Assembly: GCF_900184735.1 (NCBI RefSeq)
Contig: NZ_LT855399.1
Location: forward strand, 124,001-188,000
Direction: 5' to 3'
From: Paucisalibacillus globulus
GTDB lineage: Bacteria > Bacillota > Bacilli > Bacillales > Amphibacillaceae
Length of the DNA stretch: 64,000 nt
The notes under the pieces are model-generated. The model was not told the DNA's origin and ran no database searches. It worked only from the letters and a program-made list of their open reading frames with translations. How positions within the stretch are numbered: the first letter of the stretch is position 1; each line of letters starts with the position of its first letter. The translations under genes were made by a program, and so were the position numbers. Of the stretch, positions 1 to 64,000 are shown in pieces.

Positions 1-626
1 ACTTCTGGCTCAATATCGGGATTTTAGTTGCCGCATTTCTAGTGGATGGATTTATTTTGGTTAAAGCCATGAAGGAAATCAAACATGAAGCGAAGTTAGA
101 AGATGGTGGTAACATTTTAGTTTCTGCTTTTAAAGGGGCAAAGAAAGCATCTCCTGCAACACGTCTTGTTTTCTACGAGGATTTAGTTGCTACTTCAAGT
201 GCTATATTAGCAATTATAGGAATTGTATTGTCGCAGTACTTTGATATTCTCCAAGCAGATGGTGTTATTTCGATATTTATCGGGATATTAATGTTATTTG
301 TCGCTTACCGAGTTGGATATGACAATATGGTTGGTTTAATTGGAGTCGCAGCACCGTCAGATGTAGAGAATAAAATTGCTACTGACTTACTAGCAGAAGA
401 TGTTGTTGTCGATATTTATAAGTTACGTGTCATTCAAGAGGGAAGAACATATCATGTTGAGGTGACGGTTGAGCTGAAGAAAGGATTTACTTTAGCTGAA
501 GCGGACGATATCAAGTTCCAACTCACTGACAAGTTACTTCGTGAACCAGAGATAGCAGACGTTGTACTAGGAATTATTGAAGATGATGAAAAGCTAACCT
601 GGGAAGAAAGACAGGAAGAGAAATAA
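1..626 (+). CDS. Cation diffusion facilitator (CDF) family transporter, 5'-truncated
   Basis: The reading frame is open from the window edge (frame of position 3), so the N-terminus lies outside. What remains has the last membrane helices (IGIVLSQYFDILQADG and a second hydrophobic stretch) and a cytoplasmic C-terminal domain of about 90 residues. That tail has the alternating beta/alpha pattern of the CDF dimerisation domain. CDF proteins export divalent metals (Zn, Mn, Co, Fe) in exchange for protons. Substrate cannot be told because the metal-site helices are missing. It ends at a bidirectional terminator shared with the convergent c-di-GMP gene. Confidence 0.8.
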   Translation, partial: FWLNIGILVAAFLVDGFILVKAMKEIKHEAKLEDGGNILVSAFKGAKKASPATRLVFYEDLVATSSAILAIIGIVLSQYFDILQADGVISIFIGILMLFVAYRVGYDNMVGLIGVAAPSDVENKIATDLLAEDVVVDIYKLRVIQEGRTYHVEVTVELKKGFTLAEADDIKFQLTDKLLREPEIADVVLGIIEDDEKLTWEERQEEK

Positions 627-628
627 AG

Positions 629-661
629 AAAAAGCGAAGAGTTAGAAGCTCTTCGCTTTTT
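629..661. terminator. Bidirectional intrinsic terminator
   Basis: A perfect 13-bp stem (629-641 with 649-661) has a 7-nt loop, an A-run on one side and a T-run on the other. It lies between two convergent genes, and the stop codon of the minus-strand gene is in the loop. Confidence 0.85.
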
Positions 662-2642
662 CAGCTGAATTCTTACACCATTTTTCAAATTCATCAATTG
701 GTATCGGTTTACTATAGTAATACCCTTGACCAAATAGGTTATGGACAGATAGCATTTCAATCTGTTCCTTTGTTTCGATTCCCTCAATAACAACCTTTGT
801 ATTAATCTTCTTTCCAATTTGTATGATTGCTTCTAACAAAGAGCGTACCCGGTCGTTTTTTAATGAATCATTTAGGAATGAACGATCAATTTTTAGCTCA
901 TCAATCTCGATATTCCGAATCATGCTCAATGACGAGTAGCCAATACCGAAATCATCTAGGGAAACTCCAACACCTAAATTACGAAGTGCTAGGATATTAT
1001 CCTTTGCATCCTCATAGTAAAGAAAGGCACTTTCCGTAATCTCCAGTGTTACATATTTCGGATCGACTTGTTCTTCTTGAATAATGGTTTGAACTCTATC
1101 GATGAAATTTGGTGCCATTAATTGTCTAGTTGAGATATTAACAGATACCGGGAAGGAATCTAATCCATTCTTCTTAAAACGCTTAATGTCACGACAAGCT
1201 TGTCTTAAAACCCATTCACCAATCGGAATAATTAATCCGTTTTCTTCGGCTATTGGAATGAATTCATCTGGAGGGATTCGACCCATTTCACATTCCCAAC
1301 GAAGTAAAACTTCCGCACCTGAAATTCGGAAGGTAGCAATATCAAATTGCGGTTGGTAGTGTACCGATAATTCATTATTCTCAATTGCTTTATGTAAATA
1401 AGTTTCTAAGATCATTTTACGTTTCATTTTTTGGTTCAATTCATCATTATAGAACTGGAAATTGTTCTTGCCATTTTCTTTTGCTAAGAACATGGCAAAA
1501 TCAGCTTTTTTAATTAATACTTCTGCATCATCTTCCCAATCTAGATTGATGCTAATGCCTATACTAGGTGTAGAGATAATCTCTGTACCATCTATTTTAT
1601 ATGGAGCATTCATCTTCTCTACGATATCTTTAGCAAGTTCCTCTATCTCTTCTAAATTACGGCCCTCAACTAAGACTAAGAATTCATCCCCACTTTGTCT
1701 TGAAACAATATCATTTTCGAAAAGGATTGATTTTAATCTTTCAGCTATTTGTATTAACAGTTGGTCACCAGCACTATGGCCAAGTGTATCGTTTACTCGC
1801 TTGAAATTATCAAAGTCGATAAACATAACTGCTAAAGTGCGACTGTATTTTCTAGCCGAAATGAGTGCGGTATTTAGATAGTTATGGAACCAATTTTTAT
1901 TAGTAAGTCCTGTTAGTGAATCATAATGAATTAGTTGGTTCATCTTCTGTTCTGCTTTAACCTGACTTGTAATGTCATAAATTACGCCATCTACCCGTGT
2001 AACATTTCCATTCTTGTCCTTCTGAGGAGTAGCTCGATCTTGCATCCACCTCATCTCTCCATTGCTATGGAAAAAGCGATACGTAATGGTTGTTTTTTTC
2101 CCAGCTTTTTGCTGTTCATGAGCATCCATCACCATAGCTTTGTCCTCTGGGTGAATGGCTTCTCTCCATAATTCTGGGTTATCATGAATAACATCACTTG
2201 AAACACCATATATAGCTGCATATCCTTCTGAGAAAGTATATTCATTTGTGTCTAGGTCCCAAGTCCAAAACGAGATATCATTATTTTCAAAGAGCTTTGT
2301 TAACTGCATTTCATTTATTCTTATTTTTGATCCTAGTGTACCAAGTGTAATCGCAATTAACAGGCCAAATACTTGTGGCATTGAATTTGTTAAAGTGAGT
2401 TCATTCGGAGTAGTAATCAGACCTATAAACATATATATTCCACTAAGAATCATGAAAAAGATTAACCCACTAAATAACCCACCAAAATAAGAAAATAATG
2501 CAACGAGGATAATATTCACTGTCCAATATAGCCCCATAGTTTCGATTGGTGTAGATGTTTCTATGTAAATGGAAGCGGATATGATGAGGACTCCAATTAC
2601 CCAAAGAAGGAGTGGAATTTTATTTAAGCCCAGTTTAGTCAT
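642..2642 (-). CDS. Membrane-anchored PAS-GGDEF-EAL cyclic-di-GMP protein
   Basis: A 666-residue protein. About four N-terminal membrane helices (residues 8-105) are followed by a PAS domain with PAC motif (about 115-230), GGDEF (about 240-400) and EAL (about 405-660). The GGDEF signature is SGDEF, and no RxxD inhibitory site precedes it. The EAL signature is EVL. The other phosphodiesterase residues are visible: SVNIS, LEITES, LDDFGIGYSS, LKIDRSF, IEGIET and GQGYY. Inference: a c-di-GMP phosphodiesterase, with the GGDEF half either weakly active or a GTP sensor. It is divergent from a diguanylate cyclase across a 316-bp spacer. Confidence 0.9.
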   Translation of the reverse strand: MTKLGLNKIPLLLWVIGVLIISASIYIETSTPIETMGLYWTVNIILVALFSYFGGLFSGLIFFMILSGIYMFIGLITTPNELTLTNSMPQVFGLLIAITLGTLGSKIRINEMQLTKLFENNDISFWTWDLDTNEYTFSEGYAAIYGVSSDVIHDNPELWREAIHPEDKAMVMDAHEQQKAGKKTTITYRFFHSNGEMRWMQDRATPQKDKNGNVTRVDGVIYDITSQVKAEQKMNQLIHYDSLTGLTNKNWFHNYLNTALISARKYSRTLAVMFIDFDNFKRVNDTLGHSAGDQLLIQIAERLKSILFENDIVSRQSGDEFLVLVEGRNLEEIEELAKDIVEKMNAPYKIDGTEIISTPSIGISINLDWEDDAEVLIKKADFAMFLAKENGKNNFQFYNDELNQKMKRKMILETYLHKAIENNELSVHYQPQFDIATFRISGAEVLLRWECEMGRIPPDEFIPIAEENGLIIPIGEWVLRQACRDIKRFKKNGLDSFPVSVNISTRQLMAPNFIDRVQTIIQEEQVDPKYVTLEITESAFLYYEDAKDNILALRNLGVGVSLDDFGIGYSSLSMIRNIEIDELKIDRSFLNDSLKNDRVRSLLEAIIQIGKKINTKVVIEGIETKEQIEMLSVHNLFGQGYYYSKPIPIDEFEKWCKNSAEKAKSF

Positions 2643-2958
2643 TTATATTCACCTGTCAAATTTTGTCGAAATCAGTATCTTCCTTTGTAGTGTATCACAT
2701 TACATAACAATTGAAAAATTATTATTTTGTGAATTCACTAATTTTCATAACATTATATATAACCCCACTCTTGTATTACTATAAAATGGAATTAGTAGCA
2801 AAAACTAGTTATTCCTAATTCGAGATTTTAATGTATAATAAAGTGTTAGGGAAGTGTATGAATTACTTTTAATAGGTAAAAAGACCTATTGTTTTTCTGG
2901 GTATAATTTAGTATTTTTTAACTAGATTTGGTTCATTATTGAGAGTAGTATGTAATAT
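2643..2958. other. Divergent intergenic region between two c-di-GMP genes
   Basis: AT-rich spacer of 316 bp that must hold both divergent promoters. The only clear structure is the hairpin listed at 2871-2895. No protein-coding potential was seen. Confidence 0.5.
2871..2895 (+). promoter_or_regulatory. Terminator-like hairpin in the leader of the diguanylate cyclase gene
   Basis: AATAGGT and ACCTATT form a 7-bp stem around a purine loop and are followed by GTTTTT. It lies about 65-90 bases before the start codon with no gene upstream on this strand. It could attenuate leader transcription or be a chance dyad. Confidence 0.35.
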
Positions 2959-4656
2959 ATGTCAAAAGGTAGAGTGTGGGGTCACATGATCATTCAAAAA
3001 GAAAAATTTCTAAATAATGTCCTATTTAATGGAATACAAGACATGGTTTATATCATGGAAGTAACGAAGGATGGGAATTTTGTCTATCATTTTATTAATC
3101 TAGCAGTTAAGAAATTGGCTGGATTAACAGATGTAATTATTGGAAAAACCTTACACGAAGTACTGGACGTGGAGAAGGCTGATTTCTTATTTGGAAAATA
3201 CCAGGAGGCAGTCCTCACTAAAGACTGTATTATATATGATGATCTATTTCCATCCCCACTTGGAGAAACGAGATATGGTGAGAATGTACTAACACCACTT
3301 TTTGATGATGATAACAGATGTACCCATATAGTTGCTGTTGTAAAAGATATTACGGAAAGAAGAATTGCTGAAGAAGCAGCAGAAGATGCACATGAAATGC
3401 TACTAGAAGGAAAACAACGCTATCAATCTCTTTTTGATTACAATTTAGATACGGTGATAGCCATTGATCAACAAGGCATGATCATTGCAGCGAATCACTC
3501 ACTAGAATTAGCTACGGGCTATACCCAAGAGGACCTACAAGGTATTCATTACACATCACTTGTAAAGCCAGAAGATGTGCCAGAAGTGGAAGCTTATTTT
3601 GAAATTGCGATTAATGGAATACTTGAAGAATTCAGTATCCGTATGAGAAGTAAACAAGGTAAGCATATTGAGATGATTGTTAAGTTCACCCCTATTATTG
3701 TCAATGAGGAAACAGTAGGGATTTATGCGATTTGTAAAGATATGACTGAACAAATAAAGATTCAACATAAATATACCGAAAGTAAAAACAAATTTGAGAT
3801 TATTGCGGAGAATTCTGGTGACTTGATTACGATGTTAGATCAACATGGTAAGATTACGTATGTTTCACCGTCTTATCAAGATGTGCTTCATGCTGAACCA
3901 AGTGAATATATAGGCCAAGACTTTTATCACAATGTTCATCCAGATGATATACCACCTTTAATTGAGTCATTTGAACAATCCAAAACGAGTGGCAAAGCAT
4001 GGGTAGCTCAATTTAGGCAAAAACATCAAAAATTAGGATGGATTTGGTCTGAGCTACGAGGTTCTCCAGTATACAATCACGAGAAAACGTTTAAACAGAT
4101 GGTTGTCTTGTCCAGGGATATTTCATTACGGAAAAATTATGAGGACAAGCTAAAGTACTTTGCTTACCATGATACTTTAACAGGAATTCCGAATCGAAGG
4201 TTTTTTAATATTAAGTTAAAGGAAGCCCTGGATGATCACGAAAGCACAGGGGAGAGATTTGCCATCATTATAATGGATCTGGATCACTTTAAGTCCATAA
4301 ATGATACATTCGGCCATGACATTGGAGATAAAGCAATTTCAGAATTCTCCTTACGTGTAGGAAAAAGAATACGTAGTGTTGATACATTGGCTAGACTTGG
4401 TGGAGATGAATTTGTCCTTCTACTTCGAGGAGTAGAAACGAAAGAACAGGTAATAAAAGTAGCAGATTCTATTATTGAAGCCGTTCAAAAACCATGGCAA
4501 ATCGATGATGCCAAGTTTGTCACAACTACGAGCATTGGAATCTCATTATTAAATAAGGATCAACCAAATACATTCGAGTCTCTTTATAAAAACGCTGACC
4601 AAGCATTATACGAAGCTAAAAATGCTGGTGGAAACCAATACTCAATTAAAATGTAA
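2959..4656 (+). CDS. Diguanylate cyclase with three PAS domains
   Basis: 565 residues with no membrane helix: three successive PAS/PAC modules (about 10-135, 145-275 and 280-400) and a C-terminal GGDEF domain (about 405-565). The active-site signature is intact (RLGGDEF). An RSVD tetrapeptide lies exactly five residues before GGDEF, matching the RxxD product-inhibition site. Predicted to make c-di-GMP from GTP in response to PAS-sensed signals and to be feedback inhibited. The start is uncertain: ATG 2986 (residue 10) has a better Shine-Dalgarno-like GTGGGG than ATG 2959. It pairs functionally with the divergent EAL protein. Confidence 0.9.
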   Translation: MSKGRVWGHMIIQKEKFLNNVLFNGIQDMVYIMEVTKDGNFVYHFINLAVKKLAGLTDVIIGKTLHEVLDVEKADFLFGKYQEAVLTKDCIIYDDLFPSPLGETRYGENVLTPLFDDDNRCTHIVAVVKDITERRIAEEAAEDAHEMLLEGKQRYQSLFDYNLDTVIAIDQQGMIIAANHSLELATGYTQEDLQGIHYTSLVKPEDVPEVEAYFEIAINGILEEFSIRMRSKQGKHIEMIVKFTPIIVNEETVGIYAICKDMTEQIKIQHKYTESKNKFEIIAENSGDLITMLDQHGKITYVSPSYQDVLHAEPSEYIGQDFYHNVHPDDIPPLIESFEQSKTSGKAWVAQFRQKHQKLGWIWSELRGSPVYNHEKTFKQMVVLSRDISLRKNYEDKLKYFAYHDTLTGIPNRRFFNIKLKEALDDHESTGERFAIIIMDLDHFKSINDTFGHDIGDKAISEFSLRVGKRIRSVDTLARLGGDEFVLLLRGVETKEQVIKVADSIIEAVQKPWQIDDAKFVTTTSIGISLLNKDQPNTFESLYKNADQALYEAKNAGGNQYSIKM

Positions 4657-4700
4657 AAGGCAGTGCAAGGGAAAATTCCCTCGGACACTGCCTTTATTTT
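4656..4700. terminator. Intrinsic terminator, probably bidirectional
   Basis: A 10-bp stem AAAGGCAGTG/CACTGCCTTT with a further inner AGGGAA/TTCCCT pairing, then TATTTTT. It serves the diguanylate cyclase and, read from the other strand, the small peptide gene at 4703-4795. Confidence 0.85.
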
Positions 4701-4702
4701 TA

Positions 4703-4795
4703 CTAGGATGTGTAAACATCTAACAAGTAAACTGCTAACGCCATTGCTATTAAAGTCATAACAATCATGATTAATACAATATATTTTCCTTTCAA
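4703..4795 (-). CDS. Putative 30-residue single-pass membrane peptide
   Basis: TTG start preceded on the minus strand by a GGGTGG Shine-Dalgarno at normal spacing, ending TAG just before a terminator. The product (starts MKGKYIVLIM, ends DVYTS) is almost entirely one hydrophobic helix flanked by two lysines. The gene-like signals (ribosome site, terminator, membrane segment) favour a real gene. I do not recognise the family. Confidence 0.5.
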   Translation of the reverse strand: MKGKYIVLIMIVMTLIAMALAVYLLDVYTS

Positions 4796-4869
4796 AAGAA
4801 CCCACCCTTTTGTATCGAACTTGCTATTTGCTTTTAGCGTAGCAAATCTATTAATTAAAGTAAATACTC

Positions 4870-5976
4870 TTATTCAATTGCTCCACTTACAGGATAATCT
4901 TCTAAATTAATTTTCAATTCATCGCCTAGTGCTAGTTTTGCTAATTGTGCACCAAGATAAGGACCAGTTGTGAGACCAGAAGAACCTAAACCATTCGCAA
5001 GAAGTATTTGCTCTTTTTCTGGTAGGGGACCAATAACGGGAAGAAATCCTGGTGTAAAAGGTCTAAATCCAACACGTGCTTCTAGAATGGTACTATCAAC
5101 TAGCCCTGGGAAAACGTCGATGGCTTTAGAAAGAATGTCGTGAACTCCACCTACCGTGACTCTAGAATCGAATCCAGTGTCATTTTCATGTGTTGCGCCT
5201 ACGACTATGTGATTTTCAAAGGGAACAATGGACTGGCTAGTTGGGGGCATTAATACCGGCCAATCTTTGGTTGTGGCATTTGGCATTTCCAGATGAATAA
5301 TCTGTCCCTTTTGCCCTGACGACTGGAAGTTAATACCGATTGGTAGAAGGAATTCATGCATCCATGCTCCACAAGTAGCGATGATTTTGTCTGCTTCATA
5401 CAATTGATTATCGACATATACCCCTTTGCAATCAGGGGATAATTTCGCATTTCCATGGATAATCGTTGCCCCGAATTTTTCCGCTGCCCTTAGTAATGCA
5501 TTGCGGAATGCGCGTCCATCTATTCGAGCAGCTCCACTAATATGAACAGCAGAATATCCCTCTTTTACAAAAGGAATTAGTACCTCAGTTTCTTGTGTAT
5601 TTAAAAGGGTAACGTCACCTATTTCTGGTGCTTCTTCTCTTCTTTTTATAGCTCTATCTTTCATGGCGATTAACTTTTTCTCATCTTGATGGAGGCTAAG
5701 TCCACCAGTTCTGGCATAGCCATGATCTGTTTCGCCATCTTTTTCAAGTTCAGCTACCAACTCTGGGTAATATTTTGCCCCGTTCTTGGCAAGGTGGTAC
5801 CAAGCCTTGTTCCGTCTTTGGGAGAGCCATGGACAGATTACACCGGCAGCGGCATCGGTTGCTTGGCCAATATTACTTTTATCTATGATTACTACTTCAG
5901 AACCAGCTTTAGCAAGCTTATATGCAGTGGTGGCACCAAGGATTCCAGCACCAACAATAATAAATTTTTTCTTCAT
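4870..5976 (-). CDS. FAD-dependent oxidoreductase of the DAO/DadA family
   Basis: 368 residues. The N-terminal dinucleotide-binding loop is GAGILG with the acidic VVIIDK end of strand 2. The C-terminus carries the FAD motif NGLGSSGLTTGPYLG. The size and layout match glycine oxidase, the D-amino-acid dehydrogenase small subunit and B. subtilis YurR-type proteins, which oxidise amino acids to imino acids. Substrate cannot be assigned. It stands alone, convergent to the c-di-GMP gene and divergent from ppaC. Confidence 0.8.
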   Translation of the reverse strand: MKKKFIIVGAGILGATTAYKLAKAGSEVVIIDKSNIGQATDAAAGVICPWLSQRRNKAWYHLAKNGAKYYPELVAELEKDGETDHGYARTGGLSLHQDEKKLIAMKDRAIKRREEAPEIGDVTLLNTQETEVLIPFVKEGYSAVHISGAARIDGRAFRNALLRAAEKFGATIIHGNAKLSPDCKGVYVDNQLYEADKIIATCGAWMHEFLLPIGINFQSSGQKGQIIHLEMPNATTKDWPVLMPPTSQSIVPFENHIVVGATHENDTGFDSRVTVGGVHDILSKAIDVFPGLVDSTILEARVGFRPFTPGFLPVIGPLPEKEQILLANGLGSSGLTTGPYLGAQLAKLALGDELKINLEDYPVSGAIE

Positions 5977-6139
5977 GATTATCCTTCTTTTCTTTTTTAA
6001 TTTCTAAACTTACTATAAGAATAATGAGGGAAAATGTAAAATAAAGCTGTGAAATTATTCATTCCAACAAAAATTTATGGTAATCTTGTAGTTGGATATC
6101 ATTGTCTAATAATGTAATACATATAAAGGAGATAGAAAG

Positions 6140-7072
6140 ATGGAAAAGACATTAGTTTTCGGTCATAAAAATCCAGATACAGATACAATCTGCTCGGCAC
6201 TTGCTTATGCCAATTTAAAAAATAAATTAGGTGTTAACGCTGAGGCAGCAAGACTTGGTGAAGTAAATAAAGAAACACAGTTTGCTTTAGATTACTTCCA
6301 AGTGGAAGCACCTGTTTATATTGAGGCAGTTCCAGCCGATGTAAAAGATGTTATTTTAGTGGATCATAATGAATTTCAACAAAGTGTTAGCAACATTAAA
6401 GATGTTCGTATCGCAGAAGTAATCGATCATCACCGTGTGTCTAACTTTGAAACAAAGGAACCACTTTACTTCCGTGCGGAGCCTGTTGGCTGTACAGCAA
6501 CTATCTTAAATAAAATGTACAAAGAAAACGGAGTAGAAGTTACAAAGGAAATTGCTGGACTAATGTTGTCTGCAATTATTTCTGATTCTCTATTATTAAA
6601 ATCACCAACATGTACTCCAGAGGATGTAGATGCAGCACATGAACTTGCTAAAATTGCTGGTGTTGAATTAGAGAAGTATGGTCTAGATATGCTCCAAGCC
6701 GGTGCTGATTTAAGTGATAAATCTCCACTTGAATTAATCACAATGGATGCGAAAGAATTCGCAATGGGCGACGCAAAAGTGGAAATCGCTCAAGTGAATA
6801 CAGTAGATGCGAGCAAAGTATATGAACTACAAGCAGAACTAGAAGCGGAAATGGATAAAGCAATTAGTGATAAAGGTTTAGATCTTTTCTTATTTGCAGT
6901 AACAGATATCCTAAATAATGATTCTGAAGTATTAGCTCGTGGTGGTGGCATTGCGAAAGTTGGAGAAGCATTTGGAGTGGAACTTGATGCAAATAACCGT
7001 GCCCTACTAAAAGGTGTAGTTTCTCGTAAAAAACAAATTGTAACAGCATTAACAGATGCATTCACAAAGTAA
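6140..7072 (+). CDS. ppaC: Manganese-dependent inorganic pyrophosphatase (family II)
   Basis: 310 residues, the usual length for PpaC of the DHH superfamily. Visible metal and substrate residues are GHKNPDTDT (His9, Asp13, Asp15), VDHNE (Asp75-His76), the DHH motif at 96-98 and [10 protein letters not shown] near 149. It hydrolyses pyrophosphate in the cytoplasm and so drives biosynthetic reactions. A strong AAAGGAG lies at normal spacing before the ATG. Monocistronic, closed by a terminator. Confidence 0.97.
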
Positions 7073-7083
7073 TATACTATAGG

Positions 7084-7117
7084 AACATCTCTGGCGATTG
7101 CTGGGGGTGTTTTTTGT
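7084..7117 (+). terminator. Intrinsic terminator of ppaC
   Basis: An 11-bp stem with three G-U pairs (AACATCTCTGG with CTGGGGGTGTT) is followed by a T-rich run. Confidence 0.75.
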
Positions 7118-7188
7118 TTGGTGGTTTAATTTAAGTTCGTGGTAATAGTGTGTGTGCGAGGGTGTCTAGGGCATTTCGATTGGTGGCT

Positions 7189-7316
7189 TGGAGTGAAAAG
7201 TGCATGAGCAGGGTTTTCAAAGACTTTTCCAAACCATACTCTTATTAAAATGTCCCTGAGTCTGCAGCAGTGGTACGAGATTACTGCTTTGTTTCTTGCA
7301 TAAAATTTTCACTCCA
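7189..7316. other. Structured 128-bp element closed by an 11-bp perfect inverted repeat
   Basis: TGGAGTGAAAA at 7189-7199 is perfectly complementary to TTTTCACTCCA at 7306-7316, and TGCA blocks just inside can also pair. Inside are GCAGGG/CCCTG and AGCAGT/ACTGCT pairings, giving a branched fold. It lies 38 bp before sspP. It could be a small RNA, an sspP leader or a miniature mobile element. The sequence alone does not decide. Confidence 0.35.
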
Positions 7317-7354
7317 CCCGAAACTAATGACATACCTAGAAAGGAGGAGTAATC

Positions 7355-7504
7355 ATGAGTAGACCAAAAGGGCCCAAACAACAAAAACAACCTAATCTTC
7401 CTTTAGGACCAGAAATGCCGTATGGTGAAGGGATAGATGGATCTAAAAAGGTGAAGAACCGAAATCACTCTCGTCAAAAAAACAATCCACATCATGATAT
7501 GTAG
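7355..7504 (+). CDS. sspP: Small acid-soluble spore protein P
   Basis: 49 residues with a strong AAGGAGGAG ribosome site. The C-terminal half, DGSKKVKNRNHSRQ followed by an HHDM end, matches the signature of SspP (CotL) of Bacillus. The N-terminal half is Lys/Gln/Pro rich and variable. It is a minor spore-core protein made in the forespore. No clear SigG promoter could be placed at correct spacing. Confidence 0.92.
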   Translation: MSRPKGPKQQKQPNLPLGPEMPYGEGIDGSKKVKNRNHSRQKNNPHHDM

Positions 7505-7510
7505 TAACCG

Positions 7511-7536
7511 AAAAGGCAGTCAATAGGCTGTCTTTT
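7511..7536 (+). terminator. Intrinsic terminator of sspP
   Basis: AAAAGGCAG pairs with CTGTCTTTT with one G-U, followed by pyrimidines. Confidence 0.7.
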
Positions 7537-7551
7537 CTCTATTGAAATAGA

Positions 7552-7580
7552 TTGATTATGTTTCCTAGTTAACCTATTAT
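7552..7580 (+). promoter_or_regulatory. SigA-type promoter of mscL
   Basis: TTGATT (7552-7557) and TATTAT (7575-7580) are separated by exactly 17 bp and lie 37 bp before the mscL start codon. Confidence 0.6.
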
Positions 7581-7616
7581 AAAACGTATAACAACGATAA
7601 GAGGTGGCTAAGAGAA

Positions 7617-8015
7617 ATGAAGAATTTTTGGGAAGAATTTAAAGCTTTTGCTATGAAGGGAAATGTACTTGATTTAGCTGTTGCTGTTGTCATTGGGACA
7701 GCGTTTAGTGCGATCGTTAACTCTTTAGTGGCAAACATTATTACACCGTTAGTAGGAATATTATTTAATGGGGTAGATTTTAAAAATGAGGTATGGCTAG
7801 TTCGCGGTGTGGAAATTCAGTATGGTGTCTTCTTACAATCTGTTTTCGACTTTTTCATTATAGCTTTATCAATCTTTTTCTTTATTCGTGTACTAGCAAA
7901 ATTAAAGCGTAAGAAGAAGATAGAAGAAGTAGCAGAGGAAGCACCTAAAGTTGACCCACAAGAGAAACTATTAACAGAGATTCGTGATATTTTATTAGAA
8001 CAAAATAAAAAATAA
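7617..8015 (+). CDS. mscL: Large-conductance mechanosensitive channel
   Basis: 132 residues with the MscL layout: an amphipathic N-terminus (MKNFWEEFKAFAMKGN), TM1 with the glycine/alanine-rich pore helix (LAVAVVIGTAFSAIV), a short periplasm-facing loop, TM2 (residues about 68-90) and a charged cytoplasmic helix. It forms a pentameric tension-gated pore that releases solutes on osmotic downshock. RBS is GAGGTGG. The MBL gene follows after 20 bp and may be co-transcribed. Confidence 0.97.
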   Translation: MKNFWEEFKAFAMKGNVLDLAVAVVIGTAFSAIVNSLVANIITPLVGILFNGVDFKNEVWLVRGVEIQYGVFLQSVFDFFIIALSIFFFIRVLAKLKRKKKIEEVAEEAPKVDPQEKLLTEIRDILLEQNKK

Positions 8016-8035
8016 ATAATCTGGGGGAGATTTTC

Positions 8036-8821
8036 ATGGTTACTATTCAAAATCCATGGTTTACAGTACAGAGAATCGATTCTACTACATATGCAATAAG
8101 TGAATATGGGCATTGGGAAAAAGTGCATTCATTTTTATTATTAGGCAAAGAAAAAGCAGCTTTAATCGATACTGGTTTAGGTATTGATAACATAAAGCGA
8201 ATCACAGATCAACTAACGGATTTACCTATTGTGGTGATAACGACACATGTGCATGCTGATCATATAGGAAGCCATGGCGAATATGAGACGATATTAGTTC
8301 ATGAGGCGGAAGAGGACTGGTTAGTGAGTGGGATCAAAGGATTAACCATTGATCAAATCCGAAAAGAGATGTGCCGTGATATAACTGGACAAACTCCAGT
8401 TGGATTCGATCCGGAAAAATACACTCCTTATACTGGAAACCCAACTGGTCTCCTAAGAGATGGAGACTTAATTGATCTTGGTGATAGGTTATTATCTATT
8501 TTTCATACACCAGGTCATTCACCAGGGCATATTTGTGTGTTGGATAATGACCGGGAATATCTATTTACAGGAGACCTATTCTATCTGGATACACCGATTT
8601 ATGCATTTTTCCCTACGACAGATCCTGTAGAGTTGTTGGATTCGTTGGAGCGAATTTCTTATCTAGAGGTTGGGAGGATATTCGGTGCTCATAATACATT
8701 GGGAATTGACCCGAGTGTATTATTGGAAGTACAGGAAGCGGTTTATGAATTGCGCCGGAAAGATGTTGTACGGCATGGGACAGGGCTTCATGAGTTTAAG
8801 TCGTTTAGTGTGAGGTTCTAA
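8036..8821 (+). CDS. MBL-fold metallohydrolase
   Basis: 261 residues with the metal ligands HVHADH (His71, His73, Asp75, His76), a later HTPGHSPGH histidine and TGDLF aspartate. This is the glyoxalase-II-like branch of the metallo-beta-lactamase fold. Substrate is unknown. RBS is GGGGGAG. It sits directly behind mscL. Confidence 0.9.
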   Translation: MVTIQNPWFTVQRIDSTTYAISEYGHWEKVHSFLLLGKEKAALIDTGLGIDNIKRITDQLTDLPIVVITTHVHADHIGSHGEYETILVHEAEEDWLVSGIKGLTIDQIRKEMCRDITGQTPVGFDPEKYTPYTGNPTGLLRDGDLIDLGDRLLSIFHTPGHSPGHICVLDNDREYLFTGDLFYLDTPIYAFFPTTDPVELLDSLERISYLEVGRIFGAHNTLGIDPSVLLEVQEAVYELRRKDVVRHGTGLHEFKSFSVRF

Positions 8822-8918
8822 CGATGTTTGATTCTTTAGCGTGGTTTATGGGGAATTATCATAAGAAGTCTAATCTTGATGGAGACAAAGGCATTAAACC
8901 ATAACATAGTTTCAAAAG

Positions 8919-8962
8919 GAAAAAGGAATAGAAACATTCTAACGGGTTCCGTTTATAGGTGC
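8919..8962 (+). repeat. Left copy of the 44-bp array-boundary inverted repeat
   Basis: By eye, 35 of 44 positions are identical to the reverse complement of 16920-16963. The block TCTAACGGGTTCC is fully conserved and forms a small hairpin (AACGG-GTT-CCGTT). The two copies face each other across the cassette array and its recombinase. Confidence 0.65.
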
Positions 8963-8982
8963 ACACAATATCATTCACATAC

Positions 8983-9034
8983 TAAATCGCATTGTGATTA
9001 AAATTAACATTCATAGTGCGATTTTATTGTTATT
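8983..9034. terminator. Terminator-like dyad
   Basis: AAATCGCA (8984-8991) pairs with TGCGATTT (9017-9024), followed by a T-rich stretch. It probably ends transcription entering from the MBL gene. Confidence 0.5.
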
Positions 9035-9236
9035 TTAAGATTCTTAATGAAATTGTATACTAAATTCACACTCCCATTTACATGGTCTGAAATAGATATT
9101 GTAGGGTATGTCAATCATCGTGTGGAAAGTTCGCGAATTGGGTTGTGAATTTAAATAATACATTACTTTTAGAATCCTTCACTAAATTTGTTTGAATAGT
9201 ATGATAAAATAAATAAAGATATTGTGAAAAGATGTA

Positions 9237-9264
9237 CTTAAAGTAACTGGGCAGGTTAGTTCAA
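9237..9264 (+). repeat. Cassette repeat R1, type B
   Basis: CTTAAAGTAACTGGGCAGG followed by TTAGTTCAA. Outer dyad arms surround a GGGCAG centre. It is the leftmost clear repeat of the array. Confidence 0.75.
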
Positions 9265-9275
9265 ATTCTGTTTTA

Positions 9276-9307
9276 TATAAATAAAAGACGGTGAAAACGC
9301 ACCGTCT
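9276..9307 (-). terminator. Terminator of the reverse-oriented cassette gene
   Basis: AGACGGTG (9286-9293) pairs perfectly with CACCGTCT (9300-9307). On the minus strand it is followed by TTTTATTT, just after the gene's stop. Confidence 0.75.
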
Positions 9308-9315
9308 ATAATTAG

Positions 9316-9522
9316 CTATTTATTTTGTGTTAATTCTTTGTAATAAAGGTAATCGACTTTATGCTTGGTAGCCATTAACTGTGAAGCCAAAACCGCCGTA
9401 TAAACAGTGGTTAGTACAATTGCTCCAACACCAAGACCTGAAAGGTTTATCTTATTATTAGATGTACTCATTCCATTATTGCTTGTGTTCATTCCATTAT
9501 TACTTGTAGGTGCTTCTTCCAT
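9316..9522 (-). CDS. Small single-pass membrane protein with TSNNGM repeats
   Basis: 68 residues starting at MEEAPTSNNG. This start is chosen because a GAGGGGGT ribosome site precedes it, whereas the longer frame to 9627 has none. The N-terminus has three short tandem repeats of TSNNGM/K, encoded by near-identical DNA. One membrane helix (GVGAIVLTTVYTAVLASQL) follows and then a charged tail. Function unknown. It is the only array gene besides the recombinase on the minus strand. Confidence 0.65.
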   Translation of the reverse strand: MEEAPTSNNGMNTSNNGMSTSNNKINLSGLGVGAIVLTTVYTAVLASQLMATKHKVDYLYYKELTQNK

Positions 9523-9590
9523 TTTGTTGACCCCCTCATTTGTTATAGGGGTATTATTTGTAACGGCATTTAAACTTATACGCAAAAAAT

Positions 9591-9607
9591 AACAGGCAGG
9601 TTCTAAA
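9591..9607 (+). repeat. Degenerate type B repeat remnant
   Basis: AACAGGCAGGTTCTAAA keeps the GGCAGGTT core of type B but has lost the left arm. It lies 25 bp before a good type A copy. Confidence 0.35.
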
Positions 9608-9632
9608 AACTTTAAACTTGTGAACAAATGTA

Positions 9633-9659
9633 CTTAAACTAATGGGTGCAAGAGTTAAA
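9633..9659 (+). repeat. Cassette repeat R2, type A
   Basis: CTTAAACTAATGGGTGCAAG then AGTTAAA. The centre is GGGTGC, with complementary arms AACT/AGTT. Confidence 0.8.
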
Positions 9660-9710
9660 TTAATAATTGTTATTTTATAGTTCTTTTATAAACAATCAGG
9701 GGGGATTGAG

Positions 9711-10235
9711 ATGGAAATAAGGCAATATAATCCCAAAGATGAAATTGGTTGGGTGCGATGTAGAGTTCTTTCATTTTTGGATACTGCGTATTTTGATAAT
9801 GTTTTAAACAAAAAGGAAGATTATCAGAATCCCGCAATTGAATTGGTAGCAGTAGAGGAAGGACAAATTGTAGGTCTGCTGGATATTGAATATGATAATA
9901 GTGAAAAAGCAATATGTACAAAAGGTGAGGGACTTGGTGGTATGATCTGGCATATTGCAATACATCCCGATTATCAAAGAAGGGGTATCGGAACAAAGCT
10001 ATTAGAAAAAGCAGAAAAGATTGCCAAAGAAAAGGGCTTAGACTACCTTGAAGCGTGGACCAGAGATGATGAATGGGTTAACGAGTGGTATAAAAAGAAT
10101 GGATTTGCCAAAGTTTACTCCTATTTACATCTGTTTCTTGAAGGTAAGGAAGTTGAAGATGTAGTGAGAGTAGACAAACCTAATTTTAAGGTTATGCAGG
10201 CTTTTATTCATTATTCTGGAGATGAAAAAAGATAA
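9711..10235 (+). CDS. GNAT family N-acetyltransferase (cassette gene)
   Basis: 174 residues. Acetyl-CoA-binding motif A is clear: IAIHPDYQRRGIGTKLLEKA at about residues 83-102, with the QRRGIG pyrophosphate loop. The usual C-terminal WYKKNGF strand-turn follows. The acceptor substrate cannot be predicted. A very strong CAGGGGGGATTGAG ribosome site precedes the ATG. The gene sits between two type A repeats without a type B in front. Confidence 0.88.
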   Translation: MEIRQYNPKDEIGWVRCRVLSFLDTAYFDNVLNKKEDYQNPAIELVAVEEGQIVGLLDIEYDNSEKAICTKGEGLGGMIWHIAIHPDYQRRGIGTKLLEKAEKIAKEKGLDYLEAWTRDDEWVNEWYKKNGFAKVYSYLHLFLEGKEVEDVVRVDKPNFKVMQAFIHYSGDEKR

Positions 10236-10300
10236 GGTCAAAACTAAATATAATAGGGTTCACGAATGTAATTGTTATGAAAAAAATCTCAAATAACTTT

Positions 10301-10328
10301 CTTCAACTATAGGGTGCAAGAGTTGAAA
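10301..10328 (+). repeat. Cassette repeat R3, type A
   Basis: CTTCAACTATAGGGTGCAAG then AGTTGAAA. The arms TTCAACT and AGTTGAA are perfectly complementary over 7 bp. The C-G pair here corresponds to A-T pairs in other copies. Confidence 0.8.
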
Positions 10329-10365
10329 AGAGCAACGCTGTTATAATCTGCGTTGCTCTTTAATA
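10328..10365. terminator. Bidirectional terminator between GNAT and recombinase
   Basis: AAGAGCAACGC pairs perfectly over 11 bp with GCGTTGCTCTT and is flanked by A and T runs. It directly abuts repeat R3 and closes both convergent genes. Confidence 0.85.
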
Positions 10366-10367
10366 TT

Positions 10368-11207
10368 TTAGAAATATTTTCTATAAAGCTCTTGTCGCAG
10401 TCTACCACTTAGTTCTGCGTATATCCTTGTAGTTTCACTTTTTTCGTGTCCTAATAGGCTTTGGATAACTTCTAATGGGGCACCGTTATTTAACAGGTGT
10501 GTTGCATAACTGTGCCTTAACTGGTGGGGGTGAATTGTTTTATTTATTCCTGCTCGTTTGGAAATACGTTTAATGATATACCTCATCTGAGCAATGCTCA
10601 TTCTGTGTGGAGAGCGTTCTGTCACAAATATTGCTGGATCGTTATCGTATCTGTTATCTAAATATTTCTTCAGCCAAATATCACAACGTATATTAAAGTA
10701 AACTTCTCGCTCCTTATCACCCTTACCACGAACAATGGCAGATTGGCTTCCCCAATTAATACTATTTCGGTCCAAGGTAACAATTTCTCCTATTCGACAA
10801 CCAGTAGAAAACATAAATTCAAATAAGGCTTTTTCCATTGGAGAAAAGCAAGCATCTCTAAGATATTCAATTTCTCTTTCAGTAAGGAATTTGGGAATCC
10901 TCTTTCCAACTCTCGGTTCCTTTATTTTACTAGCAGGATTTAACTCAATGAAACCCTCCTCGTGTAACCAACGAAATAGGGACCGTAAAAATCTAATACG
11001 ATGCGACAAACTTGAAGGCTTTAAGTTATTGCTCGATTCAGCTAAATAATCCTTCAATTGTAGGGTTGATATTTTACTTATGTCGATATTCCCTAAGTAA
11101 TCCATTAATAGCTTTGCTTGCAACCTATAAGCATTTAATGTGTGTACAGAAAAACCCTCAATTCTCTTATCTGCCTCATAACTCTTGGCGGCTTTTGATA
11201 ATAACAT
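10368..11207 (-). CDS. Tyrosine recombinase / integrase of the cassette array
   Basis: 279 residues: an N-terminal SAM-like core-binding domain (about 1-90) and a catalytic domain with the full set Arg138 (TGCRIGEI), Lys162 (GKGDKE), His228-x-x-Arg231 (HQLRHSYATHLL), His254 (LLGHEKSE) and nucleophile Tyr263. Lys-to-His spacing is 66 residues, as in XerC/XerD-type enzymes. IntI integrases have an extra insertion there, so this is not a classical integron integrase. It lies inside the array, transcribed against the cassettes. RBS GGGAGTGAG precedes the ATG. Presumed to cut and join at the flanking repeats (inference). Confidence 0.93.
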   Translation of the reverse strand: MLLSKAAKSYEADKRIEGFSVHTLNAYRLQAKLLMDYLGNIDISKISTLQLKDYLAESSNNLKPSSLSHRIRFLRSLFRWLHEEGFIELNPASKIKEPRVGKRIPKFLTEREIEYLRDACFSPMEKALFEFMFSTGCRIGEIVTLDRNSINWGSQSAIVRGKGDKEREVYFNIRCDIWLKKYLDNRYDNDPAIFVTERSPHRMSIAQMRYIIKRISKRAGINKTIHPHQLRHSYATHLLNNGAPLEVIQSLLGHEKSETTRIYAELSGRLRQELYRKYF

Positions 11208-11227
11208 AATTGCTCACTCCCAAAAAT

Positions 11228-11281
11228 ATTATTATCAACATCTTTACCATCAAGTTGAGTAAAATTAGTTTTGATAATATT
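11228..11281. promoter_or_regulatory. Inverted repeat upstream of the recombinase
   Basis: TATTATCAA near 11231-11240 is complementary to TTGATAATA near 11271-11280, about 30 bp apart, in the promoter region of the recombinase. It is a candidate operator or recombinase core site. Confidence 0.35.
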
Positions 11282-11325
11282 CTGATGAATTGAATGGAAT
11301 TTAATGTTAGAATTAAGATAGGTTA

Positions 11326-11352
11326 TTCAACTAAAGGGGCAGAATCCTTGAA
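11326..11352 (+). repeat. Cassette repeat R4, type B
   Basis: TTCAACTAAAGGGGCAGAAT then CCTTGAA. The outer TTCAA/TTGAA arms are complementary while the inner arm is degenerate. Confidence 0.75.
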
Positions 11353-11410
11353 GAAGGAGTATTTATTTGTTCAAAGAGTTTATTTGAAGAAATTATTTGG
11401 GGGTGCTTTT

Positions 11411-11779
11411 TTGAAAAGGGTATTAATAATAATTTTACTTGTTGTGATTTTGGGAGCTTGTAGTCAGCAAGAGAATGATACCTCTGGAGAAAGAGACGAA
11501 GGCATCATTGTTGATATAAAGAAGGAGACCTCTGATGAGAATTACTACCTCATATTAACTTTACCAAGTGTAGAAGGCATTAACATTTCAGATAAAACAA
11601 GAGATGAATTGATTGAATTAGCAGTAGAAAATAATGGTGCTTTTTATAGAGTTACCCAAGAAAAGTACGAAGAATGGAACTTAGAAATAGGTCAACGAAT
11701 CATCGGTTACTATAGTGATGTTGGAGAATCCCAACCCCCTGTATTGTTTACCAATAAAATAGAGGTATTTTCACAATAG
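11411..11779 (+). CDS. DUF3221-like lipoprotein (cassette gene)
   Basis: 122 residues from a TTG start with GGGGGTG in front. This start places a standard lipoprotein signal (KRVLIIILLVVILGAC) at the N-terminus. The longer frame from 11294 would read through repeat R4. The rest (GIIVDIKKE..., IGQRIIGYYSDVGES...) resembles YobA/DUF3221 proteins, small secreted beta-rich lipoproteins of unknown role in Bacillus. Bounded by repeats R4 and R5. Confidence 0.7.
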   Translation: MKRVLIIILLVVILGACSQQENDTSGERDEGIIVDIKKETSDENYYLILTLPSVEGINISDKTRDELIELAVENNGAFYRVTQEKYEEWNLEIGQRIIGYYSDVGESQPPVLFTNKIEVFSQ

Positions 11780-11792
11780 TTATGATGGCTTT

Positions 11793-11819
11793 ATTAAACA
11801 AACGGGTGCATTAGTTAAA
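11793..11819 (+). repeat. Cassette repeat R5, type A
   Basis: ATTAAACAAACGGGTGCATT then AGTTAAA. It is followed directly by the AAAGGTGA ribosome site of the next gene, with no terminator between. Confidence 0.8.
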
Positions 11820-11840
11820 AATAAAAAAGGTGATCTAATA

Positions 11841-12308
11841 GTGAATATACAAGTCAAACTGAAAGATATAATTGAAGAAATGGAAATGCAATTTGAAGAG
11901 TCACTTTCATTATTAAATATGAAAACGGGTGAAATAGTGTTAGTAACATCGGAGGACTTGAGAGCTGCTGAAGACGAAAAACCATTTGAACATTTACCTG
12001 AATGGGAACAAGAAAATAGAAAGATTGCAATTGATGTGGTTGAAAACTTTGAAAATTATATAGAGTTACCTACTAAATATGAAGTGAATGAATATGAAAT
12101 AATGGAAAACTTTTGCTCGACTGTAAGTGATCAACAGAAGCAAGAATCCTTATTAAGGGCAATCAAGGGAAAGGGTGCCTTTAGAAGATTTAAGGACAAA
12201 ATAATTGATTTTGAAATTGAAGAACAATGGTATACATACCGTGACGAGAGTTTTAAACAAATTGCGATTGAATGGTGTCAGGAAAATAAAATAAACTTTT
12301 TTGAATAG
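11841..12308 (+). CDS. UPF0158 family protein (cassette gene)
   Basis: 155 residues, GTG start with AAAGGTGAT in front. Hallmarks of UPF0158 (PF03682) are GAFRRFKDKI, EQWYTYRDESFKQIAIEWC and the DLRAAED region. An acidic, cytoplasmic protein of unknown function, often found in mobile or accessory DNA. Base use matches its neighbours. Confidence 0.8.
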   Translation: MNIQVKLKDIIEEMEMQFEESLSLLNMKTGEIVLVTSEDLRAAEDEKPFEHLPEWEQENRKIAIDVVENFENYIELPTKYEVNEYEIMENFCSTVSDQQKQESLLRAIKGKGAFRRFKDKIIDFEIEEQWYTYRDESFKQIAIEWCQENKINFFE

Positions 12309-12354
12309 AGATGACAAGGGGTGATTATTGAACCAAATTGTAACCCCCTTTTCT
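12309..12354 (+). terminator. Degenerate type A repeat fused to a terminator
   Basis: GACAAGGGGTGATTATTGAA looks like a decayed type A core. Its AAGGGGT pairs with AACCCCCTT downstream, followed by TTCTT. Confidence 0.5.
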
Positions 12355-12355
12355 T

Positions 12356-12383
12356 ATTAAAGTAAAGGGGCAGGTTTGTTTAA
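12356..12383 (+). repeat. Cassette repeat R6, type B
   Basis: ATTAAAGTAAAGGGGCAGGT then TTGTTTAA. The TTAAA/TTTAA outer arms keep pairing although the bases differ from R4, a compensatory change. Confidence 0.78.
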
Positions 12384-12449
12384 GAAGGATTATCTAATAT
12401 TTAGAAGGTAATAAGGGCAAATTTAAAAAAAGAATGTAAGAGGTGTAAT

Positions 12450-12902
12450 ATGAAACAATTTGTACTTGTGATGTTTACTGTCTCTTTTTTAGTAATTTGT
12501 CCTACATATTCAAATGCAATAACAACGCCTTGTAGTATGGTTTTAAACCCAATTGATAAAGAATTGAAAAACGCAAGGGGGGTAGCTTTGGTTTATAAAG
12601 TTCAGTTACGTCCACCAAGTTTTGAAAGAACAAATATAAGTATTCTTGGGGTCCATCTTCCTGAACCATCATCCTATGGAAATTACGATAGCTACGAAGG
12701 CTTTGCATACATACCAGAAGAAATTAGTTGGCGTTTCAAGCTATACCCATCGCCAGAACAAGATAGTCCAACTTGGGCTGGAAGGTTTGATGAAATTACA
12801 GCGAAAATTGAGAATGTAGAAGTTCAGCTACGTCTATCTAATTCAAAAACAGAAAAATTAGGACCCAGTATATTAGAAAGTAACGTCAAATATTGTAAGT
12901 AG
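12450..12902 (+). CDS. Secreted protein of unknown function (cassette gene)
   Basis: 150 residues with a signal peptide (residues 1-23, ending YSNA). The mature part has only two cysteines, one near each end (PCSM and KYCK), which could form a disulfide. It is otherwise beta-rich with several tryptophans and prolines. No family is recognised. RBS AGAGGTG precedes the ATG. Bounded by R6 (type B) upstream and R7 (type A plus terminator) downstream. Confidence 0.6.
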   Translation: MKQFVLVMFTVSFLVICPTYSNAITTPCSMVLNPIDKELKNARGVALVYKVQLRPPSFERTNISILGVHLPEPSSYGNYDSYEGFAYIPEEISWRFKLYPSPEQDSPTWAGRFDEITAKIENVEVQLRLSNSKTEKLGPSILESNVKYCK

Positions 12903-12904
12903 AT

Positions 12905-12931
12905 ATTGAGTTAACGGGTGCGATTGTTTAA
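12905..12931 (+). repeat. Cassette repeat R7, type A
   Basis: ATTGAGTTAACGGGTGCGAT then TGTTTAA. Its right arm also forms the left side of the terminator. Confidence 0.75.
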
Positions 12932-12950
12932 TGGGAACAGTCGCTTTTTT
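12920..12950 (+). terminator. Terminator built on the type A repeat
   Basis: GCGATTGTT pairs with AACAGTCGC (one G-U) and is followed by six T. Confidence 0.8.
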
Positions 12951-13019
12951 ACTTAATTGAACATAAAATAATATCTACTCACTGTAATGTTACGATAATT
13001 ATCTATAGGGAGGTCTAAA

Positions 13020-13511
13020 ATGAAAAGAGTAGGTAAATTTGTTTTAAGGATAAGTTTTGTATTCTATTTATTAGCACTGATAGTTTTATTATTCTTAGGT
13101 TCAAGAGGAGATATGATGGCAGGAATGTCATTAATTGAATATGTTAAAAGCTCTTCAAATTTAGTTCCATTTAAAACGATAAGTACATATATTAAGGCAA
13201 TTTTTGACGGTAGTATGAATATAGACATACCAATTAAAAACCTGTTTGGAAATGCTTTTATGTTTTTACCAATGGGCATCTACCTGCCTTCCTTTTTAAG
13301 AAAAGTAAACAAATTAAGTGTATTTGCATTTGCAATGGTTATATTGTTATTCGTTATTGAGGTAATACAAATAGTTACAAGAAGAGGAAGTTTTGATGTT
13401 GATGACTTCATTCTTAATATGTTTGGAGCTTTGATTGGTTTTTCAATTTGGAAGATGAATTCTATTCAAAAATTGATAAATAGAACTTCATTTCAATCTA
13501 ATAGTTTGTGA
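13020..13511 (+). CDS. VanZ-like family membrane protein (cassette gene)
   Basis: 163 residues with four membrane helices. The VanZ-family hallmarks are all present: NLVPFKTI, NLFGNAFMFLPMGIYLP, EVIQIVTRRGSFDVDDFILNMFG (read as separate blocks). VanZ itself gives low-level teicoplanin resistance, but most homologues have no known role. RBS GGGAGGT. Bounded by R7 and R8. Confidence 0.85.
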   Translation: MKRVGKFVLRISFVFYLLALIVLLFLGSRGDMMAGMSLIEYVKSSSNLVPFKTISTYIKAIFDGSMNIDIPIKNLFGNAFMFLPMGIYLPSFLRKVNKLSVFAFAMVILLFVIEVIQIVTRRGSFDVDDFILNMFGALIGFSIWKMNSIQKLINRTSFQSNSL

Positions 13512-13520
13512 AGAAATGTT

Positions 13521-13548
13521 CTTAAACTAAAGGGTGCAATACTTAAAC
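13521..13548 (+). repeat. Cassette repeat R8, type A
   Basis: CTTAAACTAAAGGGTGCAAT then ACTTAAAC, 10 bp after the VanZ-like stop codon. Confidence 0.8.
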
Positions 13549-13551
13549 AAT

Positions 13552-13589
13552 AGGGATCATCATTAATGATAATTCCTGTTTATTTTTTT
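13552..13589 (+). terminator. Terminator following R8
   Basis: AGGGATCATCATT pairs with AATGATAATTCCT with small interruptions. A T-rich tract leads into repeat R9. Confidence 0.65.
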
Positions 13590-13590
13590 G

Positions 13591-13618
13591 CTTTACTAAC
13601 GGGGCAGTTTTGAAGAAG
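13591..13618 (+). repeat. Cassette repeat R9, type B
   Basis: CTTTACTAACGGGGCAGTTT then TGAAGAAG. Confidence 0.78.
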
Positions 13619-13720
13619 CACCAATGAACTATTTGTACTTCTGTTTGGAAAGTTTATCAAGAAGTGGAACATAAACTTCTTTCAACCGTATCAAATTATA
13701 ATGCAGAAGGAGTGAAAGGC

Positions 13721-14092
13721 TTGAGGAAAATATTTGTATTAGTATTTTTGTTAGTTTTAATTTTATCGGCTTGTAATTCATCAAAATTGAGTTTTAGTGA
13801 AATTGAAAATGTACCTAATAATGTGCAAGACAAAGTTGATTCCAATTTAAAACTTCAATCAATCACTGATGGTGGGAAAGGATATTATATTGTTTTTCAT
13901 TCAAGTGGAGATGTAGAAACTGATTTAGAAACACAAGGAGATACTGTAACAATAAAGATTAATGTAACCAATCTGCAAGATGATGTTTTAAAGCAAAATA
14001 CATACTATTTAACGACAGGACCAGAACCCAATAAAATAGATGTTCTGGTAAATGGTGAATCAATACCTTTTGATAACGTAACAATTCAATAA
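13721..14092 (+). CDS. Putative lipoprotein (cassette gene)
   Basis: 123 residues from a TTG start placed eight bases after AGAAGGAG. This start yields a lipoprotein signal ending ILSAC, whereas upstream codons have no ribosome site. The mature part (about 105 residues) alternates beta strands and has no family I recognise. Bounded by type B repeats on both sides. Its stop codon lies inside R10. Confidence 0.65.
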   Translation: MRKIFVLVFLLVLILSACNSSKLSFSEIENVPNNVQDKVDSNLKLQSITDGGKGYYIVFHSSGDVETDLETQGDTVTIKINVTNLQDDVLKQNTYYLTTGPEPNKIDVLVNGESIPFDNVTIQ

Positions 14093-14121
14093 GCAACGGG
14101 GCAATTCTCTACTAAGTTGAA
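14085..14121 (+). repeat. Cassette repeat R10, type B, expanded
   Basis: TTCAATAAGCAACGGGGCAA then a loosened right arm ending AAGTTGAA. It overlaps the stop codon of the preceding lipoprotein gene. Confidence 0.55.
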
Positions 14122-14153
14122 CTTAATATAATTTAAAAACAAAGGGAAGCCTT

Positions 14154-14181
14154 ATTAAGCTAACGGGTGCAATAGTTAAAC
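14154..14181 (+). repeat. Cassette repeat R11, type A
   Basis: ATTAAGCTAACGGGTGCAAT then AGTTAAAC. Only 32 bp separate it from R10, with no reading frame between. Confidence 0.82.
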
Positions 14182-14182
14182 A

Positions 14183-14209
14183 AGGTGATCCAAATGGTAT
14201 CGCTTTTTT
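14183..14209 (+). terminator. Terminator following R11
   Basis: GTGATCC pairs with GGTATCGC (one bulge), followed by six T. The same GTGAT/ATCGC pairing recurs after R15. Confidence 0.7.
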
Positions 14210-14265
14210 CTTATGATTAAAATATCGTTTTTATTTTTGGAATCTAATGTTGGTGTTTAGATGAA

Positions 14266-14290
14266 AGTTATTATAGGCAGGTTAGTGGAA
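14266..14290 (+). repeat. Cassette repeat R12, degenerate type B
   Basis: AGTTATTATAGGCAGGTTAG then TGGAA keeps the GGCAGGTTAGT core. Confidence 0.5.
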
Positions 14291-14366
14291 GAAGAGCAGT
14301 TATTTTTACAAAAAAATGAACTTGTAATTATCATATTAAAATCAAGAATCTGACGGAGGGAATGAA

Positions 14367-15077
14367 GTGAGTAACAGTACGAGAGAGATTTATAATAAGT
14401 TAGCCTCTACATATCAAAACGATGTTGATAAGGGGAGTCCTTATAACAGTTATTATGAACGCCCAGCCATGATGGAGGCTTTGCCTTCTCAACTATCTGG
14501 TAAAAAGGTACTTGACGCTGGTTGTTCGGCTGGGTGGTATTCTTCCCAATTATTGCAACAAGGAGCGAAAGTGACTGGTGTAGATCTAAGTCCTGAAATG
14601 GTGAGAGTAGCGAATCAACGTTTGGGGGAGAAGGTGACATTCCTTTGTCACGACCTTCAAGAACGCCTTCCGTTTAAAGACGACTCCTTCGATGTGATTT
14701 TAAGCTCACTTACGCTTCATTATCTAAAGGATTGGACTTACACATTTCAGGAATTCAACCGCATTCTAAAAGCAGGCGGAACCTTTTTATTTTCGGTTCA
14801 TCACCCATTTATGGATTATACAAGATTTGATTGTGAGGATTACTTTAAAACCCAATTATTATCAGAAACCTGGAACAAACCTAATATTACAATTGATGTG
14901 AGTTTTTACAGAAGGCCCCTGCAAAGCATTGTAAATGAAACTACCCAATTTTTCAATCTCGATCAGTTGATTGAACCCAAACCGATAGAGAAGATGAAAA
15001 CTGAAAAAGAAGATTCTTATTACTATCTCATGACAAAACCTCATTTTCTTATAGTGAAAGCTGCGTCAAAAAAGTAA
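14367..15077 (+). CDS. Class I SAM-dependent methyltransferase (cassette gene)
   Basis: 236 residues from a GTG start with GGAGGG in front. SAM-binding motif I is [12 protein letters not shown] (about residues 48-59), motif [13 protein letters not shown], and the post-I block [14 protein letters not shown]. It belongs to the broad Methyltransf_11/UbiE-like group, so the substrate is open. It sits between R12 (B) and R13 (A). Confidence 0.88.
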
Positions 15078-15102
15078 TGAAAATCTATTTTGGATTTAGT
15101 AT

Positions 15103-15129
15103 AACTATTCAAAGGGTGAATTAGTTTAA
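15103..15129 (+). repeat. Cassette repeat R13, degenerate type A
   Basis: AACTATTCAAAGGGTGAATT then AGTTTAA, with the central C lost from GGGTGC. Confidence 0.6.
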
Positions 15130-15144
15130 TATAATCAACTGCAT

Positions 15145-15172
15145 ACTATACTAATGGGGCAGTTTAGTTGAA
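15145..15172 (+). repeat. Cassette repeat R14, type B
   Basis: ACTATACTAATGGGGCAGTT then TAGTTGAA, 15 bp after R13. Confidence 0.78.
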
Positions 15173-15230
15173 TAAGAAATCACAAAAGTAATGAAAATTT
15201 ACTTTAAAATAAGATTAAACGGGGGGTTAT

Positions 15231-15710
15231 ATGCGAAAAGTTTATCAAGATAGAACAGCATTACCTGGAGCTATGATTGTTAATTTAGAAGATACTGAGA
15301 TTATATCAGCAGGAACAACCATTTATTCAATGGGTGTTCATGATAGAAATGAGGAATATCAAAGATACGCTAACTATTATGATATTCAATTTATATTTGA
15401 CGATAATATTCCACGTATAGCGTTTTTTACGGTTCCACATGTTGATATTATGGCACAAGATAGTAAAGGTGGATTTATCGGAACTGTTGACCACCAATGT
15501 GACCTAGAAAGTAATGCACCAATTTGTTATATCAATAAGGAGTTGGAGAGCTTCAAAATTTCTGAAAACGGAAAAGATTTTCTGAGCAACGTTGAATCAT
15601 GGCAAGAGAACATGAAACCATATGATAAAATTACCGTTTATCGTTCGAAAGCAGATGCAGAAACGGAACTAGAATTTATCGATTTGTCTGATATTCTTCC
15701 ATTATTATAA
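15231..15710 (+). CDS. Hypothetical cytoplasmic protein (cassette gene)
   Basis: 159 residues, ATG start with GGGGGGTT. No signal peptide or membrane segment. The central part (IQFIFDDNIPRIAFFTVPHVDIMA) looks beta-rich, and the C-terminus is acidic. No family is recognised. Bounded by R14 (B) and R15 (A) with a terminator. Confidence 0.65.
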   Translation: MRKVYQDRTALPGAMIVNLEDTEIISAGTTIYSMGVHDRNEEYQRYANYYDIQFIFDDNIPRIAFFTVPHVDIMAQDSKGGFIGTVDHQCDLESNAPICYINKELESFKISENGKDFLSNVESWQENMKPYDKITVYRSKADAETELEFIDLSDILPLL

Positions 15711-15716
15711 AATCTT

Positions 15717-15743
15717 CCTGAACTAACAGGTGCCATTGTGAAA
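15717..15743 (+). repeat. Cassette repeat R15, type A
   Basis: CCTGAACTAACAGGTGCCAT then TGTGAAA, 7 bp after the preceding stop codon. Confidence 0.7.
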
Positions 15744-15745
15744 GA

Positions 15746-15774
15746 AGGTGATTATTTGATTGATCGCTTTTTTT
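15746..15774 (+). terminator. Terminator following R15
   Basis: GTGAT pairs with ATCGC across a short A/T loop, followed by seven T. Confidence 0.65.
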
Positions 15775-15853
15775 ATAGGAAAATTAAAATAATGTTTTTG
15801 GAATATTATGTTAGCACTGGGATATAGATATTGGGCTATCGGGGGGATGTTGT

Positions 15854-16414
15854 TTGCAAATACAGAGTTTCTCATTGGTTTGGTCAATTATTATATACGG
15901 TAGTATAGTCCTTTTAATCTTCCTTTTCCCAAGGTCTCGCATATTTATTAATAGGGCTTTCGACTTCAGCGTTCTAAAAAAACCTCAAACCTATCTCATA
16001 ATGTTTATCGCATTAATGACTATTTTCATTGCGAATTTAATCATCTTTAATCGTACATTAACCTCTATGTTTGATTTTTGGACAAGGGAATATTCCTATT
16101 CCTATACATCTTTGTTGGATAATATCGAGTTATTCCAATTTCTCATTTATACCGTAATAATAGCTCCCATTATGGAGGAAGTGTTGTTTAGAATACCAAT
16201 ATCTATTTGGATGAATAGATTAACTTACTTTATTTTAGCACTATTAATCTCATCCATTTTATTTGGATTTATACATCCAGAATATCCGTTATTTGGTTTT
16301 GTATTGGGCGTTTCATTTGGTTTTACATACAAACTATCAAGGTCAATAGTTCCCGCAATACTTATTCATGTTATTTGGAATATATTTTCACTATTTTATT
16401 TTAACTACATTTAG
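15854..16414 (+). CDS. CPBP family intramembrane metalloprotease (cassette gene)
   Basis: 186 residues from a TTG start with GGGGGGAT in front. An ATG seven bases upstream is out of frame. About six membrane helices. All three CPBP (Abi/CAAX) motifs are visible: EEVLFR, FGFIH and HVIWN. Homologues include CAAX-like proteases and bacteriocin self-immunity proteins. The role here is open. Confidence 0.88.
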   Translation: MQIQSFSLVWSIIIYGSIVLLIFLFPRSRIFINRAFDFSVLKKPQTYLIMFIALMTIFIANLIIFNRTLTSMFDFWTREYSYSYTSLLDNIELFQFLIYTVIIAPIMEEVLFRIPISIWMNRLTYFILALLISSILFGFIHPEYPLFGFVLGVSFGFTYKLSRSIVPAILIHVIWNIFSLFYFNYI

Positions 16415-16422
16415 CTTCATTT

Positions 16423-16452
16423 GTTCTTAATTTATAGGATGTGTTACTTCAA
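16423..16452 (+). repeat. Cassette repeat R16, degenerate type A
   Basis: GTTCTTAATTTATAGGATGT then GTTACTTCAA. The following AAGACGCATTCTTT can pair with it as a weak terminator. Confidence 0.45.
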
Positions 16453-16471
16453 TAAGGAAGACGCATTCTTT

Positions 16472-16499
16472 ATTCAACTATTGGGGCAGCTCAGTTCAA
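16472..16499 (+). repeat. Cassette repeat R17, type B
   Basis: ATTCAACTATTGGGGCAGCT then CAGTTCAA, directly before the AAGGAGGG ribosome site of the next gene. Confidence 0.78.
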
Positions 16500-16509
16500 C
16501 AAGGAGGGA

Positions 16510-16806
16510 TTGTTTTGGTTACCTAAGTGTTGGTCTTGTAACTATGCTTTTAAGTGGAGAGATTCGATGTTTTTTACAAGACGAAAGAAGTGTCCTAATT
16601 GTAATAAAATCCAACACATTACTAAAGAAAGTAATTGGAAAATAGGTGTCATAGGTGCTCCTTTGCCATTTGTTCCAATTATATTAAACATTCTCAGTGT
16701 ACCTTGGCTATGGATTTGCGTTATTTCTATTCCTTTAATAATGAATTATTTTATTATTTTACCTTACCAGTTAAGATTTGCGGATGAGGAACAACCATTA
16801 TTTTAA
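16510..16806 (+). CDS. Two-CxxC zinc-ribbon membrane protein, TIGR04104-like (cassette gene)
   Basis: 98 residues. CWSC and CPNC pairs (first cysteines at positions 7 and 28) form a presumed zinc ribbon and are followed by two membrane helices. This layout matches the small cxxc_20_cxxc family of Bacillaceae, function unknown. The start is a TTG only one or two bases after AAGGAGGGA, unusually close, but no other start keeps the first CxxC. Confidence 0.68.
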   Translation: MFWLPKCWSCNYAFKWRDSMFFTRRKKCPNCNKIQHITKESNWKIGVIGAPLPFVPIILNILSVPWLWICVISIPLIMNYFIILPYQLRFADEEQPLF

Positions 16807-16816
16807 ATTAAGGTTA

Positions 16817-16844
16817 TTTCACTATCGGGTGCGATTGTTCATTA
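16817..16844 (+). repeat. Cassette repeat R18, type A
   Basis: TTTCACTATCGGGTGCGATT then GTTCATTA. It is the rightmost clear array repeat. Confidence 0.72.
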
Positions 16845-16862
16845 AGGACAATCGCCTATTTT
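16831..16862 (+). terminator. Terminator built on R18
   Basis: GCGATTGT pairs perfectly with ACAATCGC and is followed by CTATTTTATTT. Confidence 0.8.
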
Positions 16863-16919
16863 ATTTATTATAGAAATATTGATTTTGATTTTGTGAATTA
16901 CGATGAGAATTAGCTCGAA

Positions 16920-16963
16920 GCACCTCATAATGGAACCCGTTAGAAACATTTTGTTCCTTTTTC
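16920..16963 (-). repeat. Right copy of the 44-bp array-boundary inverted repeat
   Basis: Reverse-complement partner of 8919-8962 (35 of 44 identical by eye). GGAACCCGTTAGA is invariant. It lies 58 bp after the last array terminator and before the ABC exporter's promoter. Confidence 0.65.
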
Positions 16964-17004
16964 ATTATCATCCTTCCAAACTAGAACGCTCTCCGTCTAA
17001 AGTC

Positions 17005-17031
17005 TGAAACTTTTTCGAACCTCAGCCCGTA
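17005..17031 (+). promoter_or_regulatory. SigW-type ECF promoter of the ABC exporter
   Basis: TGAAAC (17005-17010), 17-bp spacer, CGTA (17028-17031), about 58 bp before the gene start. This matches the cell-envelope-stress promoter consensus used by SigW in Bacillus. Confidence 0.7.
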
Positions 17032-17089
17032 GTAGGAGTATTCGAAATTATTTAAACTAAAGATAGAATAAGAAGAGGGGATGAGAGGA

Positions 17090-18076
17090 ATGACTCAACC
17101 AATTGTAGAGGTTAAGAACCTTAAGAAGTCTTATAAAAAAAGAAAAACGAAGGAAATTATTACTGCCGTAGATCAAATTTCTTTCACCGTTAATAAGGGT
17201 GAGATTCTTGGATTGCTAGGGCCAAATGGAGCTGGGAAAACAACCACGATTAAAATGATTTGTGGTTTGGTTCGTCCTGACAGCGGAAACATCACGATTA
17301 ATGGAATCGATAATCAGGACAAGCGACTTCAGGCACAGGAACATATTAGTGCTGTGCTAGAAGGAAATCGGAATCTTTATTGGCGTTTGACTGTTCGAGA
17401 AAACTTGGAGTATTTTGCAGGAAATCGCGGGAAATCAAGAAAAGAAGTTGCAGGCCAGATTGACGAACTACTTAAACAGTTTCGCTTAAAGGATAAAGAA
17501 AATGAGATGGTCAATCGCCTATCAAGAGGGATGCAGCAGAAATTGGCAATTGCAGTAGCAATGCTTGCAGGTAGTGAGGTTATTTTACTGGATGAGCCAA
17601 CACTTGGTCTCGATATTGAAACTGGATATGAGGTACGTGAGCTGCTTCGTGAAATCGTGAGAACAGAGGATAAAACGATTATCATAACTTCGCATGATAT
17701 GGATGTCATTCAAGATTTATGTGAGCGTACAGTCATTATAAATAGTGGGAAAGTAGTAACCAATGATCGTGTAGAGAATCTGATGAAATTGTTTGAAGTA
17801 CGATCCTATACTGTGAAGTTAGATGGACATTTAAGTGAAGAGCAGCATGAATTATTGCTTGAAAAATTTCCTCAGCTTACATACACTCCGGAAACATATC
17901 AGTCTGTGCTAGAAGTGGACTTAACACAAAGTCAGGAAATCTATGATTTATTTGACATTTTAAAATTGGAGCAAATTCCAGTGGACACCATTGACCGGAA
18001 AACAATTAACTTTGAACAGGTCTTTATGAAGATTGTAAAGGGGGAGAAAGAATATGCGCTTTCTGAACGTGTTTAA
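17090..18076 (+). CDS. ABC transporter ATP-binding protein
   Basis: 328 residues from ATG 17090, which is nine bases after GAGGGG. ATG 17081 is too close to it. Walker A is GPNGAGKTT, the signature LSRGMQQ, Walker B VILLDEPT, D-loop LGLD and H-loop TSHD. The extra ~90-residue C-terminal domain is typical of ABC-2 exporters of the DrrA/CcmA type. It overlaps the permease gene by 23 bp and is predicted to be SigW-controlled, suggesting export of, or resistance to, membrane-active compounds. Confidence 0.9.
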   Translation: MTQPIVEVKNLKKSYKKRKTKEIITAVDQISFTVNKGEILGLLGPNGAGKTTTIKMICGLVRPDSGNITINGIDNQDKRLQAQEHISAVLEGNRNLYWRLTVRENLEYFAGNRGKSRKEVAGQIDELLKQFRLKDKENEMVNRLSRGMQQKLAIAVAMLAGSEVILLDEPTLGLDIETGYEVRELLREIVRTEDKTIIITSHDMDVIQDLCERTVIINSGKVVTNDRVENLMKLFEVRSYTVKLDGHLSEEQHELLLEKFPQLTYTPETYQSVLEVDLTQSQEIYDLFDILKLEQIPVDTIDRKTINFEQVFMKIVKGEKEYALSERV

Positions 18077-18827
18077 GGCAAATATCCGTCGAGAATATAT
18101 TATGTTAAAGCGGTATTTGCCCAATACGATTGCGATGCTAATTACGTTTTATGTGCTATTTTTGGGGATGTTTGCAGGGATTTCGTTAATTGGTGATCCG
18201 AGCACACAGGATACGAATATCCAATATGTGATTGTGAACTATATTTTCTGGTTTTTGGCCATGGTTGTGGTCAATGATATTGGGTGGCAAATTACGAATG
18301 AAGCTACGCAAGGAACTCTGGAGCAATTAGGAATGTCTCCAATGGGGATTTGGAAAATTATGTTATCTCGATTGCTCTCTTCCACATTGATTGAATTTGT
18401 CATTATCGTTGCCTTACTTTACTTAAGTATGTTTACAGCTGGCCAATGGTTAAATGTAGATGTGCTATCGATATTACCGGTATTAATTTTAACGCTTATT
18501 AGTATGTTTGGGTTAGGGTTGATCATCGCAGGATTTACGATGATATTGAAGCAGATTCAAGCATTCTTACAAATATTACAGTTCATTCTTGCTGGTCTTA
18601 CGTTTGTACCGTTATCTGTCGCACCATTTTTAGCGTTTTTCCCATTTGTTAAGGGGATAGATATGGTTCGTGAAATTATGATTAATGGCATGACCTTAAC
18701 CGAGTTTACGGTAGCAGATATTTCGATACTAGTGTTTAATGCCGTATTTTATTTCGGAATTGGATTATTTGTTTTCTTACGTTGTGAGCGTTTTGCAATG
18801 CATAAGGGATTACTTGCACATTATTAA
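18054..18827 (+). CDS. ABC-2 type permease
   Basis: 257 residues with six membrane helices in the ABC-2 membrane layout. It is translated with, and overlaps, the ATP-binding gene. RBS GGGGGAG lies inside that gene. Together they make a minimal one-ATPase, one-permease exporter. Substrate unknown. Confidence 0.88.
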   Translation: MRFLNVFKANIRREYIMLKRYLPNTIAMLITFYVLFLGMFAGISLIGDPSTQDTNIQYVIVNYIFWFLAMVVVNDIGWQITNEATQGTLEQLGMSPMGIWKIMLSRLLSSTLIEFVIIVALLYLSMFTAGQWLNVDVLSILPVLILTLISMFGLGLIIAGFTMILKQIQAFLQILQFILAGLTFVPLSVAPFLAFFPFVKGIDMVREIMINGMTLTEFTVADISILVFNAVFYFGIGLFVFLRCERFAMHKGLLAHY

Positions 18828-18830
18828 TTT

Positions 18831-18868
18831 AAAGTGGTATTGGCTACCTGGGCTGATACCACTTTTTT
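18831..18868 (+). terminator. Intrinsic terminator of the ABC operon
   Basis: AAAGTGGTAT pairs perfectly over 10 bp with ATACCACTTT, then T. Confidence 0.85.
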
Positions 18869-18984
18869 ATTGGGAAGTAAATCACACTTGATGCATTCGA
18901 CAAAATTAGTCAAAATTAGTCAAAAACCGGGTAGTGACAGGCACCTAGAAACTTTGCTAGGCTATATGGAAGGGGGGATGGCTT

Positions 18985-19545
18985 GTGAGGTTTTTGCGTG
19001 TTTTTGTGGGGGTTGTGTTAATTGTTTTTTCTTTATTAATTTTTCCTATTTATTCTTCTGCTTGTACTTGTGAGGAGCCATTGTCTGCTAATCGCGAGTT
19101 GGACCGGTCTTCGGCAGTTTTCCGTGGTGAGGTTAAAGAAATAAGGAAAGCTGATGATCATGAACATGGTTTAAAAGTGCTACTATCGGTTAACGAGGTA
19201 TGGAAAGGTGTTCGGGAGTCTGAGATAACGGTCAGAACAGGAAAGGATGGGGCAGCTTGTGGCTTTGATTTTCAGGTTGGAAAAGAGTACTTAGTGTATG
19301 CTGGAATTAATGATGCCTATACTAGTGACAACTTGATGACTGGGATCTGTGATCGAACAAGTCAAGTTGTGATGAAGCAGGCACAAGATGATATGGTAGT
19401 TCTTGGACAGGGTTTTACACCTGGTGAAATGGGGGAACATAATCCATTACCCAATATCGTTGTGGTTGGTCTTTATGTTGGGCTTGGTATATTCTTTCTT
19501 GTCATCTTTTTAGCATTACGGAACTCCAAGAAGAAAGATTCTTAG
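18985..19545 (+). CDS. Membrane-anchored TIMP/NTR-like secreted protein
   Basis: 186 residues from a GTG start after AAGGGGGG. The signal peptide ends SSA, and the mature protein starts CTCEEP. A CxC start followed by AVFRGEVKEI, LLSVNEVWKG, CGFDFQVGKEYLVYA and a late ICDRT cysteine is the pattern of the bacterial tissue-inhibitor-like NTR fold. A C-terminal helix (VVVGLYVGLGIFFLVIFLAL) plus lysines anchors it. Function in Bacillaceae is unknown. Confidence 0.75.
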   Translation: MRFLRVFVGVVLIVFSLLIFPIYSSACTCEEPLSANRELDRSSAVFRGEVKEIRKADDHEHGLKVLLSVNEVWKGVRESEITVRTGKDGAACGFDFQVGKEYLVYAGINDAYTSDNLMTGICDRTSQVVMKQAQDDMVVLGQGFTPGEMGEHNPLPNIVVVGLYVGLGIFFLVIFLALRNSKKKDS

Positions 19546-19650
19546 GGCAAATATCAAACTTTTTCCCTTAAAATAGGTACGTGTCTGATACAAGTATCCG
19601 TCACCTGTCATAGGTTATTAGTGTAGCTTATCACAGAAAGGGGAAAAATA

Positions 19651-20157
19651 ATGAGACATCGACACAGACCAAATTGTGGATGCCCAAAATGTGTAGTTCA
19701 TCCAACAAAGCATAATGTTGTTCATCACTGTACTGAGGAAACTATTCAACATGTTCATCCATCTCATACAACTATCATGAATCATCATCTAATCAAGAAT
19801 AATCATGTATTCCCACACTCAACTTCCGTTCAAAATACAGTGAATAGTGTTGATCAGTTTGGTGGAGCATTTAATGTACCAAGTGGCCCTGGCATGATGG
19901 GACCAGGACCAGGACCAGGTCAAGTAGCAGGCGCAATGGACCCGGGAATGATGGGACCAGGAATGGGACCAGGAATGGCACCCGGTATGGGGCAAGGCAT
20001 TGGCCCTGGTATGATGAACCCAGTACTAGGTAACAACAATCAAACACCAAATCAAGTAGCAGGTGCAATGGATCCAGGTATGAATCCTGGCATGGGACCA
20101 ATGGGTAACCAAGGAATGGGACCAAACAACTGGAAAAAGCCAAACAATTGGTGTTAA
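19651..20157 (+). CDS. cotD: CotD-family spore coat protein
   Basis: 168 residues. The N-terminal half is very rich in His and Cys (CGCPKCVVHPTKHNVVHHC, then HVHPSHTT and NHHLIKNNHVFPHS), as in CotD of B. subtilis. The C-terminal half is a low-complexity Gly-Met-Pro repeat (GMGPG, GMMGP units) with a duplicated QVAGAMDPG block, much longer than in B. subtilis CotD. An inner-coat structural protein expected to be made in the mother cell. RBS AAAGGGG. Confidence 0.85.
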   Translation: MRHRHRPNCGCPKCVVHPTKHNVVHHCTEETIQHVHPSHTTIMNHHLIKNNHVFPHSTSVQNTVNSVDQFGGAFNVPSGPGMMGPGPGPGQVAGAMDPGMMGPGMGPGMAPGMGQGIGPGMMNPVLGNNNQTPNQVAGAMDPGMNPGMGPMGNQGMGPNNWKKPNNWC

Positions 20158-20165
20158 CATGGTAA

Positions 20166-20192
20166 GGAGCTGGCATAGCCGGCTCTTTAGCT
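20166..20192 (+). terminator. Intrinsic terminator of cotD
   Basis: GAGCTGGC pairs with GCCGGCTC (one G-U) across ATA, followed by TTTAG. Confidence 0.7.
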
Positions 20193-20202
20193 TTTATAAA
20201 GG

Positions 20203-20272
20203 TTTAGCTACTAAAAGTTTATTCGATTGGACGACGTACTGTGAAGGCAAGTATCTATGTTTAGTAGCTAAA
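20203..20272. repeat. 13-bp perfect inverted repeat before ypsA
   Basis: TTTAGCTACTAAA (20203-20215) and TTTAGTAGCTAAA (20260-20272) are exact reverse complements 44 bp apart, in the leader of the next gene. Confidence 0.5.
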
Positions 20273-20318
20273 TGATTTAATATTAGAAGATTATGGTTTA
20301 AGGATGTGCCAGTTACAT

Positions 20319-20873
20319 ATGAAAGTACTAACCGTTACAGGATACAAACCTAGAGAAATCAATATTTTTAAAGAAAATGACCCTAAAATAGCTATTATTA
20401 AGGCAGCTATTGAGAAGAAATTATTAGGTTTTATAGAAGAAGGGCTGGAGTGGATTTTGATATCGGGGCAGATGGGTGTGGAGTTATGGACCGCAGAAGT
20501 TGCAATGGACCTGAAAGATGAATACGATATTCAGGTTGCGGTTATTCCACCATTTGAGAAACAGGATGAACGTTGGCCCGAGGATTTAAAACTTAAATAT
20601 GAAGAATTAACCATGATAGTGGACTTTTATCAACCGTTATATAATGGAGAATATAAAGGACCATATCAATTCCGTGCAAAGAACAAGTGGTTGGTAGAAA
20701 AGAGTGATGCTTGCTTAATCCTTCTTGATGATGAGTATCCTGGTAGTAATAAGTTCTTCTACGAAGAGGCGAAGCGTGCCAACAAGAATTATCCAATCTA
20801 TTTAATCACTCCTTCTGATCTAGATGAAATGGTAGAAGAAATGAGGATGGCAGATCCAGATTATTGGAATTGA
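20319..20873 (+). CDS. ypsA: YpsA-like protein (DUF1273/UPF0398)
   Basis: 184 residues. MKVLTVTGYKPREINIF at the start, GLEWILISGQMGVELW in the middle and the KSDACLILLDDE and YPIYLIT strands match YpsA of B. subtilis throughout. The fold is of the SLOG/TIR-like Rossmann type, and the B. subtilis protein has been linked to cell division and stress. ATG 20319 is chosen to match the family start. ATG 20304 in the same frame is also possible. Confidence 0.88.
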   Translation: MKVLTVTGYKPREINIFKENDPKIAIIKAAIEKKLLGFIEEGLEWILISGQMGVELWTAEVAMDLKDEYDIQVAVIPPFEKQDERWPEDLKLKYEELTMIVDFYQPLYNGEYKGPYQFRAKNKWLVEKSDACLILLDDEYPGSNKFFYEEAKRANKNYPIYLITPSDLDEMVEEMRMADPDYWN

Positions 20874-21017
20874 TAATTAGTGAGATAACTTTATGAATAT
20901 TTTTTGACAATTGTGGAATAATACCTTTTCCTGTCAACATATAGCAGGGATTTGTGTTTTTAACATAGAATATAGTGTTATAACAATCTGATCCTTTTGA
21001 AGGGGAGCTGTAAATCC

Positions 21018-21911
21018 ATGAAAAAGTTTCCATTACTTTACACAACTCGTCTTAAGTTAATAGAAATATTACCTAGTCATGCAGATGCTATTTTTGAAAT
21101 TTTCTCTAAGGATGAAGTGATGAAATACTACGGAAGGGAAAGCATGAATTCCGTGGAAGAGGCAGAAGATTTGGTCGAACATTTTCAAGTGCTTTATCGA
21201 GAGGGAAAAGGAATTCGTTGGGGAATTACCACGAAGAACAACGCCGAATTTATTGGTACTATTGGAATACACAATTATAGCCCTCATACTCAAAGAGCAG
21301 AGATAGGATTTGAACTTCAACCAGAATATTGGCGAAAAGGAATTCTATCAGAAGCGCTAGCTAGTGTACTAGAATACTGCTTTGTTGAGTTAGGAATACA
21401 TCGGATGGGAGCTATAACATACCCTGAAAATGTAGCTTCCAATAGTTTGCTAGAAAAAGCAGGATTTACAAGGGAAGGTTTGCTGCGAGGGTATTTATTT
21501 CAACATAATAAATTCCATGACGCTTACGTACTATCCATGCTTAAACCAGATTGGCGACGTAGAAAATATGCAGATGAAACTCCCGGTCCGTATCGCGACC
21601 ACTTAACAGAGATAGTGAAACGAGCTGAAGCAGCAGGAGACTTTGATAATCTTCCTGGAAAAGGCAAACCGCTCGATTTAGGACCTAGTTCTGTTAATCC
21701 ATCTGAAGCACAGCTATACAAGACCCTAAAAGATAATCATGTATTGCCTCCTTGGATTGATCTAGCCAATGAAATTGACTCTTTAAAAGAGAAGCTTGAG
21801 GAACTAGAGGGGAAAGAAAAGCGCAAGATGGTTAAAGAAATTAATAAAAAAATTAAAGCCTATAACTATGCTTGTCCCCCTTCATTACAGAAGAATAAGG
21901 TTTGGGAGTGA
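21018..21911 (+). CDS. GNAT acetyltransferase fused to a DUF1992 domain
   Basis: 297 residues, ATG with AAGGGGAG in front (a frame continuation to 20997 has no ribosome site). Residues about 1-175 are a RimJ/RimL-type GNAT: LYTTRLKLIEI, IGTIGIHNYS, EYWRKGILSEALASVLEY, NSLLEKAGFTREGLLRGY. Residues about 185-265 are DUF1992: HLTEIVKRAEAAGDFDNLPG, GKGKPLDLG and LKDNHVLPPWIDLANEI. DUF1992 is usually a stand-alone protein or part of DnaJC28-like proteins, so the fusion is unusual. Ends in a strong terminator before the repeat array. Confidence 0.85.
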   Translation: MKKFPLLYTTRLKLIEILPSHADAIFEIFSKDEVMKYYGRESMNSVEEAEDLVEHFQVLYREGKGIRWGITTKNNAEFIGTIGIHNYSPHTQRAEIGFELQPEYWRKGILSEALASVLEYCFVELGIHRMGAITYPENVASNSLLEKAGFTREGLLRGYLFQHNKFHDAYVLSMLKPDWRRRKYADETPGPYRDHLTEIVKRAEAAGDFDNLPGKGKPLDLGPSSVNPSEAQLYKTLKDNHVLPPWIDLANEIDSLKEKLEELEGKEKRKMVKEINKKIKAYNYACPPSLQKNKVWE

Positions 21912-21948
21912 AAAGAACCAGTCTCGGAACGAGGCTGGTTCTTTTGTG
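21911..21948 (+). terminator. Intrinsic terminator of the GNAT-DUF1992 gene
   Basis: AAAAGAACCAG pairs perfectly over 11 bp with CTGGTTCTTTT. Confidence 0.85.
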
Positions 21949-21962
21949 TGCTTGGGTAACTG

Positions 21963-22761
21963 GTGCATGCACTTAATTTGGGGAACCATGTTTCTGATTA
22001 TCTGTAGTATGTCCCCAAGTAAGGGAACCAAGTGCCCAAGCAACCGGAGCATGCCCCCAATCTAGGGAATCATGTGCCCAAGCAACCAGCGCATGCTCCC
22101 AATCTAGGAAACCATGTGCCCAAGTAACCGGAGCATGCTCCCAAATCAGGGAACCATGTGCCCAAGCAACCGGAGCATGCTCCCAAGTCAGGAAACCATG
22201 TGCCCAAGCAACCAGCGTATGCTCCCAATGTAGGGAATCATGTGCCCAAGCAACCGGAGCATACTCCCAAGTCAGGAAACCATGCGCCCATGCAACCGGA
22301 GCATGCTCCCAAATCAGGGAACCATGTGCCCAAGCAACCGGAGTATGCTCCCAAGTCAGGAAACCATGTGCCCAAGCAACCGGAGTATGTCCCCAAGTTT
22401 GGAAACTATGTGCCCAAGCAACCGGAGTATGCTCCCGATCTAGGGAATCATGTGCCCAAGCAACCGGAGCATGCTCCCAAGTTTGGAAACCATGTGCCCA
22501 AGCAACCGGAGCATGCTCCCAAAAATGAGAACCATGTGCCCAAGCAACCGGAGCATGCTCCCAAGTCAGGAAACCATGTGCCCAAGCAACCGGAGCATGC
22601 TCCCAAGTCAGGAAACCATGTGCCCAAGCAACCGGAGCATGCTCCCAAAAATGAGAACCATGTGCCCAAGCAACCAGCGCATGCTCCCAAGTCAGGAAAC
22701 CATGTGCCCAAGCAACAAGCGCATGCTCCCAAATCAGAGAACCATGCGCCCATTCAACCAA
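21963..22761. repeat. Large tandem array, 21-bp period (42-bp higher-order unit), locus 1
   Basis: About 38 monomers of 21 bp with core CATG-N-GCCC or CATGCTCCC. They alternate to give a 42-bp unit (AACCATGTGCCCAAGCAACC then GGAGCATGCTCCCAAGTCAG). The first ~190 bp are more divergent, and the middle copies are nearly identical. It fills the gap between convergent genes. All reading frames look partly open because 42 is divisible by three and the unit lacks stops. The forward His-x-Pro frame has stops in the first copies, and the frames have no ribosome sites. Confidence 0.9.
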
Positions 22762-22779
22762 TAAACTCTCACAATCTAC

Positions 22780-23703
22780 TTACCAAACAAAATCCATCAT
22801 ATTCCCATTAAATAGATTTGTATCTATATTACAGGTTTCCCCGTCAATAGCGTATTGCCAACCGTAAGTTTTAGCATTTTCTGGTCCTTGTGGGTTATAT
22901 TCTGGGGCATCTTCTTTTGTGGTGATTTCTTCTTGAGGATATGCGGTCCATACGATGGTGTTTTCACTCGCTTCTTTTTCCATATCGTTGTAAGCATGTA
23001 GCAATTCATTTTCTTCGCTGAAAACTCCGTATACACCTGGTTCATAGTTTGAGTCTGCTAGTGTTGTGTACCATCCTTCCATAAATGCGGCATCTACAGG
23101 GTATTCTGGTTCGATATCTACAAAGATTGCTACACCTTCTGGAATTTCAAGATCTTTGGCCATGGAGATTGCTTGTTTAGCATGTTCTACCCCATTATCA
23201 TGACCACGTGCGTCTTCCACATGATTGTAGATTACTAGAATCTTAATATCATTATCATGTAAAAGTTTGACCTCTTCGGAATCAAGTCCTGCTGAAATGC
23301 CTTCTTTTTCTCCAAGATAACGTCCCCATATGACTGGTTTACCATAATTGTCTACTACACAACCAAGGATTTCCTCATCGGTGTAGCTCGCAGAGTCAAC
23401 GCCCCAATGGATTTCATTGCTCTTATCTTCTTTACTTGCTTCATCATTTTTATTTTTATCCTCTTCTTTGTCTTGGTCTTCTTTATTACTATCTTTATTA
23501 CTATCGCCGTTATTATCTTTATTGTCTTTATCTTCATCTTTATTATCCGATTCACTGTCTTGATTTTTCTTATCAGTTTCTTCGGTTTTGGGGTCCTTTG
23601 CCTGTTCGGTGGTTTCTTGTGAATTGTAAACGAACAATATTAATACGGGGATGGCGATGACAAGAACCAAACTAATCAGGGTGATTAGTTCATATTTTCT
23701 CAT
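22780..23703 (-). CDS. Membrane-anchored DUF1906 (glycoside-hydrolase-like) protein
   Basis: 307 residues. The N-terminal membrane anchor (about 5-27) is followed by an Asp/Lys/Asn/Glu low-complexity linker (about 32-100) and a DUF1906/PF08924 TIM-barrel domain: HWGVDSASYTDEEI, VIWGRYLG, DIKILVIYNHVEDARG, GVAIFVDIEPEYP, YEPGVYGVFSE and a C-terminal YGWQYAIDG. The domain is related to GH25 lysozymes and predicted to act on cell-wall glycan. RBS AGGGAGG. Confidence 0.82.
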   Translation of the reverse strand: MRKYELITLISLVLVIAIPVLILFVYNSQETTEQAKDPKTEETDKKNQDSESDNKDEDKDNKDNNGDSNKDSNKEDQDKEEDKNKNDEASKEDKSNEIHWGVDSASYTDEEILGCVVDNYGKPVIWGRYLGEKEGISAGLDSEEVKLLHDNDIKILVIYNHVEDARGHDNGVEHAKQAISMAKDLEIPEGVAIFVDIEPEYPVDAAFMEGWYTTLADSNYEPGVYGVFSEENELLHAYNDMEKEASENTIVWTAYPQEEITTKEDAPEYNPQGPENAKTYGWQYAIDGETCNIDTNLFNGNMMDFVW

Positions 23704-23860
23704 AGGTTTAACCTCCCTTCAGCCCCTATAGCATTCTATTAATGGGAGAGGGTAGGAGTGTGGGCATGGTAATGTACTGTCATCCCTTGCAAATTCTGGC
23801 AGGAAAAAAGCAATCATTTGTCGAATTAAAAAGTAATAGCGTGTGTAAGGTGGTGGAATT

Positions 23861-24535
23861 ATGCATAATGTTGCACGTACCTATTTATTAAACCGATTAA
23901 ATTTTCTGCGTTTGGATGAGTTAGAACTAACAGATGAACAGAAGAAACTGTTTGATGAATTGTATGAGAACTATATTATAAACGGTGTAGGGGATGAGTT
24001 CCCTTACTTATTGCAAGAGAAGAAATATAAGTTTTTAACCTATCTTATTGAGAACAAGAACGTTCTTGTTCACGGTTCCAATAACCCGGATATTGAAGCT
24101 TTTGAGCCACGGAATTCTACCTTGTTCACTGGAGAAAAAGTAAAGGCTGTTTTTGCTTCTTCTGATGCAACATGGTCGTTGTTTTTTGCTGTCATTAATA
24201 GGAACGATTATTATGGTTCATTGCGAAATCTTTGCTTAACTGCACAAACAAGTAAAGGTGTGAAACGGTATTATTATTTCTCGTTAAATGAGGATTTTAG
24301 GGGTGAAATATGGCAGGGTGGAATGATATATCTATTTCCTAAGGACCGATTTAAACCAGGTGGGGCGAAGAATGAGTGGATTTCTGAAAAAGAGGTATAT
24401 CCGTTAGCAAAGGTTCGTGTTTCTCCAGAGGATTTTATTTTTCGGGATTTCATTTTAAGACATCGCGAAGATACTTCACATATAAAGAACTTGGTTCGGC
24501 ATTTGCTTTTTCCAAAAAGGAGGAGGAGGATGTAG
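23861..24535 (+). CDS. Hypothetical protein, first gene of a six-gene operon
   Basis: 224 residues, no signal or membrane helix. Around residue 70 it reads VLVHGSNNPDIEAFEP, then GEKVKAVFASSDATWSLFFAVI. The His-Gly-Ser plus VFAS-x-D-x-x-x-x-x-FFA pattern is reminiscent of ADP-ribosyltransferase-fold proteins, but I cannot confirm a catalytic triad. RBS AAGGTGG. Followed by a methyltransferase only 3 bp away. Confidence 0.7.
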   Translation: MHNVARTYLLNRLNFLRLDELELTDEQKKLFDELYENYIINGVGDEFPYLLQEKKYKFLTYLIENKNVLVHGSNNPDIEAFEPRNSTLFTGEKVKAVFASSDATWSLFFAVINRNDYYGSLRNLCLTAQTSKGVKRYYYFSLNEDFRGEIWQGGMIYLFPKDRFKPGGAKNEWISEKEVYPLAKVRVSPEDFIFRDFILRHREDTSHIKNLVRHLLFPKRRRRM

Positions 24536-24538
24536 ACT

Positions 24539-25246
24539 ATGGGGAGAATTCAAAATATACGGAAAGAAGAAAAAGACTATCATGACTATTGCTATGATAA
24601 TTATAAATTATTTCAATCCGGATCATGGTTACACAAACCTGTTCAAACGGTAATGGAACTGTTGCCTCTCTTAGCGGATAAGGAAGAGGTTAAGATTCTT
24701 GATCTTGGTGCGGGGGTAGGAAGGAATGCTATCCCGATTGCAGAATGGATTCGAGATTCTAATCGGAAAGGCAAGGTTATCTGTATTGATTTTCTAGAAT
24801 CTGCAATTAATAGATTAACTAGTTATTGCAAGGAGTTTCATGTTTCACAATACATTGAGCCAATTCAATCCTCCATTGAAGACTTTAACATAATGGAGGA
24901 AGATTATGATTTAGTCGTTGCCGTCTCTAGCCTGGAGCATGTTGAGTCTGAAGAACATCTCAGGTTAGTATTGAACGAAATAGAAAGAGGGACGAAAACT
25001 GGTGGGATAGTTTGTCTCATTATCAATTCAGAAATAGAAGAAATGGATTGCGAATCCGGAGAGAACCTGGAAGTTCATATAGAGGTAAATCTTCAGACTG
25101 AAGAGATGAACCAGGTTTTATTAGATACTTTCTCAAGATGGACTGTCCTAAAGAAATTGGTTAAACCACTAGAATATAAGATTACTAGAGGGCATCGGGA
25201 AGTCTTGTTAAAAACAAATGCTATTACATATGTAGCAAAAAAATAA
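24539..25246 (+). CDS. Class I SAM-dependent methyltransferase
   Basis: 235 residues. Motif I ILDLGAGVGRNAIPIAEW, motif II VICIDFLESA, post-I LVVAVSSLEHVESEEH. The pattern resembles TehB/Methyltransf_11 enzymes. AGGAGGAGGA ribosome site lies inside the end of the previous gene. Second gene of the operon 23861-27911. Confidence 0.85.
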   Translation: MGRIQNIRKEEKDYHDYCYDNYKLFQSGSWLHKPVQTVMELLPLLADKEEVKILDLGAGVGRNAIPIAEWIRDSNRKGKVICIDFLESAINRLTSYCKEFHVSQYIEPIQSSIEDFNIMEEDYDLVVAVSSLEHVESEEHLRLVLNEIERGTKTGGIVCLIINSEIEEMDCESGENLEVHIEVNLQTEEMNQVLLDTFSRWTVLKKLVKPLEYKITRGHREVLLKTNAITYVAKK

Positions 25247-25259
25247 GGAGGTCAAAAAG

Positions 25260-25817
25260 ATGGGGAAATGGAGAAAACTATCTTCAGATTATGTATTTAA
25301 GTCACCCTTTGGAAATCTTCGTAAAGATAAGTTGGAATTACCGGACGGAAATCTCATCGATACGTACTATGTAAATGAATACGACGACTGGGTGAATGCA
25401 ATCGTGCTAACAAAGGACCAACATCTTGTATTAGTGAGACAATATCGACATGGGGCACAGGAATTCTTTTTAGAGATTCCAGCTGGAAAGCCTGAAGCAA
25501 ATGAATCCCACCAAGAAGCAATTATTCGAGAAGTGAGAGAAGAAACTGGCTATACTACGGATTACGAGCCGATTAAGTTGGGAGAGTTTTTCGTTAATCC
25601 AGCAACGCAAACTAATAAAGTGATTACCTACTTATTTTTGGATGCGTATCAAGCATATGAACAGGACTTAGATCCTACTGAATTTATTGATGTTCATTTG
25701 GTTGAGTTGGATGATATGGATAGATTGATTGCTAACGGTGAGGTTAATCAGTTATTTACTGCAAGTGCTTACTATATGGTGAAGTCTTTTATGATGAATC
25801 GATTAAAGGAGAACTAG
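25260..25817 (+). CDS. NUDIX hydrolase, ADP-ribose-pyrophosphatase-like
   Basis: 185 residues with a complete NUDIX box: G-x5-E-x7-REVREETGY starting at GKPEANE (about residue 79). The upstream strand LVRQYRHGAQEFFLEIPAG is typical of ADP-sugar pyrophosphatases (NudF/YqkG type). Cleaves nucleoside diphosphate sugars. RBS AAGGAGG. Confidence 0.9.
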   Translation: MGKWRKLSSDYVFKSPFGNLRKDKLELPDGNLIDTYYVNEYDDWVNAIVLTKDQHLVLVRQYRHGAQEFFLEIPAGKPEANESHQEAIIREVREETGYTTDYEPIKLGEFFVNPATQTNKVITYLFLDAYQAYEQDLDPTEFIDVHLVELDDMDRLIANGEVNQLFTASAYYMVKSFMMNRLKEN

Positions 25818-25819
25818 TT

Positions 25820-26314
25820 ATGGTGTTTAACTATGCAAATTGGGGCGATGGAATAATCAAGTTAACTTGGAAACAAGATTATATGCCACCTGTTGAATTA
25901 ATTACGAGTGTTCATGGAATCTGTTTTTATAATGATAAAGTCTTACTTGTTGATTTGAACCACCGTGGTTGGGATATACCAGGTGGTCATATGGAAGTAG
26001 GGGAAACACCAGAACAATGCTTTAAAAGAGAGGCATTTGAGGAAGGGTATGTTGAAGGGGATTGTATCCTTCTTGGTGCAGTTGAAGTGGATCATCATGA
26101 AAATCCAAACTGGGATAAAACGAGTAAATATCCACTTGTGGGGTATCAATTGTTTTATCGAATGGATGTAAAAAGAATTCTGCCATTCAGTGCGCAATTT
26201 GAATCTCACAGAAGAATTTTTGTAGAGCCTGGTGATATGAAACAATATATAGAAATGGATAATATACGGCAAGCAATGGTCGATCACGCTATCCAACTAG
26301 AAATTAGGAGTTGA
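25820..26314 (+). CDS. NUDIX hydrolase
   Basis: 164 residues. NUDIX box GHMEVGE-x7-REAFEEGYV: the catalytic glutamates are kept, while the glycine near the end of the motif is shifted (EEGY rather than EExG), as in a Bacillus subgroup. Starts 2 bp after the previous stop, with its ribosome site inside that gene. Confidence 0.87.
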   Translation: MVFNYANWGDGIIKLTWKQDYMPPVELITSVHGICFYNDKVLLVDLNHRGWDIPGGHMEVGETPEQCFKREAFEEGYVEGDCILLGAVEVDHHENPNWDKTSKYPLVGYQLFYRMDVKRILPFSAQFESHRRIFVEPGDMKQYIEMDNIRQAMVDHAIQLEIRS

Positions 26315-26324
26315 TGATGTATGT

Positions 26325-27149
26325 GTGGGATTTAAGAAAAGGGATGTAACTCTACCAAATGAAAGAACCAAGCTACTAGAAGCAGCTTTAGAAGATTTAA
26401 TTGCCGATCCGAATGTTATTGGTATCTATGAAGGTGGTTCACTTGCAAGAGGGGATTATGATGCCTACTCGGATATTGATTTACATATTGTGGTCAAATC
26501 TAATACAAAGCAAGAGTTTATTGCCGAGAAGAAAAGACGTGCTTCGAAATGGGGAAATGTTTTATTTTTTGAAGGAACAGATAGAGCTCCTTATATTGTC
26601 ACGCATTATGATTGCTTTGTAAAAATGGATTCCTGGTATCACGAGGCTGATGAGTTACAATCATCAATATGGCTACAAGATATTAAAGCATATTACGACC
26701 CGGAACACATTATTAACCATGTAATCTCACAATCTAGAAAAATATCTTTTTCGGTATCATCAGAGGAAATTATTTATTGGCGAGAGAAAGTGTTCGCCTT
26801 TGCTCATGAAACATACCGGGCAGCTAAGCGGAACGAACTAAATTATGCCCTAGATAATCTGAGTGCTTTAAAATGGCTAATAGCTTCAGGATGGTACACT
26901 GAAAAGAACAAGCATCTATTCAGTCCTTACCTGGTTTGGTCAAAGATAGAACGGCAAGGAACTGTTTTATCTGAGAGTCAACTTGGTTTGCTCGCGGAAT
27001 GGGATTCTCACCGTGATTCTGAGAAAATACTTCAAACGATTGCTTCTATTTACCCAGAATTTCTTCGGCTTAATAGAGTATTGTCAGAGAAAGTAGGATT
27101 AGATGAAGAACAACAACTATGCAAGAAAGTATTTGCTTTAATCATGTAG
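26325..27149 (+). CDS. Nucleotidyltransferase-domain protein
   Basis: 274 residues. The polymerase-beta-like signature GGSLARGDYDAYSDIDLHIV (about residues 37-56) has the two metal-binding aspartates. The helical C-terminus resembles aminoglycoside or lincosamide nucleotidyltransferases. GTG start is 13 bases after AGGAG. An earlier ATG (26321) is out of frame. It might modify antibiotics, but the substrate is unknown. Confidence 0.8.
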   Translation: MGFKKRDVTLPNERTKLLEAALEDLIADPNVIGIYEGGSLARGDYDAYSDIDLHIVVKSNTKQEFIAEKKRRASKWGNVLFFEGTDRAPYIVTHYDCFVKMDSWYHEADELQSSIWLQDIKAYYDPEHIINHVISQSRKISFSVSSEEIIYWREKVFAFAHETYRAAKRNELNYALDNLSALKWLIASGWYTEKNKHLFSPYLVWSKIERQGTVLSESQLGLLAEWDSHRDSEKILQTIASIYPEFLRLNRVLSEKVGLDEEQQLCKKVFALIM

Positions 27150-27161
27150 GGGTGAACGAAC

Positions 27162-27911
27162 ATGAAATTATATGGCGACTTTACAAAAGAAGATTGGATG
27201 CAAGCTCTAAAGCTTTCAGAAAAGGGTATTCCAGAATCATTTATCCTACATGGGGAATGGGAACATCAAGAAAATCTGGACCGTTGGAAGAACATATTAG
27301 CGGATGAGCAATGGATTTCCGATTGGAATACGGTTATTGGAAATAGGCATGAGAATAGAATAGGTTTTTCTAATGTGTTTGGTGGTCCTTCCGCCGCTAT
27401 TACGGCACACCGTTATGCCGTACTTGGCACCAATAAATTCATTCAAACAGGATATTTTGGTGGATTATCCAGTGATGTACAATATGGTGACATTTTGATT
27501 GTAACAGGCGCCTATATGGAAGACGGCGTATCGCAGTGGTATTTACCAAGGCATACATTAGTTCATGCAGATCAAAAATTAGTGGAAGCGGCCATAACTT
27601 TCTGTAAGGAAAAAAGTTATCGCTATGTGACAGGAACTGTTATGTCAACGAGTGCTATGTATATGGAAACGACAGAACTTGTTAAAAACTGGTCAGAGGA
27701 TGGGCACCTGGGTGTGGATATGGAAACAGCTACTACATTTGCCATTGCCAAGTATTTTAATCGAAGCGCAATCGGGTTACTAAATTTATCCGATCATATT
27801 ATACAAGGGGAAACCTTTTATACTAGGCCAGAGGAATTAGATAACATGATGGATGAGACTGATAGTAGAATAAGAGAATTGGCGTTGTATTTGGCTTCCT
27901 TGAATGATTAA
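27162..27911 (+). CDS. Purine/uridine nucleoside phosphorylase family protein
   Basis: 249 residues. The phosphorylase core is visible: FIQTGYFGGLSSDVQYGDILIV, GTVMSTSAMYMET, and VDMETATTFAIAKYF, where the Met-Glu pair normally binds the ribose. It cleaves nucleosides with phosphate. Last gene of the 23861-27911 operon. RBS AGGGGTGA. Confidence 0.82.
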   Translation: MKLYGDFTKEDWMQALKLSEKGIPESFILHGEWEHQENLDRWKNILADEQWISDWNTVIGNRHENRIGFSNVFGGPSAAITAHRYAVLGTNKFIQTGYFGGLSSDVQYGDILIVTGAYMEDGVSQWYLPRHTLVHADQKLVEAAITFCKEKSYRYVTGTVMSTSAMYMETTELVKNWSEDGHLGVDMETATTFAIAKYFNRSAIGLLNLSDHIIQGETFYTRPEELDNMMDETDSRIRELALYLASLND

Positions 27912-28243
27912 TAATGTATTTTTCCTAGGTGATGTTTTCTAGATAGTTTAATCTAATAGCAGATGAAAACTATGTGTCTACTTTGCCAATGGCTGGTGAG
28001 TCTCCCAGAGCTAAAGCTCCCCGCGGGTCTCACCTATGCCTATCTCCCTACAGGACAATGGTTTTCGATGGGGGGAGTAATCGCAGTCCTAAGCAACGCT
28101 ACGAAAGCGATACATCGTAAGCAGAAAATGTGATCTTTTTTTCAAGGAGTCTCGGCTCATTACCTTCGCTCGTATAGTATTTAAAATCAAAAGCAAAACT
28201 TAGTTTCAAACAATAATTAGATAACTTCTTACCGCACCATCAA
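27912..28243. other. Intergenic region with a GC-rich structured repeat
   Basis: 332 bp without a gene. The central part (27992-28130) is markedly more GC-rich than its surroundings and highly structured (see the repeat entry). The remainder is AT-rich. Confidence 0.6.
27992..28130. repeat. Structured GC-rich intergenic element of a dispersed Bacillaceae type
   Basis: GGTGAG (27994) pairs with CTCACC (28029), with an inner GAGCT/AGCTC hairpin. A second fold pairs AGGAC near 28052 with GTCCT near 28086. I remember very similar blocks (CAGGACAATGGTTTTCGATG, CAGTCCTAAGCAACGC) scattered in intergenic DNA of related halotolerant Bacillaceae. Only one copy is in this window. Confidence 0.5.
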
Positions 28244-28447
28244 TCATAATTCTACTTCAATTTTTCGCTTAAATATTAATTGGCTTACTACTTGTAACTC
28301 ATCAATAACGCCCAATTTGGGGATGATTGTAACTAATTCCCAGCCATCTTTTCCATACTCATTTAATTCTGTTTCAAATTCTTCCCGGTTAGTGGTATCA
28401 ATAGGTATTGTCCAGTTTTCTACCATATACTCCCAATTGTTCATCAT
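28244..28447 (-). CDS. DUF4177 domain protein
   Basis: 67 residues, MMNNWEYMVENW..., LNEYGKDGWELVTIIP and a final FKRK: the DUF4177 pattern. AAGGAGG is best spaced for the second ATG (28444). Small cytoplasmic protein of unknown function. It is alone on the minus strand between two plus-strand operons. Confidence 0.8.
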   Translation of the reverse strand: MMNNWEYMVENWTIPIDTTNREEFETELNEYGKDGWELVTIIPKLGVIDELQVVSQLIFKRKIEVEL

Positions 28448-28541
28448 TTGCCTCCTTGGTAAAAATACCCTGTTTTTTTCTATGGTATCATAAATAATGT
28501 TATAATGTTTTTAATATTTCTTTAATAGGAGGAAACTGATT

Positions 28542-28877
28542 ATGTCGAGCGATTTTTATTGTGATGAAGTGATGAGTGGAAAAACAAATGTAGACAAAGT
28601 GTTTGAAACAGATAATGTGCTAGCATACTATCACACACGACCATTCTATCAAGTACATATCGTTGCCATTCCTAAGAAACATATTCCATCTTTAACAAAT
28701 ATTGAGGAAAGTGATCAGGGGATATTGTTTGAATTAATAGAGGTTATTCAAAAGGTAGCAGCAGAAGTGGAAGAGAAATATGGTGCTTGTAGGGTGATAA
28801 CTAATCTAGGAGACTATCAGGAGTCAAAGCATCTACATTGGCATATCGTGTCTGGTGATAAAATTAGAAAAGATTAA
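28542..28877 (+). CDS. HIT family protein
   Basis: 111 residues. The histidine-triad motif HLHWHIV lies near residue 98, with the upstream FYQVHIVAIPKKHI strand. HIT proteins hydrolyse AMP derivatives such as adenosine phosphoramidates. RBS AGGAGGAA. First gene of a run of eight co-directional genes to 33131. Confidence 0.9.
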   Translation: MSSDFYCDEVMSGKTNVDKVFETDNVLAYYHTRPFYQVHIVAIPKKHIPSLTNIEESDQGILFELIEVIQKVAAEVEEKYGACRVITNLGDYQESKHLHWHIVSGDKIRKD

Positions 28878-28920
28878 AGGTCTACCTTTAACAATCTATA
28901 TTTAATGAAGGGGTGACAAT

Positions 28921-29217
28921 ATGGAGATTTTTGTAGCAATAGTGATAGTGGTTGTCGTTCTGCTAGGGATATGGCTTTTTCGGATATATGGGTACCGAGA
29001 TGGTGTTATAAGAGTTGAATTGGATGATCGCTATTCGGACCGCAATGAATTTATCTTAGCAGTTCAAGATGAATTAGAAAAAAGGGGCATGGATGCGCAT
29101 TATAAAGGAGACGGGATATTCATTATTAATGAGTCAGCATATTCGTTTCAAGAAGTGAACCATCCTATCGCTGGTTTTCCAGTACAACGAGCACTTTTAG
29201 AAAAAATAAAAGAATAG
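28921..29217 (+). CDS. Small membrane-anchored hypothetical protein
   Basis: 98 residues: one N-terminal helix (VAIVIVVVVLLGIWLF) then an acidic soluble domain with VQDELEKRGMDAHYKGDG. No family is recognised. RBS AAGGGGTGA. Confidence 0.7.
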   Translation: MEIFVAIVIVVVVLLGIWLFRIYGYRDGVIRVELDDRYSDRNEFILAVQDELEKRGMDAHYKGDGIFIINESAYSFQEVNHPIAGFPVQRALLEKIKE

Positions 29218-29238
29218 TTGCATCGGAGGGAGTAAGCC

Positions 29239-29643
29239 ATGGATTTTAATAACTTTTCAGCAGTTCAAGTCAGAATTGCAAGACCAACAGATAAATATGA
29301 GGAAGTAATAGAATTCTATGAACGTGGATTAGGGTTAAAAAGATTAACAGACTTTACTGGTCATCGGGGATATACTGGGGTAATTTATGGATTGCCAGAT
29401 GCACCGTATCACCTGGAATTCACCAAGCATGTTGAGGGCTCTCCTTGTCCTGCACCAACAAAAGATAATTTGCTAGTTTTCTATATTCCAAATCAAGTGG
29501 AAATAGAAAATGTAAAAGAAAGACTTAATCAAATGGGATACCCCGAAGTAGAACCAGAGAATGGTTACTGGGAAGAAAAAGGTGTTACCATCGAAGATCC
29601 GGATGGATGGAGAATTGTCTTAATGAATACGGAAGGGATTTAA
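29239..29643 (+). CDS. yycE: VOC-family (glyoxalase-fold) protein, YycE-like
   Basis: 134 residues. VRIARPTDKYEEVIEFYERG, GLPDAPYHLEFT, LLVFYIPN and GVTIEDPDGWRIVLMN closely match B. subtilis YycE over its whole length. A beta-alpha-beta-beta-beta metalloprotein fold used by glyoxalases and resistance proteins. Substrate unknown. Confidence 0.85.
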   Translation: MDFNNFSAVQVRIARPTDKYEEVIEFYERGLGLKRLTDFTGHRGYTGVIYGLPDAPYHLEFTKHVEGSPCPAPTKDNLLVFYIPNQVEIENVKERLNQMGYPEVEPENGYWEEKGVTIEDPDGWRIVLMNTEGI

Positions 29644-29653
29644 AACTTGAGGG

Positions 29654-30151
29654 GTGAGTTTCATTAGGAAAATAACACTTTCGAACGGAAAGAAGATAGA
29701 AGTGGAGTGTCTTAGTTGTGCCATTGTAGATGGATTAATTGAACCTGATGGTGGGGTAGTAGTGGAAACAGAGTATTTTCATGCACACCAAGATGTAGCT
29801 TATCCAATAAAAGGATTAGTTATATTAGCTTCCAAGCGACATATTACCAGTTTTGATGAATTAACTCATGAAGAAAAACTAGATTACATAGATATTCTTA
29901 CTAAGATTCGTAAGGCACAACGGGAAGTGCTAGGAATTGAATATGTTTACTATTTTTACAATGAGGACACAACACATCATTTTCATACATGGATGGTACC
30001 GAGATATGAGTGGATGTATGAATTTGGTCGTTCAGTAGAGTCGGTAAGACCAGTGCTTCTCCATGCAAGAGAAAATATGAATCACGATGAAAATATTCAG
30101 GAAGTAAAGAAAGCTATTCATGTCTTATCGCAAACATTAAAAGTAGATTGA
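29654..30151 (+). CDS. HIT-like family protein
   Basis: 165 residues. HHFHTWMVPR gives a modified histidine triad, after the usual ILASKRHITSFDELT strand-helix. Longer than the first HIT protein, with a zinc-like CLSC pair near the N-terminus. GTG start directly abuts GAGGGG, an unusually tight spacing, so the start is uncertain. Confidence 0.78.
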   Translation: MSFIRKITLSNGKKIEVECLSCAIVDGLIEPDGGVVVETEYFHAHQDVAYPIKGLVILASKRHITSFDELTHEEKLDYIDILTKIRKAQREVLGIEYVYYFYNEDTTHHFHTWMVPRYEWMYEFGRSVESVRPVLLHARENMNHDENIQEVKKAIHVLSQTLKVD

Positions 30152-30158
30152 GGAAAAA

Positions 30159-31046
30159 ATGATTAATAACTATACTGCAGCTGATAAAAAAGAACTACAG
30201 AAACTGATTTCCTATCTAGACAAGGAATCAAATGCCATACATATTGCTGAATCCCCAAACTGTAAAATTGCCTTGGTGGCTTATGATAAAGAAAAAATGC
30301 TAGGGTTTCTAGTGGCATGGAAAAGCAGTTTTCACCCATACTGTACTTATTTTGACATTGTTCATCATCCTAACCACATGAATTGTATTGGTGAATTGAT
30401 TGAAGCGTTAGTAGAGAACTTAGATGAAAAGGATTACCCACTACAAACTGGGGTATATGAGCACTCTATTCTCGATAACTATTATCAGGAAAATAATTTT
30501 GAAAGAATACGGAAAACTTACTTACCCACGATTCATCTCCCTTACATACTAAATATGACTAGGGAAACTACAAGTCTTCAAATGAAAACTCTTGGAGAGC
30601 TTTTGCCAACTCAAACGGAGCAACTAATAAATCTTGCCAAGAGAATATATGAAGAGACTCATTTAGTAAATCCAGTTGCAGAGTTCGATATTGATACGTG
30701 GAAGCAGTTGATCTTTGCTGAGGATTTAATTATAGAAGGAAGTTATGTTGTTGTAGATGTGAAGAAAGAAGTGGTTGCTTACTCACTACTACATGAATCA
30801 GAACATGATGATACGGTAGAATTCGGCTGGAGAGGAACAAGAAGAAAGTCAGATATCAATACTATAAATCTATTGATATCCAGCCAAATTGAATATGTTC
30901 ATAGGAAAGGGTATAAAAAGCTGGAAGGAGAATTCGATACTACTGATCCATATGCAATGGGAGTGCTTGACTATTTTGAATTCCCAAGGAGTCCAGTTTT
31001 GAACACTTATCAAAAAAAGCAAGGGAGTTATCAAAATGGGTTCTAG
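30159..31046 (+). CDS. GNAT family protein with two acetyltransferase-like halves
   Basis: 295 residues, about twice the GNAT length. The N-terminal half has ALVAYDKEKMLGFLVAWK. The C-terminal half has SYVVVDVKKEVVAYSLLHE and a degenerate acetyl-CoA loop (WRGTRRKSDINTINLLISSQ), followed by YKKLEGEFDTTDPYAMGVL. Overlaps the next gene by 11 bp. Confidence 0.75.
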   Translation: MINNYTAADKKELQKLISYLDKESNAIHIAESPNCKIALVAYDKEKMLGFLVAWKSSFHPYCTYFDIVHHPNHMNCIGELIEALVENLDEKDYPLQTGVYEHSILDNYYQENNFERIRKTYLPTIHLPYILNMTRETTSLQMKTLGELLPTQTEQLINLAKRIYEETHLVNPVAEFDIDTWKQLIFAEDLIIEGSYVVVDVKKEVVAYSLLHESEHDDTVEFGWRGTRRKSDINTINLLISSQIEYVHRKGYKKLEGEFDTTDPYAMGVLDYFEFPRSPVLNTYQKKQGSYQNGF

Positions 31047-31635
31047 AATTATGCACCTAATCATAGCAAAACAAATAGCCGAAAGAATAAATGTTCAGGA
31101 TAAGCATGCATTTTTCATTGGTGGTGTTGCACCAGATGCTGTCTATCCAAAAGGAAAATCGCATTTTTTCATCGGACACGAGAAAGATTATACGACAACA
31201 GTAGAATTTGAAAAGTTCTTAGATAAGTACCCTAGAACCGATTATGTACTTGGATATTACACGCATCTTATTGCAGATTATGTGTGGTTAAAGGGTTTCT
31301 ATCAGGGATGGTTGAGGAATAGAATGGTCGCAGATGATACGCTATATGAAAGGTATCACGGTGATTTCAGGCTACTCAATGCAAAATTACTTCATCATTA
31401 TCAGATTGACGAGAGAATTCTCGATAACCTTAACTATGAAGGCGTTCATGATTTAGAAGAAGTAAAAGTGGAGGATGTTAAAGCCTTCTTCCCATATGTG
31501 AAAGAAGACATGAATTATCCAAAGGAACATCTCGATGAAGAACTCAAGGTATTTACATTTTTTCAAATGGTGGGTTACGTGGAGACATGTATTGAGCGCG
31601 GACTACTTAAGCTGCAGGAGTTAGGTGTGGACTAA
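31036..31635 (+). CDS. Zinc-dependent phospholipase C-like hydrolase
   Basis: 199 residues. Starts MGSRIMHLIIAKQIAERINV, then FFIGGVAPDAV, HFFIGHEKD and YYTHLIADYVW. These His/Asp positions fit the zinc-dependent PLC/S1-P1 nuclease helical fold (PF00882). Substrate unknown. No signal peptide, so probably cytoplasmic. Confidence 0.78.
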   Translation: MGSRIMHLIIAKQIAERINVQDKHAFFIGGVAPDAVYPKGKSHFFIGHEKDYTTTVEFEKFLDKYPRTDYVLGYYTHLIADYVWLKGFYQGWLRNRMVADDTLYERYHGDFRLLNAKLLHHYQIDERILDNLNYEGVHDLEEVKVEDVKAFFPYVKEDMNYPKEHLDEELKVFTFFQMVGYVETCIERGLLKLQELGVD

Positions 31636-32144
31636 TGGAAATAAAATCTGTTTCATTAACGGAATTAGAACTTCAGAATATGGTACGTATTTACCATGAA
31701 GTATGGGGAGGAAATCCTAATGATTTCTTAGAGCGATTTAAACGGCAATCGACATATCCCGGTTTTCAGGGAGTCGTTGCTTATAAGGGGAAAGATATTT
31801 CAGGATTTGCTTATGGATATACTTCCAGTCCTGGACAGTACTATCATAATTTACTTCGAATGGAACTTACAAACTCCAATCAAGAATGCTGGCTAGAGGA
31901 CTGCTTTGAGTTTGTAGAACTAGTTGTTCGCCCGAAGTACCGAAGAAAAAATATAGGACAAGAACTTGCAACCAAATTACTCGAAGAAAGTCATAATAAG
32001 AAGGCAGTACTAACTACACAAATGGATAATATTTCAGCTAGGAATTTGTATAAAAAGTTAAACTGGGAAATTGTAAAGGAGAACTTTTACCCCCGAGATA
32101 AAGCAGAGCCATATGTCATCATGGGGAAAATAATAAACCTTTAA
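31635..32144 (+). CDS. GNAT family N-acetyltransferase
   Basis: 169 residues. Motif A is FVELVVRPKYRRKNIGQELA with RRKNIG as the acetyl-CoA loop. NISARNLYKKLNWEIV follows. The start codon overlaps the previous stop (TAATG), so translation is coupled. Confidence 0.87.
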   Translation: MEIKSVSLTELELQNMVRIYHEVWGGNPNDFLERFKRQSTYPGFQGVVAYKGKDISGFAYGYTSSPGQYYHNLLRMELTNSNQECWLEDCFEFVELVVRPKYRRKNIGQELATKLLEESHNKKAVLTTQMDNISARNLYKKLNWEIVKENFYPRDKAEPYVIMGKIINL

Positions 32145-32207
32145 CAGAAGGAGTTTACTATCTTACAAAGTACCAGAATTAGAACAAGTAAAGTAAGGGG
32201 TACTGTA

Positions 32208-33131
32208 ATGAATGGAATAAAGATATTAAGTAAATTTGGCTTTATCGTAACAGAAGAACCGCAAAGCATATATCCATTTTCGCCAGTTTATCGAGTGAAA
32301 AATGGAGATCAAGATGTGATCGTGAAGCTAACACAAAGTCGAGCAGGTTCTCTAATGAAATATACAGAAATGTTAAAAGACAATGGAATAGATGTAGTGA
32401 CACCAGTAAAATTGACTGTAGATAACCCACAACAAATCGAGGATACCAACTTTGTTGTATACCCATATATAAACGGAACAGTCTATTCAGGGAAGGAACA
32501 GGAAATCTTCGATGCAGGAAAATTGTTAGGTAAGATTCACAGTCTATCCCCAAGCACCAATGCATACGACCTACTGGAATATGATGTTTATGACTTTAAT
32601 CAAGATGAGGTAACCGAAAGTATGGAAGCAATATCTCAACATGCTAAACATGCAAATGTTGAGATTGATGTGGAAGGTTTGAAACAACTTTTGCTAGATA
32701 GTGTTGGTCATCAAGAAGAACTGCAACATATAGAATTACCACATATTGCAACACCCCACGATTTTAAGGCAAATAATTTAGTTCTGACCCCAGAACCATA
32801 CCTAATCGATCCAGATAATGCAACCTGGATACCAAGAATCTTTGACCTTGCGTTAGTATTATTACTTTTTCATAATGAGCACAAAACTGCACCAACACGT
32901 ATATTCACTGTTCCAGAATGGCAACAATTTCTTGCAGGCTATACCAAGTATGTCACTCTAACAGAGAAGGAAAAGGTATTATGGGACAAGGCAATACGAC
33001 ATGTCTTTCTTGATGAAGTGATGTGGTTAATGGCTGAATATGAAGAGGATTGGCAAAATCCTGCTCAACAAGATTTGTTTCAAAGTTTAATCCAAGTCTT
33101 TCTTGAGGGCTCTGACTATACGATAAATTAA
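32208..33131 (+). CDS. Aminoglycoside-phosphotransferase-like kinase
   Basis: 307 residues. The kinase-like fold is seen from VYRVKNGDQDVIVKLTQSR (ATP-site lysine), the catalytic HDFKANNLVL (Asp and Asn) and the metal-binding LIDPDNATW. This APH family phosphorylates small molecules (aminoglycosides, choline, homoserine, and others). No specific substrate can be assigned. RBS AAGGGGT. Confidence 0.8.
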   Translation: MNGIKILSKFGFIVTEEPQSIYPFSPVYRVKNGDQDVIVKLTQSRAGSLMKYTEMLKDNGIDVVTPVKLTVDNPQQIEDTNFVVYPYINGTVYSGKEQEIFDAGKLLGKIHSLSPSTNAYDLLEYDVYDFNQDEVTESMEAISQHAKHANVEIDVEGLKQLLLDSVGHQEELQHIELPHIATPHDFKANNLVLTPEPYLIDPDNATWIPRIFDLALVLLLFHNEHKTAPTRIFTVPEWQQFLAGYTKYVTLTEKEKVLWDKAIRHVFLDEVMWLMAEYEEDWQNPAQQDLFQSLIQVFLEGSDYTIN

Positions 33132-33240
33132 TAAGAATATCTATACTTCACTAAATCCAAGATCACAATGGTTTTCTTTTTCTACATGAGACGATTGACC
33201 TAAACATCACGTAGATTTTATAAATTATTTTCCAATTATT

Positions 33241-33267
33241 TGAAACCTTTTTGCTCCTTCAAACGTC
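33241..33267 (+). promoter_or_regulatory. ECF-type promoter (SigM/SigW-like)
   Basis: TGAAAC (33241-33246), 17-bp spacer, CGTC (33264-33267), 144 bp before the lipoprotein gene. The match is exact for the envelope-stress ECF consensus with the SigM/SigX-preferred CGTC. Confidence 0.55.
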
Positions 33268-33410
33268 TATATATAAGAGAGAAAAAACGCAACTCTAATA
33301 TACATAGGTTTCAATCTTTGTAAGATATATTTCAGGTTGGTAACTAGACGTAACGTAGTTATATAAATAGAGAATGATGGGTTGATCATGCTCTTTTATG
33401 GGAGGAGAAA

Positions 33411-33956
33411 ATGAGAAAGTTACTGTCGATCTTAGTGGTTGCTGCTGTAGTTGTTTTATCGGGTTGTTCATCTCAAACCCTACAGGATGCTATTAGTAGT
33501 AGTGAATATGGTAAATATGACAAACCAGAAATCTTGTATCATAATGATGAAGTAGGGGTAGTTATTTTTTTGACGAAAGATAATAAAGGCGATTTTATTA
33601 TTTGTCGGAGTTCATATGAAAAAAATAACTTTAATCGGTATGTATTGGATACGGAAGATGACTATATTATGACTGTTGATATCGGTAATAAGTTAGAATT
33701 TATTCAACTAGATACTATTGGCGCTAATACAGATAATTCATTAAATATTGTCTGGGGCGGAGTTTTTCATTATCCAAATGCCGAACAAATCGCCTATAAA
33801 GTTCATAGCGGAAACGAAATGGTCGTAGAGAATCTTGTAGACATCAATAAGAAGCACGTATTTGTTGATGTTCTAACAAGTGAGGTAACAGACTCCCATA
33901 CGGTTACTTTTGATGTTGTGGATAAAGAAGGAAATATATTGTTTAGTTATAATTAA
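33411..33956 (+). CDS. Putative lipoprotein
   Basis: 181 residues with signal MRKLLSILVVAAVVVLSGC (lipobox LSGC). The remainder is beta-rich and acidic with no family recognised. RBS GGGAGGAG. Monocistronic, ended by a strong shared terminator. Possible envelope-stress control through the upstream ECF-type promoter. Confidence 0.78.
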   Translation: MRKLLSILVVAAVVVLSGCSSQTLQDAISSSEYGKYDKPEILYHNDEVGVVIFLTKDNKGDFIICRSSYEKNNFNRYVLDTEDDYIMTVDIGNKLEFIQLDTIGANTDNSLNIVWGGVFHYPNAEQIAYKVHSGNEMVVENLVDINKKHVFVDVLTSEVTDSHTVTFDVVDKEGNILFSYN

Positions 33957-34003
33957 TGGCTGTTTAGAGTTATTACTTAAATAGAAATTGTACGGTAAAA
34001 AGT

Positions 34004-34039
34004 AACACCCTTTGCAAATTATGGCAAAGGGTGTTTTTC
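34004..34039. terminator. Bidirectional terminator
   Basis: AACACCCTTTGC pairs perfectly over 12 bp with GCAAAGGGTGTT, followed by T. It lies between the convergent lipoprotein and MFS genes. Confidence 0.88.
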
Positions 34040-34040
34040 A

Positions 34041-35546
34041 TTACTTTTTAGGTGTATTAGTTAAATCTAACTTCGGTTCCGATTTGTCAATTGGTACCCG
34101 CTTTATGAAAAATGCAAGTATCAATGCAATCACAATAATTAGTGCTGAAACAAAGAAAGAGAAGTTAATTCCATTTAGCATTGCCAGATTTTCAAGCTGC
34201 TTAGGTACTGACAATGAAGAATTCGCATCGATCATGCTCATGTCGATAGGCTCTTTACTTATTTCAGTAAGTCTTGCTTCCATTCGACTATTCATAACCG
34301 TAACCATTAACGCAGATCCGATTGCACCGGCTACCTGTGATAACGTATTATTCATTGCAGTTCCGTGTGGATAATCTTTCATTGGTAGTTGGTTTAACCC
34401 ATTTGTCATAACAGGCATATTGACCAAGGACATACCAAATGCACGCACCGAGAACATAAGTCCAACTAACAAGTAAGGTGTACTCATAGTCAACTTACTG
34501 AATAAAAATGTTGTTACTGTCATAATGACAAGCCCAATAATGGCCATGTTTTTTGCACCATGTTTATCAAAAAGTCTACCTGAAATTGGAGACATTACCC
34601 CCATTACAAGAGCACCAGGAAGCATTAATAAACCAGCTTCTGTTGGTGAGAACCCACGTACCGTTTGGATGTAAAGTGGAATTAATATCATCCCTGAGAA
34701 AAGGGCAAGAGATATGGTAATCGATATTGCTGACGATAGTGCAAACATTGGATATTTAAAAATCCTAAATTCAAGTAATGGATCTTTGAGACGGAATTGA
34801 CGAAGGATAAGTAATACAATTCCAATAGTTCCAGCAATAACCGTTCCATAAACTAAAGGATTACTCCATCCCATTTCTCCAGCAGAACTAAATCCGTATA
34901 AAAGTCCTCCAAACCCGATACTAGAAAGAATAATAGATAGAATATCTAATTTAATCTTATTCTGTGGGGTAAAGTTCTTGAGTTTGAAAATAGCATACAC
35001 TAAAGATAAAACAGAAAATGGTAATACGATATTAAATAGCATTCTCCAACTAAAATGTTCTACTATAAATCCTGATAAAGTTGGTCCAAGAGCTGGAGCA
35101 ACGATCATTACTAATCCAAAGAATCCCATTACTTGACCGCGTTTTTCAATTGGAAATGCAACAAGCATGACGTTCATTAATAACGGCATCATAATCGCAG
35201 AACCAGAAGCTTGGATTAATCTAGCTACCAAAAGCACCCCAAATGTTGGTGAAATACTAGCTAACAGTGTCCCAAGTGTGAATAAGCCCATAGCGGTAAT
35301 AAAAATGCTACGATTCGTAAAACGTTGAATGAAAAAAGCACTAGCCGGAATCAGTATCCCGTTCACAAGCATGTACCCAGTTGCTAACCATTGCACTTTT
35401 GCTGGGCTTACTTGGAAATCAGTCATAATAGAAGGTAATGCTACGTTAAGAAAGGTTTCATTAAGAATAGCTACAAAGGCGCCTATAAATAATATAGCGA
35501 TAACTCCATAAGGAGCTTTTTGTTCTTGAGATATATTTTCAGACAT
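34041..35546 (-). CDS. DHA2 family MFS multidrug exporter
   Basis: 501 residues from the second ATG (better spacing to AAGTAGG than the upstream TTG). Fourteen membrane helices. Early motif LNETFLNVALPSIMTDF, motif C-like VAPALGPTLSGFIVEHFSWR, and FDKHGAKNM. Similar to LmrB/MdtP-type drug-proton antiporters. Divergent from a TetR regulator across 164 bp holding a palindromic operator, the usual arrangement for drug-inducible efflux. A paralogue is at 52863. Confidence 0.92.
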   Translation of the reverse strand: MSENISQEQKAPYGVIAILFIGAFVAILNETFLNVALPSIMTDFQVSPAKVQWLATGYMLVNGILIPASAFFIQRFTNRSIFITAMGLFTLGTLLASISPTFGVLLVARLIQASGSAIMMPLLMNVMLVAFPIEKRGQVMGFFGLVMIVAPALGPTLSGFIVEHFSWRMLFNIVLPFSVLSLVYAIFKLKNFTPQNKIKLDILSIILSSIGFGGLLYGFSSAGEMGWSNPLVYGTVIAGTIGIVLLILRQFRLKDPLLEFRIFKYPMFALSSAISITISLALFSGMILIPLYIQTVRGFSPTEAGLLMLPGALVMGVMSPISGRLFDKHGAKNMAIIGLVIMTVTTFLFSKLTMSTPYLLVGLMFSVRAFGMSLVNMPVMTNGLNQLPMKDYPHGTAMNNTLSQVAGAIGSALMVTVMNSRMEARLTEISKEPIDMSMIDANSSLSVPKQLENLAMLNGINFSFFVSALIIVIALILAFFIKRVPIDKSEPKLDLTNTPKK

Positions 35547-35591
35547 AAGTATCAAACCTACTTTCCGTATACGTAATAAAGCACTTTAGTA

Positions 35592-35612
35592 TTTTATACC
35601 GATAGTATAAAA
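35592..35612. promoter_or_regulatory. Candidate TetR operator
   Basis: TTTTATAC-CGATA-GTATAAAA: perfect 8-bp arms around a 5-bp centre, lying between the divergent MFS and TetR genes 46 bp before the MFS start. Confidence 0.6.
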
Positions 35613-35710
35613 AAAGCAATATTTATTTTTAGCTAATAGTTGATAGGTTGATTTAAAAGGATTCCAGGTGGTAAAATTAATTATACTATTGTTCTATTAA
35701 GGTGATTGTG

Positions 35711-36583
35711 ATGAGTGAAAATAAACGGAAAAATAACATATTAGACGCTGCCCATCGATTATTTGTTGAAAAAGGATTCCATGCAACGTCCATTCAAGAT
35801 ATTATCAGTGAAGCGAATATCTCAAAAGGAACATTCTACAATTATTTTGTGTCAAAGCACGAATGTTTACTTGCTATAATGGAAAGTGTCCAAGAAGAAG
35901 GCGATCAAAAGCGAATCGAGCTTTCTTTAGGAAAGTCGAAAAAGGATGAAGAGGTATTTATCCAACAAATTGCTGTAAGGTCTACAATAAATAGAAAATA
36001 TAATATGCTTATTTTATTTGAATCCATTATGCATTTGGAAGAGCCAGCAGTAAAATCATTTTTAGAAGACCAGTACCGGAATGAAGTTCATTGGATAGCT
36101 AATCGAATCTGTGAAGTATATTCTCCAGAGAATTGTGATTATGCCTTAGATCATGCCGTTATGTTTCTTGGAATGTTCCAACATTTTTTGTATGTATGGA
36201 AGATGCAGGCAGAAGAGGAATTAGAATCAGAGAAAGTTATTCGGTTTATTTTAAACCGTTTGAAACCGATCATACACGAGCAAATCCAATCCGGTGAACC
36301 GTTCTTTACTAGAGATTGGTTTGGTGTTGAATTGGACGACTTATCTAATGAAGATATCCTACTACGGTTAGTAGATAAAATAGATATTTTAGAAGATAAG
36401 GTAGAGGATGAAAAGGTTGAATATCTGCACTTTTTAAAAGAAGAATTCCAATCTGATACGCCAAGAAAATTTCTAATCGAAAGTGTTATATTATCATTAA
36501 CTAATATGTTTAGGGAAACAAAGCAGGAGTATGAATGCAGACAGTTGGTTCAATTAGCGGAAAAGTACTTGAAAAATATATGA
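35711..36583 (+). CDS. TetR/AcrR family transcriptional regulator
   Basis: 290 residues from ATG 35711, placed correctly after AAGGTGA. N-terminal helix-turn-helix: ILDAAHRLFVEKGFHATSIQ, DIISEANISKGTFYNYF. It is longer than usual (about 200 residues), with an extra acidic coiled-coil-like C-terminus (EDILLRLVDKIDILEDKVED). Presumed repressor of the divergent exporter and of itself. Confidence 0.88.
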   Translation: MSENKRKNNILDAAHRLFVEKGFHATSIQDIISEANISKGTFYNYFVSKHECLLAIMESVQEEGDQKRIELSLGKSKKDEEVFIQQIAVRSTINRKYNMLILFESIMHLEEPAVKSFLEDQYRNEVHWIANRICEVYSPENCDYALDHAVMFLGMFQHFLYVWKMQAEEELESEKVIRFILNRLKPIIHEQIQSGEPFFTRDWFGVELDDLSNEDILLRLVDKIDILEDKVEDEKVEYLHFLKEEFQSDTPRKFLIESVILSLTNMFRETKQEYECRQLVQLAEKYLKNI

Positions 36584-36599
36584 AAAGAAGAGGGATTAT

Positions 36600-36968
36600 A
36601 TGGGATATGAGAAGGCTTTAAACGATTATATTGCTGCGACAAATACACATGATTTTAAAAACGTAAGAAGACTATTAGATGATAAGGCAATATATTGGTT
36701 TTCAAATAAAAGCTGCAACACAATCGATGAGATTGGTAAGTACTTTGAGAATGCCTGGAACACCATTAAAAATGAAGTATATCGGGCAACTAATGTTCAC
36801 TGGTTAGTAGAGGAAGAGAACACGGCTACCTGTATTTATACTTATGAATTTGAAGGATATTATGAGGAGGAATTTATACAGGGGAGCGGAAGAGCTACAA
36901 ATGTTTTTAAGAAGAATTCAGACGGGAACTGGAGGCTTATTCACGAACATCTGAGTACTATAAAATAA
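36600..36968 (+). CDS. SnoaL/NTF2-like protein
   Basis: 122 residues: ALNDYIAATNTHDFKNVRRLLDD at the start, then a curved sheet ending NVFKKNSDGNWRLIHEHLS, the DUF4440/SnoaL-like cone fold. Such proteins are small isomerases or ligand binders. 16 bp after the TetR gene, so probably co-transcribed. Confidence 0.8.
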   Translation: MGYEKALNDYIAATNTHDFKNVRRLLDDKAIYWFSNKSCNTIDEIGKYFENAWNTIKNEVYRATNVHWLVEEENTATCIYTYEFEGYYEEEFIQGSGRATNVFKKNSDGNWRLIHEHLSTIK

Positions 36969-37069
36969 GGTGAAGAGATTCCAGATCCATCATTTCTGCA
37001 ACAATATATCATGAAGATGTTAGCCGTATCCATAGATGGATGTGGCTTTTTGTTATTTTTCGACATTTT

Positions 37070-37096
37070 TGCAACTTTGGAAGGATTTCAAACGTA
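37070..37096 (+). promoter_or_regulatory. SigW-like ECF promoter of the GNAT-GNAT-fosB operon
   Basis: TGCAAC (one mismatch to TGAAAC), 17-bp spacer, CGTA (37093-37096), 45 bp before the first gene. In B. subtilis fosB is known to be SigW-controlled, which supports the call. Confidence 0.6.
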
Positions 37097-37141
37097 TAAA
37101 CTAGAATATTAGAATTAGGAACAGTTTTTAGGAGTGAGAAA

Positions 37142-37648
37142 ATGATCCGACTACTAAAACCTATGGACGCAGAGCAGTATTTTGAACTACGTTTAGAGGC
37201 GTTAAAAGAGAATCCGGAAGCATTTGCAACAAGTTATGAAGAAGTAATCAGTAAGCCCAATCCAGTAGAACAATATAAAAAAACATTTGGACTAGCTAAC
37301 CAATACAATTTTGGAGCATTCGAAAATGAGAAGTTAATAGGAATGGTAACATTACTTCCTGAAACAATGGATAAGTTAAAGCATAAGGCAAATATCTTTG
37401 CTATGTATGTGACTCCTGAGAAAAGGGGAAGTGGGATAGGGAAAGCACTTCTTGAAGCAGCAATCACACAAGCCCGTAAAATAGATGGTATTACAAAGAT
37501 TAATCTAACTGTGGTTTCCATTAATTATGGTGCAAAAGGACTTTATCAAAGTTTTGGTTTTGAAAGTTATGGTCTGGAAGAGAAAGCATTAAAAGTAAAA
37601 AATGTCTATTTTGATGAGGAATACATGTCCTTATCGTTAGATTCCTAA
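37142..37648 (+). CDS. GNAT family N-acetyltransferase
   Basis: 168 residues. Motif A IFAMYVTPEKRGSGIGKALL (RGSGIG loop) and VVSINYGAKGLYQSFGFESY. First gene of a three-gene operon ending in fosB. RBS AGGAGTGAG. Confidence 0.9.
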   Translation: MIRLLKPMDAEQYFELRLEALKENPEAFATSYEEVISKPNPVEQYKKTFGLANQYNFGAFENEKLIGMVTLLPETMDKLKHKANIFAMYVTPEKRGSGIGKALLEAAITQARKIDGITKINLTVVSINYGAKGLYQSFGFESYGLEEKALKVKNVYFDEEYMSLSLDS

Positions 37649-37662
37649 TGGGTGGGATAGAA

Positions 37663-38130
37663 TTGGAATTTTCAACTAGAAAGATGACAGAACGATACGC
37701 GATAGAAATTCTTGGATGGAAATATGAGCAACCGTACGATCTATATAATAATGTCTTATCAGGGGAAGCAATCTTAGAGTTAACTCGCCATTCTTACAAA
37801 GCAATATTATCTGAGATGAAAATAGTGGGATTCTATTGTACGGGAATAGATGCACAAGTATCTGCTGGTCATGAAGTTGGCGCATATCAAGATGATTGTA
37901 TTGACATTGGATTGGGGATGAGGCCCAATTTAACAGGTAAAGGGTTAGGGAATAAGTTTTTGCACTATATTTTGAAAGAACTACAAGCGGAGTATAAAGG
38001 TTGCATCAGGTTAACTGTGGCAGATTTTAATAAACGAGCAATTCATCTGTATGAGAAATTTAACTTCGTGGAAAGACATACTTTCCTACGTAATGATATG
38101 AAATTTATTGTCATGGTAAAGGAGGATTGA
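37663..38130 (+). CDS. GNAT family N-acetyltransferase
   Basis: 155 residues from a TTG start six bases after GGGTGGGA. An ATG at 37648 overlapping the previous stop (TAATG) is the alternative, but has no ribosome site. Motif A IDIGLGMRPNLTGKGLGNKF and RAIHLYEKFNFVERH. It belongs to the group that starts with a MTERYAIEILGWKYE-like segment. Confidence 0.86.
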   Translation: MEFSTRKMTERYAIEILGWKYEQPYDLYNNVLSGEAILELTRHSYKAILSEMKIVGFYCTGIDAQVSAGHEVGAYQDDCIDIGLGMRPNLTGKGLGNKFLHYILKELQAEYKGCIRLTVADFNKRAIHLYEKFNFVERHTFLRNDMKFIVMVKED

Positions 38131-38131
38131 G

Positions 38132-38554
38132 ATGAAATTAGGTGGAATTAATCATCTGTTATTCTCTGTTTCAAATTTAGAAAAATCGATGAAGTTTTAT
38201 ATGGAAGTTTTTAATGCTAAGCCATTGCTAAAAGGAAAAAGTACTGTTTACTTTGATTTAAATGGACTATGGCTAGCATTAAATGAGGAAAAGGACATTC
38301 CCCGTAGAGACATACATAAGTCTTACACTCATATTGCGTTCTCAGTAGAAGAAGAAGAGTTTGATGCCTATGTTAATAAGTTGAAAAAATTAGGGGTGAC
38401 GATACTGCCGGGAAGAGAGCGAGATATTCGGGACAAACAATCAATTTATTTTATAGATCTGGATGGACATAAGTTTGAATTTCACACGGGTACGCTAAAT
38501 GATCGCTTACAATATTATATGGAAGCTAAACCACATCTGGAGTTTTTTAATTGA
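38132..38554 (+). CDS. fosB: Metallothiol transferase FosB (fosfomycin resistance)
   Basis: 140 residues, full FosB length, with metal ligands His8 (INHLLFSV), His67 (YTHIAF) and Glu116 (GHKFEFHTG). LPGRERDIRDKQSIYF is highly conserved with B. subtilis FosB. It adds bacillithiol or cysteine to the fosfomycin epoxide with a divalent metal. Starts 1 bp after the previous stop, RBS AAAGGAGGA. Confidence 0.95.
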   Translation: MKLGGINHLLFSVSNLEKSMKFYMEVFNAKPLLKGKSTVYFDLNGLWLALNEEKDIPRRDIHKSYTHIAFSVEEEEFDAYVNKLKKLGVTILPGRERDIRDKQSIYFIDLDGHKFEFHTGTLNDRLQYYMEAKPHLEFFN

Positions 38555-38604
38555 GGACAATCATTGGTGTAATGGTAAGACGTGCATATTCTCGCACGCC
38601 TAAA

Positions 38605-39049
38605 TTAGTAAGGATTCTCTAGTTCCCAATAAATCATGTTGCCTTCTATGCCGATTCTCCTCATTCCTAACTTCTGCAGAACTTTTACTGATGCCGAGTT
38701 ATCAACTAGGCATTCAGCAACTATACGTTCTACCTTACCGGAAGAGAATGCCCACCTCACTACCTCTTTAACTGCTTCGGTTGCAAAGCCTTGATTTTGA
38801 TATAGAGGTAAAATGCAAGCGCACTTCAACGGTTTTCTTTTCATTTGGCTTCCCTTTAAAACCTACATCACCTAGGGCTTTATGATTTCCTTTGTCTAAA
38901 ACGAACCATGGGCCCCAACCTAAAAAAGTGTCATCACGTTTTAGCTTCTCCATATGCATCTGTATGTGTGGACCTATCTCATATTCTACTCTATACAAGG
39001 ATTGTTCTGTACAGGGCACCATGATTAGCCTTTTTGTTTCTAACTTCAT
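38605..39049 (-). pseudogene. GNAT acetyltransferase disrupted by a frameshift
   Basis: Two overlapping minus-strand frames together make one GNAT of about 145 residues. The N-part is MKLETKRLIMVPCTEQSL through GDVGFKGKPNEKKTVEV, and the C-part is ILPLYQNQGFATEAVKEVV through VLQKLGMRRIGIEGNMIYW. The join needs a one- or two-base shift near 38814-38822 (GCAAGCG). Either a real pseudogene or a sequencing error. Confidence 0.8.
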
Positions 39050-39158
39050 AATCTACTTCCTTTACTTCACCATGTTTATTAGATAAAAACTATTCTACTA
39101 GAATAGTACAATAATATAGAATTTTAGTAAAAGTATACTTGGAAAAGAGGATAACTAT

Positions 39159-39611
39159 ATGAATAAAACGTTAAATCAATTCAGTAAAACAATGGAAGAG
39201 ATACTTATCCTAAAAGAGGTGGAAGAATCTAAGCTGACTGAACCAATAAGGAGTGGAAAGTGGTCAACTCGTGAAATTATTGGACATCTCTATTATTGGG
39301 ATAAATTTAATTTAGAAGAGATGGTCCCTAAAATGAGTGACGGGGTAAGGTTACCAGAGTTTCCTGATCATGACCTTCATAATGAAGAGGGGATTCATTA
39401 TCTGCGTGATAAATCAGTGGGAAACATCATAGATTTATTTGTGGAGACTAGAAGACAATTAGTAGAGAGTTTAGCTGCCATTCCTGAGGATACAAGATTT
39501 TTTATAGGAAAAGGCAAGCGTCAGTACTCAAGAGAAAGTTTTACAACTATTTTCTTAAAACATGATAAGCATCATGTTAAACAAATTAATGAGAAATTAA
39601 ATAACGCATAG
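39159..39611 (+). CDS. DinB-superfamily protein
   Basis: 150 residues, four-helix bundle. The presumed metal histidines are GHLYYWDKFN and HDKHHVKQI near the C-terminus. DinB/YfiT-like proteins include thiol-dependent transferases. Function here unknown. RBS AAGAGG. Confidence 0.82.
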   Translation: MNKTLNQFSKTMEEILILKEVEESKLTEPIRSGKWSTREIIGHLYYWDKFNLEEMVPKMSDGVRLPEFPDHDLHNEEGIHYLRDKSVGNIIDLFVETRRQLVESLAAIPEDTRFFIGKGKRQYSRESFTTIFLKHDKHHVKQINEKLNNA

Positions 39612-39654
39612 TTAAATGGTTGATTTATCATCTGAATCAAGAAATGGACTAAGG

Positions 39655-40218
39655 TTAATTTCTAACCTCGTCCATTTCTGTAGTGTTTTCTATGTAGGCC
39701 TTTTCTTCTTTTTCACTTAAAACACCTGTAGCTCTCCCGCCTTCTACAGCGATGCCTTCCGAGGAGACTACTTTATGTACTAAATTATGATCATAGATAA
39801 TATTAGAAAAGTCACCCTTCGCCCAACGATCTAAAATAGCTACTTCTGCTTTAGTTAGTCCTATTTGATTATTATATTTTTGAACAGCATCATGTAACCA
39901 ATTAATGCGTTCCTCCGTCATCTCGAAGAATCCCCATTTAGCTTTAGCGTCGACTTTTTGGTGTGACATATAATGAATATACTCTAGTACAATTTTTCTA
40001 TCTAATCCTTTTTTAGATATGACATCACCAAATGGATTAACTCCTTTTCTAACGGTTGGTTTACTATTGGTATCTTTTTCTTCTTCAGTTGTTTCATCCT
40101 CTAATAAGGCCTCAACCGGTTTGTTCGTACCTATTTCCTGGTAAAAAGACCAACCGATAAACCCTATAAGTGCAATTAAACCAATTATGATAATTGGCAC
40201 CATAATTTTCTTAACCAT
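39655..40218 (-). CDS. Membrane-anchored DUF6241 protein
   Basis: 187 residues from the ATG beginning MVKKIMVPIIIIG, eleven bases after AGGGGG. The longer frame has no ribosome site. One N-terminal helix, a short acidic linker, then the DUF6241 block: EYIHYMSHQKVDAKAKWGFF, INWLHDAV and ILDRWAKGDFSNIIYDHN. Function unknown. Confidence 0.78.
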   Translation of the reverse strand: MVKKIMVPIIIIGLIALIGFIGWSFYQEIGTNKPVEALLEDETTEEEKDTNSKPTVRKGVNPFGDVISKKGLDRKIVLEYIHYMSHQKVDAKAKWGFFEMTEERINWLHDAVQKYNNQIGLTKAEVAILDRWAKGDFSNIIYDHNLVHKVVSSEGIAVEGGRATGVLSEKEEKAYIENTTEMDEVRN

Positions 40219-40440
40219 GCTATTTATTTCCCCCTGGTACCTTTTCCAACAAATAATAATAGACAATCTATGTTTCTACCATTATTTTACCATTTCACAT
40301 CCATGTTACTATTAATCATATTTGTACGCAATTTTATATTCATAAAGTTTATTTTGTTTTATTCGTACTTAAAGTTTTTTTTGCTATAAATCTTGGCAAA
40401 AGGAAGGGATTATTAGTGGGTGTCTAGAAGAAGAGGAAAC

Positions 40441-40470
40441 TAAAAAAGGAGCCTAATAGCTCCTTTTTTA
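40441..40470 (-). terminator. Terminator of the DUF6376 lipoprotein gene
   Basis: AAAAAAGGAGC and GCTCCTTTTTT form an 11-bp stem with a T-run on the minus strand. Confidence 0.85.
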
Positions 40471-40489
40471 TAGCATGTATTAAATTATT

Positions 40490-40924
40490 TTAGGATTCGA
40501 ACCCTAACTGTTCAATTTGATTCATAAAGTTAGTGATACTTTCTATTGTTTGGAATATCTCAGAATTCTTTAATTCATCAATTGCAATTTCGCCATTCTC
40601 TTGTACTTGATTAATCATATCAAGAAGTTTTTCATTATTTGCTAAGATGTCATTATGGATCCCTTCTGCTATTGCAGGTACTTCAATTTTATTAAATTCC
40701 TCGACGGTGCCTTCTAATTCCGTTAATGTAGTCTCAACCTCAGCAATATCTACATTTCCCTCATTTAATAAGGATTGAACTTCCTCACCATACGTACTCA
40801 TTTCATTTACATATTCTGTTGCCTCTGTAGCGTAATTCAGTGTATTTTGTGTTTCTTCTAATATTCCACAACCAGAAATGAAGATTATAGTTGATAACAT
40901 AAGTAAGAAAATAATTTTCTTCAT
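40490..40924 (-). CDS. DUF6376 family lipoprotein
   Basis: 144 residues from the ATG after AGAAGGAGA. Signal MKKIIFLLMLSTIIFISGC (lipobox ISGC), then CGILEETQNTLNYATEATEY and EIEEFN/IAEGIH-type coiled-coil helices as in DUF6376. Surface-exposed and helical, function unknown. Confidence 0.82.
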   Translation of the reverse strand: MKKIIFLLMLSTIIFISGCGILEETQNTLNYATEATEYVNEMSTYGEEVQSLLNEGNVDIAEVETTLTELEGTVEEFNKIEVPAIAEGIHNDILANNEKLLDMINQVQENGEIAIDELKNSEIFQTIESITNFMNQIEQLGFES

Positions 40925-41021
40925 ATAGGATCTCCTTCTATAAAATTTCCTTGATGTAAGCATAACATGTGAGAGATTAGATGTCTTGTTAGGAATGTCT
41001 ATTTAATTTTCCAAAAATTTC

Positions 41022-41071
41022 TTGACGAACGAAAAGATACTTGTTATATTACATATAACCATTTGGTTATA
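41022..41071 (+). promoter_or_regulatory. Promoter with overlapping palindromic ArsR operator
   Basis: TTGACG (41022-41027), 17 bp, TATATT (41045-41050). Immediately downstream is TATAACCA-TT-TGGTTATA (41054-41071), a perfect 8-bp palindrome over the expected transcription start. Fits autorepression by the ArsR-type protein that follows. Confidence 0.75.
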
Positions 41072-41091
41072 CAATGAGGTGAGAGAATAAA

Positions 41092-41418
41092 ATGTCTGAC
41101 GTTTACCGTGCATTAGGAGATCCAACAAGAAGACAGATCCTTAACATGCTTAAAGATGCAGATCGAACACAAAAAGAAATAGTTGAGGCATTCGATATCT
41201 CTCAACCAGCCATTAAGAAGCATTTAACCATTTTATTGGAAGAAAACATTGTTTCAGCAACCATTCAAGGAAAGTATCGTATTTACACCTTGAATCAAGA
41301 ATCACTACAAATTGCCTACCAAGAGATGCTAAAGTACATCGGAGATTTACTGGATGATCAGCTCGAAAGTTTGAAAAATTATGTGGAAAAGGGAGAAGAG
41401 CGACATGACAAAAGTTAA
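41092..41418 (+). CDS. ArsR/SdpR-type HTH autorepressor
   Basis: 108 residues: MSDVYRALGDPTRRQILNML, then the winged-helix recognition region ISQPAIKKHLTILLEENIV. No metal-binding cysteines, as in the SdpR subgroup. Translationally coupled to the SRPBCC-PDZ gene (14-bp overlap). Confidence 0.92.
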   Translation: MSDVYRALGDPTRRQILNMLKDADRTQKEIVEAFDISQPAIKKHLTILLEENIVSATIQGKYRIYTLNQESLQIAYQEMLKYIGDLLDDQLESLKNYVEKGEERHDKS

Positions 41419-42103
41419 AGATTCCGTTAAACGAGAAGTTGTAGTAAATGCACCACTGGAGAAGGTTTGGATTGCATTAACGAAAGAAGAGCATTTGAAC
41501 AAGTGGTATACGAAGGAAGCATCAATTGATTTCAGGGTTGGTGGAAAAGGTTTCATGAACCATGGATGGGGTTCTACATCAGAAGGGATATATACCGAAA
41601 TTGAACCGATGGAACGTTTTGTCTTACAAGGGTCCGATGGAGATTTTAGAACGATTACTGAATTAAAACAAGTAGAAAATGGAGTCAAAGTTTCTATCGA
41701 ATACCAAGCTTCCTTTATTGCGGAAATGAATGATTCGATAAAAGAAAATATGTTATTTGGAACAGGACAATTTCTAGATAATCTTAAAAGTGTATATGAA
41801 TTGGGACTAGATGTTCGTGAGAAACTGTGGAGAGCATGGATTGGTATTACGCATACGACAGAACAAACGGTAACCGGTACGAAGGTATTGACTATTAAAG
41901 AAGGAACCGCTGCTGAAAAAGCTGGATTAAAGCCAGGCGATATCATCACACACCTAAATAATATTAAGATAAGCGGTTATGATTCATTTGAAACAGGACT
42001 AAACGGAGAGACTGTCCATGAATTTGTTTTGTTAAGGGTATTACGTGATACGCTAGAATTGGAAATAGAATGTTTGGTAGAACCATATCCTGTTACATAT
42101 TAA
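41405..42103 (+). CDS. SRPBCC (AHSA1-like) protein fused to a PDZ domain
   Basis: 232 residues from ATG 41405 (GGGAGAAGAG in front, overlapping the ArsR gene). Residues about 8-140 form an AHSA1/START domain: VKREVVVNAPLEKVWIALT, HLNKWYTKEA, KGFMNHGWG. Residues about 145-232 form a PDZ domain: RAWIGITHTT, VLTIKEGTAAEKAGLKPGD, ITHLNNIKISGYDSF. ArsR-SRPBCC pairs are common, but a PDZ tail is not. The PDZ part suggests recognition of a protein C-terminus. Confidence 0.83.
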   Translation: MTKVKDSVKREVVVNAPLEKVWIALTKEEHLNKWYTKEASIDFRVGGKGFMNHGWGSTSEGIYTEIEPMERFVLQGSDGDFRTITELKQVENGVKVSIEYQASFIAEMNDSIKENMLFGTGQFLDNLKSVYELGLDVREKLWRAWIGITHTTEQTVTGTKVLTIKEGTAAEKAGLKPGDIITHLNNIKISGYDSFETGLNGETVHEFVLLRVLRDTLELEIECLVEPYPVTY

Positions 42104-42270
42104 GATAAAATCCTTGGTCGGAGGAACCACTAATAATGTAAAAGGATACAAAAGAATCGTTACGAAAGTATGTCATGTAAAACACTTTTAATACTAATGG
42201 TGGATAGCCAGATTCTTATTCATTCTCCATACTTAATAGTGTGAATATTTTATACGTAGGAGGAGAATGG

Positions 42271-43674
42271 ATGAAGAAACTTATTAAAGTTGGAATGATG
42301 ATTGGTGTTATAGCCCTATTTTTTTCTATGAACACAAAAGATGCTGATGCTAAGTTAGATTTATCAAAACTTGGACCAGCTTTGATTGATGAACTATCTA
42401 AAGGCTTAAGTCAATATCAGGTTATTATAACGTTTGAGGGGGATGATGAACCAACCGCATCAAACTTTAATTTATTAGAAAGTCTAGGCATTTCAAAAGG
42501 AATATCCCTTTCCTCTTTACCGATGGTGGGAACGGTTTTAACCGAATCTCAAATTGAAGCATTGCAAAACGATGACTCTGTTAAGTCTATATACTTAAAT
42601 AGAAAAATGGAGTATTTCAATGAAGATTCCCGTAATATCACTGGTGTTATGGATGTTAGAAATGATGCCAACATGACCAATCAAAATGGTGGTCTTCCAG
42701 TTACTGGTGAAGGTGTTGGTGTTGTTGTGAATGACAGTGGGGTGGATGGACTTCACATGGATGTTCAATATGGGGATAATTTAGTGCAAAATGTTGCTGC
42801 TAATGTTAATTTGGGTGCCCTTGCACCTGGGCTTTTACCAGTAACTTATTTGGAAAATGTACCAAGTACTGATGTGCTTTCCGGACACGGGACACATGTT
42901 GCGGCTACAGTTGGAGGATCAGGTGAGCTTTCAGGTGGTAAGTACGAAGGTGTTGCACCTGGAGCGAATTTGATCGGCTATGGTTCTGGCGCTGCCATTC
43001 TGATGCTGGATGGTCTTGGGGGATTTGACTATGCGATTGAGCATAAAGATGAATATAACATTAAAGTAATCACGAACTCATGGGGAGCTTCTGGTGAATT
43101 TGATCCAAATGATCCGATTAATATAGCTAGTAAAAAGGCATATGATGCTGGCATTACAGTACTATTTGCTGCTGGAAATGAAGGACCTGGGGAAAATACG
43201 CATAATCCATATGCCAAAGCACCTTGGGTCATATCCGTAGCAGCAGGAAATAAAGACGGATTGACATTAGCAGACTTTTCATCTCGTGGTACAGCTGGTG
43301 TTGGAGGAACGTTTGTTATCGATGGTGAAACTTGGGAGTGGAAAGATGAGCCAACTATAACAGCACCTGGTGTGGATGTTATTTCAGCTCGTGGAGTATC
43401 GCCGCTTCCGTTATTAGCTACTACAACGGATCTGGCTCTAATTGCTCCACAGCATTTACCGTTTTATACAACAATGAGCGGTACATCGATGGCAACACCG
43501 CACGTTGCTGGTATTGTGGCTCTTATGCTTGAAGCAAATCCAACCCTCACACCTGCAGAAGTGAAGGGGATTTTACAACAGACTGCTACTGATATGCCAG
43601 GGTATGAAGCTTGGGAAGCTGGCGCAGGCTATGTAAATGCGTATAATGCGGTGGAATCGGCCTTCGCGCACTAA
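42271..43674 (+). CDS. Secreted S8 family subtilisin-like serine protease
   Basis: 467 residues from ATG 42271 (AGGAGGAG seven bases upstream). Signal peptide 1-27, an I9-like propeptide (about 45-115), then the subtilase domain with Asp155 (VVNDSGVDG), His206 (GHGTHVAATVGG), oxyanion Asn303 (AAGNEGPG) and Ser406 (SGTSMATPHVAG). Similar in layout to Vpr/AprX-type Bacillus proteases. Extracellular. Ended by a terminator. Confidence 0.94.
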   Translation: MKKLIKVGMMIGVIALFFSMNTKDADAKLDLSKLGPALIDELSKGLSQYQVIITFEGDDEPTASNFNLLESLGISKGISLSSLPMVGTVLTESQIEALQNDDSVKSIYLNRKMEYFNEDSRNITGVMDVRNDANMTNQNGGLPVTGEGVGVVVNDSGVDGLHMDVQYGDNLVQNVAANVNLGALAPGLLPVTYLENVPSTDVLSGHGTHVAATVGGSGELSGGKYEGVAPGANLIGYGSGAAILMLDGLGGFDYAIEHKDEYNIKVITNSWGASGEFDPNDPINIASKKAYDAGITVLFAAGNEGPGENTHNPYAKAPWVISVAAGNKDGLTLADFSSRGTAGVGGTFVIDGETWEWKDEPTITAPGVDVISARGVSPLPLLATTTDLALIAPQHLPFYTTMSGTSMATPHVAGIVALMLEANPTLTPAEVKGILQQTATDMPGYEAWEAGAGYVNAYNAVESAFAH

Positions 43675-43688
43675 TATTTAGAAATAAT

Positions 43689-43720
43689 GGATAAGGGGAA
43701 ATTCCTCTTATCCTTTTTTT
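43689..43720 (+). terminator. Intrinsic terminator of the subtilase gene
   Basis: GGATAAG pairs with CTTATCC, with an inner GGGAAATTCC extension, then seven T. Confidence 0.8.
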
Positions 43721-43805
43721 AAGTAGGAAAGAATTTAAATCTTTCCCGTCTACGTTAGTGGTAACTAAAGCATATTCCTAAAATCTTATGAACGACAAGT
43801 TTTCT

Positions 43806-43832
43806 AGTCACAATTTCATTTACTGATTCGTT
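43806..43832 (+). promoter_or_regulatory. Candidate ECF41 sigma promoter
   Basis: AGTCACA (43806-43812), exactly 16 bp, CGTT (43829-43832). As I recall it, the published ECF41 target motif is TGTCACA-N16-CGTC. This differs at one base in each box. It is 31 bp before the oxidoreductase gene that precedes the ECF41 sigma gene. Confidence 0.6.
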
Positions 43833-43863
43833 CTATAAGTAAAAGTGGAATGGAGTTGGCAAA

Positions 43864-45039
43864 ATGAATAAATATACTTGTGTTGTTATAGGCGGCGGGT
43901 ATGCAGGAATTCATACGATAAAGTCTATACAGAAAAATATCGGAAGAAAAATATCAATACGAATCATATTAATAGATCCCAATCCTTATCATGTTAAAAA
44001 GGTACTTCTTTTTAAACCAGCAGTTGGAAAGGAAGATATTAAAATACCTTGGAAACGAATTTTCCCATCTGGTGTAGAGGTTGTCCAAGGAGTCGTAACG
44101 AGCATCAATAAGGAAGAAAAAACAATCATCATTCTAAACAACCGGAAGGAAGAGTCAAAACTAAAGTATGATAAGGCAGTAATAGCTATTGGTAGTAGTT
44201 TTCAACAAGTTAATTCGGCTCATGGAGGCATATCTCTTTCAAGCCCCGAAAATGCTGAGCATATCTATAAGCAATGGAATGAGAATTTAAAACTAGCCTC
44301 AAAAGCAACTTGTCTTGAAGAAAAGAAGAAATTAATGACTGCAACCGTAATTGGGGCAGGTATAAGTGGAATTGAAACTTCTGCAGCATTGGCGGAACAA
44401 ATGAAGACAGTTGCCAAAAGTATGGATTTGGATCCAACAGATATTCAGGTGTTTCTAATTAATTCTAGCAACAATCTATTCACGAAAGGTCCAGGTAAGT
44501 TGGGAAAGAAGCTAGAGAGCAGACTTGTGAAAATGGGTGTAAAGGTTTTGCATCATACAAGGGTAGAACGAGTGAATGATGGAATTATAGATTTGAATAC
44601 TGGGCGAAGGATTCTATCTGGCTTAAGTGTTTGGACCATTGGATTAGTCCCGAACCCAAAAGTATCAAATTGGGATATTTCACTGACAACGGATGGTAGG
44701 GTTTTCGTAGATGATTCTTATCGGGTTGTTGGGACGGAGGGGATATATAGTATTGGTGATTGCGCGCGGATTGTTGACCCTAGGACTGGTATAGAAGATC
44801 GAATGACTTGTAAGGAAGCTACCATTCAAGCTAGAAGGCTAGGTAAAATCATGAGAGCGGATATTCATCATAAAAGGGCTCCCATCCATAAAACACCATT
44901 AACAACATACTGCTTTGGCCTAGGTGAAAAGCAAGGATTAGTCTGGGTGAACCTTCCAAATCTAAACATCTATCTGTCTGGAAAACTTGGCTATTGGATT
45001 AGAAAGATAACTTGGGATATTGCAAGTTTGGTAAAATAG
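43864..45039 (+). CDS. NAD(P)/FAD-dependent oxidoreductase, NDH-2-like
   Basis: 391 residues. The N-terminal FAD loop is VVIGGGYAGIHTIKSI, the second nucleotide-binding loop VIGAGISGIETSAALAEQ, and the C-terminal FAD motif IYSIGDCARI. The order fits type II NADH dehydrogenases and related disulfide-like reductases. It precedes the ECF41 sigma gene by 31 bp and is its likely target, as in other ECF41 loci, where the partner is a carboxymuconolactone decarboxylase, oxidoreductase or epimerase. Confidence 0.88.
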   Translation: MNKYTCVVIGGGYAGIHTIKSIQKNIGRKISIRIILIDPNPYHVKKVLLFKPAVGKEDIKIPWKRIFPSGVEVVQGVVTSINKEEKTIIILNNRKEESKLKYDKAVIAIGSSFQQVNSAHGGISLSSPENAEHIYKQWNENLKLASKATCLEEKKKLMTATVIGAGISGIETSAALAEQMKTVAKSMDLDPTDIQVFLINSSNNLFTKGPGKLGKKLESRLVKMGVKVLHHTRVERVNDGIIDLNTGRRILSGLSVWTIGLVPNPKVSNWDISLTTDGRVFVDDSYRVVGTEGIYSIGDCARIVDPRTGIEDRMTCKEATIQARRLGKIMRADIHHKRAPIHKTPLTTYCFGLGEKQGLVWVNLPNLNIYLSGKLGYWIRKITWDIASLVK

Positions 45040-45070
45040 AAGAAAAATGGGAAGCGAGCGTGTGAGGTGT

Positions 45071-45937
45071 ATGGAAATTGATGTACTGTATGACCAATAT
45101 AAGCCATTACTTTTTACACTAGCCTATCAATTAACGGGGACTACCGCTGATTCGGAAGACCTTGTTCAAGATGTATTTGTTAAGCTTCATGACATTGATA
45201 TGGAAAAGTTAGATAGGCCAAAAGCATATCTTTGTAAGATGGTGACAAATCAATGCCTGGATTATTTACAATCTGCACGGAAAAAGAGAGAACAGTATGT
45301 GGGGACTTGGTTGCCGGAACCTATTATTATTTCGGATGATATTAGTGATGTTGTCGTGGAGAATGATATGTTATCCTATGCAATGCTAGTCCTGATGGAA
45401 CAGCTAACCCCCATAGAACGGGCGGTATTTCTACTAAAAGAGGCATACGCATTTGATTACCGTACTATTGCAAGCTTGGTAGATAAGAGTGAAGTTAACT
45501 GCAGAAAAATATTTAGCAGGGCTAGGTTCAAGCTAGGTGAAAAAGAAACCACTAGAATCCAACCTGATAACAAGTGGATGAATGAATTGCTCATGGCGCT
45601 TAAAGAGGGGGAAGTTGAAAAACTCCTGCCACTTCTTGCAGAAGATATAACGGTAATCTCGGATGGTGGCGGTAAAGTTCCAGCAGCTATCCATCCTATT
45701 CAAACTCCAGAGAAGGTTCTCAGGTTCCTTGGTGGATTATTAAAACGCCTGCCTAAATTTGGATTAGATGCTCGCATAGAAAAGGTTATAGTAAATGGGG
45801 AAGAGGGCATCATGGTTCGCTCTGGAAAAGATGTTATTCTATTGGCATTGTTCAACATGGAGATGAATAAAATTAGCAATATCTACTTTATTCGAAATCC
45901 AGATAAACTTGAAATGTTAAGAAAGCAACTGGAATAA
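45071..45937 (+). CDS. ECF41-type RNA polymerase sigma factor (SigJ-like)
   Basis: 288 residues from ATG 45071 with GAGGTGT in front. Sigma region 2 (about 5-72, QLTGTTADSEDLVQDVFVKL) and region 4 (about 105-158) are followed by a fused SnoaL-like domain. The three ECF41 signatures are all present: WLPEP (80-84) in the linker, DGGGK (198-202) and NPDKL (276-280). The fused domain regulates sigma activity, and no separate anti-sigma gene is needed. Confidence 0.93.
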   Translation: MEIDVLYDQYKPLLFTLAYQLTGTTADSEDLVQDVFVKLHDIDMEKLDRPKAYLCKMVTNQCLDYLQSARKKREQYVGTWLPEPIIISDDISDVVVENDMLSYAMLVLMEQLTPIERAVFLLKEAYAFDYRTIASLVDKSEVNCRKIFSRARFKLGEKETTRIQPDNKWMNELLMALKEGEVEKLLPLLAEDITVISDGGGKVPAAIHPIQTPEKVLRFLGGLLKRLPKFGLDARIEKVIVNGEEGIMVRSGKDVILLALFNMEMNKISNIYFIRNPDKLEMLRKQLE

Positions 45938-46065
45938 GCAGATTTATCTATGGAAAACAGGGTATATTTTACCAAATCTATACAATGTAACTATCAGAAT
46001 CTTTTTTTATTCGGAATTAGGGTTGATTTTACCAACATATATCGGTATACTAAAAAACAATTAAA
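45938..46065 (+). promoter_or_regulatory. Promoter region of xpt-pbuX
   Basis: TTGATT (46023-46028), 17-bp spacer, TATACT (46046-46051), placing the transcript start just before the riboswitch. Nothing else is seen in the preceding 80 bp. Confidence 0.65.
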
Positions 46066-46144
46066 TACTATTTTCATATAATCGCGGGGATATGGCCTGC
46101 AAGTTTCTACCAGCTTACCGTAAATGAGCTGACTATGAAAAGTA
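46066..46144 (+). promoter_or_regulatory. Purine (guanine-class) riboswitch aptamer
   Basis: The conserved core is unmistakable: CATATAATCGCGGGGATATG, CAAGTTTCTACC, CCGTAAAT and GACTATG, with P1 arms ACTATTTTCAT/ATGAAAAGT. The C in GACTATG marks guanine/hypoxanthine rather than adenine specificity. It precedes xpt-pbuX, which it should switch off when guanine is abundant. Confidence 0.97.
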
Positions 46145-46200
46145 TCGGAATGATGTTACATCTTATAGGTGTAGTTCATTCTATTTTTCGACAACCATTT

Positions 46201-46254
46201 TGCTCGAAAATATGCTTTCTTCATAGGGAGAAGCATATTTTCGAGCTTTTTTTG
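46201..46254 (+). terminator. Riboswitch expression-platform terminator
   Basis: GCTCGAAAATATGCTT pairs with the complementary AAGCATATTTTCGAGC and is followed by eight T with one G. It lies 57 bp after the aptamer, 70 bp before xpt. Confidence 0.92.
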
Positions 46255-46318
46255 TTTGATAACTAATTTATTCATGACCATATGTAATAACTAATGGTTT
46301 ATTGAGCTGGAAAGGTAG

Positions 46319-46900
<582 letters not shown>

Positions 46901-46903
46901 CCT

Positions 46904-48190
46904 ATGAAAAATGTAACACTAGGAATTCAACATATTTTAGCAATGTATGCAGGTGCTATCTTAGTACCGCTTATTATCGGTGGATCGCTTGGTTTAACAG
47001 CAGAACAGCTTACTTATTTAGTTGCAATTGATATTTTAATGTGTGGGATTGCAACATTGTTACAAGTGGTTTCAAATCGATTCTTCGGAATTGGGTTACC
47101 TGTAGTGCTTGGTTGTACGTTCACTGCTGTTGGACCTATGATTGCTATTGGTGGGGAGTACGGCATTAATGCCATGTATGGTGCCATTATAGTTTCTGGG
47201 TTAATTGTTGTACTGATTAGTGGATTCTTCGGCAAACTTGTACGCTTCTTCCCTCCGATTGTGACGGGAACAGTTGTTACCATAATTGGTGTTACCTTAA
47301 TTCCTGTTGCTATTAATGACCTTGGTGGTGGCCAAGGTGCAAGCGACTTTGGATCTTTAGCTAATATCGCATTAGGTTTTGGAACGTTGTTGTTTATTAT
47401 TTTGTTATATCGTTTTTCTAAAGGTTTTATCCGCTCAATTTCTATTTTAATTGGATTAGTCATTGGTACAATTGCTGCAACCATTATGGGAAAGGTTGAT
47501 TTCACTGCAGTAGGCGAGGCATCATATTTTCGTTTACCCGAATTATTTTACTTTGGAATGCCTACATTTGAATGGTCGGCCATTTTAACGTTGACACTGG
47601 TTGCAATGGTTTCTCTAGTAGAGTCAACAGGAGTATATTTCGCGTTAAGTGATATGACGGATAGAAAACTATCTGAACGTGATCTTTCCAAGGGATATCG
47701 AGCAGAAGGATTAGCGATTTTTATCGGTGGTTTTTTCAATGCCCTTCAATATACAGCTTTTTCACAAAACGTTGGATTAGTTCAGCTTACAGGGGTGAAA
47801 ACGAGAAAGGTTGTTATGATTGCAGGAGGCATGCTAGTAGTATTAGGATTTATTCCTAAGATTGCTGCACTTACCACAATTATCCCAACTCCAGTATTAG
47901 GTGGAGCGTGTATTGCGATGTTCGGTATGGTTATTTCTCAAGGGATAAAAATGTTAAGCAAGGAAATTGGAAAGTCTAATGGGAACTCTATGATTGTTGC
48001 TTGTTCTGTTGGAATGGGATTGGGCGTTACAGTTGTTCCGGAATTATTTGCTCAGCTTCCTAATGGGATTCAAATTCTAACAAGCAATGGTATTGTAGCG
48101 GGAAGTCTTACTGCGATTGCATTAAATATTATCTTTAATATGCTACCATCTAAACAAACGGTTGCTATTTTGCAAGAGAAAGAAGCTTAA
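46904..48190 (+). CDS. pbuX: Xanthine permease (NCS2 family)
   Basis: 428 residues with about 14 membrane segments. NCS2 signatures: GIQHILAMYAGAILVPLI, VALVSLVESTGVYFAL-like segment (here VAMVSLVESTGVYFALSDMT) and NALQYTAFSQNVGLVQLTGV. A proton symporter that imports xanthine for Xpt. RBS GGGAGGAA inside the end of xpt. Confidence 0.96.
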   Translation: MKNVTLGIQHILAMYAGAILVPLIIGGSLGLTAEQLTYLVAIDILMCGIATLLQVVSNRFFGIGLPVVLGCTFTAVGPMIAIGGEYGINAMYGAIIVSGLIVVLISGFFGKLVRFFPPIVTGTVVTIIGVTLIPVAINDLGGGQGASDFGSLANIALGFGTLLFIILLYRFSKGFIRSISILIGLVIGTIAATIMGKVDFTAVGEASYFRLPELFYFGMPTFEWSAILTLTLVAMVSLVESTGVYFALSDMTDRKLSERDLSKGYRAEGLAIFIGGFFNALQYTAFSQNVGLVQLTGVKTRKVVMIAGGMLVVLGFIPKIAALTTIIPTPVLGGACIAMFGMVISQGIKMLSKEIGKSNGNSMIVACSVGMGLGVTVVPELFAQLPNGIQILTSNGIVAGSLTAIALNIIFNMLPSKQTVAILQEKEA

Positions 48191-48216
48191 CCTGAAGAAT
48201 CGGTAACTTTAGAGGA

Positions 48217-48247
48217 GGAGGAGTAAATCATTCGTATTTACTCCTCC
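48217..48247 (+). terminator. Hairpin after pbuX
   Basis: GGAGGAGTAAAT pairs perfectly over 12 bp with ATTTACTCCTCC. The downstream T-run is poor, so it may be a 3'-end stabiliser as much as a terminator. Confidence 0.6.
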
Positions 48248-48369
48248 CTTGCTAATTACTAGAATATTTCTTGTAAAGACGTACTATTTTGACTATTTCT
48301 ATTTCCAAAGCATACCTTGCATCATTCTTTTGTTATAATGAATGTATCATTTCATTTGGAGGTAACATG

Positions 48370-49131
48370 ATGCCAAAAGTGTTAGTAAATGGGATTAAAC
48401 TTTACTATGAGGATGCAGGAAATGGAGAAGTGATTATTTTTCTCCATGGATTAACTAGCAATCATCTGATGCTTAAACAAGAAATGGACTATTTGAAGGA
48501 TCGATTTCGCGTGATTGGAATTGATTCTCGTGGACATGGAAAATCGGACAAGCCACTAGCTTATACACTAGATGACCATATCCAAGATGTGATCGCTTTT
48601 ATGGATGAGTTCGGGATTGAAAAAGCAACGCTATTTGGTATGTCAATGGGTACCTATGTTGCTCAGGGTGTAGCAATTGCAATACCTGATCGCGTGAATA
48701 AGTTAATTCTAGTTTCTGGGAATTCACATGCAAAAGATTCATCCACTAGTTTATTAGGAAAACATGCAGACGAATTAAAAGGTCTTACCTTTGAAGAACA
48801 AATGGGTAAGTTAGCTTCACATATCTTCCATGATTTACAAACAGTTGGAAAATGGCTTCAAGGTATTCCAGGTGGATTAACTGGGGAGCAACAAGAAAGT
48901 GCAGCTAATGCCCTAGCAGAATTTGATTTTCGCCCAGAATTACATAAAGTAACTGCCAAAACATTAGTCATCAATGGGAGACATGATGGGCTAAATCCAC
49001 CAGAAGATGGTAGAGAGATTGCAGAGCATATACCAAACGCCCAGTTTGTCATCTTTGAAAATTCAGGACACGCTCCAAACGTGGAGGAAAAAGAAGCATT
49101 TATTGAATTAATAGATTTATTTTTAGAGTAA
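48370..49131 (+). CDS. Alpha/beta-fold hydrolase
   Basis: 253 residues. Oxyanion loop FLHGLTSNH, nucleophile elbow GMSMGTY (Ser), acid NGRHDGLNPPEDG and base NSGHAPNVE complete the triad. The second ATG is chosen because GGAGGT is too close to the first (48367). Esterase or lactonase-like, substrate unknown. Confidence 0.88.
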   Translation: MPKVLVNGIKLYYEDAGNGEVIIFLHGLTSNHLMLKQEMDYLKDRFRVIGIDSRGHGKSDKPLAYTLDDHIQDVIAFMDEFGIEKATLFGMSMGTYVAQGVAIAIPDRVNKLILVSGNSHAKDSSTSLLGKHADELKGLTFEEQMGKLASHIFHDLQTVGKWLQGIPGGLTGEQQESAANALAEFDFRPELHKVTAKTLVINGRHDGLNPPEDGREIAEHIPNAQFVIFENSGHAPNVEEKEAFIELIDLFLE

Positions 49132-49145
49132 GATAACCTTAAGCT

Positions 49146-49178
49146 AACCACAGTGTGATTTGTTGCTGTGGTTTTTTC
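49146..49178 (+). terminator. Terminator of the hydrolase gene
   Basis: AACCACAG pairs with CTGTGGTT, then six T. Confidence 0.82.
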
Positions 49179-49286
49179 TTTTGATTAATTATCTATTCTT
49201 TATTTCAAGCTTAATTTTAGGTGCAAATGAGGAATAGAGAGCTGCTTTACTGCATTTCAAACACAATTCCAGGTCAAAACAAACAA

Positions 49287-49345
49287 CAAAAAAAACAACC
49301 CTATTCCCTTCAATCTATTAGAAGGTGAATAGGGTTGTTTTTAAT
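49287..49345 (-). terminator. Terminator of pdxK
   Basis: AAAACAACCCTATTC and GAATAGGGTTGTTTT pair perfectly over 15 bp, with an inner CCTTC/GAAGG extension. Confidence 0.9.
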
Positions 49346-49377
49346 TGATTCAATATTTATCTCACTAAGTTCTTACC

Positions 49378-50196
49378 TTACTTAGCGGAAAGTTTCAATT
49401 TATTATAAGCACCGTGCATGACAGGTCCTACATAATCATTAAGTTTCCAACCATGTTCAATTGCAGCGGAAACAAATTTCTTCGCATGGATTACAGCGTC
49501 TTTTACAGACTCACCGTTTGCTAGGTTTGCAGTGATTGCGGCTGCGAATGTGCATCCTGCACCATGATTGTAAGTTGTATCTATCTTGTCACTTTCAAGT
49601 AGTGTAAAGTCTTTACCATCATAGAATAAGTCAACTGCTTTTTCATGTTGAATAGCTCGTCCGCCTTTTATAACAACATTCTTCGCGCCTAATTCATGGA
49701 TTTTTACAGCTGCTTCTTTCATATCCTTAATTGTTTTAATTGGGCCAGAAGTCTGTGCGAGTTGCCAAGCTTCAAAAAGGTTTGGTGTTGTTACTAGGGA
49801 TAACGGAAGCAATACTTCTCGCATTGCATCTGTATTCTCAGGTAATAGTAATTCATCTTCCCCTTTACATACCATGACAGGGTCTAGTACATATTTATCA
49901 ATGTTATGTTCTCTAATTTTCTTTGCACCAAGTTCGATAACGTCAACAGTTCCAAGCATACCAGACTTCATTGCATCGATGCCAACGGAAAGTGCAGTCT
50001 CCAACTGTTTCTCCACTACGCCAACATCAATCGTTGTAACATCATGATTCCACCCATTCGGATTCATGGTCACGATAGAAGTAAGTGCATTCATACCATA
50101 TACGCCATGCTCCTGGAATGTTTTTAGGTCTGCCTGGATTCCTGCTCCGCCACTAGTATCTGATCCTGCTAGGGTTAATGCCTTTTTCATTGTCAT
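49378..50196 (-). CDS. pdxK: Pyridoxine/pyridoxal/pyridoxamine kinase (ThiD-like ribokinase family)
   Basis: 272 residues. AGSDTSGGAGIQADLKTFQE, DAMKSGMLGTVD, VLDPVMVCKGEDELL, NLFEAWQL and the ATP/catalytic YNHGAGCTFAAAI match B. subtilis PdxK (a ThiD-fold kinase) along its length. Phosphorylates B6 vitamers to make PLP. HMP kinase activity (ThiD) is also possible. GGGGGTATT precedes the ATG. Confidence 0.92.
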   Translation of the reverse strand: MTMKKALTLAGSDTSGGAGIQADLKTFQEHGVYGMNALTSIVTMNPNGWNHDVTTIDVGVVEKQLETALSVGIDAMKSGMLGTVDVIELGAKKIREHNIDKYVLDPVMVCKGEDELLLPENTDAMREVLLPLSLVTTPNLFEAWQLAQTSGPIKTIKDMKEAAVKIHELGAKNVVIKGGRAIQHEKAVDLFYDGKDFTLLESDKIDTTYNHGAGCTFAAAITANLANGESVKDAVIHAKKFVSAAIEHGWKLNDYVGPVMHGAYNKLKLSAK

Positions 50197-50364
50197 GTAT
50201 AATACCCCCTAAAATAATTCCTACTCGTTAACTAGGATAAATCATTTTTTTTACAAAATAAAGAATAAAAGCTTCGATGGTTATGATTCCCCTAACAAAA
50301 TACTTTATCAAAAGTATAAGAGCTTGTACAATAGTAATAATAGAAGATACTGAAGAAAAAGTGA

Positions 50365-50407
50365 TCGCCTCCATGTTATAGCAGATAAAGCATTGGAGGC
50401 TATTTTT
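50365..50407 (+). promoter_or_regulatory. Terminator-like hairpin in the csaA leader
   Basis: GCCTCCA (50367-50373) pairs with TGGAGGC (50394-50400) and is followed by TATTTTTA, ending about 20 bases before the csaA start. No gene lies upstream on this strand, so it looks like an attenuator or the end of a short RNA. Confidence 0.45.
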
Positions 50408-50428
50408 AAAATGATGGGGGTATGATGG

Positions 50429-50758
50429 ATGGCAACAATTGATGACTTTATGAAGCTTGATTTGCGTATTGGCACTGTTGTGAAAGCAGAAGATTTCAAA
50501 GAAGCACGAAAGCCAGCTATAAAATTGGAGATTGACTTTGGTGAATTGGGTGTGAAGCAATCATCGGCACAAATCACAAAGCGCTATAATCCGGAAAAAG
50601 TGATTGGCCGTCAAGTGGTAGCAGTAGTCAATTTTCCACCAAGAAGAATTGCTGGATATAAATCGGAGGTACTTGTCCTTGGAGGCATGCCAGGAGAAGA
50701 CGATGTTGTGTTACTAAGCCCAGATGAAATTGTTGAGAATGGGACAAAAATATCATAG
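50429..50758 (+). CDS. csaA: CsaA tRNA-binding-domain chaperone
   Basis: 109 residues, the whole protein being the EMAP-II/Trbp111-like OB domain: [40 protein letters not shown] and [19 protein letters not shown]. Matches B. subtilis CsaA, a dimeric chaperone linked to protein secretion. RBS GGGGG. Confidence 0.94.
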
Positions 50759-50809
50759 TAATCAGCGGACAATTTTGTAGTTCCTGTTTTGGACAAAGGA
50801 GATTCTAAG

Positions 50810-51499
50810 ATGCCAAAAAACTCAGAACGATTTATTACAGCTTTTAATCGAATCGACAAAGCAATGGATACTGAACTAAATAATAGTAGGGGCATTGGGT
50901 TTTCAAAATCGGTTCGAATCCTAACGAAATACAATGCAGTAGTTCGCCGGTATAAAGATGAGTTATTAGAGTTTGCAGAGCTACGAAATGCCATTGTACA
51001 TAATCGTATTGATACTGGAGTTGTAATAGCGGAGCCACATGATTCGATTGTGGAGCAAATTGAACAGATTGAGAGGGAGATTACAAGTCCTCAGCTTGTC
51101 ATTCCTTCGTTTGAGAAGAAGGTACAGCGATTTGATTTAAAAGATTCACTCTCTAATCTATTAGATGCAATACATGAAAAAGGGTACTCTAAATTCCCTG
51201 TTTATAATGGTAATGAATTTGCCGGGCTAATAACCGAAAGTGGTATTACCAAGTGGCTTGCAAAACATAAAGATACCACTATTCGAGAGACAACGATTGA
51301 AGAAATTATGCCTTACCAAAAAGATAATAATCACCAAATTATCTCCAAAGACACTTCTATCTACCAAGCCGTAGAGATTTTCAAGGAGAAAATTGGTGAA
51401 GGTAATCGCATAGATGCATTGCTCATTACTGGAAATGGTGAGAAAGATGATCAATTGCTTGGGATTATCACAGCCTGGGATATCATGGGGATAAAATAG
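50810..51499 (+). CDS. CBS-domain protein
   Basis: 229 residues from ATG 50810 after AAAGGAG. An N-terminal helical part (RFITAFNRIDKAM, LRNAIVHNRIDTG, like abortive-infection/HEPN-style helices) is followed by a tandem CBS pair (about 95-229: AEPHDSI..., GYSKFPVYNGNEFAGLITES, SIYQAVEIF, LLGIITAWDIM). CBS pairs bind adenosine nucleotides. Role unknown. Confidence 0.82.
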   Translation: MPKNSERFITAFNRIDKAMDTELNNSRGIGFSKSVRILTKYNAVVRRYKDELLEFAELRNAIVHNRIDTGVVIAEPHDSIVEQIEQIEREITSPQLVIPSFEKKVQRFDLKDSLSNLLDAIHEKGYSKFPVYNGNEFAGLITESGITKWLAKHKDTTIRETTIEEIMPYQKDNNHQIISKDTSIYQAVEIFKEKIGEGNRIDALLITGNGEKDDQLLGIITAWDIMGIK

Positions 51500-51503
51500 T
51501 AAT

Positions 51504-51548
51504 AGAAGTTCAAACGTTACCAGAGACAGACGTTTGAACTTCTTTTTA
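51504..51548 (+). terminator. Terminator of the CBS gene
   Basis: AGAAGTTCAAACGT pairs perfectly over 14 bp with ACGTTTGAACTTCT, then T. Confidence 0.9.
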
Positions 51549-51608
51549 AGTTAGACAGTTTTCTAAAAGATTGTTGCTTTTTGTTAGCTTAGTCTAATAA
51601 ATAGTAGG

Positions 51609-51837
51609 TAGAAACTGTGCGGTAACATAAAAATTTTGGTTCGCCTAAACCAAAGAACCATGCGCCCGCCCCGAAGTACCAAGTGCCCGAAAATCCAAAG
51701 CATGTGCCCGCCCCAGAGAACCATGTGCCTGAAAATCCAAAGCATGTGCCCGCCCCAACGAACCATGTGCTCGAAAACCCAGAACATGCGCCCGCCCCAG
51801 GGAACTGTGTAAGTTAAAAATTACCGCACAGTTTCTA
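51609..51837. repeat. 21-bp-period array, locus 2, enclosed by a 17-bp perfect inverted repeat
   Basis: TAGAAACTGTGCGGTAA (51609-51625) and its exact reverse complement (51821-51837) enclose about seven 21-bp monomers (51655-51808) with core CATG-N-GCCC, alternating CGCCCCAGAGAAC-like and CGAAAATCCAAAG-like spacers. Same family as 21963-22761 and 56143-56373. It lies between convergent genes. The His-x-Pro frame lacks a start codon here. Confidence 0.85.
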
Positions 51838-51872
51838 TCAAATACAACTAACTGCATGAAAACAGTCTCTAG

Positions 51873-52640
51873 TTATGTACTAGCCTTAAATTCAAATTTC
51901 ACTTCATCAACGAATTCTCCAGCTTTATAGGTTCTTTCCATAAAAAGCACATTATCATGACGGTCTATAGTTAACACGGTTGAGCAACGCGTCCCGTAAT
52001 CTGGGAGGTTTATAAATAGGGAGGAAAGTTTTTTTTCTAGTGTTAACCCGATGCCAGTATCAGGTAGAGACTCCTCAGGTGCTTCTTCTGTATCAGCAAG
52101 AATAGAAAACAGTGTATTCGGATCAACATGATCTGTGTTTTTAACATAGCTCTGTAATCGCTGCTTGCCAGTTTCGACTTTTGGCCATGGTGTATCGAGA
52201 AAATGATTACTTAGGCCATGTGTTCCAGGTTCAAGTTTTGTTACAGTATCGTTAATATTATTATAATAGAACAGCTCGTCTGGACTTCCTAAGAGTACAT
52301 TAAAACCAACATAATTAGCTTTTCTTCTACTTAGCGATTGTAAAAAGCTATCTGCAGTTTCCCCTTGAGCTAAATAATTCGTGACTATTTCTCCGCGTGA
52401 ATGTTTACCAGGTTTCATATGGGCGGGATCACGATAATTCGTTAACGCTCCAACTTTGCCACTTTTTGTAATTCCAAGCCATGTCCCCATTTGTTCTAAG
52501 TCCCTACCAGCTAAGATGTTCGGATAATCTTGCCAGAAGTTAGCCTGTGCGGTGGGACGATTGTATGCTTCATCTCGGTTTGCAGCTAGGATTAATTTAT
52601 AATTTGTATGTTCGTGTAAATGAAAAAGAATTAAGCACAT
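51873..52640 (-). CDS. NRDE family (TANGO2-like) protein
   Basis: 255 residues. MCLILFHL at the start, LILAANRDEAYNRPT (the NRDE motif), GTWLGITKSGKVGALTNYRDP, and a C-terminal RCSTVLTIDRHDNVLFMERTY. Member of the TANGO2/NRDE family, whose N-terminal Cys resembles Ntn hydrolases. Function unclear. Confidence 0.9.
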   Translation of the reverse strand: MCLILFHLHEHTNYKLILAANRDEAYNRPTAQANFWQDYPNILAGRDLEQMGTWLGITKSGKVGALTNYRDPAHMKPGKHSRGEIVTNYLAQGETADSFLQSLSRRKANYVGFNVLLGSPDELFYYNNINDTVTKLEPGTHGLSNHFLDTPWPKVETGKQRLQSYVKNTDHVDPNTLFSILADTEEAPEESLPDTGIGLTLEKKLSSLFINLPDYGTRCSTVLTIDRHDNVLFMERTYKAGEFVDEVKFEFKAST

Positions 52641-52862
52641 AAGTATAATCGATCCCCTTTTTTACTCATTATAAAGCGTTTTAATTCAAAAAGCATTAAA
52701 AGGTACTTTGATAAATGGAGCTAAATGATTCGTATACCGAAGTATTTTTTGCTATAATTGGACCCTATCCTGGAATTTATCATTCCTAGTACGTAATGGA
52801 CATAAAATATTGTTCTTGTGGTATCAATAAAGAAGAGTAATTAGAGAAAGAAGGATATAAAC

Positions 52863-54272
52863 ATGGTGCATCATCATGAAGTTCAGCCGACTGAACCAAT
52901 ACGTAAAGTTCCGCTTATCATTGTACTACTAACTGGAGCTTTCGTCACAATATTAAATCAAACTCTGTTAGTAACCGCGTTACCTGTTATTAAAGCGGAT
53001 TTTCAGATAGATGATTCTACTGTTCAATGGTTGCAATCCATCTTTCTATTAGTGAACGGAATTATGATTCCTATTACTGCTTTTTTAATTGCACGATTCA
53101 CTACGAGAGGATTATTTCTGTTTGCAATGGGATCATTTGCTATCGGTACACTACTCTGTGCGATTGCTCCTGAATTCTTCACGTTGCTAATGGGGAGAGT
53201 ACTTCAGGCTGCGGGAGCTGGAGTTATGATGCCTCTAATGCAAACCGTAATGTTTTTAATCTTTCCTGTAGAAAAAAGAGGTTCTGCGATGGGGCTATTT
53301 GGGCTAATTATCGCCTTTGCTCCAGCAATAGGACCAACTCTGTCAGGTTACATCGTGGAACATTATCCTTGGAGATGGTTATTTTACATCGTGTTACCGA
53401 TTGCTGTAATTGACATCATTCTAGCTTATTTTGTATTAAAGAATGTAACTAAACAAACATTTCCCAAATTGGATATCCTTTCGATTATCTTATCAACATT
53501 AGGTTTCGGTGGTATATTATTTGCGTTCAGTACGGCTGGTTCTGCAGGTTGGGTAAGTATGGAAGTTATTCTTTCCATGGTCGTTGGTTTAGCTACACTT
53601 ACTTGGTTTATCTTGAGACAACTTAAGATTAAACAACCGATACTCGAGTTTCGGATATTTAAGGATAAAGTATTTACGTTAACTACTGCTCTTGGAATGA
53701 CGGTGTTTCTTGCGATGATTGGTGGGGCTGTTATATTACCGCTCCTGATGCAAGATATGTTGGGATTCTCCCCGATGCAATCAGGCTTAGCTATATTACC
53801 AGGTGCAATTATTATGGGGATAATGAACCCAATTACTGGTCGACTCTTTGATAAGTTCGGCGCAAAGTGGCTATCCCTTATCGGGTTAATTCTTGTAACG
53901 GCTACAACATTCTTGTTTGCCATCTTAACAACGGAGACGACATTTACTTATATTGCAACCGTTAATGCCTTTCGCTTGTTAGGAGTGGCAATGGTGATGA
54001 TGCCAGTTACCACAGCTGGACTTAACCAACTATCACCAGAAATGTTACCACATGGTACGGCCATGAATAACACGTTCAGACAGGTTGCTGGTGCAATTGG
54101 TACGGCACTCCTTGTTACCATTATGACAACAACTTCAATCCCTGAAGAAGGATTGAGTGGAGCAATACATGGTGTCAATATGGCATTCTCAGTAGCAGGA
54201 ATTACCGCTGTTATTGGGTTGGTAATCACATTCTTTATTAAATATGATGATCCGCGTAGAGCTAGAAGATAA
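52863..54272 (+). CDS. DHA2 family MFS exporter
   Basis: 469 residues, 14 membrane helices. LNQTLLVTALPVIKADFQID, FAPAIGPTLSGYIVEHYPWR and GRLFDKFGAKW correspond block by block to the MFS protein at 34041, so the two are paralogues. No regulator is adjacent. RBS AAGGATA is weak. Confidence 0.9.
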   Translation: MVHHHEVQPTEPIRKVPLIIVLLTGAFVTILNQTLLVTALPVIKADFQIDDSTVQWLQSIFLLVNGIMIPITAFLIARFTTRGLFLFAMGSFAIGTLLCAIAPEFFTLLMGRVLQAAGAGVMMPLMQTVMFLIFPVEKRGSAMGLFGLIIAFAPAIGPTLSGYIVEHYPWRWLFYIVLPIAVIDIILAYFVLKNVTKQTFPKLDILSIILSTLGFGGILFAFSTAGSAGWVSMEVILSMVVGLATLTWFILRQLKIKQPILEFRIFKDKVFTLTTALGMTVFLAMIGGAVILPLLMQDMLGFSPMQSGLAILPGAIIMGIMNPITGRLFDKFGAKWLSLIGLILVTATTFLFAILTTETTFTYIATVNAFRLLGVAMVMMPVTTAGLNQLSPEMLPHGTAMNNTFRQVAGAIGTALLVTIMTTTSIPEEGLSGAIHGVNMAFSVAGITAVIGLVITFFIKYDDPRRARR

Positions 54273-54276
54273 GAGA

Positions 54277-54310
54277 GAAGCACTGAATTTTTTTCAGTGC
54301 TTCTTCTTTT
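54277..54310 (+). terminator. Terminator of the MFS gene
   Basis: GAAGCACTGAA pairs with TTCAGTGCTTC over 11 bp, then TTCTTTTT. Confidence 0.85.
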
Positions 54311-54360
54311 TAAAAAAGGGAAAAGACATCACCATATCGAAATATAATGTATGAGGGGGG

Positions 54361-55398
54361 ATGAGATTGTTAAAACGACCAGAGAAATTAAAAAGAGGAG
54401 ATAAAGTCGCCACTATTAGTTTGTCGTGGGGTGGGGCAGGAGACCCTGATTTAAGATGGCGGTATGAACAAGGAATTGCTCGTTTACGAGAAAATTTTGG
54501 CCTTGAAGTAGTGGCAATGCCTAACAGTTTAAAGGGTTCTGATATTCTCTATCAAAACCCCGAAGCTAGAGCAAAGGATTTAATGGAGGCATTTATTGAT
54601 CCCAGTATTAAAGCTATTTTTTCTAATATAGGTGGGGATGATAGTATTCGTTTATTGCCATATATCGATTTTGATGTCATTCGTAAAAACCCTAAGATCT
54701 TCATGGGATTTTCGGATACGACAATCACGCATTTAATATGTCTAAAAGCAGGTGTTTCATCCTTTTATGGACCAGCTATCTTAACAGATTTTGCAGAGAA
54801 TGGAGCAATGCATGAATACACTGTTCATGCGATTGAAAGAACCTTGTTTTCTAATCAATTAATAGGAAACATAGAATCAGCAACTGAGTGGACAAGTGAA
54901 TTTATCGCTTGGGAAGAGTCTAATAAAGACCGAATACGTACTATGAACCCTAATGCTGGTTATGAGGTACTTCAGGGAAAAGGTCGTACTCAAGGACATT
55001 TAATAGGTGGATGTATAGAAGTGCTCGAAATGGCGAAAGGAACGAATATTTGGCCAGAAGCGAATATATTTGAAAATAGCATTCTTTTCTTTGAAACATC
55101 AGAAGATACACCAGAACCAAGTATGGTCCGGTATTGGCTTCGTAACTACGGGGCACAAGGAATATTAGGGAAAGTAAATGGAATCATTTTTGGTAAGCCA
55201 ATTCATGAAAAATATTATGAAGAATACAAGAAAGAAATTAGCATGGTGCTCACTGAATATCAACTTGAGAACCTGCCACTCTTATATAATATGAACTTCG
55301 GCCATACAGAGCCTAAATGTATATTACCTTATGGGAGAATGGCTGAAATTAATTGTGATGAGAAGACTTTTTCAATTATTGATCATGCGGTGGAATAG
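54361..55398 (+). CDS. S66 family LD-carboxypeptidase / MccF-like peptidase
   Basis: 345 residues. The S66 pattern is visible: GDKVATISLSWGG, nucleophile GFSDTT, GHLIGGCIEVL, acid LFFETSED and base FGHTEPK. Members cleave L,D bonds in peptidoglycan peptides or, as MccF, inactivate microcin C. The length and RLLKRPEKLKRGD start are closer to the MccF-like group. RBS GAGGGGGG. Confidence 0.88.
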   Translation: MRLLKRPEKLKRGDKVATISLSWGGAGDPDLRWRYEQGIARLRENFGLEVVAMPNSLKGSDILYQNPEARAKDLMEAFIDPSIKAIFSNIGGDDSIRLLPYIDFDVIRKNPKIFMGFSDTTITHLICLKAGVSSFYGPAILTDFAENGAMHEYTVHAIERTLFSNQLIGNIESATEWTSEFIAWEESNKDRIRTMNPNAGYEVLQGKGRTQGHLIGGCIEVLEMAKGTNIWPEANIFENSILFFETSEDTPEPSMVRYWLRNYGAQGILGKVNGIIFGKPIHEKYYEEYKKEISMVLTEYQLENLPLLYNMNFGHTEPKCILPYGRMAEINCDEKTFSIIDHAVE

Positions 55399-55461
55399 TT
55401 TCCAAACTGTCCAACATAGTTATGAAGTATTAGGTATTTAAAAAATAAAGGAGAATTGCCG

Positions 55462-56058
55462 ATGAGGATCTTAGTTGTAGGTGCCAGTGGAACTATTGGT
55501 AGTGAAATATGTAAAGCACTTAAACATCATGAAATTATACGGGCAGGGCGTAACGGATTAGATGTTACCGTGGATAATACATCAGTGGAAAGCATCAAGC
55601 AAATGTATGAGAAAGTTGGAAAAGTAGATGCTGTGGTAAATGCAGCCGGTGGAGCAAACTTTGCTTCGGTATCGGAATTAACTCCTGAATTAAATGAGCG
55701 AGGAATAGAAAGTAAACTAAAAGGCCAAATAAACTTAGTGTTACTAGGCTTAGATTATGTTAATGATGGTGGTAGCTTTACATTAACAACAGGTGTCATG
55801 ATGGATGATCCAATCCGAATGGGAGCATCAGCTGCAATGGCTAATGGTGGTGTGAAATCATTTGTAAAAGCAGCATCAATCGAGATGCCTAGAGGAATCC
55901 GAATCAATAGTGTGAGCCCAACCATAGTACAAGAATCCTTCGCTAGATTGGAAGAATACTTCGTAGGCTTTTCACCAGTTCCAGCTAGTCGTGTGGCGCT
56001 AGCCTTTCAGAAGAGTGTGGAAGGAGCACAAACTGGGCAGAATTATGAGATATACTAG
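55462..56058 (+). CDS. Atypical short-chain dehydrogenase
   Basis: 198 residues from ATG 55462 (AAAGGAG in front). Cofactor loop VGASGTIGSEI, NAAGGANF, and a C-terminal RINSVSPTIV. The usual Tyr-x-x-x-Lys is replaced: in AAMANGGVKSF the tyrosine position is not a tyrosine, as in a known subgroup of short SDR proteins. Catalysis is therefore uncertain. Confidence 0.82.
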   Translation: MRILVVGASGTIGSEICKALKHHEIIRAGRNGLDVTVDNTSVESIKQMYEKVGKVDAVVNAAGGANFASVSELTPELNERGIESKLKGQINLVLLGLDYVNDGGSFTLTTGVMMDDPIRMGASAAMANGGVKSFVKAASIEMPRGIRINSVSPTIVQESFARLEEYFVGFSPVPASRVALAFQKSVEGAQTGQNYEIY

Positions 56059-56073
56059 AATGATAGGATTAAG

Positions 56074-56112
56074 AACGACGTCAAGGCAGAGTAGATTGCA
56101 TTGACGTCTTTT
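56074..56112 (+). terminator. Terminator of the SDR gene
   Basis: GACGTCAA pairs with TTGACGTC, then five T. Confidence 0.78.
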
Positions 56113-56142
56113 TGCTTGAGGGAGGATTGTGCACATACGGAT

Positions 56143-56373
56143 GAATCATGCGACCGCGAGCAGGGAGCATGAGCCCGAAGAAGAGAACCATGCGCCCCTG
56201 AGCGAAGAGCATAGCCCCGAGAAAGCAAAGTATGTGCCCAAACAGGAGGAGTATGAGCCCGAAGAAGAGAACCATGTGCCCAAGCGCAGTGAGCATGACC
56301 CCGAGGAAGCAAAGCATGTACCCACGCTCGGGGATCATGAGCCCAAAGAAGAGAACCATGTTCCCAATCCCAG
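56143..56373. repeat. 21-bp-period array, locus 3
   Basis: Exactly eleven 21-bp monomers (231 bp) with no indels, core CATG-N-GCCC, strongly diverged in the remaining 12 bp. In the forward frame each monomer reads x-His-x-Pro plus four mostly Glu/Lys/Gln residues. A GTG at 56129, three bases after GAGGGAGG, would open an 84-codon His/Glu/Pro heptad peptide ending at 56380, so translation here cannot be excluded. Confidence 0.85.
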
Positions 56374-56443
56374 TCTATGAACCATTCCCATCATACCTCC
56401 CATCAATCTATGATAAACTTAAATTAAGAAAGGTGGAGATAAC

Positions 56444-56980
56444 ATGGATGTTTTCAAAGCTATTCAAGATCGTCGTGAGATTACTAAGTTTGAGAGTAAG
56501 CCAATTCCTGAAGTTATATTAGATAAGGTTGTGGATGCTGGTCTTTTTGCACCTACAGGAAATAATCTTCCATCAAAGAATATGATCGTGGTAGAAGATA
56601 GGGATATGTTAAACAAGTTAGCGGAAACAACTCCTTATATGAAATGGTTAAAGGAAGCACAGGCTGGTATTGTGGTGACTGGGAAACCGGATGTGAGTAA
56701 GTATTGGTTACAGGATGCTTCATTTGCCTGTGCTTTCATTTGGTTAGAAGCGGTTGAGGTAGGACTTGGTTCTGCATTTGGTGCGGTTTACCATTCTGAA
56801 GATGTTGAGGAGTCTAAGAAGCGAGAGGGATATGTTAGAGAACTCATAAACCTTCCAAAAGAGCAACGAGTTGTTGCAGTGCTTGGGCTCGGATATCCGG
56901 CAATGACACCACGCCCGAAAAAACATGTTCCGAGAGAAGAAGTTATCTTTTATGAAAAGTTTGGAAAACAATCAAAATAG
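56444..56980 (+). CDS. Nitroreductase family protein
   Basis: 178 residues. FKAIQDRREITKFESKPIPE, GLFAPTGNNLPSKNMIVVED and VLGLGYPAMTPRPK match FMN-dependent nitroreductases. Reduces nitroaromatics or quinones with NAD(P)H. RBS AAAGGTGGAG. Only 6 bp separate it from the HAD gene. Confidence 0.9.
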   Translation: MDVFKAIQDRREITKFESKPIPEVILDKVVDAGLFAPTGNNLPSKNMIVVEDRDMLNKLAETTPYMKWLKEAQAGIVVTGKPDVSKYWLQDASFACAFIWLEAVEVGLGSAFGAVYHSEDVEESKKREGYVRELINLPKEQRVVAVLGLGYPAMTPRPKKHVPREEVIFYEKFGKQSK

Positions 56981-56989
56981 GAGAGTATG

Positions 56990-57769
56990 ATGTTAAAAGC
57001 CATTATCTTTGATTTGGATGATACACTGTTAAATGACAGGAAAAGTATTCAGGAGGCGTTTAAGGCAACTTGTGAAATAGCTGCTGAGAAGCACACTATT
57101 AATCCTGCCTTGTTAGAGGAACAAGTAAGAAGGCATGCAAGAAAGCTTTATTCTTCCTATAAGACATATAATTTTACGCAAGAGATTGGTATCAATGCCT
57201 TTGAAGGGTTATGGGGTACCTTTGATGATGGAGAGGCATTCCAAGCTCTACATGATATTGCTTTAACATATCAAGAGAATACATGGCAAGAAGGATTACA
57301 TGCTCTACAGATAGAAGACGCGGGGCTAGCTGTAGAGTTAGCAGAAGCATTCCCGATTTTTAGAAAAAAGCTTCCTTTCGTATTTGATGATACCTTTCAT
57401 GTTTTACAAGAGCTTAAAAAGGACTATCAATTATTAATGCTAACGAACGGATCCCCTTCTTTACAACATACAAAGCTTGAAATTACCTCTGAGTTAGTTG
57501 CTTATTTTGATGATATTCTTATATCTGGGGATTTTGGAATTGGAAAGCCGGATCCTTCGATTTTTCAGTATATATTAGAACGGAACAACTTGGCGAAGGA
57601 ACAAGCGATAATGGTAGGAGATAATTTGAATACGGATATTCTAGGTTCTAACCGTATTGGAATGAAAAATGTTTGGGTCAATCGTAACCAGATGGAAATA
57701 AAGGATATTCAACCAACCTATGAGATTAAACAATTGGGAGAACTTCTTCCAATTATAAAGAAAATCTAG
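56990..57769 (+). CDS. HAD-superfamily hydrolase, YfnB/YjjG-like
   Basis: 259 residues from the second of two adjacent ATGs (better spaced from AGGAGA). Motif I IFDLDDTLLND, motif II LMLTNGSP, motif III KPDPSIFQYIL and motif IV MVGDNLNTDILGS. An alpha-helical cap suggests a phosphatase of nucleotides or sugar phosphates. Co-transcribed with the nitroreductase. Confidence 0.9.
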   Translation: MLKAIIFDLDDTLLNDRKSIQEAFKATCEIAAEKHTINPALLEEQVRRHARKLYSSYKTYNFTQEIGINAFEGLWGTFDDGEAFQALHDIALTYQENTWQEGLHALQIEDAGLAVELAEAFPIFRKKLPFVFDDTFHVLQELKKDYQLLMLTNGSPSLQHTKLEITSELVAYFDDILISGDFGIGKPDPSIFQYILERNNLAKEQAIMVGDNLNTDILGSNRIGMKNVWVNRNQMEIKDIQPTYEIKQLGELLPIIKKI

Positions 57770-57794
57770 CATGGAATCATGCTAGATTTTTTCT
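57762..57794. terminator. Bidirectional terminator
   Basis: AAATCTAGCATG pairs perfectly over 12 bp with CATGCTAGATTT. The stop codon of the HAD gene lies within the stem. The minus-strand gene at 57804 also ends here. Confidence 0.82.
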
Positions 57795-57803
57795 ATTATT
57801 ATC

Positions 57804-58400
57804 CTAAATAGCTTTTCGTAAACCACGAAAAATTGCCAAACCTAAAATAGCAACAAGACCACATAATACCAATACATCAGTATTCGTATTCCCTAAGCTT
57901 TTCACCATACCGGAAATCCTATGCAAAAATGGTTCAGGTATATAATCCACCCTGTCCTCCGAATAGGTTATATGCTTAATGGAATTCCCACCAATAGTAG
58001 GTTCCCATCCATACTCGCCATTGGAAAGGGAAATGGTAATCACATCCCCAATGGCAAGATCGACACTTGTTCCACCAACATATTCACTAGCATCCCAAGA
58101 TGGGATATAGTGGTAAAATAGTTCTACTGTATTATTCTCCTCCAGTTCGGTCGGAGCTTTTATTACGTCTGAAATTTCTAAGGTCACTTTTCTTATTTGT
58201 TGAGGGTGCTTATTATTATCAGTTACATCTTTGTGTAAAACATCTGACGTTACTTTACCGGAAATCTGATAGGGTGCTTGTGCATTTCTCTTTTCGACCT
58301 CTACAGGATCCATAGCAGCAAAAACTGTACTGGAAATCGTACAGACTAGGACAATATAAATGAAAATAAAAACTACTTTATAAAACCGTTGACCTTTCAT
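57804..58400 (-). CDS. Secreted, C-terminally anchored hypothetical protein
   Basis: 198 residues from the ATG after GAGAGGG. Signal peptide (MKGQRFYKVVFIFIYIVLVC, cleavage after VFA), a beta-rich ectodomain (ISGKVTSDVL, VTLEISDVI, DVITISLSNG) and a C-terminal helix (VLVLCGLVAILGLAIF) with basic tail. No LPXTG. Function unknown. 21 bp after serA in the same direction, so possibly in that operon. Confidence 0.7.
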   Translation of the reverse strand: MKGQRFYKVVFIFIYIVLVCTISSTVFAAMDPVEVEKRNAQAPYQISGKVTSDVLHKDVTDNNKHPQQIRKVTLEISDVIKAPTELEENNTVELFYHYIPSWDASEYVGGTSVDLAIGDVITISLSNGEYGWEPTIGGNSIKHITYSEDRVDYIPEPFLHRISGMVKSLGNTNTDVLVLCGLVAILGLAIFRGLRKAI

Positions 58401-58421
58401 AGTATTCCCTCTCAATCAAAA

Positions 58422-60008
58422 CTACAAGTCTATTGTTCTAACAAAATGTATATCTCCTAAGGAAAGAAGTTCTTCCATAATATTATTTCCAATGTGTCTA
58501 TCAACGGTAAGCATCATGATAGCATCTCCACCCATATCAGAACGATCAACTTGCATGGTGGCAATGTTAATTTCGTGTTTGGCCAGCAAACTTCCCATGC
58601 GCCCGATAACTCCGGGTTGATCGGTATGGTGCATGACAATAATGTGGCCTGCTGGAGTGATATCCACTCGGTAATAATCGACTCTTACAATACGTGGACC
58701 AAGCCCACTTAGCAAGGTCCCAGCTACCGTTCTGACCCCGCTCTTTGTTTTTAAACTTACGGTAATAAGATTAGAGAATCCCTTTTTCTTATTAGTCTTG
58801 TTTTCATGTATTTGTATACCTTTCTTTTCAGCAAGAAAAAGAGCATTCACTTCATTGACATGTGTACCAAGATGTCTTTTTAACATCCCTTTTATTATTT
58901 TTCTGCTTAATGGAGATAGTTCTTGATTAGTTAACTCACCCGCATAAGAGATGGTGATTTCTTCCACTACATCATCGGTTAAATAAATGAGGAATTCTCC
59001 AAGCTTTTCTGCGAGGAGATAATACGGTTCTATCTTTTGAAGTAATTCACTATCCAGTGACGGCATATTAACTGGATTTCTAACCGTTCCCCCGTTGAAA
59101 AATCGTAGTATATCCTGACTTACATCAATCGCTACATTTTCTTGTGCTTCGATGGTGCTTGCCCCTAGATGTGGAGTAGCAATGACTTCAGGTAAATCTA
59201 AGAGCGGGTGATTGGAAAAGGGTTCTTCCTCAAAAACATCTAGTGCAGCTCCTGCAACTTTTCCAGAGACAATTGCTTCGTACAAGGCATCTTCATCAAC
59301 AATGCCACCCCGAGCACAGTTGATAATTTGTACACCTTTTTTCACTTTCTCGAACGCTTCTCGATTAAGAAGATGTTTTGTTTCTTTTAGTAAGGGGGTA
59401 TGGACTGTAATGAAGTCTGCAACCTTTAATACATCATCAACTGTTCCATATTCAATTCCCATTTTCTCTGCTTTTTCCTTTGTTAAGAATGGATCATATG
59501 CAATGACATTCATGCGCTGACCTCTTGCACGATAAGCAACTTCACGACCGATTCGACCAAGACCAATGACACCAAGTACTTTACCCTTTAATTCAACTCC
59601 AATATAATGTTTTCGCTCCCATTTTTTCTGTTTCAAAGCAAGGTATGCTTGTGGGATTTTTCTAGATAATGCCATGAGCATGGCCACTGTATGCTCGGCA
59701 GCAGAATTTGTATTCCCGTTCGGGGCATTGACAACGATAATTCCTTTTTCGGTCGCAGCATCAACATCGATATTATCCACACCGACCCCAGCACGACCAA
59801 TTATTTTTAATTTGGTAGCTCTTTCAATCAAATTACGAGTAACTTGGGTTTGACTTCTTACAATTAACGCATCGAACTTATGGATATTCTTTAACAACTC
59901 CTCAGTGGTCCATTCGGTCTGGAACATAATATTCACATTAGAAGCAGCTCGAAGCGGTTGAATGCCATCCTCATTCAATGGATCAGAGATTAGTATATGG
60001 TATGTCAT
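58422..60008 (-). CDS. serA: D-3-phosphoglycerate dehydrogenase
   Basis: 528 residues, full-length type with C-terminal ACT domain. [15 protein letters not shown] loop GLGRIG (149-154), [15 protein letters not shown], catalytic TPHLGAST histidine near 283, an intervening domain, and ACT at about 455-528 ([20 protein letters not shown]). First step of serine synthesis, feedback-regulated by serine through ACT. Overlaps the aminotransferase by 4 bp. Confidence 0.96.
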
Positions 60009-61162
60009 ATGCTTTCCCCCTGTAGGTATGCTTGCTGGGCAGCCATCACGCCAAATCCTGTCTCCTGTATAGTTCCGATTTTAAACAGACCAATCTCTAT
60101 ACAACTGATTATTTGTAAGATATCTGCTGGAGTACAGTAACCCATATGACCAATTCGGAAAATCTTCCCTTTTAATTTGTTTTGCCCACCAGCGAGTACA
60201 ATCCCAAAATCTTGTTTTAGGACTTTCCTTAATGCATCTGGTTCATCTCCATCCGGTATTATTGCAGTTACGGTTGGAGATGCAAACATATCTGTTGTTA
60301 GTAACGGGATACCAAGAGACTTAAATGCAGCCCGAGTCATTTGTTTCATCATTTGATGTCTTCTATAAACTTGAGATAGTCCTTCTAATTCTAATAAGGA
60401 AAGGGATTGTTCTAACCCGTAAAGTAATGAGAGTGCTGGTGTAAAAGGTGTCGAGAATTCAAGGGAAGTATGGTGATATTTTCTTAAGTCTAAGTAGAAC
60501 CGTGGTTGTTGGTTAGTTTCGATTATGTTCCAAGCTTTTTTGCTAGCTGCAATGAAACATAGTCCAGGAGGTAGCATAAGAGCTTTTTGAGAACCTGTAA
60601 CACAGATATCGATTCCCCATTCATCCAGCTTTGTTTCTACTGCTCCAACACAAGATACACCATCAATGATGACTAATGCTTCTGAAGATTGTTTAATGGT
60701 TGCTGCTAGCTCTTCAATTGGGTTAATTACTCCTGTTGAAGTTTCACAATAGGTTGCAAATACTGCTTTAATAGAAGGGTTGGCTGCAAGGACAGATGCT
60801 ACTTCTTCTGGAATAAGTGCCTTTCCCCATTCGTAGTGAAGAGTATGAACATGAAGATGGTAAGCTTTGCAAATTTCAGTAAATCGTTCACCGAAAGAAC
60901 CCGTAACAATAACTAGTACTTCATCTCCTGCAGCAACAGTATTAACTACAGCTGCTTCCAGTCCTGAAGTTCCACTACCAGCAATGATGACAACATCTTC
61001 ATCGGTACCGAAAACTTTTTTTAGTCGTGGTTGAACTCTTTTAAGTAGGTCCTTTGTGTCCTGTTCTCGATGGCCGGTCATCGGTTTCATCATGGCTTGT
61101 TGAACACTTGGTGGAATAGGTGTTGGGCCAGGAATCCGTAGCAATTGATAGTCTTGTAACAA
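60005..61162 (-). CDS. Class V aminotransferase (alanine-glyoxylate / serine-pyruvate type)
   Basis: 385 residues from a TTG start eight bases after AAAGGAG. A GTG at 61171 would sit on the ribosome site. RIPGPTPIPPSV and MTGHREQ at the N-terminus, VIIDGVSCVGA (Asp for the PLP ring) and GSQKALMLPPG (PLP lysine) identify the family. In front of serA with overlapping ends, it may act as the transaminase of the serine route or join glyoxylate and serine metabolism. Confidence 0.9.
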   Translation of the reverse strand: MLQDYQLLRIPGPTPIPPSVQQAMMKPMTGHREQDTKDLLKRVQPRLKKVFGTDEDVVIIAGSGTSGLEAAVVNTVAAGDEVLVIVTGSFGERFTEICKAYHLHVHTLHYEWGKALIPEEVASVLAANPSIKAVFATYCETSTGVINPIEELAATIKQSSEALVIIDGVSCVGAVETKLDEWGIDICVTGSQKALMLPPGLCFIAASKKAWNIIETNQQPRFYLDLRKYHHTSLEFSTPFTPALSLLYGLEQSLSLLELEGLSQVYRRHQMMKQMTRAAFKSLGIPLLTTDMFASPTVTAIIPDGDEPDALRKVLKQDFGIVLAGGQNKLKGKIFRIGHMGYCTPADILQIISCIEIGLFKIGTIQETGFGVMAAQQAYLQGESI

Positions 61163-61182
61163 GATACTCACTCCTTTTATAT

Positions 61183-61248
61183 CTGGACATTAGCCTTTGT
61201 TTAGGGCTTATAAAGCTTACTTGTAGCAACTGCCACGTCCAGCTACAA
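61183..61248 (-). promoter_or_regulatory. Structured leader of the aminotransferase-serA operon
   Basis: On the minus strand CTGGAC pairs with GTCCAG across about 45 nt, with an inner AGCC/GGCT hairpin. The alternative hairpin TTGTAGC/GCTACAA shares bases with the first stem, so the two folds exclude each other. GTCCAG ends seven bases before AAAGGAG. It could be a regulatory leader, but no known riboswitch class is recognised. Confidence 0.4.
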
Positions 61249-61273
61249 AAAAACATCAGGCTTAAACCTAATG
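61245..61273 (-). terminator. Terminator of the small membrane protein gene
   Basis: On the minus strand CATTAGG pairs with CCTGATG (one G-U), then seven T. Confidence 0.75.
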
Positions 61274-61441
61274 CTTTTGTCGTCTGAAACGTCGTCGCTT
61301 TGGTGAAGCAGACTCTTCTTCGGGGGTATCATGTAATTGTTTCTTTGGTTGCTTTTTAAATGCTAAACGATTAAAGAGGAAGTATAGACCTTCTTCTATT
61401 ATGATTAATATAACAATGATTGCTGCAATCCAATACCACAT
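61268..61441 (-). CDS. 57-residue single-pass membrane protein
   Basis: ATG preceded on the minus strand by AGGAGGAAT at good spacing. One N-terminal helix (MWYWIAAIIVILIII) is followed by a charged tail ending in an Arg/Lys cluster (PKRRRFRRQKH). Ends at a terminator. No family recognised. The basic tail could bind membrane phospholipid or nucleic acid. Confidence 0.7.
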   Translation of the reverse strand: MWYWIAAIIVILIIIEEGLYFLFNRLAFKKQPKKQLHDTPEEESASPKRRRFRRQKH

Positions 61442-61651
61442 AGGGAGATTCCTCCTGAATATAGATATGTAGAAAAAATATTATTATCTTCCATTTTACC
61501 AAAGTTCTGGGAATTATTTTATAGTTTTTTTATTTATTCTTATTATTCTACCTAAAGAGTATAAAATTTAGTGGGGAAGGGCAGTGGACAAAAAGGGGAA
61601 ATTACCTTTTTAGAAGTACAAATTGAATATTGTATAGAAAGTAGTTGCAGA

Positions 61652-61680
61652 AAATGGTTGGGGGGATAGTCCCCCCAACT
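61652..61680 (-). terminator. Terminator of the cyclase/MetE-like operon
   Basis: AGTTGGGGGGA and TCCCCCCAACT form an 11-bp perfect stem with ATTTTC following on the minus strand. Confidence 0.82.
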
Positions 61681-61682
61681 AC

Positions 61683-62786
61683 TTAACCCCATATTTCTTT
61701 TGTAATATCTACAATGAATTTTAACTTTTCCCATTGTTGTTCTTCTGTTAGCTTGTTCCCGTGATGGGTAGAAGAGAATCCACATTGTGGGCTCAAAGCT
61801 AACTGTTCTAAAGGTACATACTGAGTTGCTTCTTGTATGCGTTCTTTAATCAATTCTTTGTTTTCTAATTCCCCGAATTTTGATGTTATTAATCCCAATA
61901 CGACTTTAGCACCCCCATTAGGGATGTATTCTAAAGGTTTAAAGTCCCCAGAACGATGATCATCATATTCTAAGAAAAAGCCATTTACCTTTTCTTTAGC
62001 AAATAGGGTGGGCGCAATTTGTGCGTAGCTTCCTTCAAATGCCCATCTAGATTCATAGTTTCCACGACATAGGTGAGTAGTTACATATAAATCCTCAGGT
62101 TTTTCCTCTAATACACCATTCATGACACGAAGAGCTAAATCAATTAATTCTTGGCGTGAAAGATCTGGCTCATAAGCTACTAGACTGTCAGCATTTAACC
62201 CCGCAATATAGACATCATCTAGTTGTAAGTAGCGGACACCTGCATCATAAAATGCTTTCAATGCATCACGGTATGTTTGAACTATATCGTTCGCATATTC
62301 CTCTACAGAAGGATAAACTGCAGTATTACGTATTCCCCTATGGAATAATTGGTTGGGGCTTGGAATGGTTTGTTTTGCAACAGCACGCCCATCTACGATT
62401 TCATTGAAAATCTTAAAGTCTTCCAAAAACGGATGATCCGGATTAAATGATATTTTACCGATATTGCGGACGTCATAGGGTTCAGTTTCTATACCTTGAA
62501 ATGGAATACCGCGCTCAGGTACATAACCTTCTAGCCCGTTTAAGTTTTCAAGAAAATCAATATGCCACCATGAACGACGGAACTCCCCGTCAGTAACAAG
62601 TTCTAATCCAACCTCAATTTGCTTTTCGACGATACGTTTTAATTCCTGTGTTTCAACAGCACGTAAGTCATTTTTTGTGATGTTTCCGTTCTTATAGTCT
62701 TCTCTAGCTTTTAATAGATTCTCTGGACGTAATAGACTTCCTACATGGTCTGCTCTAAATGGTGCTGTAATCGTTTTTTGGCTCAT
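61683..62786 (-). CDS. MetE-like (YxjG/YxjH) methionine synthase family protein
   Basis: 367 residues, only the C-terminal catalytic barrel of cobalamin-independent methionine synthase. ADHVGSLLRP, ELVTDGEFRRSWWHIDFL, LQLDDVYIAGLN, the zinc-site THLCRGNY and SPQCGFSS cysteine are visible. Short MetE homologues of this kind use a methyl donor other than polyglutamyl-folate, often in sulfur salvage. 23 bp after the cyclase gene, under the S-box. Confidence 0.92.
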   Translation of the reverse strand: MSQKTITAPFRADHVGSLLRPENLLKAREDYKNGNITKNDLRAVETQELKRIVEKQIEVGLELVTDGEFRRSWWHIDFLENLNGLEGYVPERGIPFQGIETEPYDVRNIGKISFNPDHPFLEDFKIFNEIVDGRAVAKQTIPSPNQLFHRGIRNTAVYPSVEEYANDIVQTYRDALKAFYDAGVRYLQLDDVYIAGLNADSLVAYEPDLSRQELIDLALRVMNGVLEEKPEDLYVTTHLCRGNYESRWAFEGSYAQIAPTLFAKEKVNGFFLEYDDHRSGDFKPLEYIPNGGAKVVLGLITSKFGELENKELIKERIQEATQYVPLEQLALSPQCGFSSTHHGNKLTEEQQWEKLKFIVDITKEIWG

Positions 62787-62809
62787 TCTATATTCCTTCT
62801 TTCTTTAAG

Positions 62810-63568
62810 TTATGGTAGTAATGCAAAAGAGCGTACTGGGAATCCGGATGCTTTTTCAGCCTTTGGAACAATGTTAAAGATTACCGCTCCTTTTGCGGGA
62901 ACTTTGTCTAAATTGGTTAGTAACTCCACTTGGTATGTATCTTGTTCTAACACATAGTATTCTCCTAATAGGGCTCCATTTCGCTGATAGTCAATAGCGG
63001 AATCAGTATCAAACGTTTCATGTCCGACTGCCTTGATTTTCCTCTCTTCAAAGAGAAATTTTAATGCTTCTAATCCCCAACCAGGAGCATGCGAGTTTCC
63101 ATCCTTATCCTTATTATTGAATAATTCATGGTCTGGCCATCGTTTACTCCAGTCCGTTCTAAGAGCAACGAAGCTACCTGCTTCTATACGGCCGTATTCT
63201 TCTTCGAATGTAAGAATATCAGCTACGGATAGGGTAAAGTCATGATTACGCGATACTGCTTCTGATTTGTCAATTACAATTAGTGGTAACACTAACTCTT
63301 TCAACTCTAAGTCATCGAGATATCGCTGGTTTCGGACAAAGTGTATTGGAGCATCAAGATGTGTCCCGTATTGCCCAGGGAATGTAAAGCTTTGGGCAAA
63401 AAAACCATCGTCATGTGTGAATAGTGTTTTGAATTCTGCTGCTTCAAATGCAGCGAAATGCGGAGAATCTGGACCGAAAGAATGGGTTAAATCAACCCAT
63501 TCTTTTTCCTTTAATAATTGAATCGCCTTCAATAACTCGTTTGAAGATAGTAAGCTTTCTTTTGTCAT
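62810..63568 (-). CDS. Cyclase family (kynurenine-formamidase-like) hydrolase
   Basis: 252 residues. The metal motif is QYGTHLDAPIH, the family HxGTHxDxPxH with the first His replaced by Gln. DLTHSFGPDSPHF and a late AVGHETFDTDSA follow. Members hydrolyse N-formylkynurenine or related amides/lactones. Its place as first gene of an S-box operon with a MetE-like enzyme suggests a sulfur-amino-acid-related substrate. Confidence 0.87.
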   Translation of the reverse strand: MTKESLLSSNELLKAIQLLKEKEWVDLTHSFGPDSPHFAAFEAAEFKTLFTHDDGFFAQSFTFPGQYGTHLDAPIHFVRNQRYLDDLELKELVLPLIVIDKSEAVSRNHDFTLSVADILTFEEEYGRIEAGSFVALRTDWSKRWPDHELFNNKDKDGNSHAPGWGLEALKFLFEERKIKAVGHETFDTDSAIDYQRNGALLGEYYVLEQDTYQVELLTNLDKVPAKGAVIFNIVPKAEKASGFPVRSFALLP

Positions 63569-63599
63569 TTGGAATCACCTCATCATTAATTTGAACAAC

Positions 63600-63633
63600 T
63601 AAAAAACCTCTTCCTAAAAATAAGAAGAGGTTC
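63600..63633 (-). terminator. S-box expression-platform terminator
   Basis: AACCTCTTC and GAAGAGGTT pair, followed by T-run on the minus strand. The competing antiterminator is visible: the aptamer's P1 3' strand ATAAGAAGAG is complementary to CTCTTCTTAT of the terminator. Confidence 0.92.
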
Positions 63634-63658
63634 CGCTCAATAATTAATGATACGTTCT

Positions 63659-63762
63659 CTTCTTATCTTCAAGCATTACACTTCTGGAATTGGCACAGTA
63701 CTCATATAAGTCCGCTGCCGAGGTTTCAAAGGGCCAGTCCCTCCACCTCTCTGGATAAGAAA
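63659..63762 (-). promoter_or_regulatory. SAM-I (S-box) riboswitch
   Basis: Minus strand: P1 TTCTTATC/GATAAGAA, AGAGAGGTGGAGGGACTGGC, CCTTTGAAACC, CGGCAGCGG, and GTGCCAATTCCAG followed by a short stem and AGATAAGAA. These are the invariant S-box blocks. SAM binding should stop transcription of the cyclase/MetE-like operon. Confidence 0.97.
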
Positions 63763-63785
63763 TCGGTAATTTAATTGTTAGCATT

Positions 63786-63814
63786 ACTTTACCCCCACTC
63801 TGAAATAATGTCAA
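63786..63814 (-). promoter_or_regulatory. SigA promoter of the S-box operon
   Basis: Minus strand TTGACA (63814-63809), 17-bp spacer, TAAAGT (63791-63786), about 24 bp before the aptamer. Confidence 0.6.
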
Positions 63815-63908
63815 GAGTGAATTTTTTGCAAATTAAAAATTATGATGAATATGTATAGATATATTGTTATGATGGATGTAGCAAAAATTGATGAAGGGTG
63901 GGGGTATT

Positions 63909-64000
63909 ATGACACAACTTAGTCCGGAAGAAAAAAGAGAGATTGTTCGGGAAGAGCTCCATCGACTTGTAAAAGCACGATACATATCGTTGAACATAGC
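63909..64000 (+). CDS. N-terminal fragment of an unidentified protein
   Basis: ATG preceded by GGGTGGGGG, open to the window edge. The 30 visible residues (MTQLSPEEKREIVREELHRL, then VKARYISLNIA) form a charged amphipathic helix. Too short to assign. Confidence 0.6.
   Translation, partial: MTQLSPEEKREIVREELHRLVKARYISLNI

What the first reader, a model, noticed from the sequence alone, without database searches (positions are those of the whole stretch)
8919..16963. Integron-like gene-cassette array in a Bacillaceae genome
Seen: about ten small unrelated genes with mostly accessory-type functions are each delimited by copies of two related ~28-bp repeats. Order is constant: type B (centre GGGGCAG) before the gene, type A (centre GGGTGC) after it, usually followed by a terminator. 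A single tyrosine recombinase sits inside, on the opposite strand. Known: integrons have promoterless cassettes, attC sites and IntI. Here the sites are much shorter, cassettes carry terminators and probably promoters, and one gene is reversed. Inference: an integrase-driven cassette-capture system analogous to integrons but with different sites and enzyme. I do not know a described system of this form, but cannot search.
Basis: partly seen in the sequence, partly recalled or inferred. Interest (0 to 1): 0.92.

Follow-up and report, generated by a model that had tools for sequence, protein, structure and literature searches.

The report
Integron-like gene-cassette system of Bacilli
Many soil and marine relatives of Bacillus carry rows of interchangeable accessory genes, separated by short recombination sites and accompanied by a Xer-like recombinase, a system that seems to work like the integrons of other bacteria but is built from different parts.

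Summary
Fifteen sites (A: centre GGGTGC; B: centre GNNGCAG; shared inverted ~10-bp arms) punctuate 8940-16942 around one reversed XerC/D-like recombinase. In 78 loci with 27 genus labels (the best kept of 360 relatives) the same recombinase, 73-92% identical, is found; with the window and the second own locus they hold 1,202 sites against 42 in shuffled DNA. The same unit occurs beside different neighbours and similarity breaks at the sites: 124 of 264 ends lie at a site in both partners, 1.2 expected, inside the centre. Nine of nine congeners fetched lack the array here. The array is one insertion with ~27-bp inverted ends and an 8-of-9-bp direct repeat, placed in a terminator hairpin. It works like an integron but fails two defining tests: no IntI insertion, no sign of a folded attC. 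Against: the tie between sites and recombinase is loose genome by genome. Ten searches of an open-licence library found no description. That this enzyme does the recombining is inferred, not shown.

The parts
8931..8939 (.). left copy of the 9-bp target direct repeat (GAAACATTC)
   Evidence: read by eye; the right copy differs by one base
8940..8966 (+). left terminal inverted repeat of the element (TAACGGGTTCC...)
   Evidence: same motif at the ends of arrays in other genomes
8967..9237 (+). leader with hairpin and TGnTAAAAT promoter-like element reading into the array
   Evidence: alignment of 8 leaders of 241-319 bp (two of them near-identical) and one false one
9238..9264 (+). site B1 (centre TGGGCAG from 9248)
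   Evidence: score 27.7
9316..9627 (-). cassette ORF, small protein without family, reversed; unit shared with L043, L044, L045, L061, L073 at 87-97.5% DNA identity
9634..9659 (+). site A1, with extended left flank TTGTGAA...
9711..10235 (+). cassette gene, GNAT acetyltransferase
   Evidence: PF00583 4.2e-16
10302..10327 (+). site A2, left edge of the recombinase unit
10368..11207 (-). tyrosine recombinase, 279 aa; R138, K162/K165, H228, R231, H254, Y263
   Evidence: these residues in 86 or 87 of 87 relatives aligned
11326..11352 (+). site B2, right edge of the recombinase unit
11411..11779 (+). cassette gene, lipoprotein-like by eye (TTG start in frame; open frame from 11294); DUF3221 hit below its cut-off
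11794..11819 (+). site A3
11841..12308 (+). cassette gene, UPF0158
   Evidence: 2.5e-11
12357..12383 (+). site B3
   Evidence: score 38.0
12450..12902 (+). cassette gene, no family
12906..12931 (+). site A4
13020..13511 (+). cassette gene, VanZ-like membrane protein
   Evidence: 2.2e-24
13522..13547 (+). site A5, with extended left flank
13548..13590 (+). terminator-like linker between A5 and B4
   Evidence: sequence; linkers of this kind
13591..13617 (+). site B4 (weak)
   Evidence: score 16.2
13664..14092 (+). cassette gene, lipoprotein-like by eye, no family over its cut-off
14155..14180 (+). site A6
   Evidence: score 37.1
14367..15077 (+). cassette gene, SAM methyltransferase; degenerate B near 14276 and A near 15114 flank it
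15146..15172 (+). site B5
15231..15710 (+). cassette gene, no family; 86% DNA match in L109
15718..15743 (+). site A7
15854..16414 (+). cassette gene, CPBP intramembrane protease (Rce1-like)
   Evidence: 2.9e-16
16427..16452 (+). weak site A8 (centre GGATGT)
   Evidence: score 19.5
16473..16499 (+). site B6
16510..16806 (+). cassette gene, TIGR04104 putative zinc-finger protein
   Evidence: 65.6 bits, cut-off 45
16817..16842 (+). site A9, last site
16916..16942 (-). right terminal inverted repeat
16943..16951 (.). right copy of the 9-bp target direct repeat (GAAACATTT), inside the interrupted terminator
   Evidence: read by eye

Best explanation
This is a gene-cassette capture and shuffling platform of Bacilli that works like an integron but was built independently. 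A dedicated simple (XerC/D-like) tyrosine recombinase acts on ordinary double-stranded core sites: two inverted ~10-bp arms round a short asymmetric centre. Centres come in two classes, A (GGG|TGC) and B (GNN|GCAG). Each unit runs from the right half of one site to the left half of the next. B-headed units mostly carry a gene; A-headed units mostly start with a terminator and are a 40-60-bp linker, a gene, or the recombinase itself, reversed. Recombination in the site centres excises and inserts units, so genes move singly or in small groups between arrays, species and plasmids. The whole array is an element with ~27-bp inverted ends that inserted into a terminator hairpin. SHOWN by comparison: the sites, units in changed contexts, break points in the centre, arrays round the recombinase, the empty locus, the ends and (in part of the cases) the direct repeat. 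INFERRED: that this recombinase does it, circles as intermediates, pairing of like centres, the promoter of the leader, and how the whole element moves.
For: 1,202 sites in 80 sequences, 42 after shuffling. 264 similarity ends inside arrays, recombinase units left out: 124 at a site in both partners, random mean 1.2, highest of 200 draws 5. Identity across sites of one unit in changed context switches in the centre: a downstream unit inherits from +3 (B: +2 0.40, +3 0.94; A: +3 0.91 against 0.42 by chance), an upstream unit up to +2 at B and +5 at A. L056 shares B-gene-A-recombinase-B with L061 (98.8%) and L073 (98.5%), three genus labels, ends at B-type centres. Own C7 locus and L044: 6.25 kb 99.7% identical up to an A site, then different units. 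Nine congeners lack the 8.1 kb at this locus. Recombinase in an A-to-B slot in 41 of 72 copies; catalytic residues in 86-87 of 87. Other recombinase lineages go with other type-A centres on the same arms (GGGGGC in L203 and L204, GGGCGC in L200 and L210, GGGACAC in L205 and L206, read by eye). Direct repeats of 9 of 9 bases at L085, L096, L211. Sites round the recombinase on both plasmids opened.
Against: No activity, circle or expression was measured. No two strains of one species were compared. At genome level the tie is loose: 20 of 30 family genomes with the recombinase and 65 of 129 without it match the B pattern (Fisher p 0.15; mean matches 5.3 against 1.6, p 0.0075), so many arrays stand without a detected enzyme, or another recombinase serves them. 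Of the 51%-identity copies, L208, L209, L212 and L213 show 0-2 sites a strand, no array by this model. Two of seven end pairs lack the direct repeat (L071 5/9, C7 1/9). The right neighbour of a gene unit changes class in 9 of 30 unit families, so strict A-with-A, B-with-B pairing is not established. At A the left-hand switch is blurred (-9, -7 and -4 are also above chance). A 57-bp linker is short for excision by itself (inference).
Confidence: 0.85

Rival explanations
1. A true integron of unusual sequence: IntI-type integrase and single-strand-folded attC sites, where A-terminator-B is one attC (A arms pair with B arms, the centres form the unpaired spacer, the terminator is the apical loop).
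For: Reversed recombinase, promoter-like element in the leader, mostly one gene per unit, modal 57-61-bp A-B spacing; arms of A and B could pair. In 188 linkers four outer positions (k=3, 9, 10, 12) and one inner (k=5) pair a little more often than shuffled (z 2.0-3.0).
Against: The most variable arm positions do not covary (outer k=8, 11, 14: z +0.4, +0.4, -0.3; inner +0.2, -1.2, -2.4). The recombinase matches the IntI profile less well than the host's two Xer-like proteins and lacks most of profile positions 178-233. Units break at A and at B separately.
Confidence: 0.05
2. The sites are dif-like modules moved by the host's XerC/XerD (the pdif-module kind); the array recombinase is a passenger.
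For: Site size (26-27 bp), inverted arms and 6-7-bp centre resemble the dif layout given in PMC12907356 (passages read); arrays exist without a close recombinase.
Against: Both arms are the same motif, as for one enzyme; sites stand in one direction, not alternating; the type-A centre differs between recombinase lineages; the recombinase holds a fixed, reversed place in its own unit (52 of 53 scored units). A recalled B. subtilis dif sequence was not found in this genome within 3 mismatches, so a direct comparison with the host dif was not possible.
Confidence: 0.1
3. The repeats are regulatory or repetitive sequences (terminator-linked repeats) that serve as homology for RecA recombination; the arrays only look like cassettes.
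For: Many A-B linkers are terminator-like; similar repeats at gene ends can misalign.
Against: A 26-bp imperfect repeat is too short for efficient homologous recombination (established knowledge); breaks lie at fixed bases of the centre; in the own genome sites cluster; exchange crosses genera.
Confidence: 0.03
4. The main unit is a transposon with inverted ends, mobilised by a separate transposase; recombinase and sites serve only for resolving copies.
For: Inverted ends and direct repeats; a 788-bp end-to-end element without sites (L175, 8 of 9 bases repeated by eye).
Against: No transposase found inside the window's element, and no ORF beyond recombinase size in the smallest complete one (L211, 2.76 kb); units change independently of the ends; resolution sites would not flank each gene.
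Confidence: 0.07

Closest known systems
Integrons (class 1 and chromosomal; IntI, attI, attC)
   Same: Tyrosine recombinase encoded against the array, mostly one accessory gene per cassette, cassettes shared between species, arrays without a recombinase, a transposon-like carrier, group II introns at sites (the integron side of these parallels is recalled, apart from papers cited).
   Different: A simple XerC/D-like enzyme without the IntI insertion; two classes of short double-strand-type sites; no sign of a folded attC; the recombinase sits in its own A-B unit and recurs like a cassette; terminators in separate units.
pdif / dif modules of Acinetobacter (PMC12907356, passages read)
   Same: 26-28-bp double-strand sites with inverted arms and a 6-7-bp centre flank modules.
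   Different: There XerC and XerD bind unlike halves and sites occur as C/D and D/C; here like arms, one direction, two centre classes and a dedicated recombinase (its role inferred).
XerC/XerD/XerA recombinases
   Same: Closest solved relatives: XerD 1a0p 4e-36, XerA 5hxy 5e-25.
   Different: The family is a clade apart from the two host Xer-like proteins used (99/99 support, 41 rows, long-branch warning given) and the window's protein is below the curated cut-offs of XerC, XerD and XerA_Arch.
Recombinase-mediated cassette exchange with unlike sites (loxP/lox2272, FRT/F3; recalled)
   Same: Same arms, different spacers, directional slots.
   Different: Those pairs are laboratory constructs; here the two classes are natural. 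Incompatibility of A and B is not shown.

Membership tests
Integron | IntI-type integrase with the IntI-specific insertion in the catalytic domain | tested here: not met
   TIGR02249: 98 bits against a 265-bit cut-off; in the six-frame search the match is split at profile 177/234 with about 16 residues where the profile has 56, and the two host Xer-like proteins score higher. [quoted passage not shown]
Integron | attC sites recombined as folded single strands | tested here: not met
   No covariation of A and B arms at the most variable positions in 188 linkers; a few conserved positions have z 2-3; A and B break separately. Indirect: no biochemistry.
Integron | attI site and Pc promoter next to the integrase | tested here: inconclusive
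   B site on the start side in 46 of 72 copies; TGnTAnAAT in 4 of 41 recombinase-unit ends against 1.0 in shuffles; no function shown.
Integron | array of exchangeable, mostly single-gene cassettes | tested here: met
   of 657 units with an ORF 505 hold exactly one of 60 aa or more.
pdif module | sites alternate in orientation | tested here: not met
   1,202 sites on the array strand; 878 of 931 opposite-strand hits are the same near-palindromes.
pdif module | sites match the host dif | tested here: inconclusive
   host dif not found with a recalled B. subtilis sequence
pdif module | recombined by host XerC and XerD | not testable with these tools
   needs deletion strains
Simple tyrosine recombinases | core-binding plus catalytic domain, RKHRHY residues, no arm-binding domain | tested here: met
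   PF00589 plus N-terminal SAM-like PF02899 and PF14659 over their cut-offs, nothing else over its cut-off; residues in 86-87 of 87.
Transposon with inverted ends | terminal inverted repeats with a constant direct repeat | tested here: inconclusive
   Ends: yes. Seven candidate pairs: 9/9 at L085, L096, L211; 8/9 at the window and L175 (by eye); 5/9 at L071 and 1/9 at C7. Unpaired flanks: mean 2.7, maximum 6 of 9.
Transposon with inverted ends | own transposase | tested here: not met
   None among the window element's products; L211 ORFs judged by size only.

The most novel reading that the evidence does not exclude
Bacilli invented their own integron. One Xer-like recombinase serves two natural, mutually exclusive site classes, so that gene modules (B to A) and terminator or recombinase modules (A to B) are exchanged independently, a natural form of recombinase-mediated cassette exchange; and the same enzyme, or a helper in trans, inserts the whole platform into terminator hairpins with a 9-bp direct repeat, so that arrays travel between chromosomes and plasmids.
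Probability: 0.3. Interest if true: 0.97.

Novelty: categorically new. Interest (0 to 1): 0.92.

Why it matters
Integrons are the textbook route by which bacteria collect and reshuffle accessory genes, and the reasons for their rarity in Firmicutes have been called unclear (IntegronFinder 2.0, PMC9024848, passages read: one complete integron in the phylum, Limnochorda pilosa). A second, independently built solution in Bacilli would explain part of that gap, open a large pool of little-known accessory genes (76 Pfam families matched by 100 cassette proteins, the commonest in 4; these 100 are of 548 candidates), and give a simple double-strand recombinase with a choice of centres for engineering. 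It also makes testable whether cassette platforms evolve repeatedly from Xer-type enzymes.

Tried and rejected
attC-like folding of A-linker-B: attractive from the drawing, rejected for lack of covariation at the variable positions, with the weak exceptions told above. First typing of sites by two 36-column profiles put some six-base B centres (GGGCAG) into class A; replaced by a two-half model with a flexible gap. The break-point profile still rests on the first typing; pairs in unchanged context were dropped there (left A 7, left B 2, right A 8, right B 2). Strict pairing of like centres: tested by neighbour class, left open. Unit present/absent between otherwise equal arrays: 25 gap events listed, only L009/L044 followed. 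Search for an autonomous element with the same ends: 27 of 159 family genomes carry the end motif; ten stretches fetched and nine scanned for sites, ends and ORFs (L179, cut to 677 bases by a contig end, was left out); no transposase was sought by profile. Host dif by a recalled B. subtilis sequence: no match, no conclusion. Defence genes among 100 cassette proteins: 15 PADLOC families matched, each by 1 or 2 members, no clear enrichment tested. Literature: ten searches of open-licence PubMed Central papers found no description; subscription journals and preprints are not held, so a description there would have been missed.


Full report
1. What is in the window. The stretch 8940-16942 holds 15 copies of two related short sites, eleven small genes and one tyrosine recombinase on the opposite strand. 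The two site classes share inverted arms, TTnAACTAAn on the left and nTTAGTTnAA on the right, and differ in the centre: A has GGGTGC (6 bases), B has GNNGCAG (7 bases), with length variants. Gene products: GNAT acetyltransferase, UPF0158, VanZ-like, CPBP protease, SAM methyltransferase, a TIGR04104 zinc-finger protein, two lipoprotein-like by eye and three of no family.

2. More than chance. A profile from the window's own 9 A and 6 B copies found dense arrays in loci chosen only for their recombinase. After refinement, 80 sequences (window, own second locus, the 78 loci, which kept the best of 360 relatives; 1.40 Mb) hold 1,202 sites, 42 after shuffling; 931 hits on the other strand are mostly the near-palindromic sites themselves, 878 coinciding with one. 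Of the 78 loci 73 have 3 or more sites, 53 have 10 or more, maximum 46; the five with fewer are L091, L094, L097, L105, L114. The loci carry 27 genus labels, nearly all of Bacillaceae and Planococcaceae; the Chryseobacterium label and the two Paenibacillus labels look misassigned, judged from their near relatives.

3. The recombinase. 279 aa, catalytic plus N-terminal core-binding domain, closest solved relative XerD (4e-36), IntI4 far behind (4e-15). It falls below the curated cut-offs of XerC, XerD, XerA_Arch and IntI. Its relatives form one clade apart from the two host Xer-like proteins (99/99; the tool warned of long branches) and keep the catalytic residues in 86-87 of 87. In 41 of 72 copies it lies in an A-to-B slot, 54 bp from A and 80 bp from B at the median; slots shown are about 960-1,040 bp. 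This slot itself recurs: 49 copies fall in one family, many with changed neighbours. The recombinase behaves as a cassette too.

4. Units move, and break in the site centre. Similarity between loci ends at sites: 124 of 264 ends inside arrays, recombinase units left out, lie within 25 bp of a site in both partners, against 1.2 at random; 140 do not. Where the same unit stands in changed context, positional identity switches within the centre (first typing of sites): for a B site on the left, +1 and +2 are at chance (0.40, 0.40 against 0.49, 0.42) and +3 is 0.94 against 0.71 (24 pairs, 17 unit families); for B on the right, +1 and +2 are raised (0.70, 0.69 against 0.49, 0.44) and +3 is not (0.59 against 0.72; 88 pairs, 11 families); for A on the left +3 is 0.91 against 0.42 (130 pairs, 10 families), though -9, -7 and -4 are raised too; for A on the right +5 is 0.84 against 0.58 and +6 is 0.20 against 0.34 (55 pairs, 14 families). 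The variable NN of B follows the upstream side only in part, as expected of an overlap in which mismatches are tolerated (inference). Single cases: the window's first unit recurs in L043, L044, L045, L061, L073 (L061 and L073 share their context); L056 shares a 2.77-kb B-gene-A-recombinase-B block with L061 (98.8%) and L073 (98.5%); the own locus C7 and Gracilibacillus timonensis share 6.25 kb at 99.7% up to ...CTTAAAGTAAA and then carry different units.

5. Genes and terminators are separate units. Short A-to-B linkers (256; modal 57-61 bp) fold better than shuffles (mean z -2.3, 52% below -2) and 90 of 120 sampled of 253 have a T4 run near the end, 58 of 120 in shuffles. In most of the unit families displayed (22 of 35 shown, read by eye) gene units keep neither the upstream nor the downstream terminator. 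The class of the right neighbour can change (9 of 30 families; some of these rest on weak sites). I read this as recombination at every site; whether A can cross with B is open. A promoter-like TGnTAnAAT is enriched between B and the gene (30 against 9.1 in shuffles, in 29 of 275 units) and between A and the gene (10 against 3.8, 118 units), not inside genes (4 against 11.5); a two-box TTGAC-TAnnnT promoter is not enriched (4 against 2.6 after B). So some cassettes may bring a promoter.

6. Not a folded attC. If A-linker-B folded as one strand, A arms and B arms should covary at their variable positions. In 188 linkers the most variable positions do not (outer k=8, 11, 14 z +0.4, +0.4, -0.3; inner +0.2, -1.2, -2.4), while outer k=3, 9, 10, 12 and inner k=5 reach z 2.0-3.0 with small excesses (2 to 13 of 188). 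A comparable signal within B (k=1, 5, 7; z about 3) fits a double-strand palindromic site. I take folding as unlikely, not disproved.

7. The platform is an insertion. At this locus nine of nine congeners fetched (of ten others found; G099 was not fetched) have the same two neighbours about 25-1,480 bp apart against 8.1 kb in the window, and no site stands between them; four weak hits lie elsewhere in two of the nine stretches. In the two nearest relatives the place is a terminator hairpin, and the window's array interrupts it with GAAACATT(C/T) on both sides (read by eye). The ends are inverted repeats TAACGGGTTCnGTTnTGnnGTnCAAAA: 50 profile hits, weak ones included, against 4 in shuffles; 116-172 bp beyond the last site in ten of fourteen right ends; in 27 of 159 family genomes with no reversed-pattern match. 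Nine-base repeats are perfect at L085, L096 and L211, 8 of 9 at the window and L175, absent at L071 and C7. L211, 2.76 kb, is the smallest complete element with a recombinase that I saw, and the recombinase is its largest ORF. What moves the whole element is unknown.

8. Range. In the window's family 30 of 159 genomes have the recombinase at E 1e-60 and 85 of 159 match the B pattern, none the reversed pattern. The two sets overlap only loosely: 20 of 30 with, 65 of 129 without (p 0.15); match counts are higher with it (5.3 against 1.6, p 0.0075); among 19 genomes whose best copy is about 70% or more identical, a subset chosen afterwards, 18 match. Copies of about 65% identity show centres GGGGGC (L203, L204) or GGGCGC (L200, L210), and L205 and L206 (51-54%) GGGACAC, on the same arms; clear GCAG sites were seen in L203, L204, L205 and L207 and singly in L206, not in L200 or L210; L208, L209, L212 and L213 (51%) show no array by this model. 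Arrays without a close recombinase are thus common, as CALINs are for integrons. In the class 29 of 398 genomes sampled have it. It is on 7 plasmid records of 72,556 at E 1e-60, and no phage record exceeds 37% identity; two of the plasmids were opened and both hold sites round it.

9. Known or not. Ten searches of an open-licence library gave no such system. IntegronFinder 2.0 reports a single complete integron in Firmicutes (passages); the tyrosine-recombinase census gives dimer resolution, integron recombination and mobilisation of non-conjugative elements as the roles of simple recombinases (passages). The system works like an integron; by enzyme, and as far as tested by site, it is not one.

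Noticed in passing
L081, L089, L098, L117: Group II introns (RF02005, 157-160 bits) lie in these loci; in L081 and L117 the sequence after a B centre GCAG begins GTGTG like a group II intron, recalling the group IIC introns that target integron attC sites (recalled).
   Followed up: partly
L205, L206, L200, L203, L204, L210: Other recombinase lineages show the same arms with other type-A centres (GGGACAC; GGGGGC; GGGCGC), as if centre and enzyme co-diverge (by eye).
   Followed up: partly
window 9618-9659 and 13506-13547, and other A sites: 167 of 648 A sites (first typing) carry a conserved extra left flank TTTGTGAAgAAtTGTACTTAAACTAAC; role unknown, perhaps an accessory binding site.
   Followed up: no
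L226 and own contig C10, about 127-155 kb: A third cluster of sites in the window's genome, with no recombinase of this family on that contig.
   Followed up: no
L227, Sporosarcina psychrophila plasmid pSP10-266k: Array on a plasmid; among the annotated genes between its sites are merA, merR and a NUDIX gene.
   Followed up: no
L009 about 14587-15060: Short open frame like a fragment of an IS110-type transposase inside the own second array; named by eye from recall, not searched.
   Followed up: no
L175 101-888: 788-bp element with the same inverted ends and 8 of 9 bases of direct repeat, without a site or an ORF of 80 aa: a miniature form.
   Followed up: no
own contig C7, about 73.0-79.2 kb (L009/L010), against L044: 6.25 kb 99.7% identical between this genome and Gracilibacillus timonensis: recent transfer between genera; some of its genes look metal-related by eye, not searched.
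   Followed up: partly
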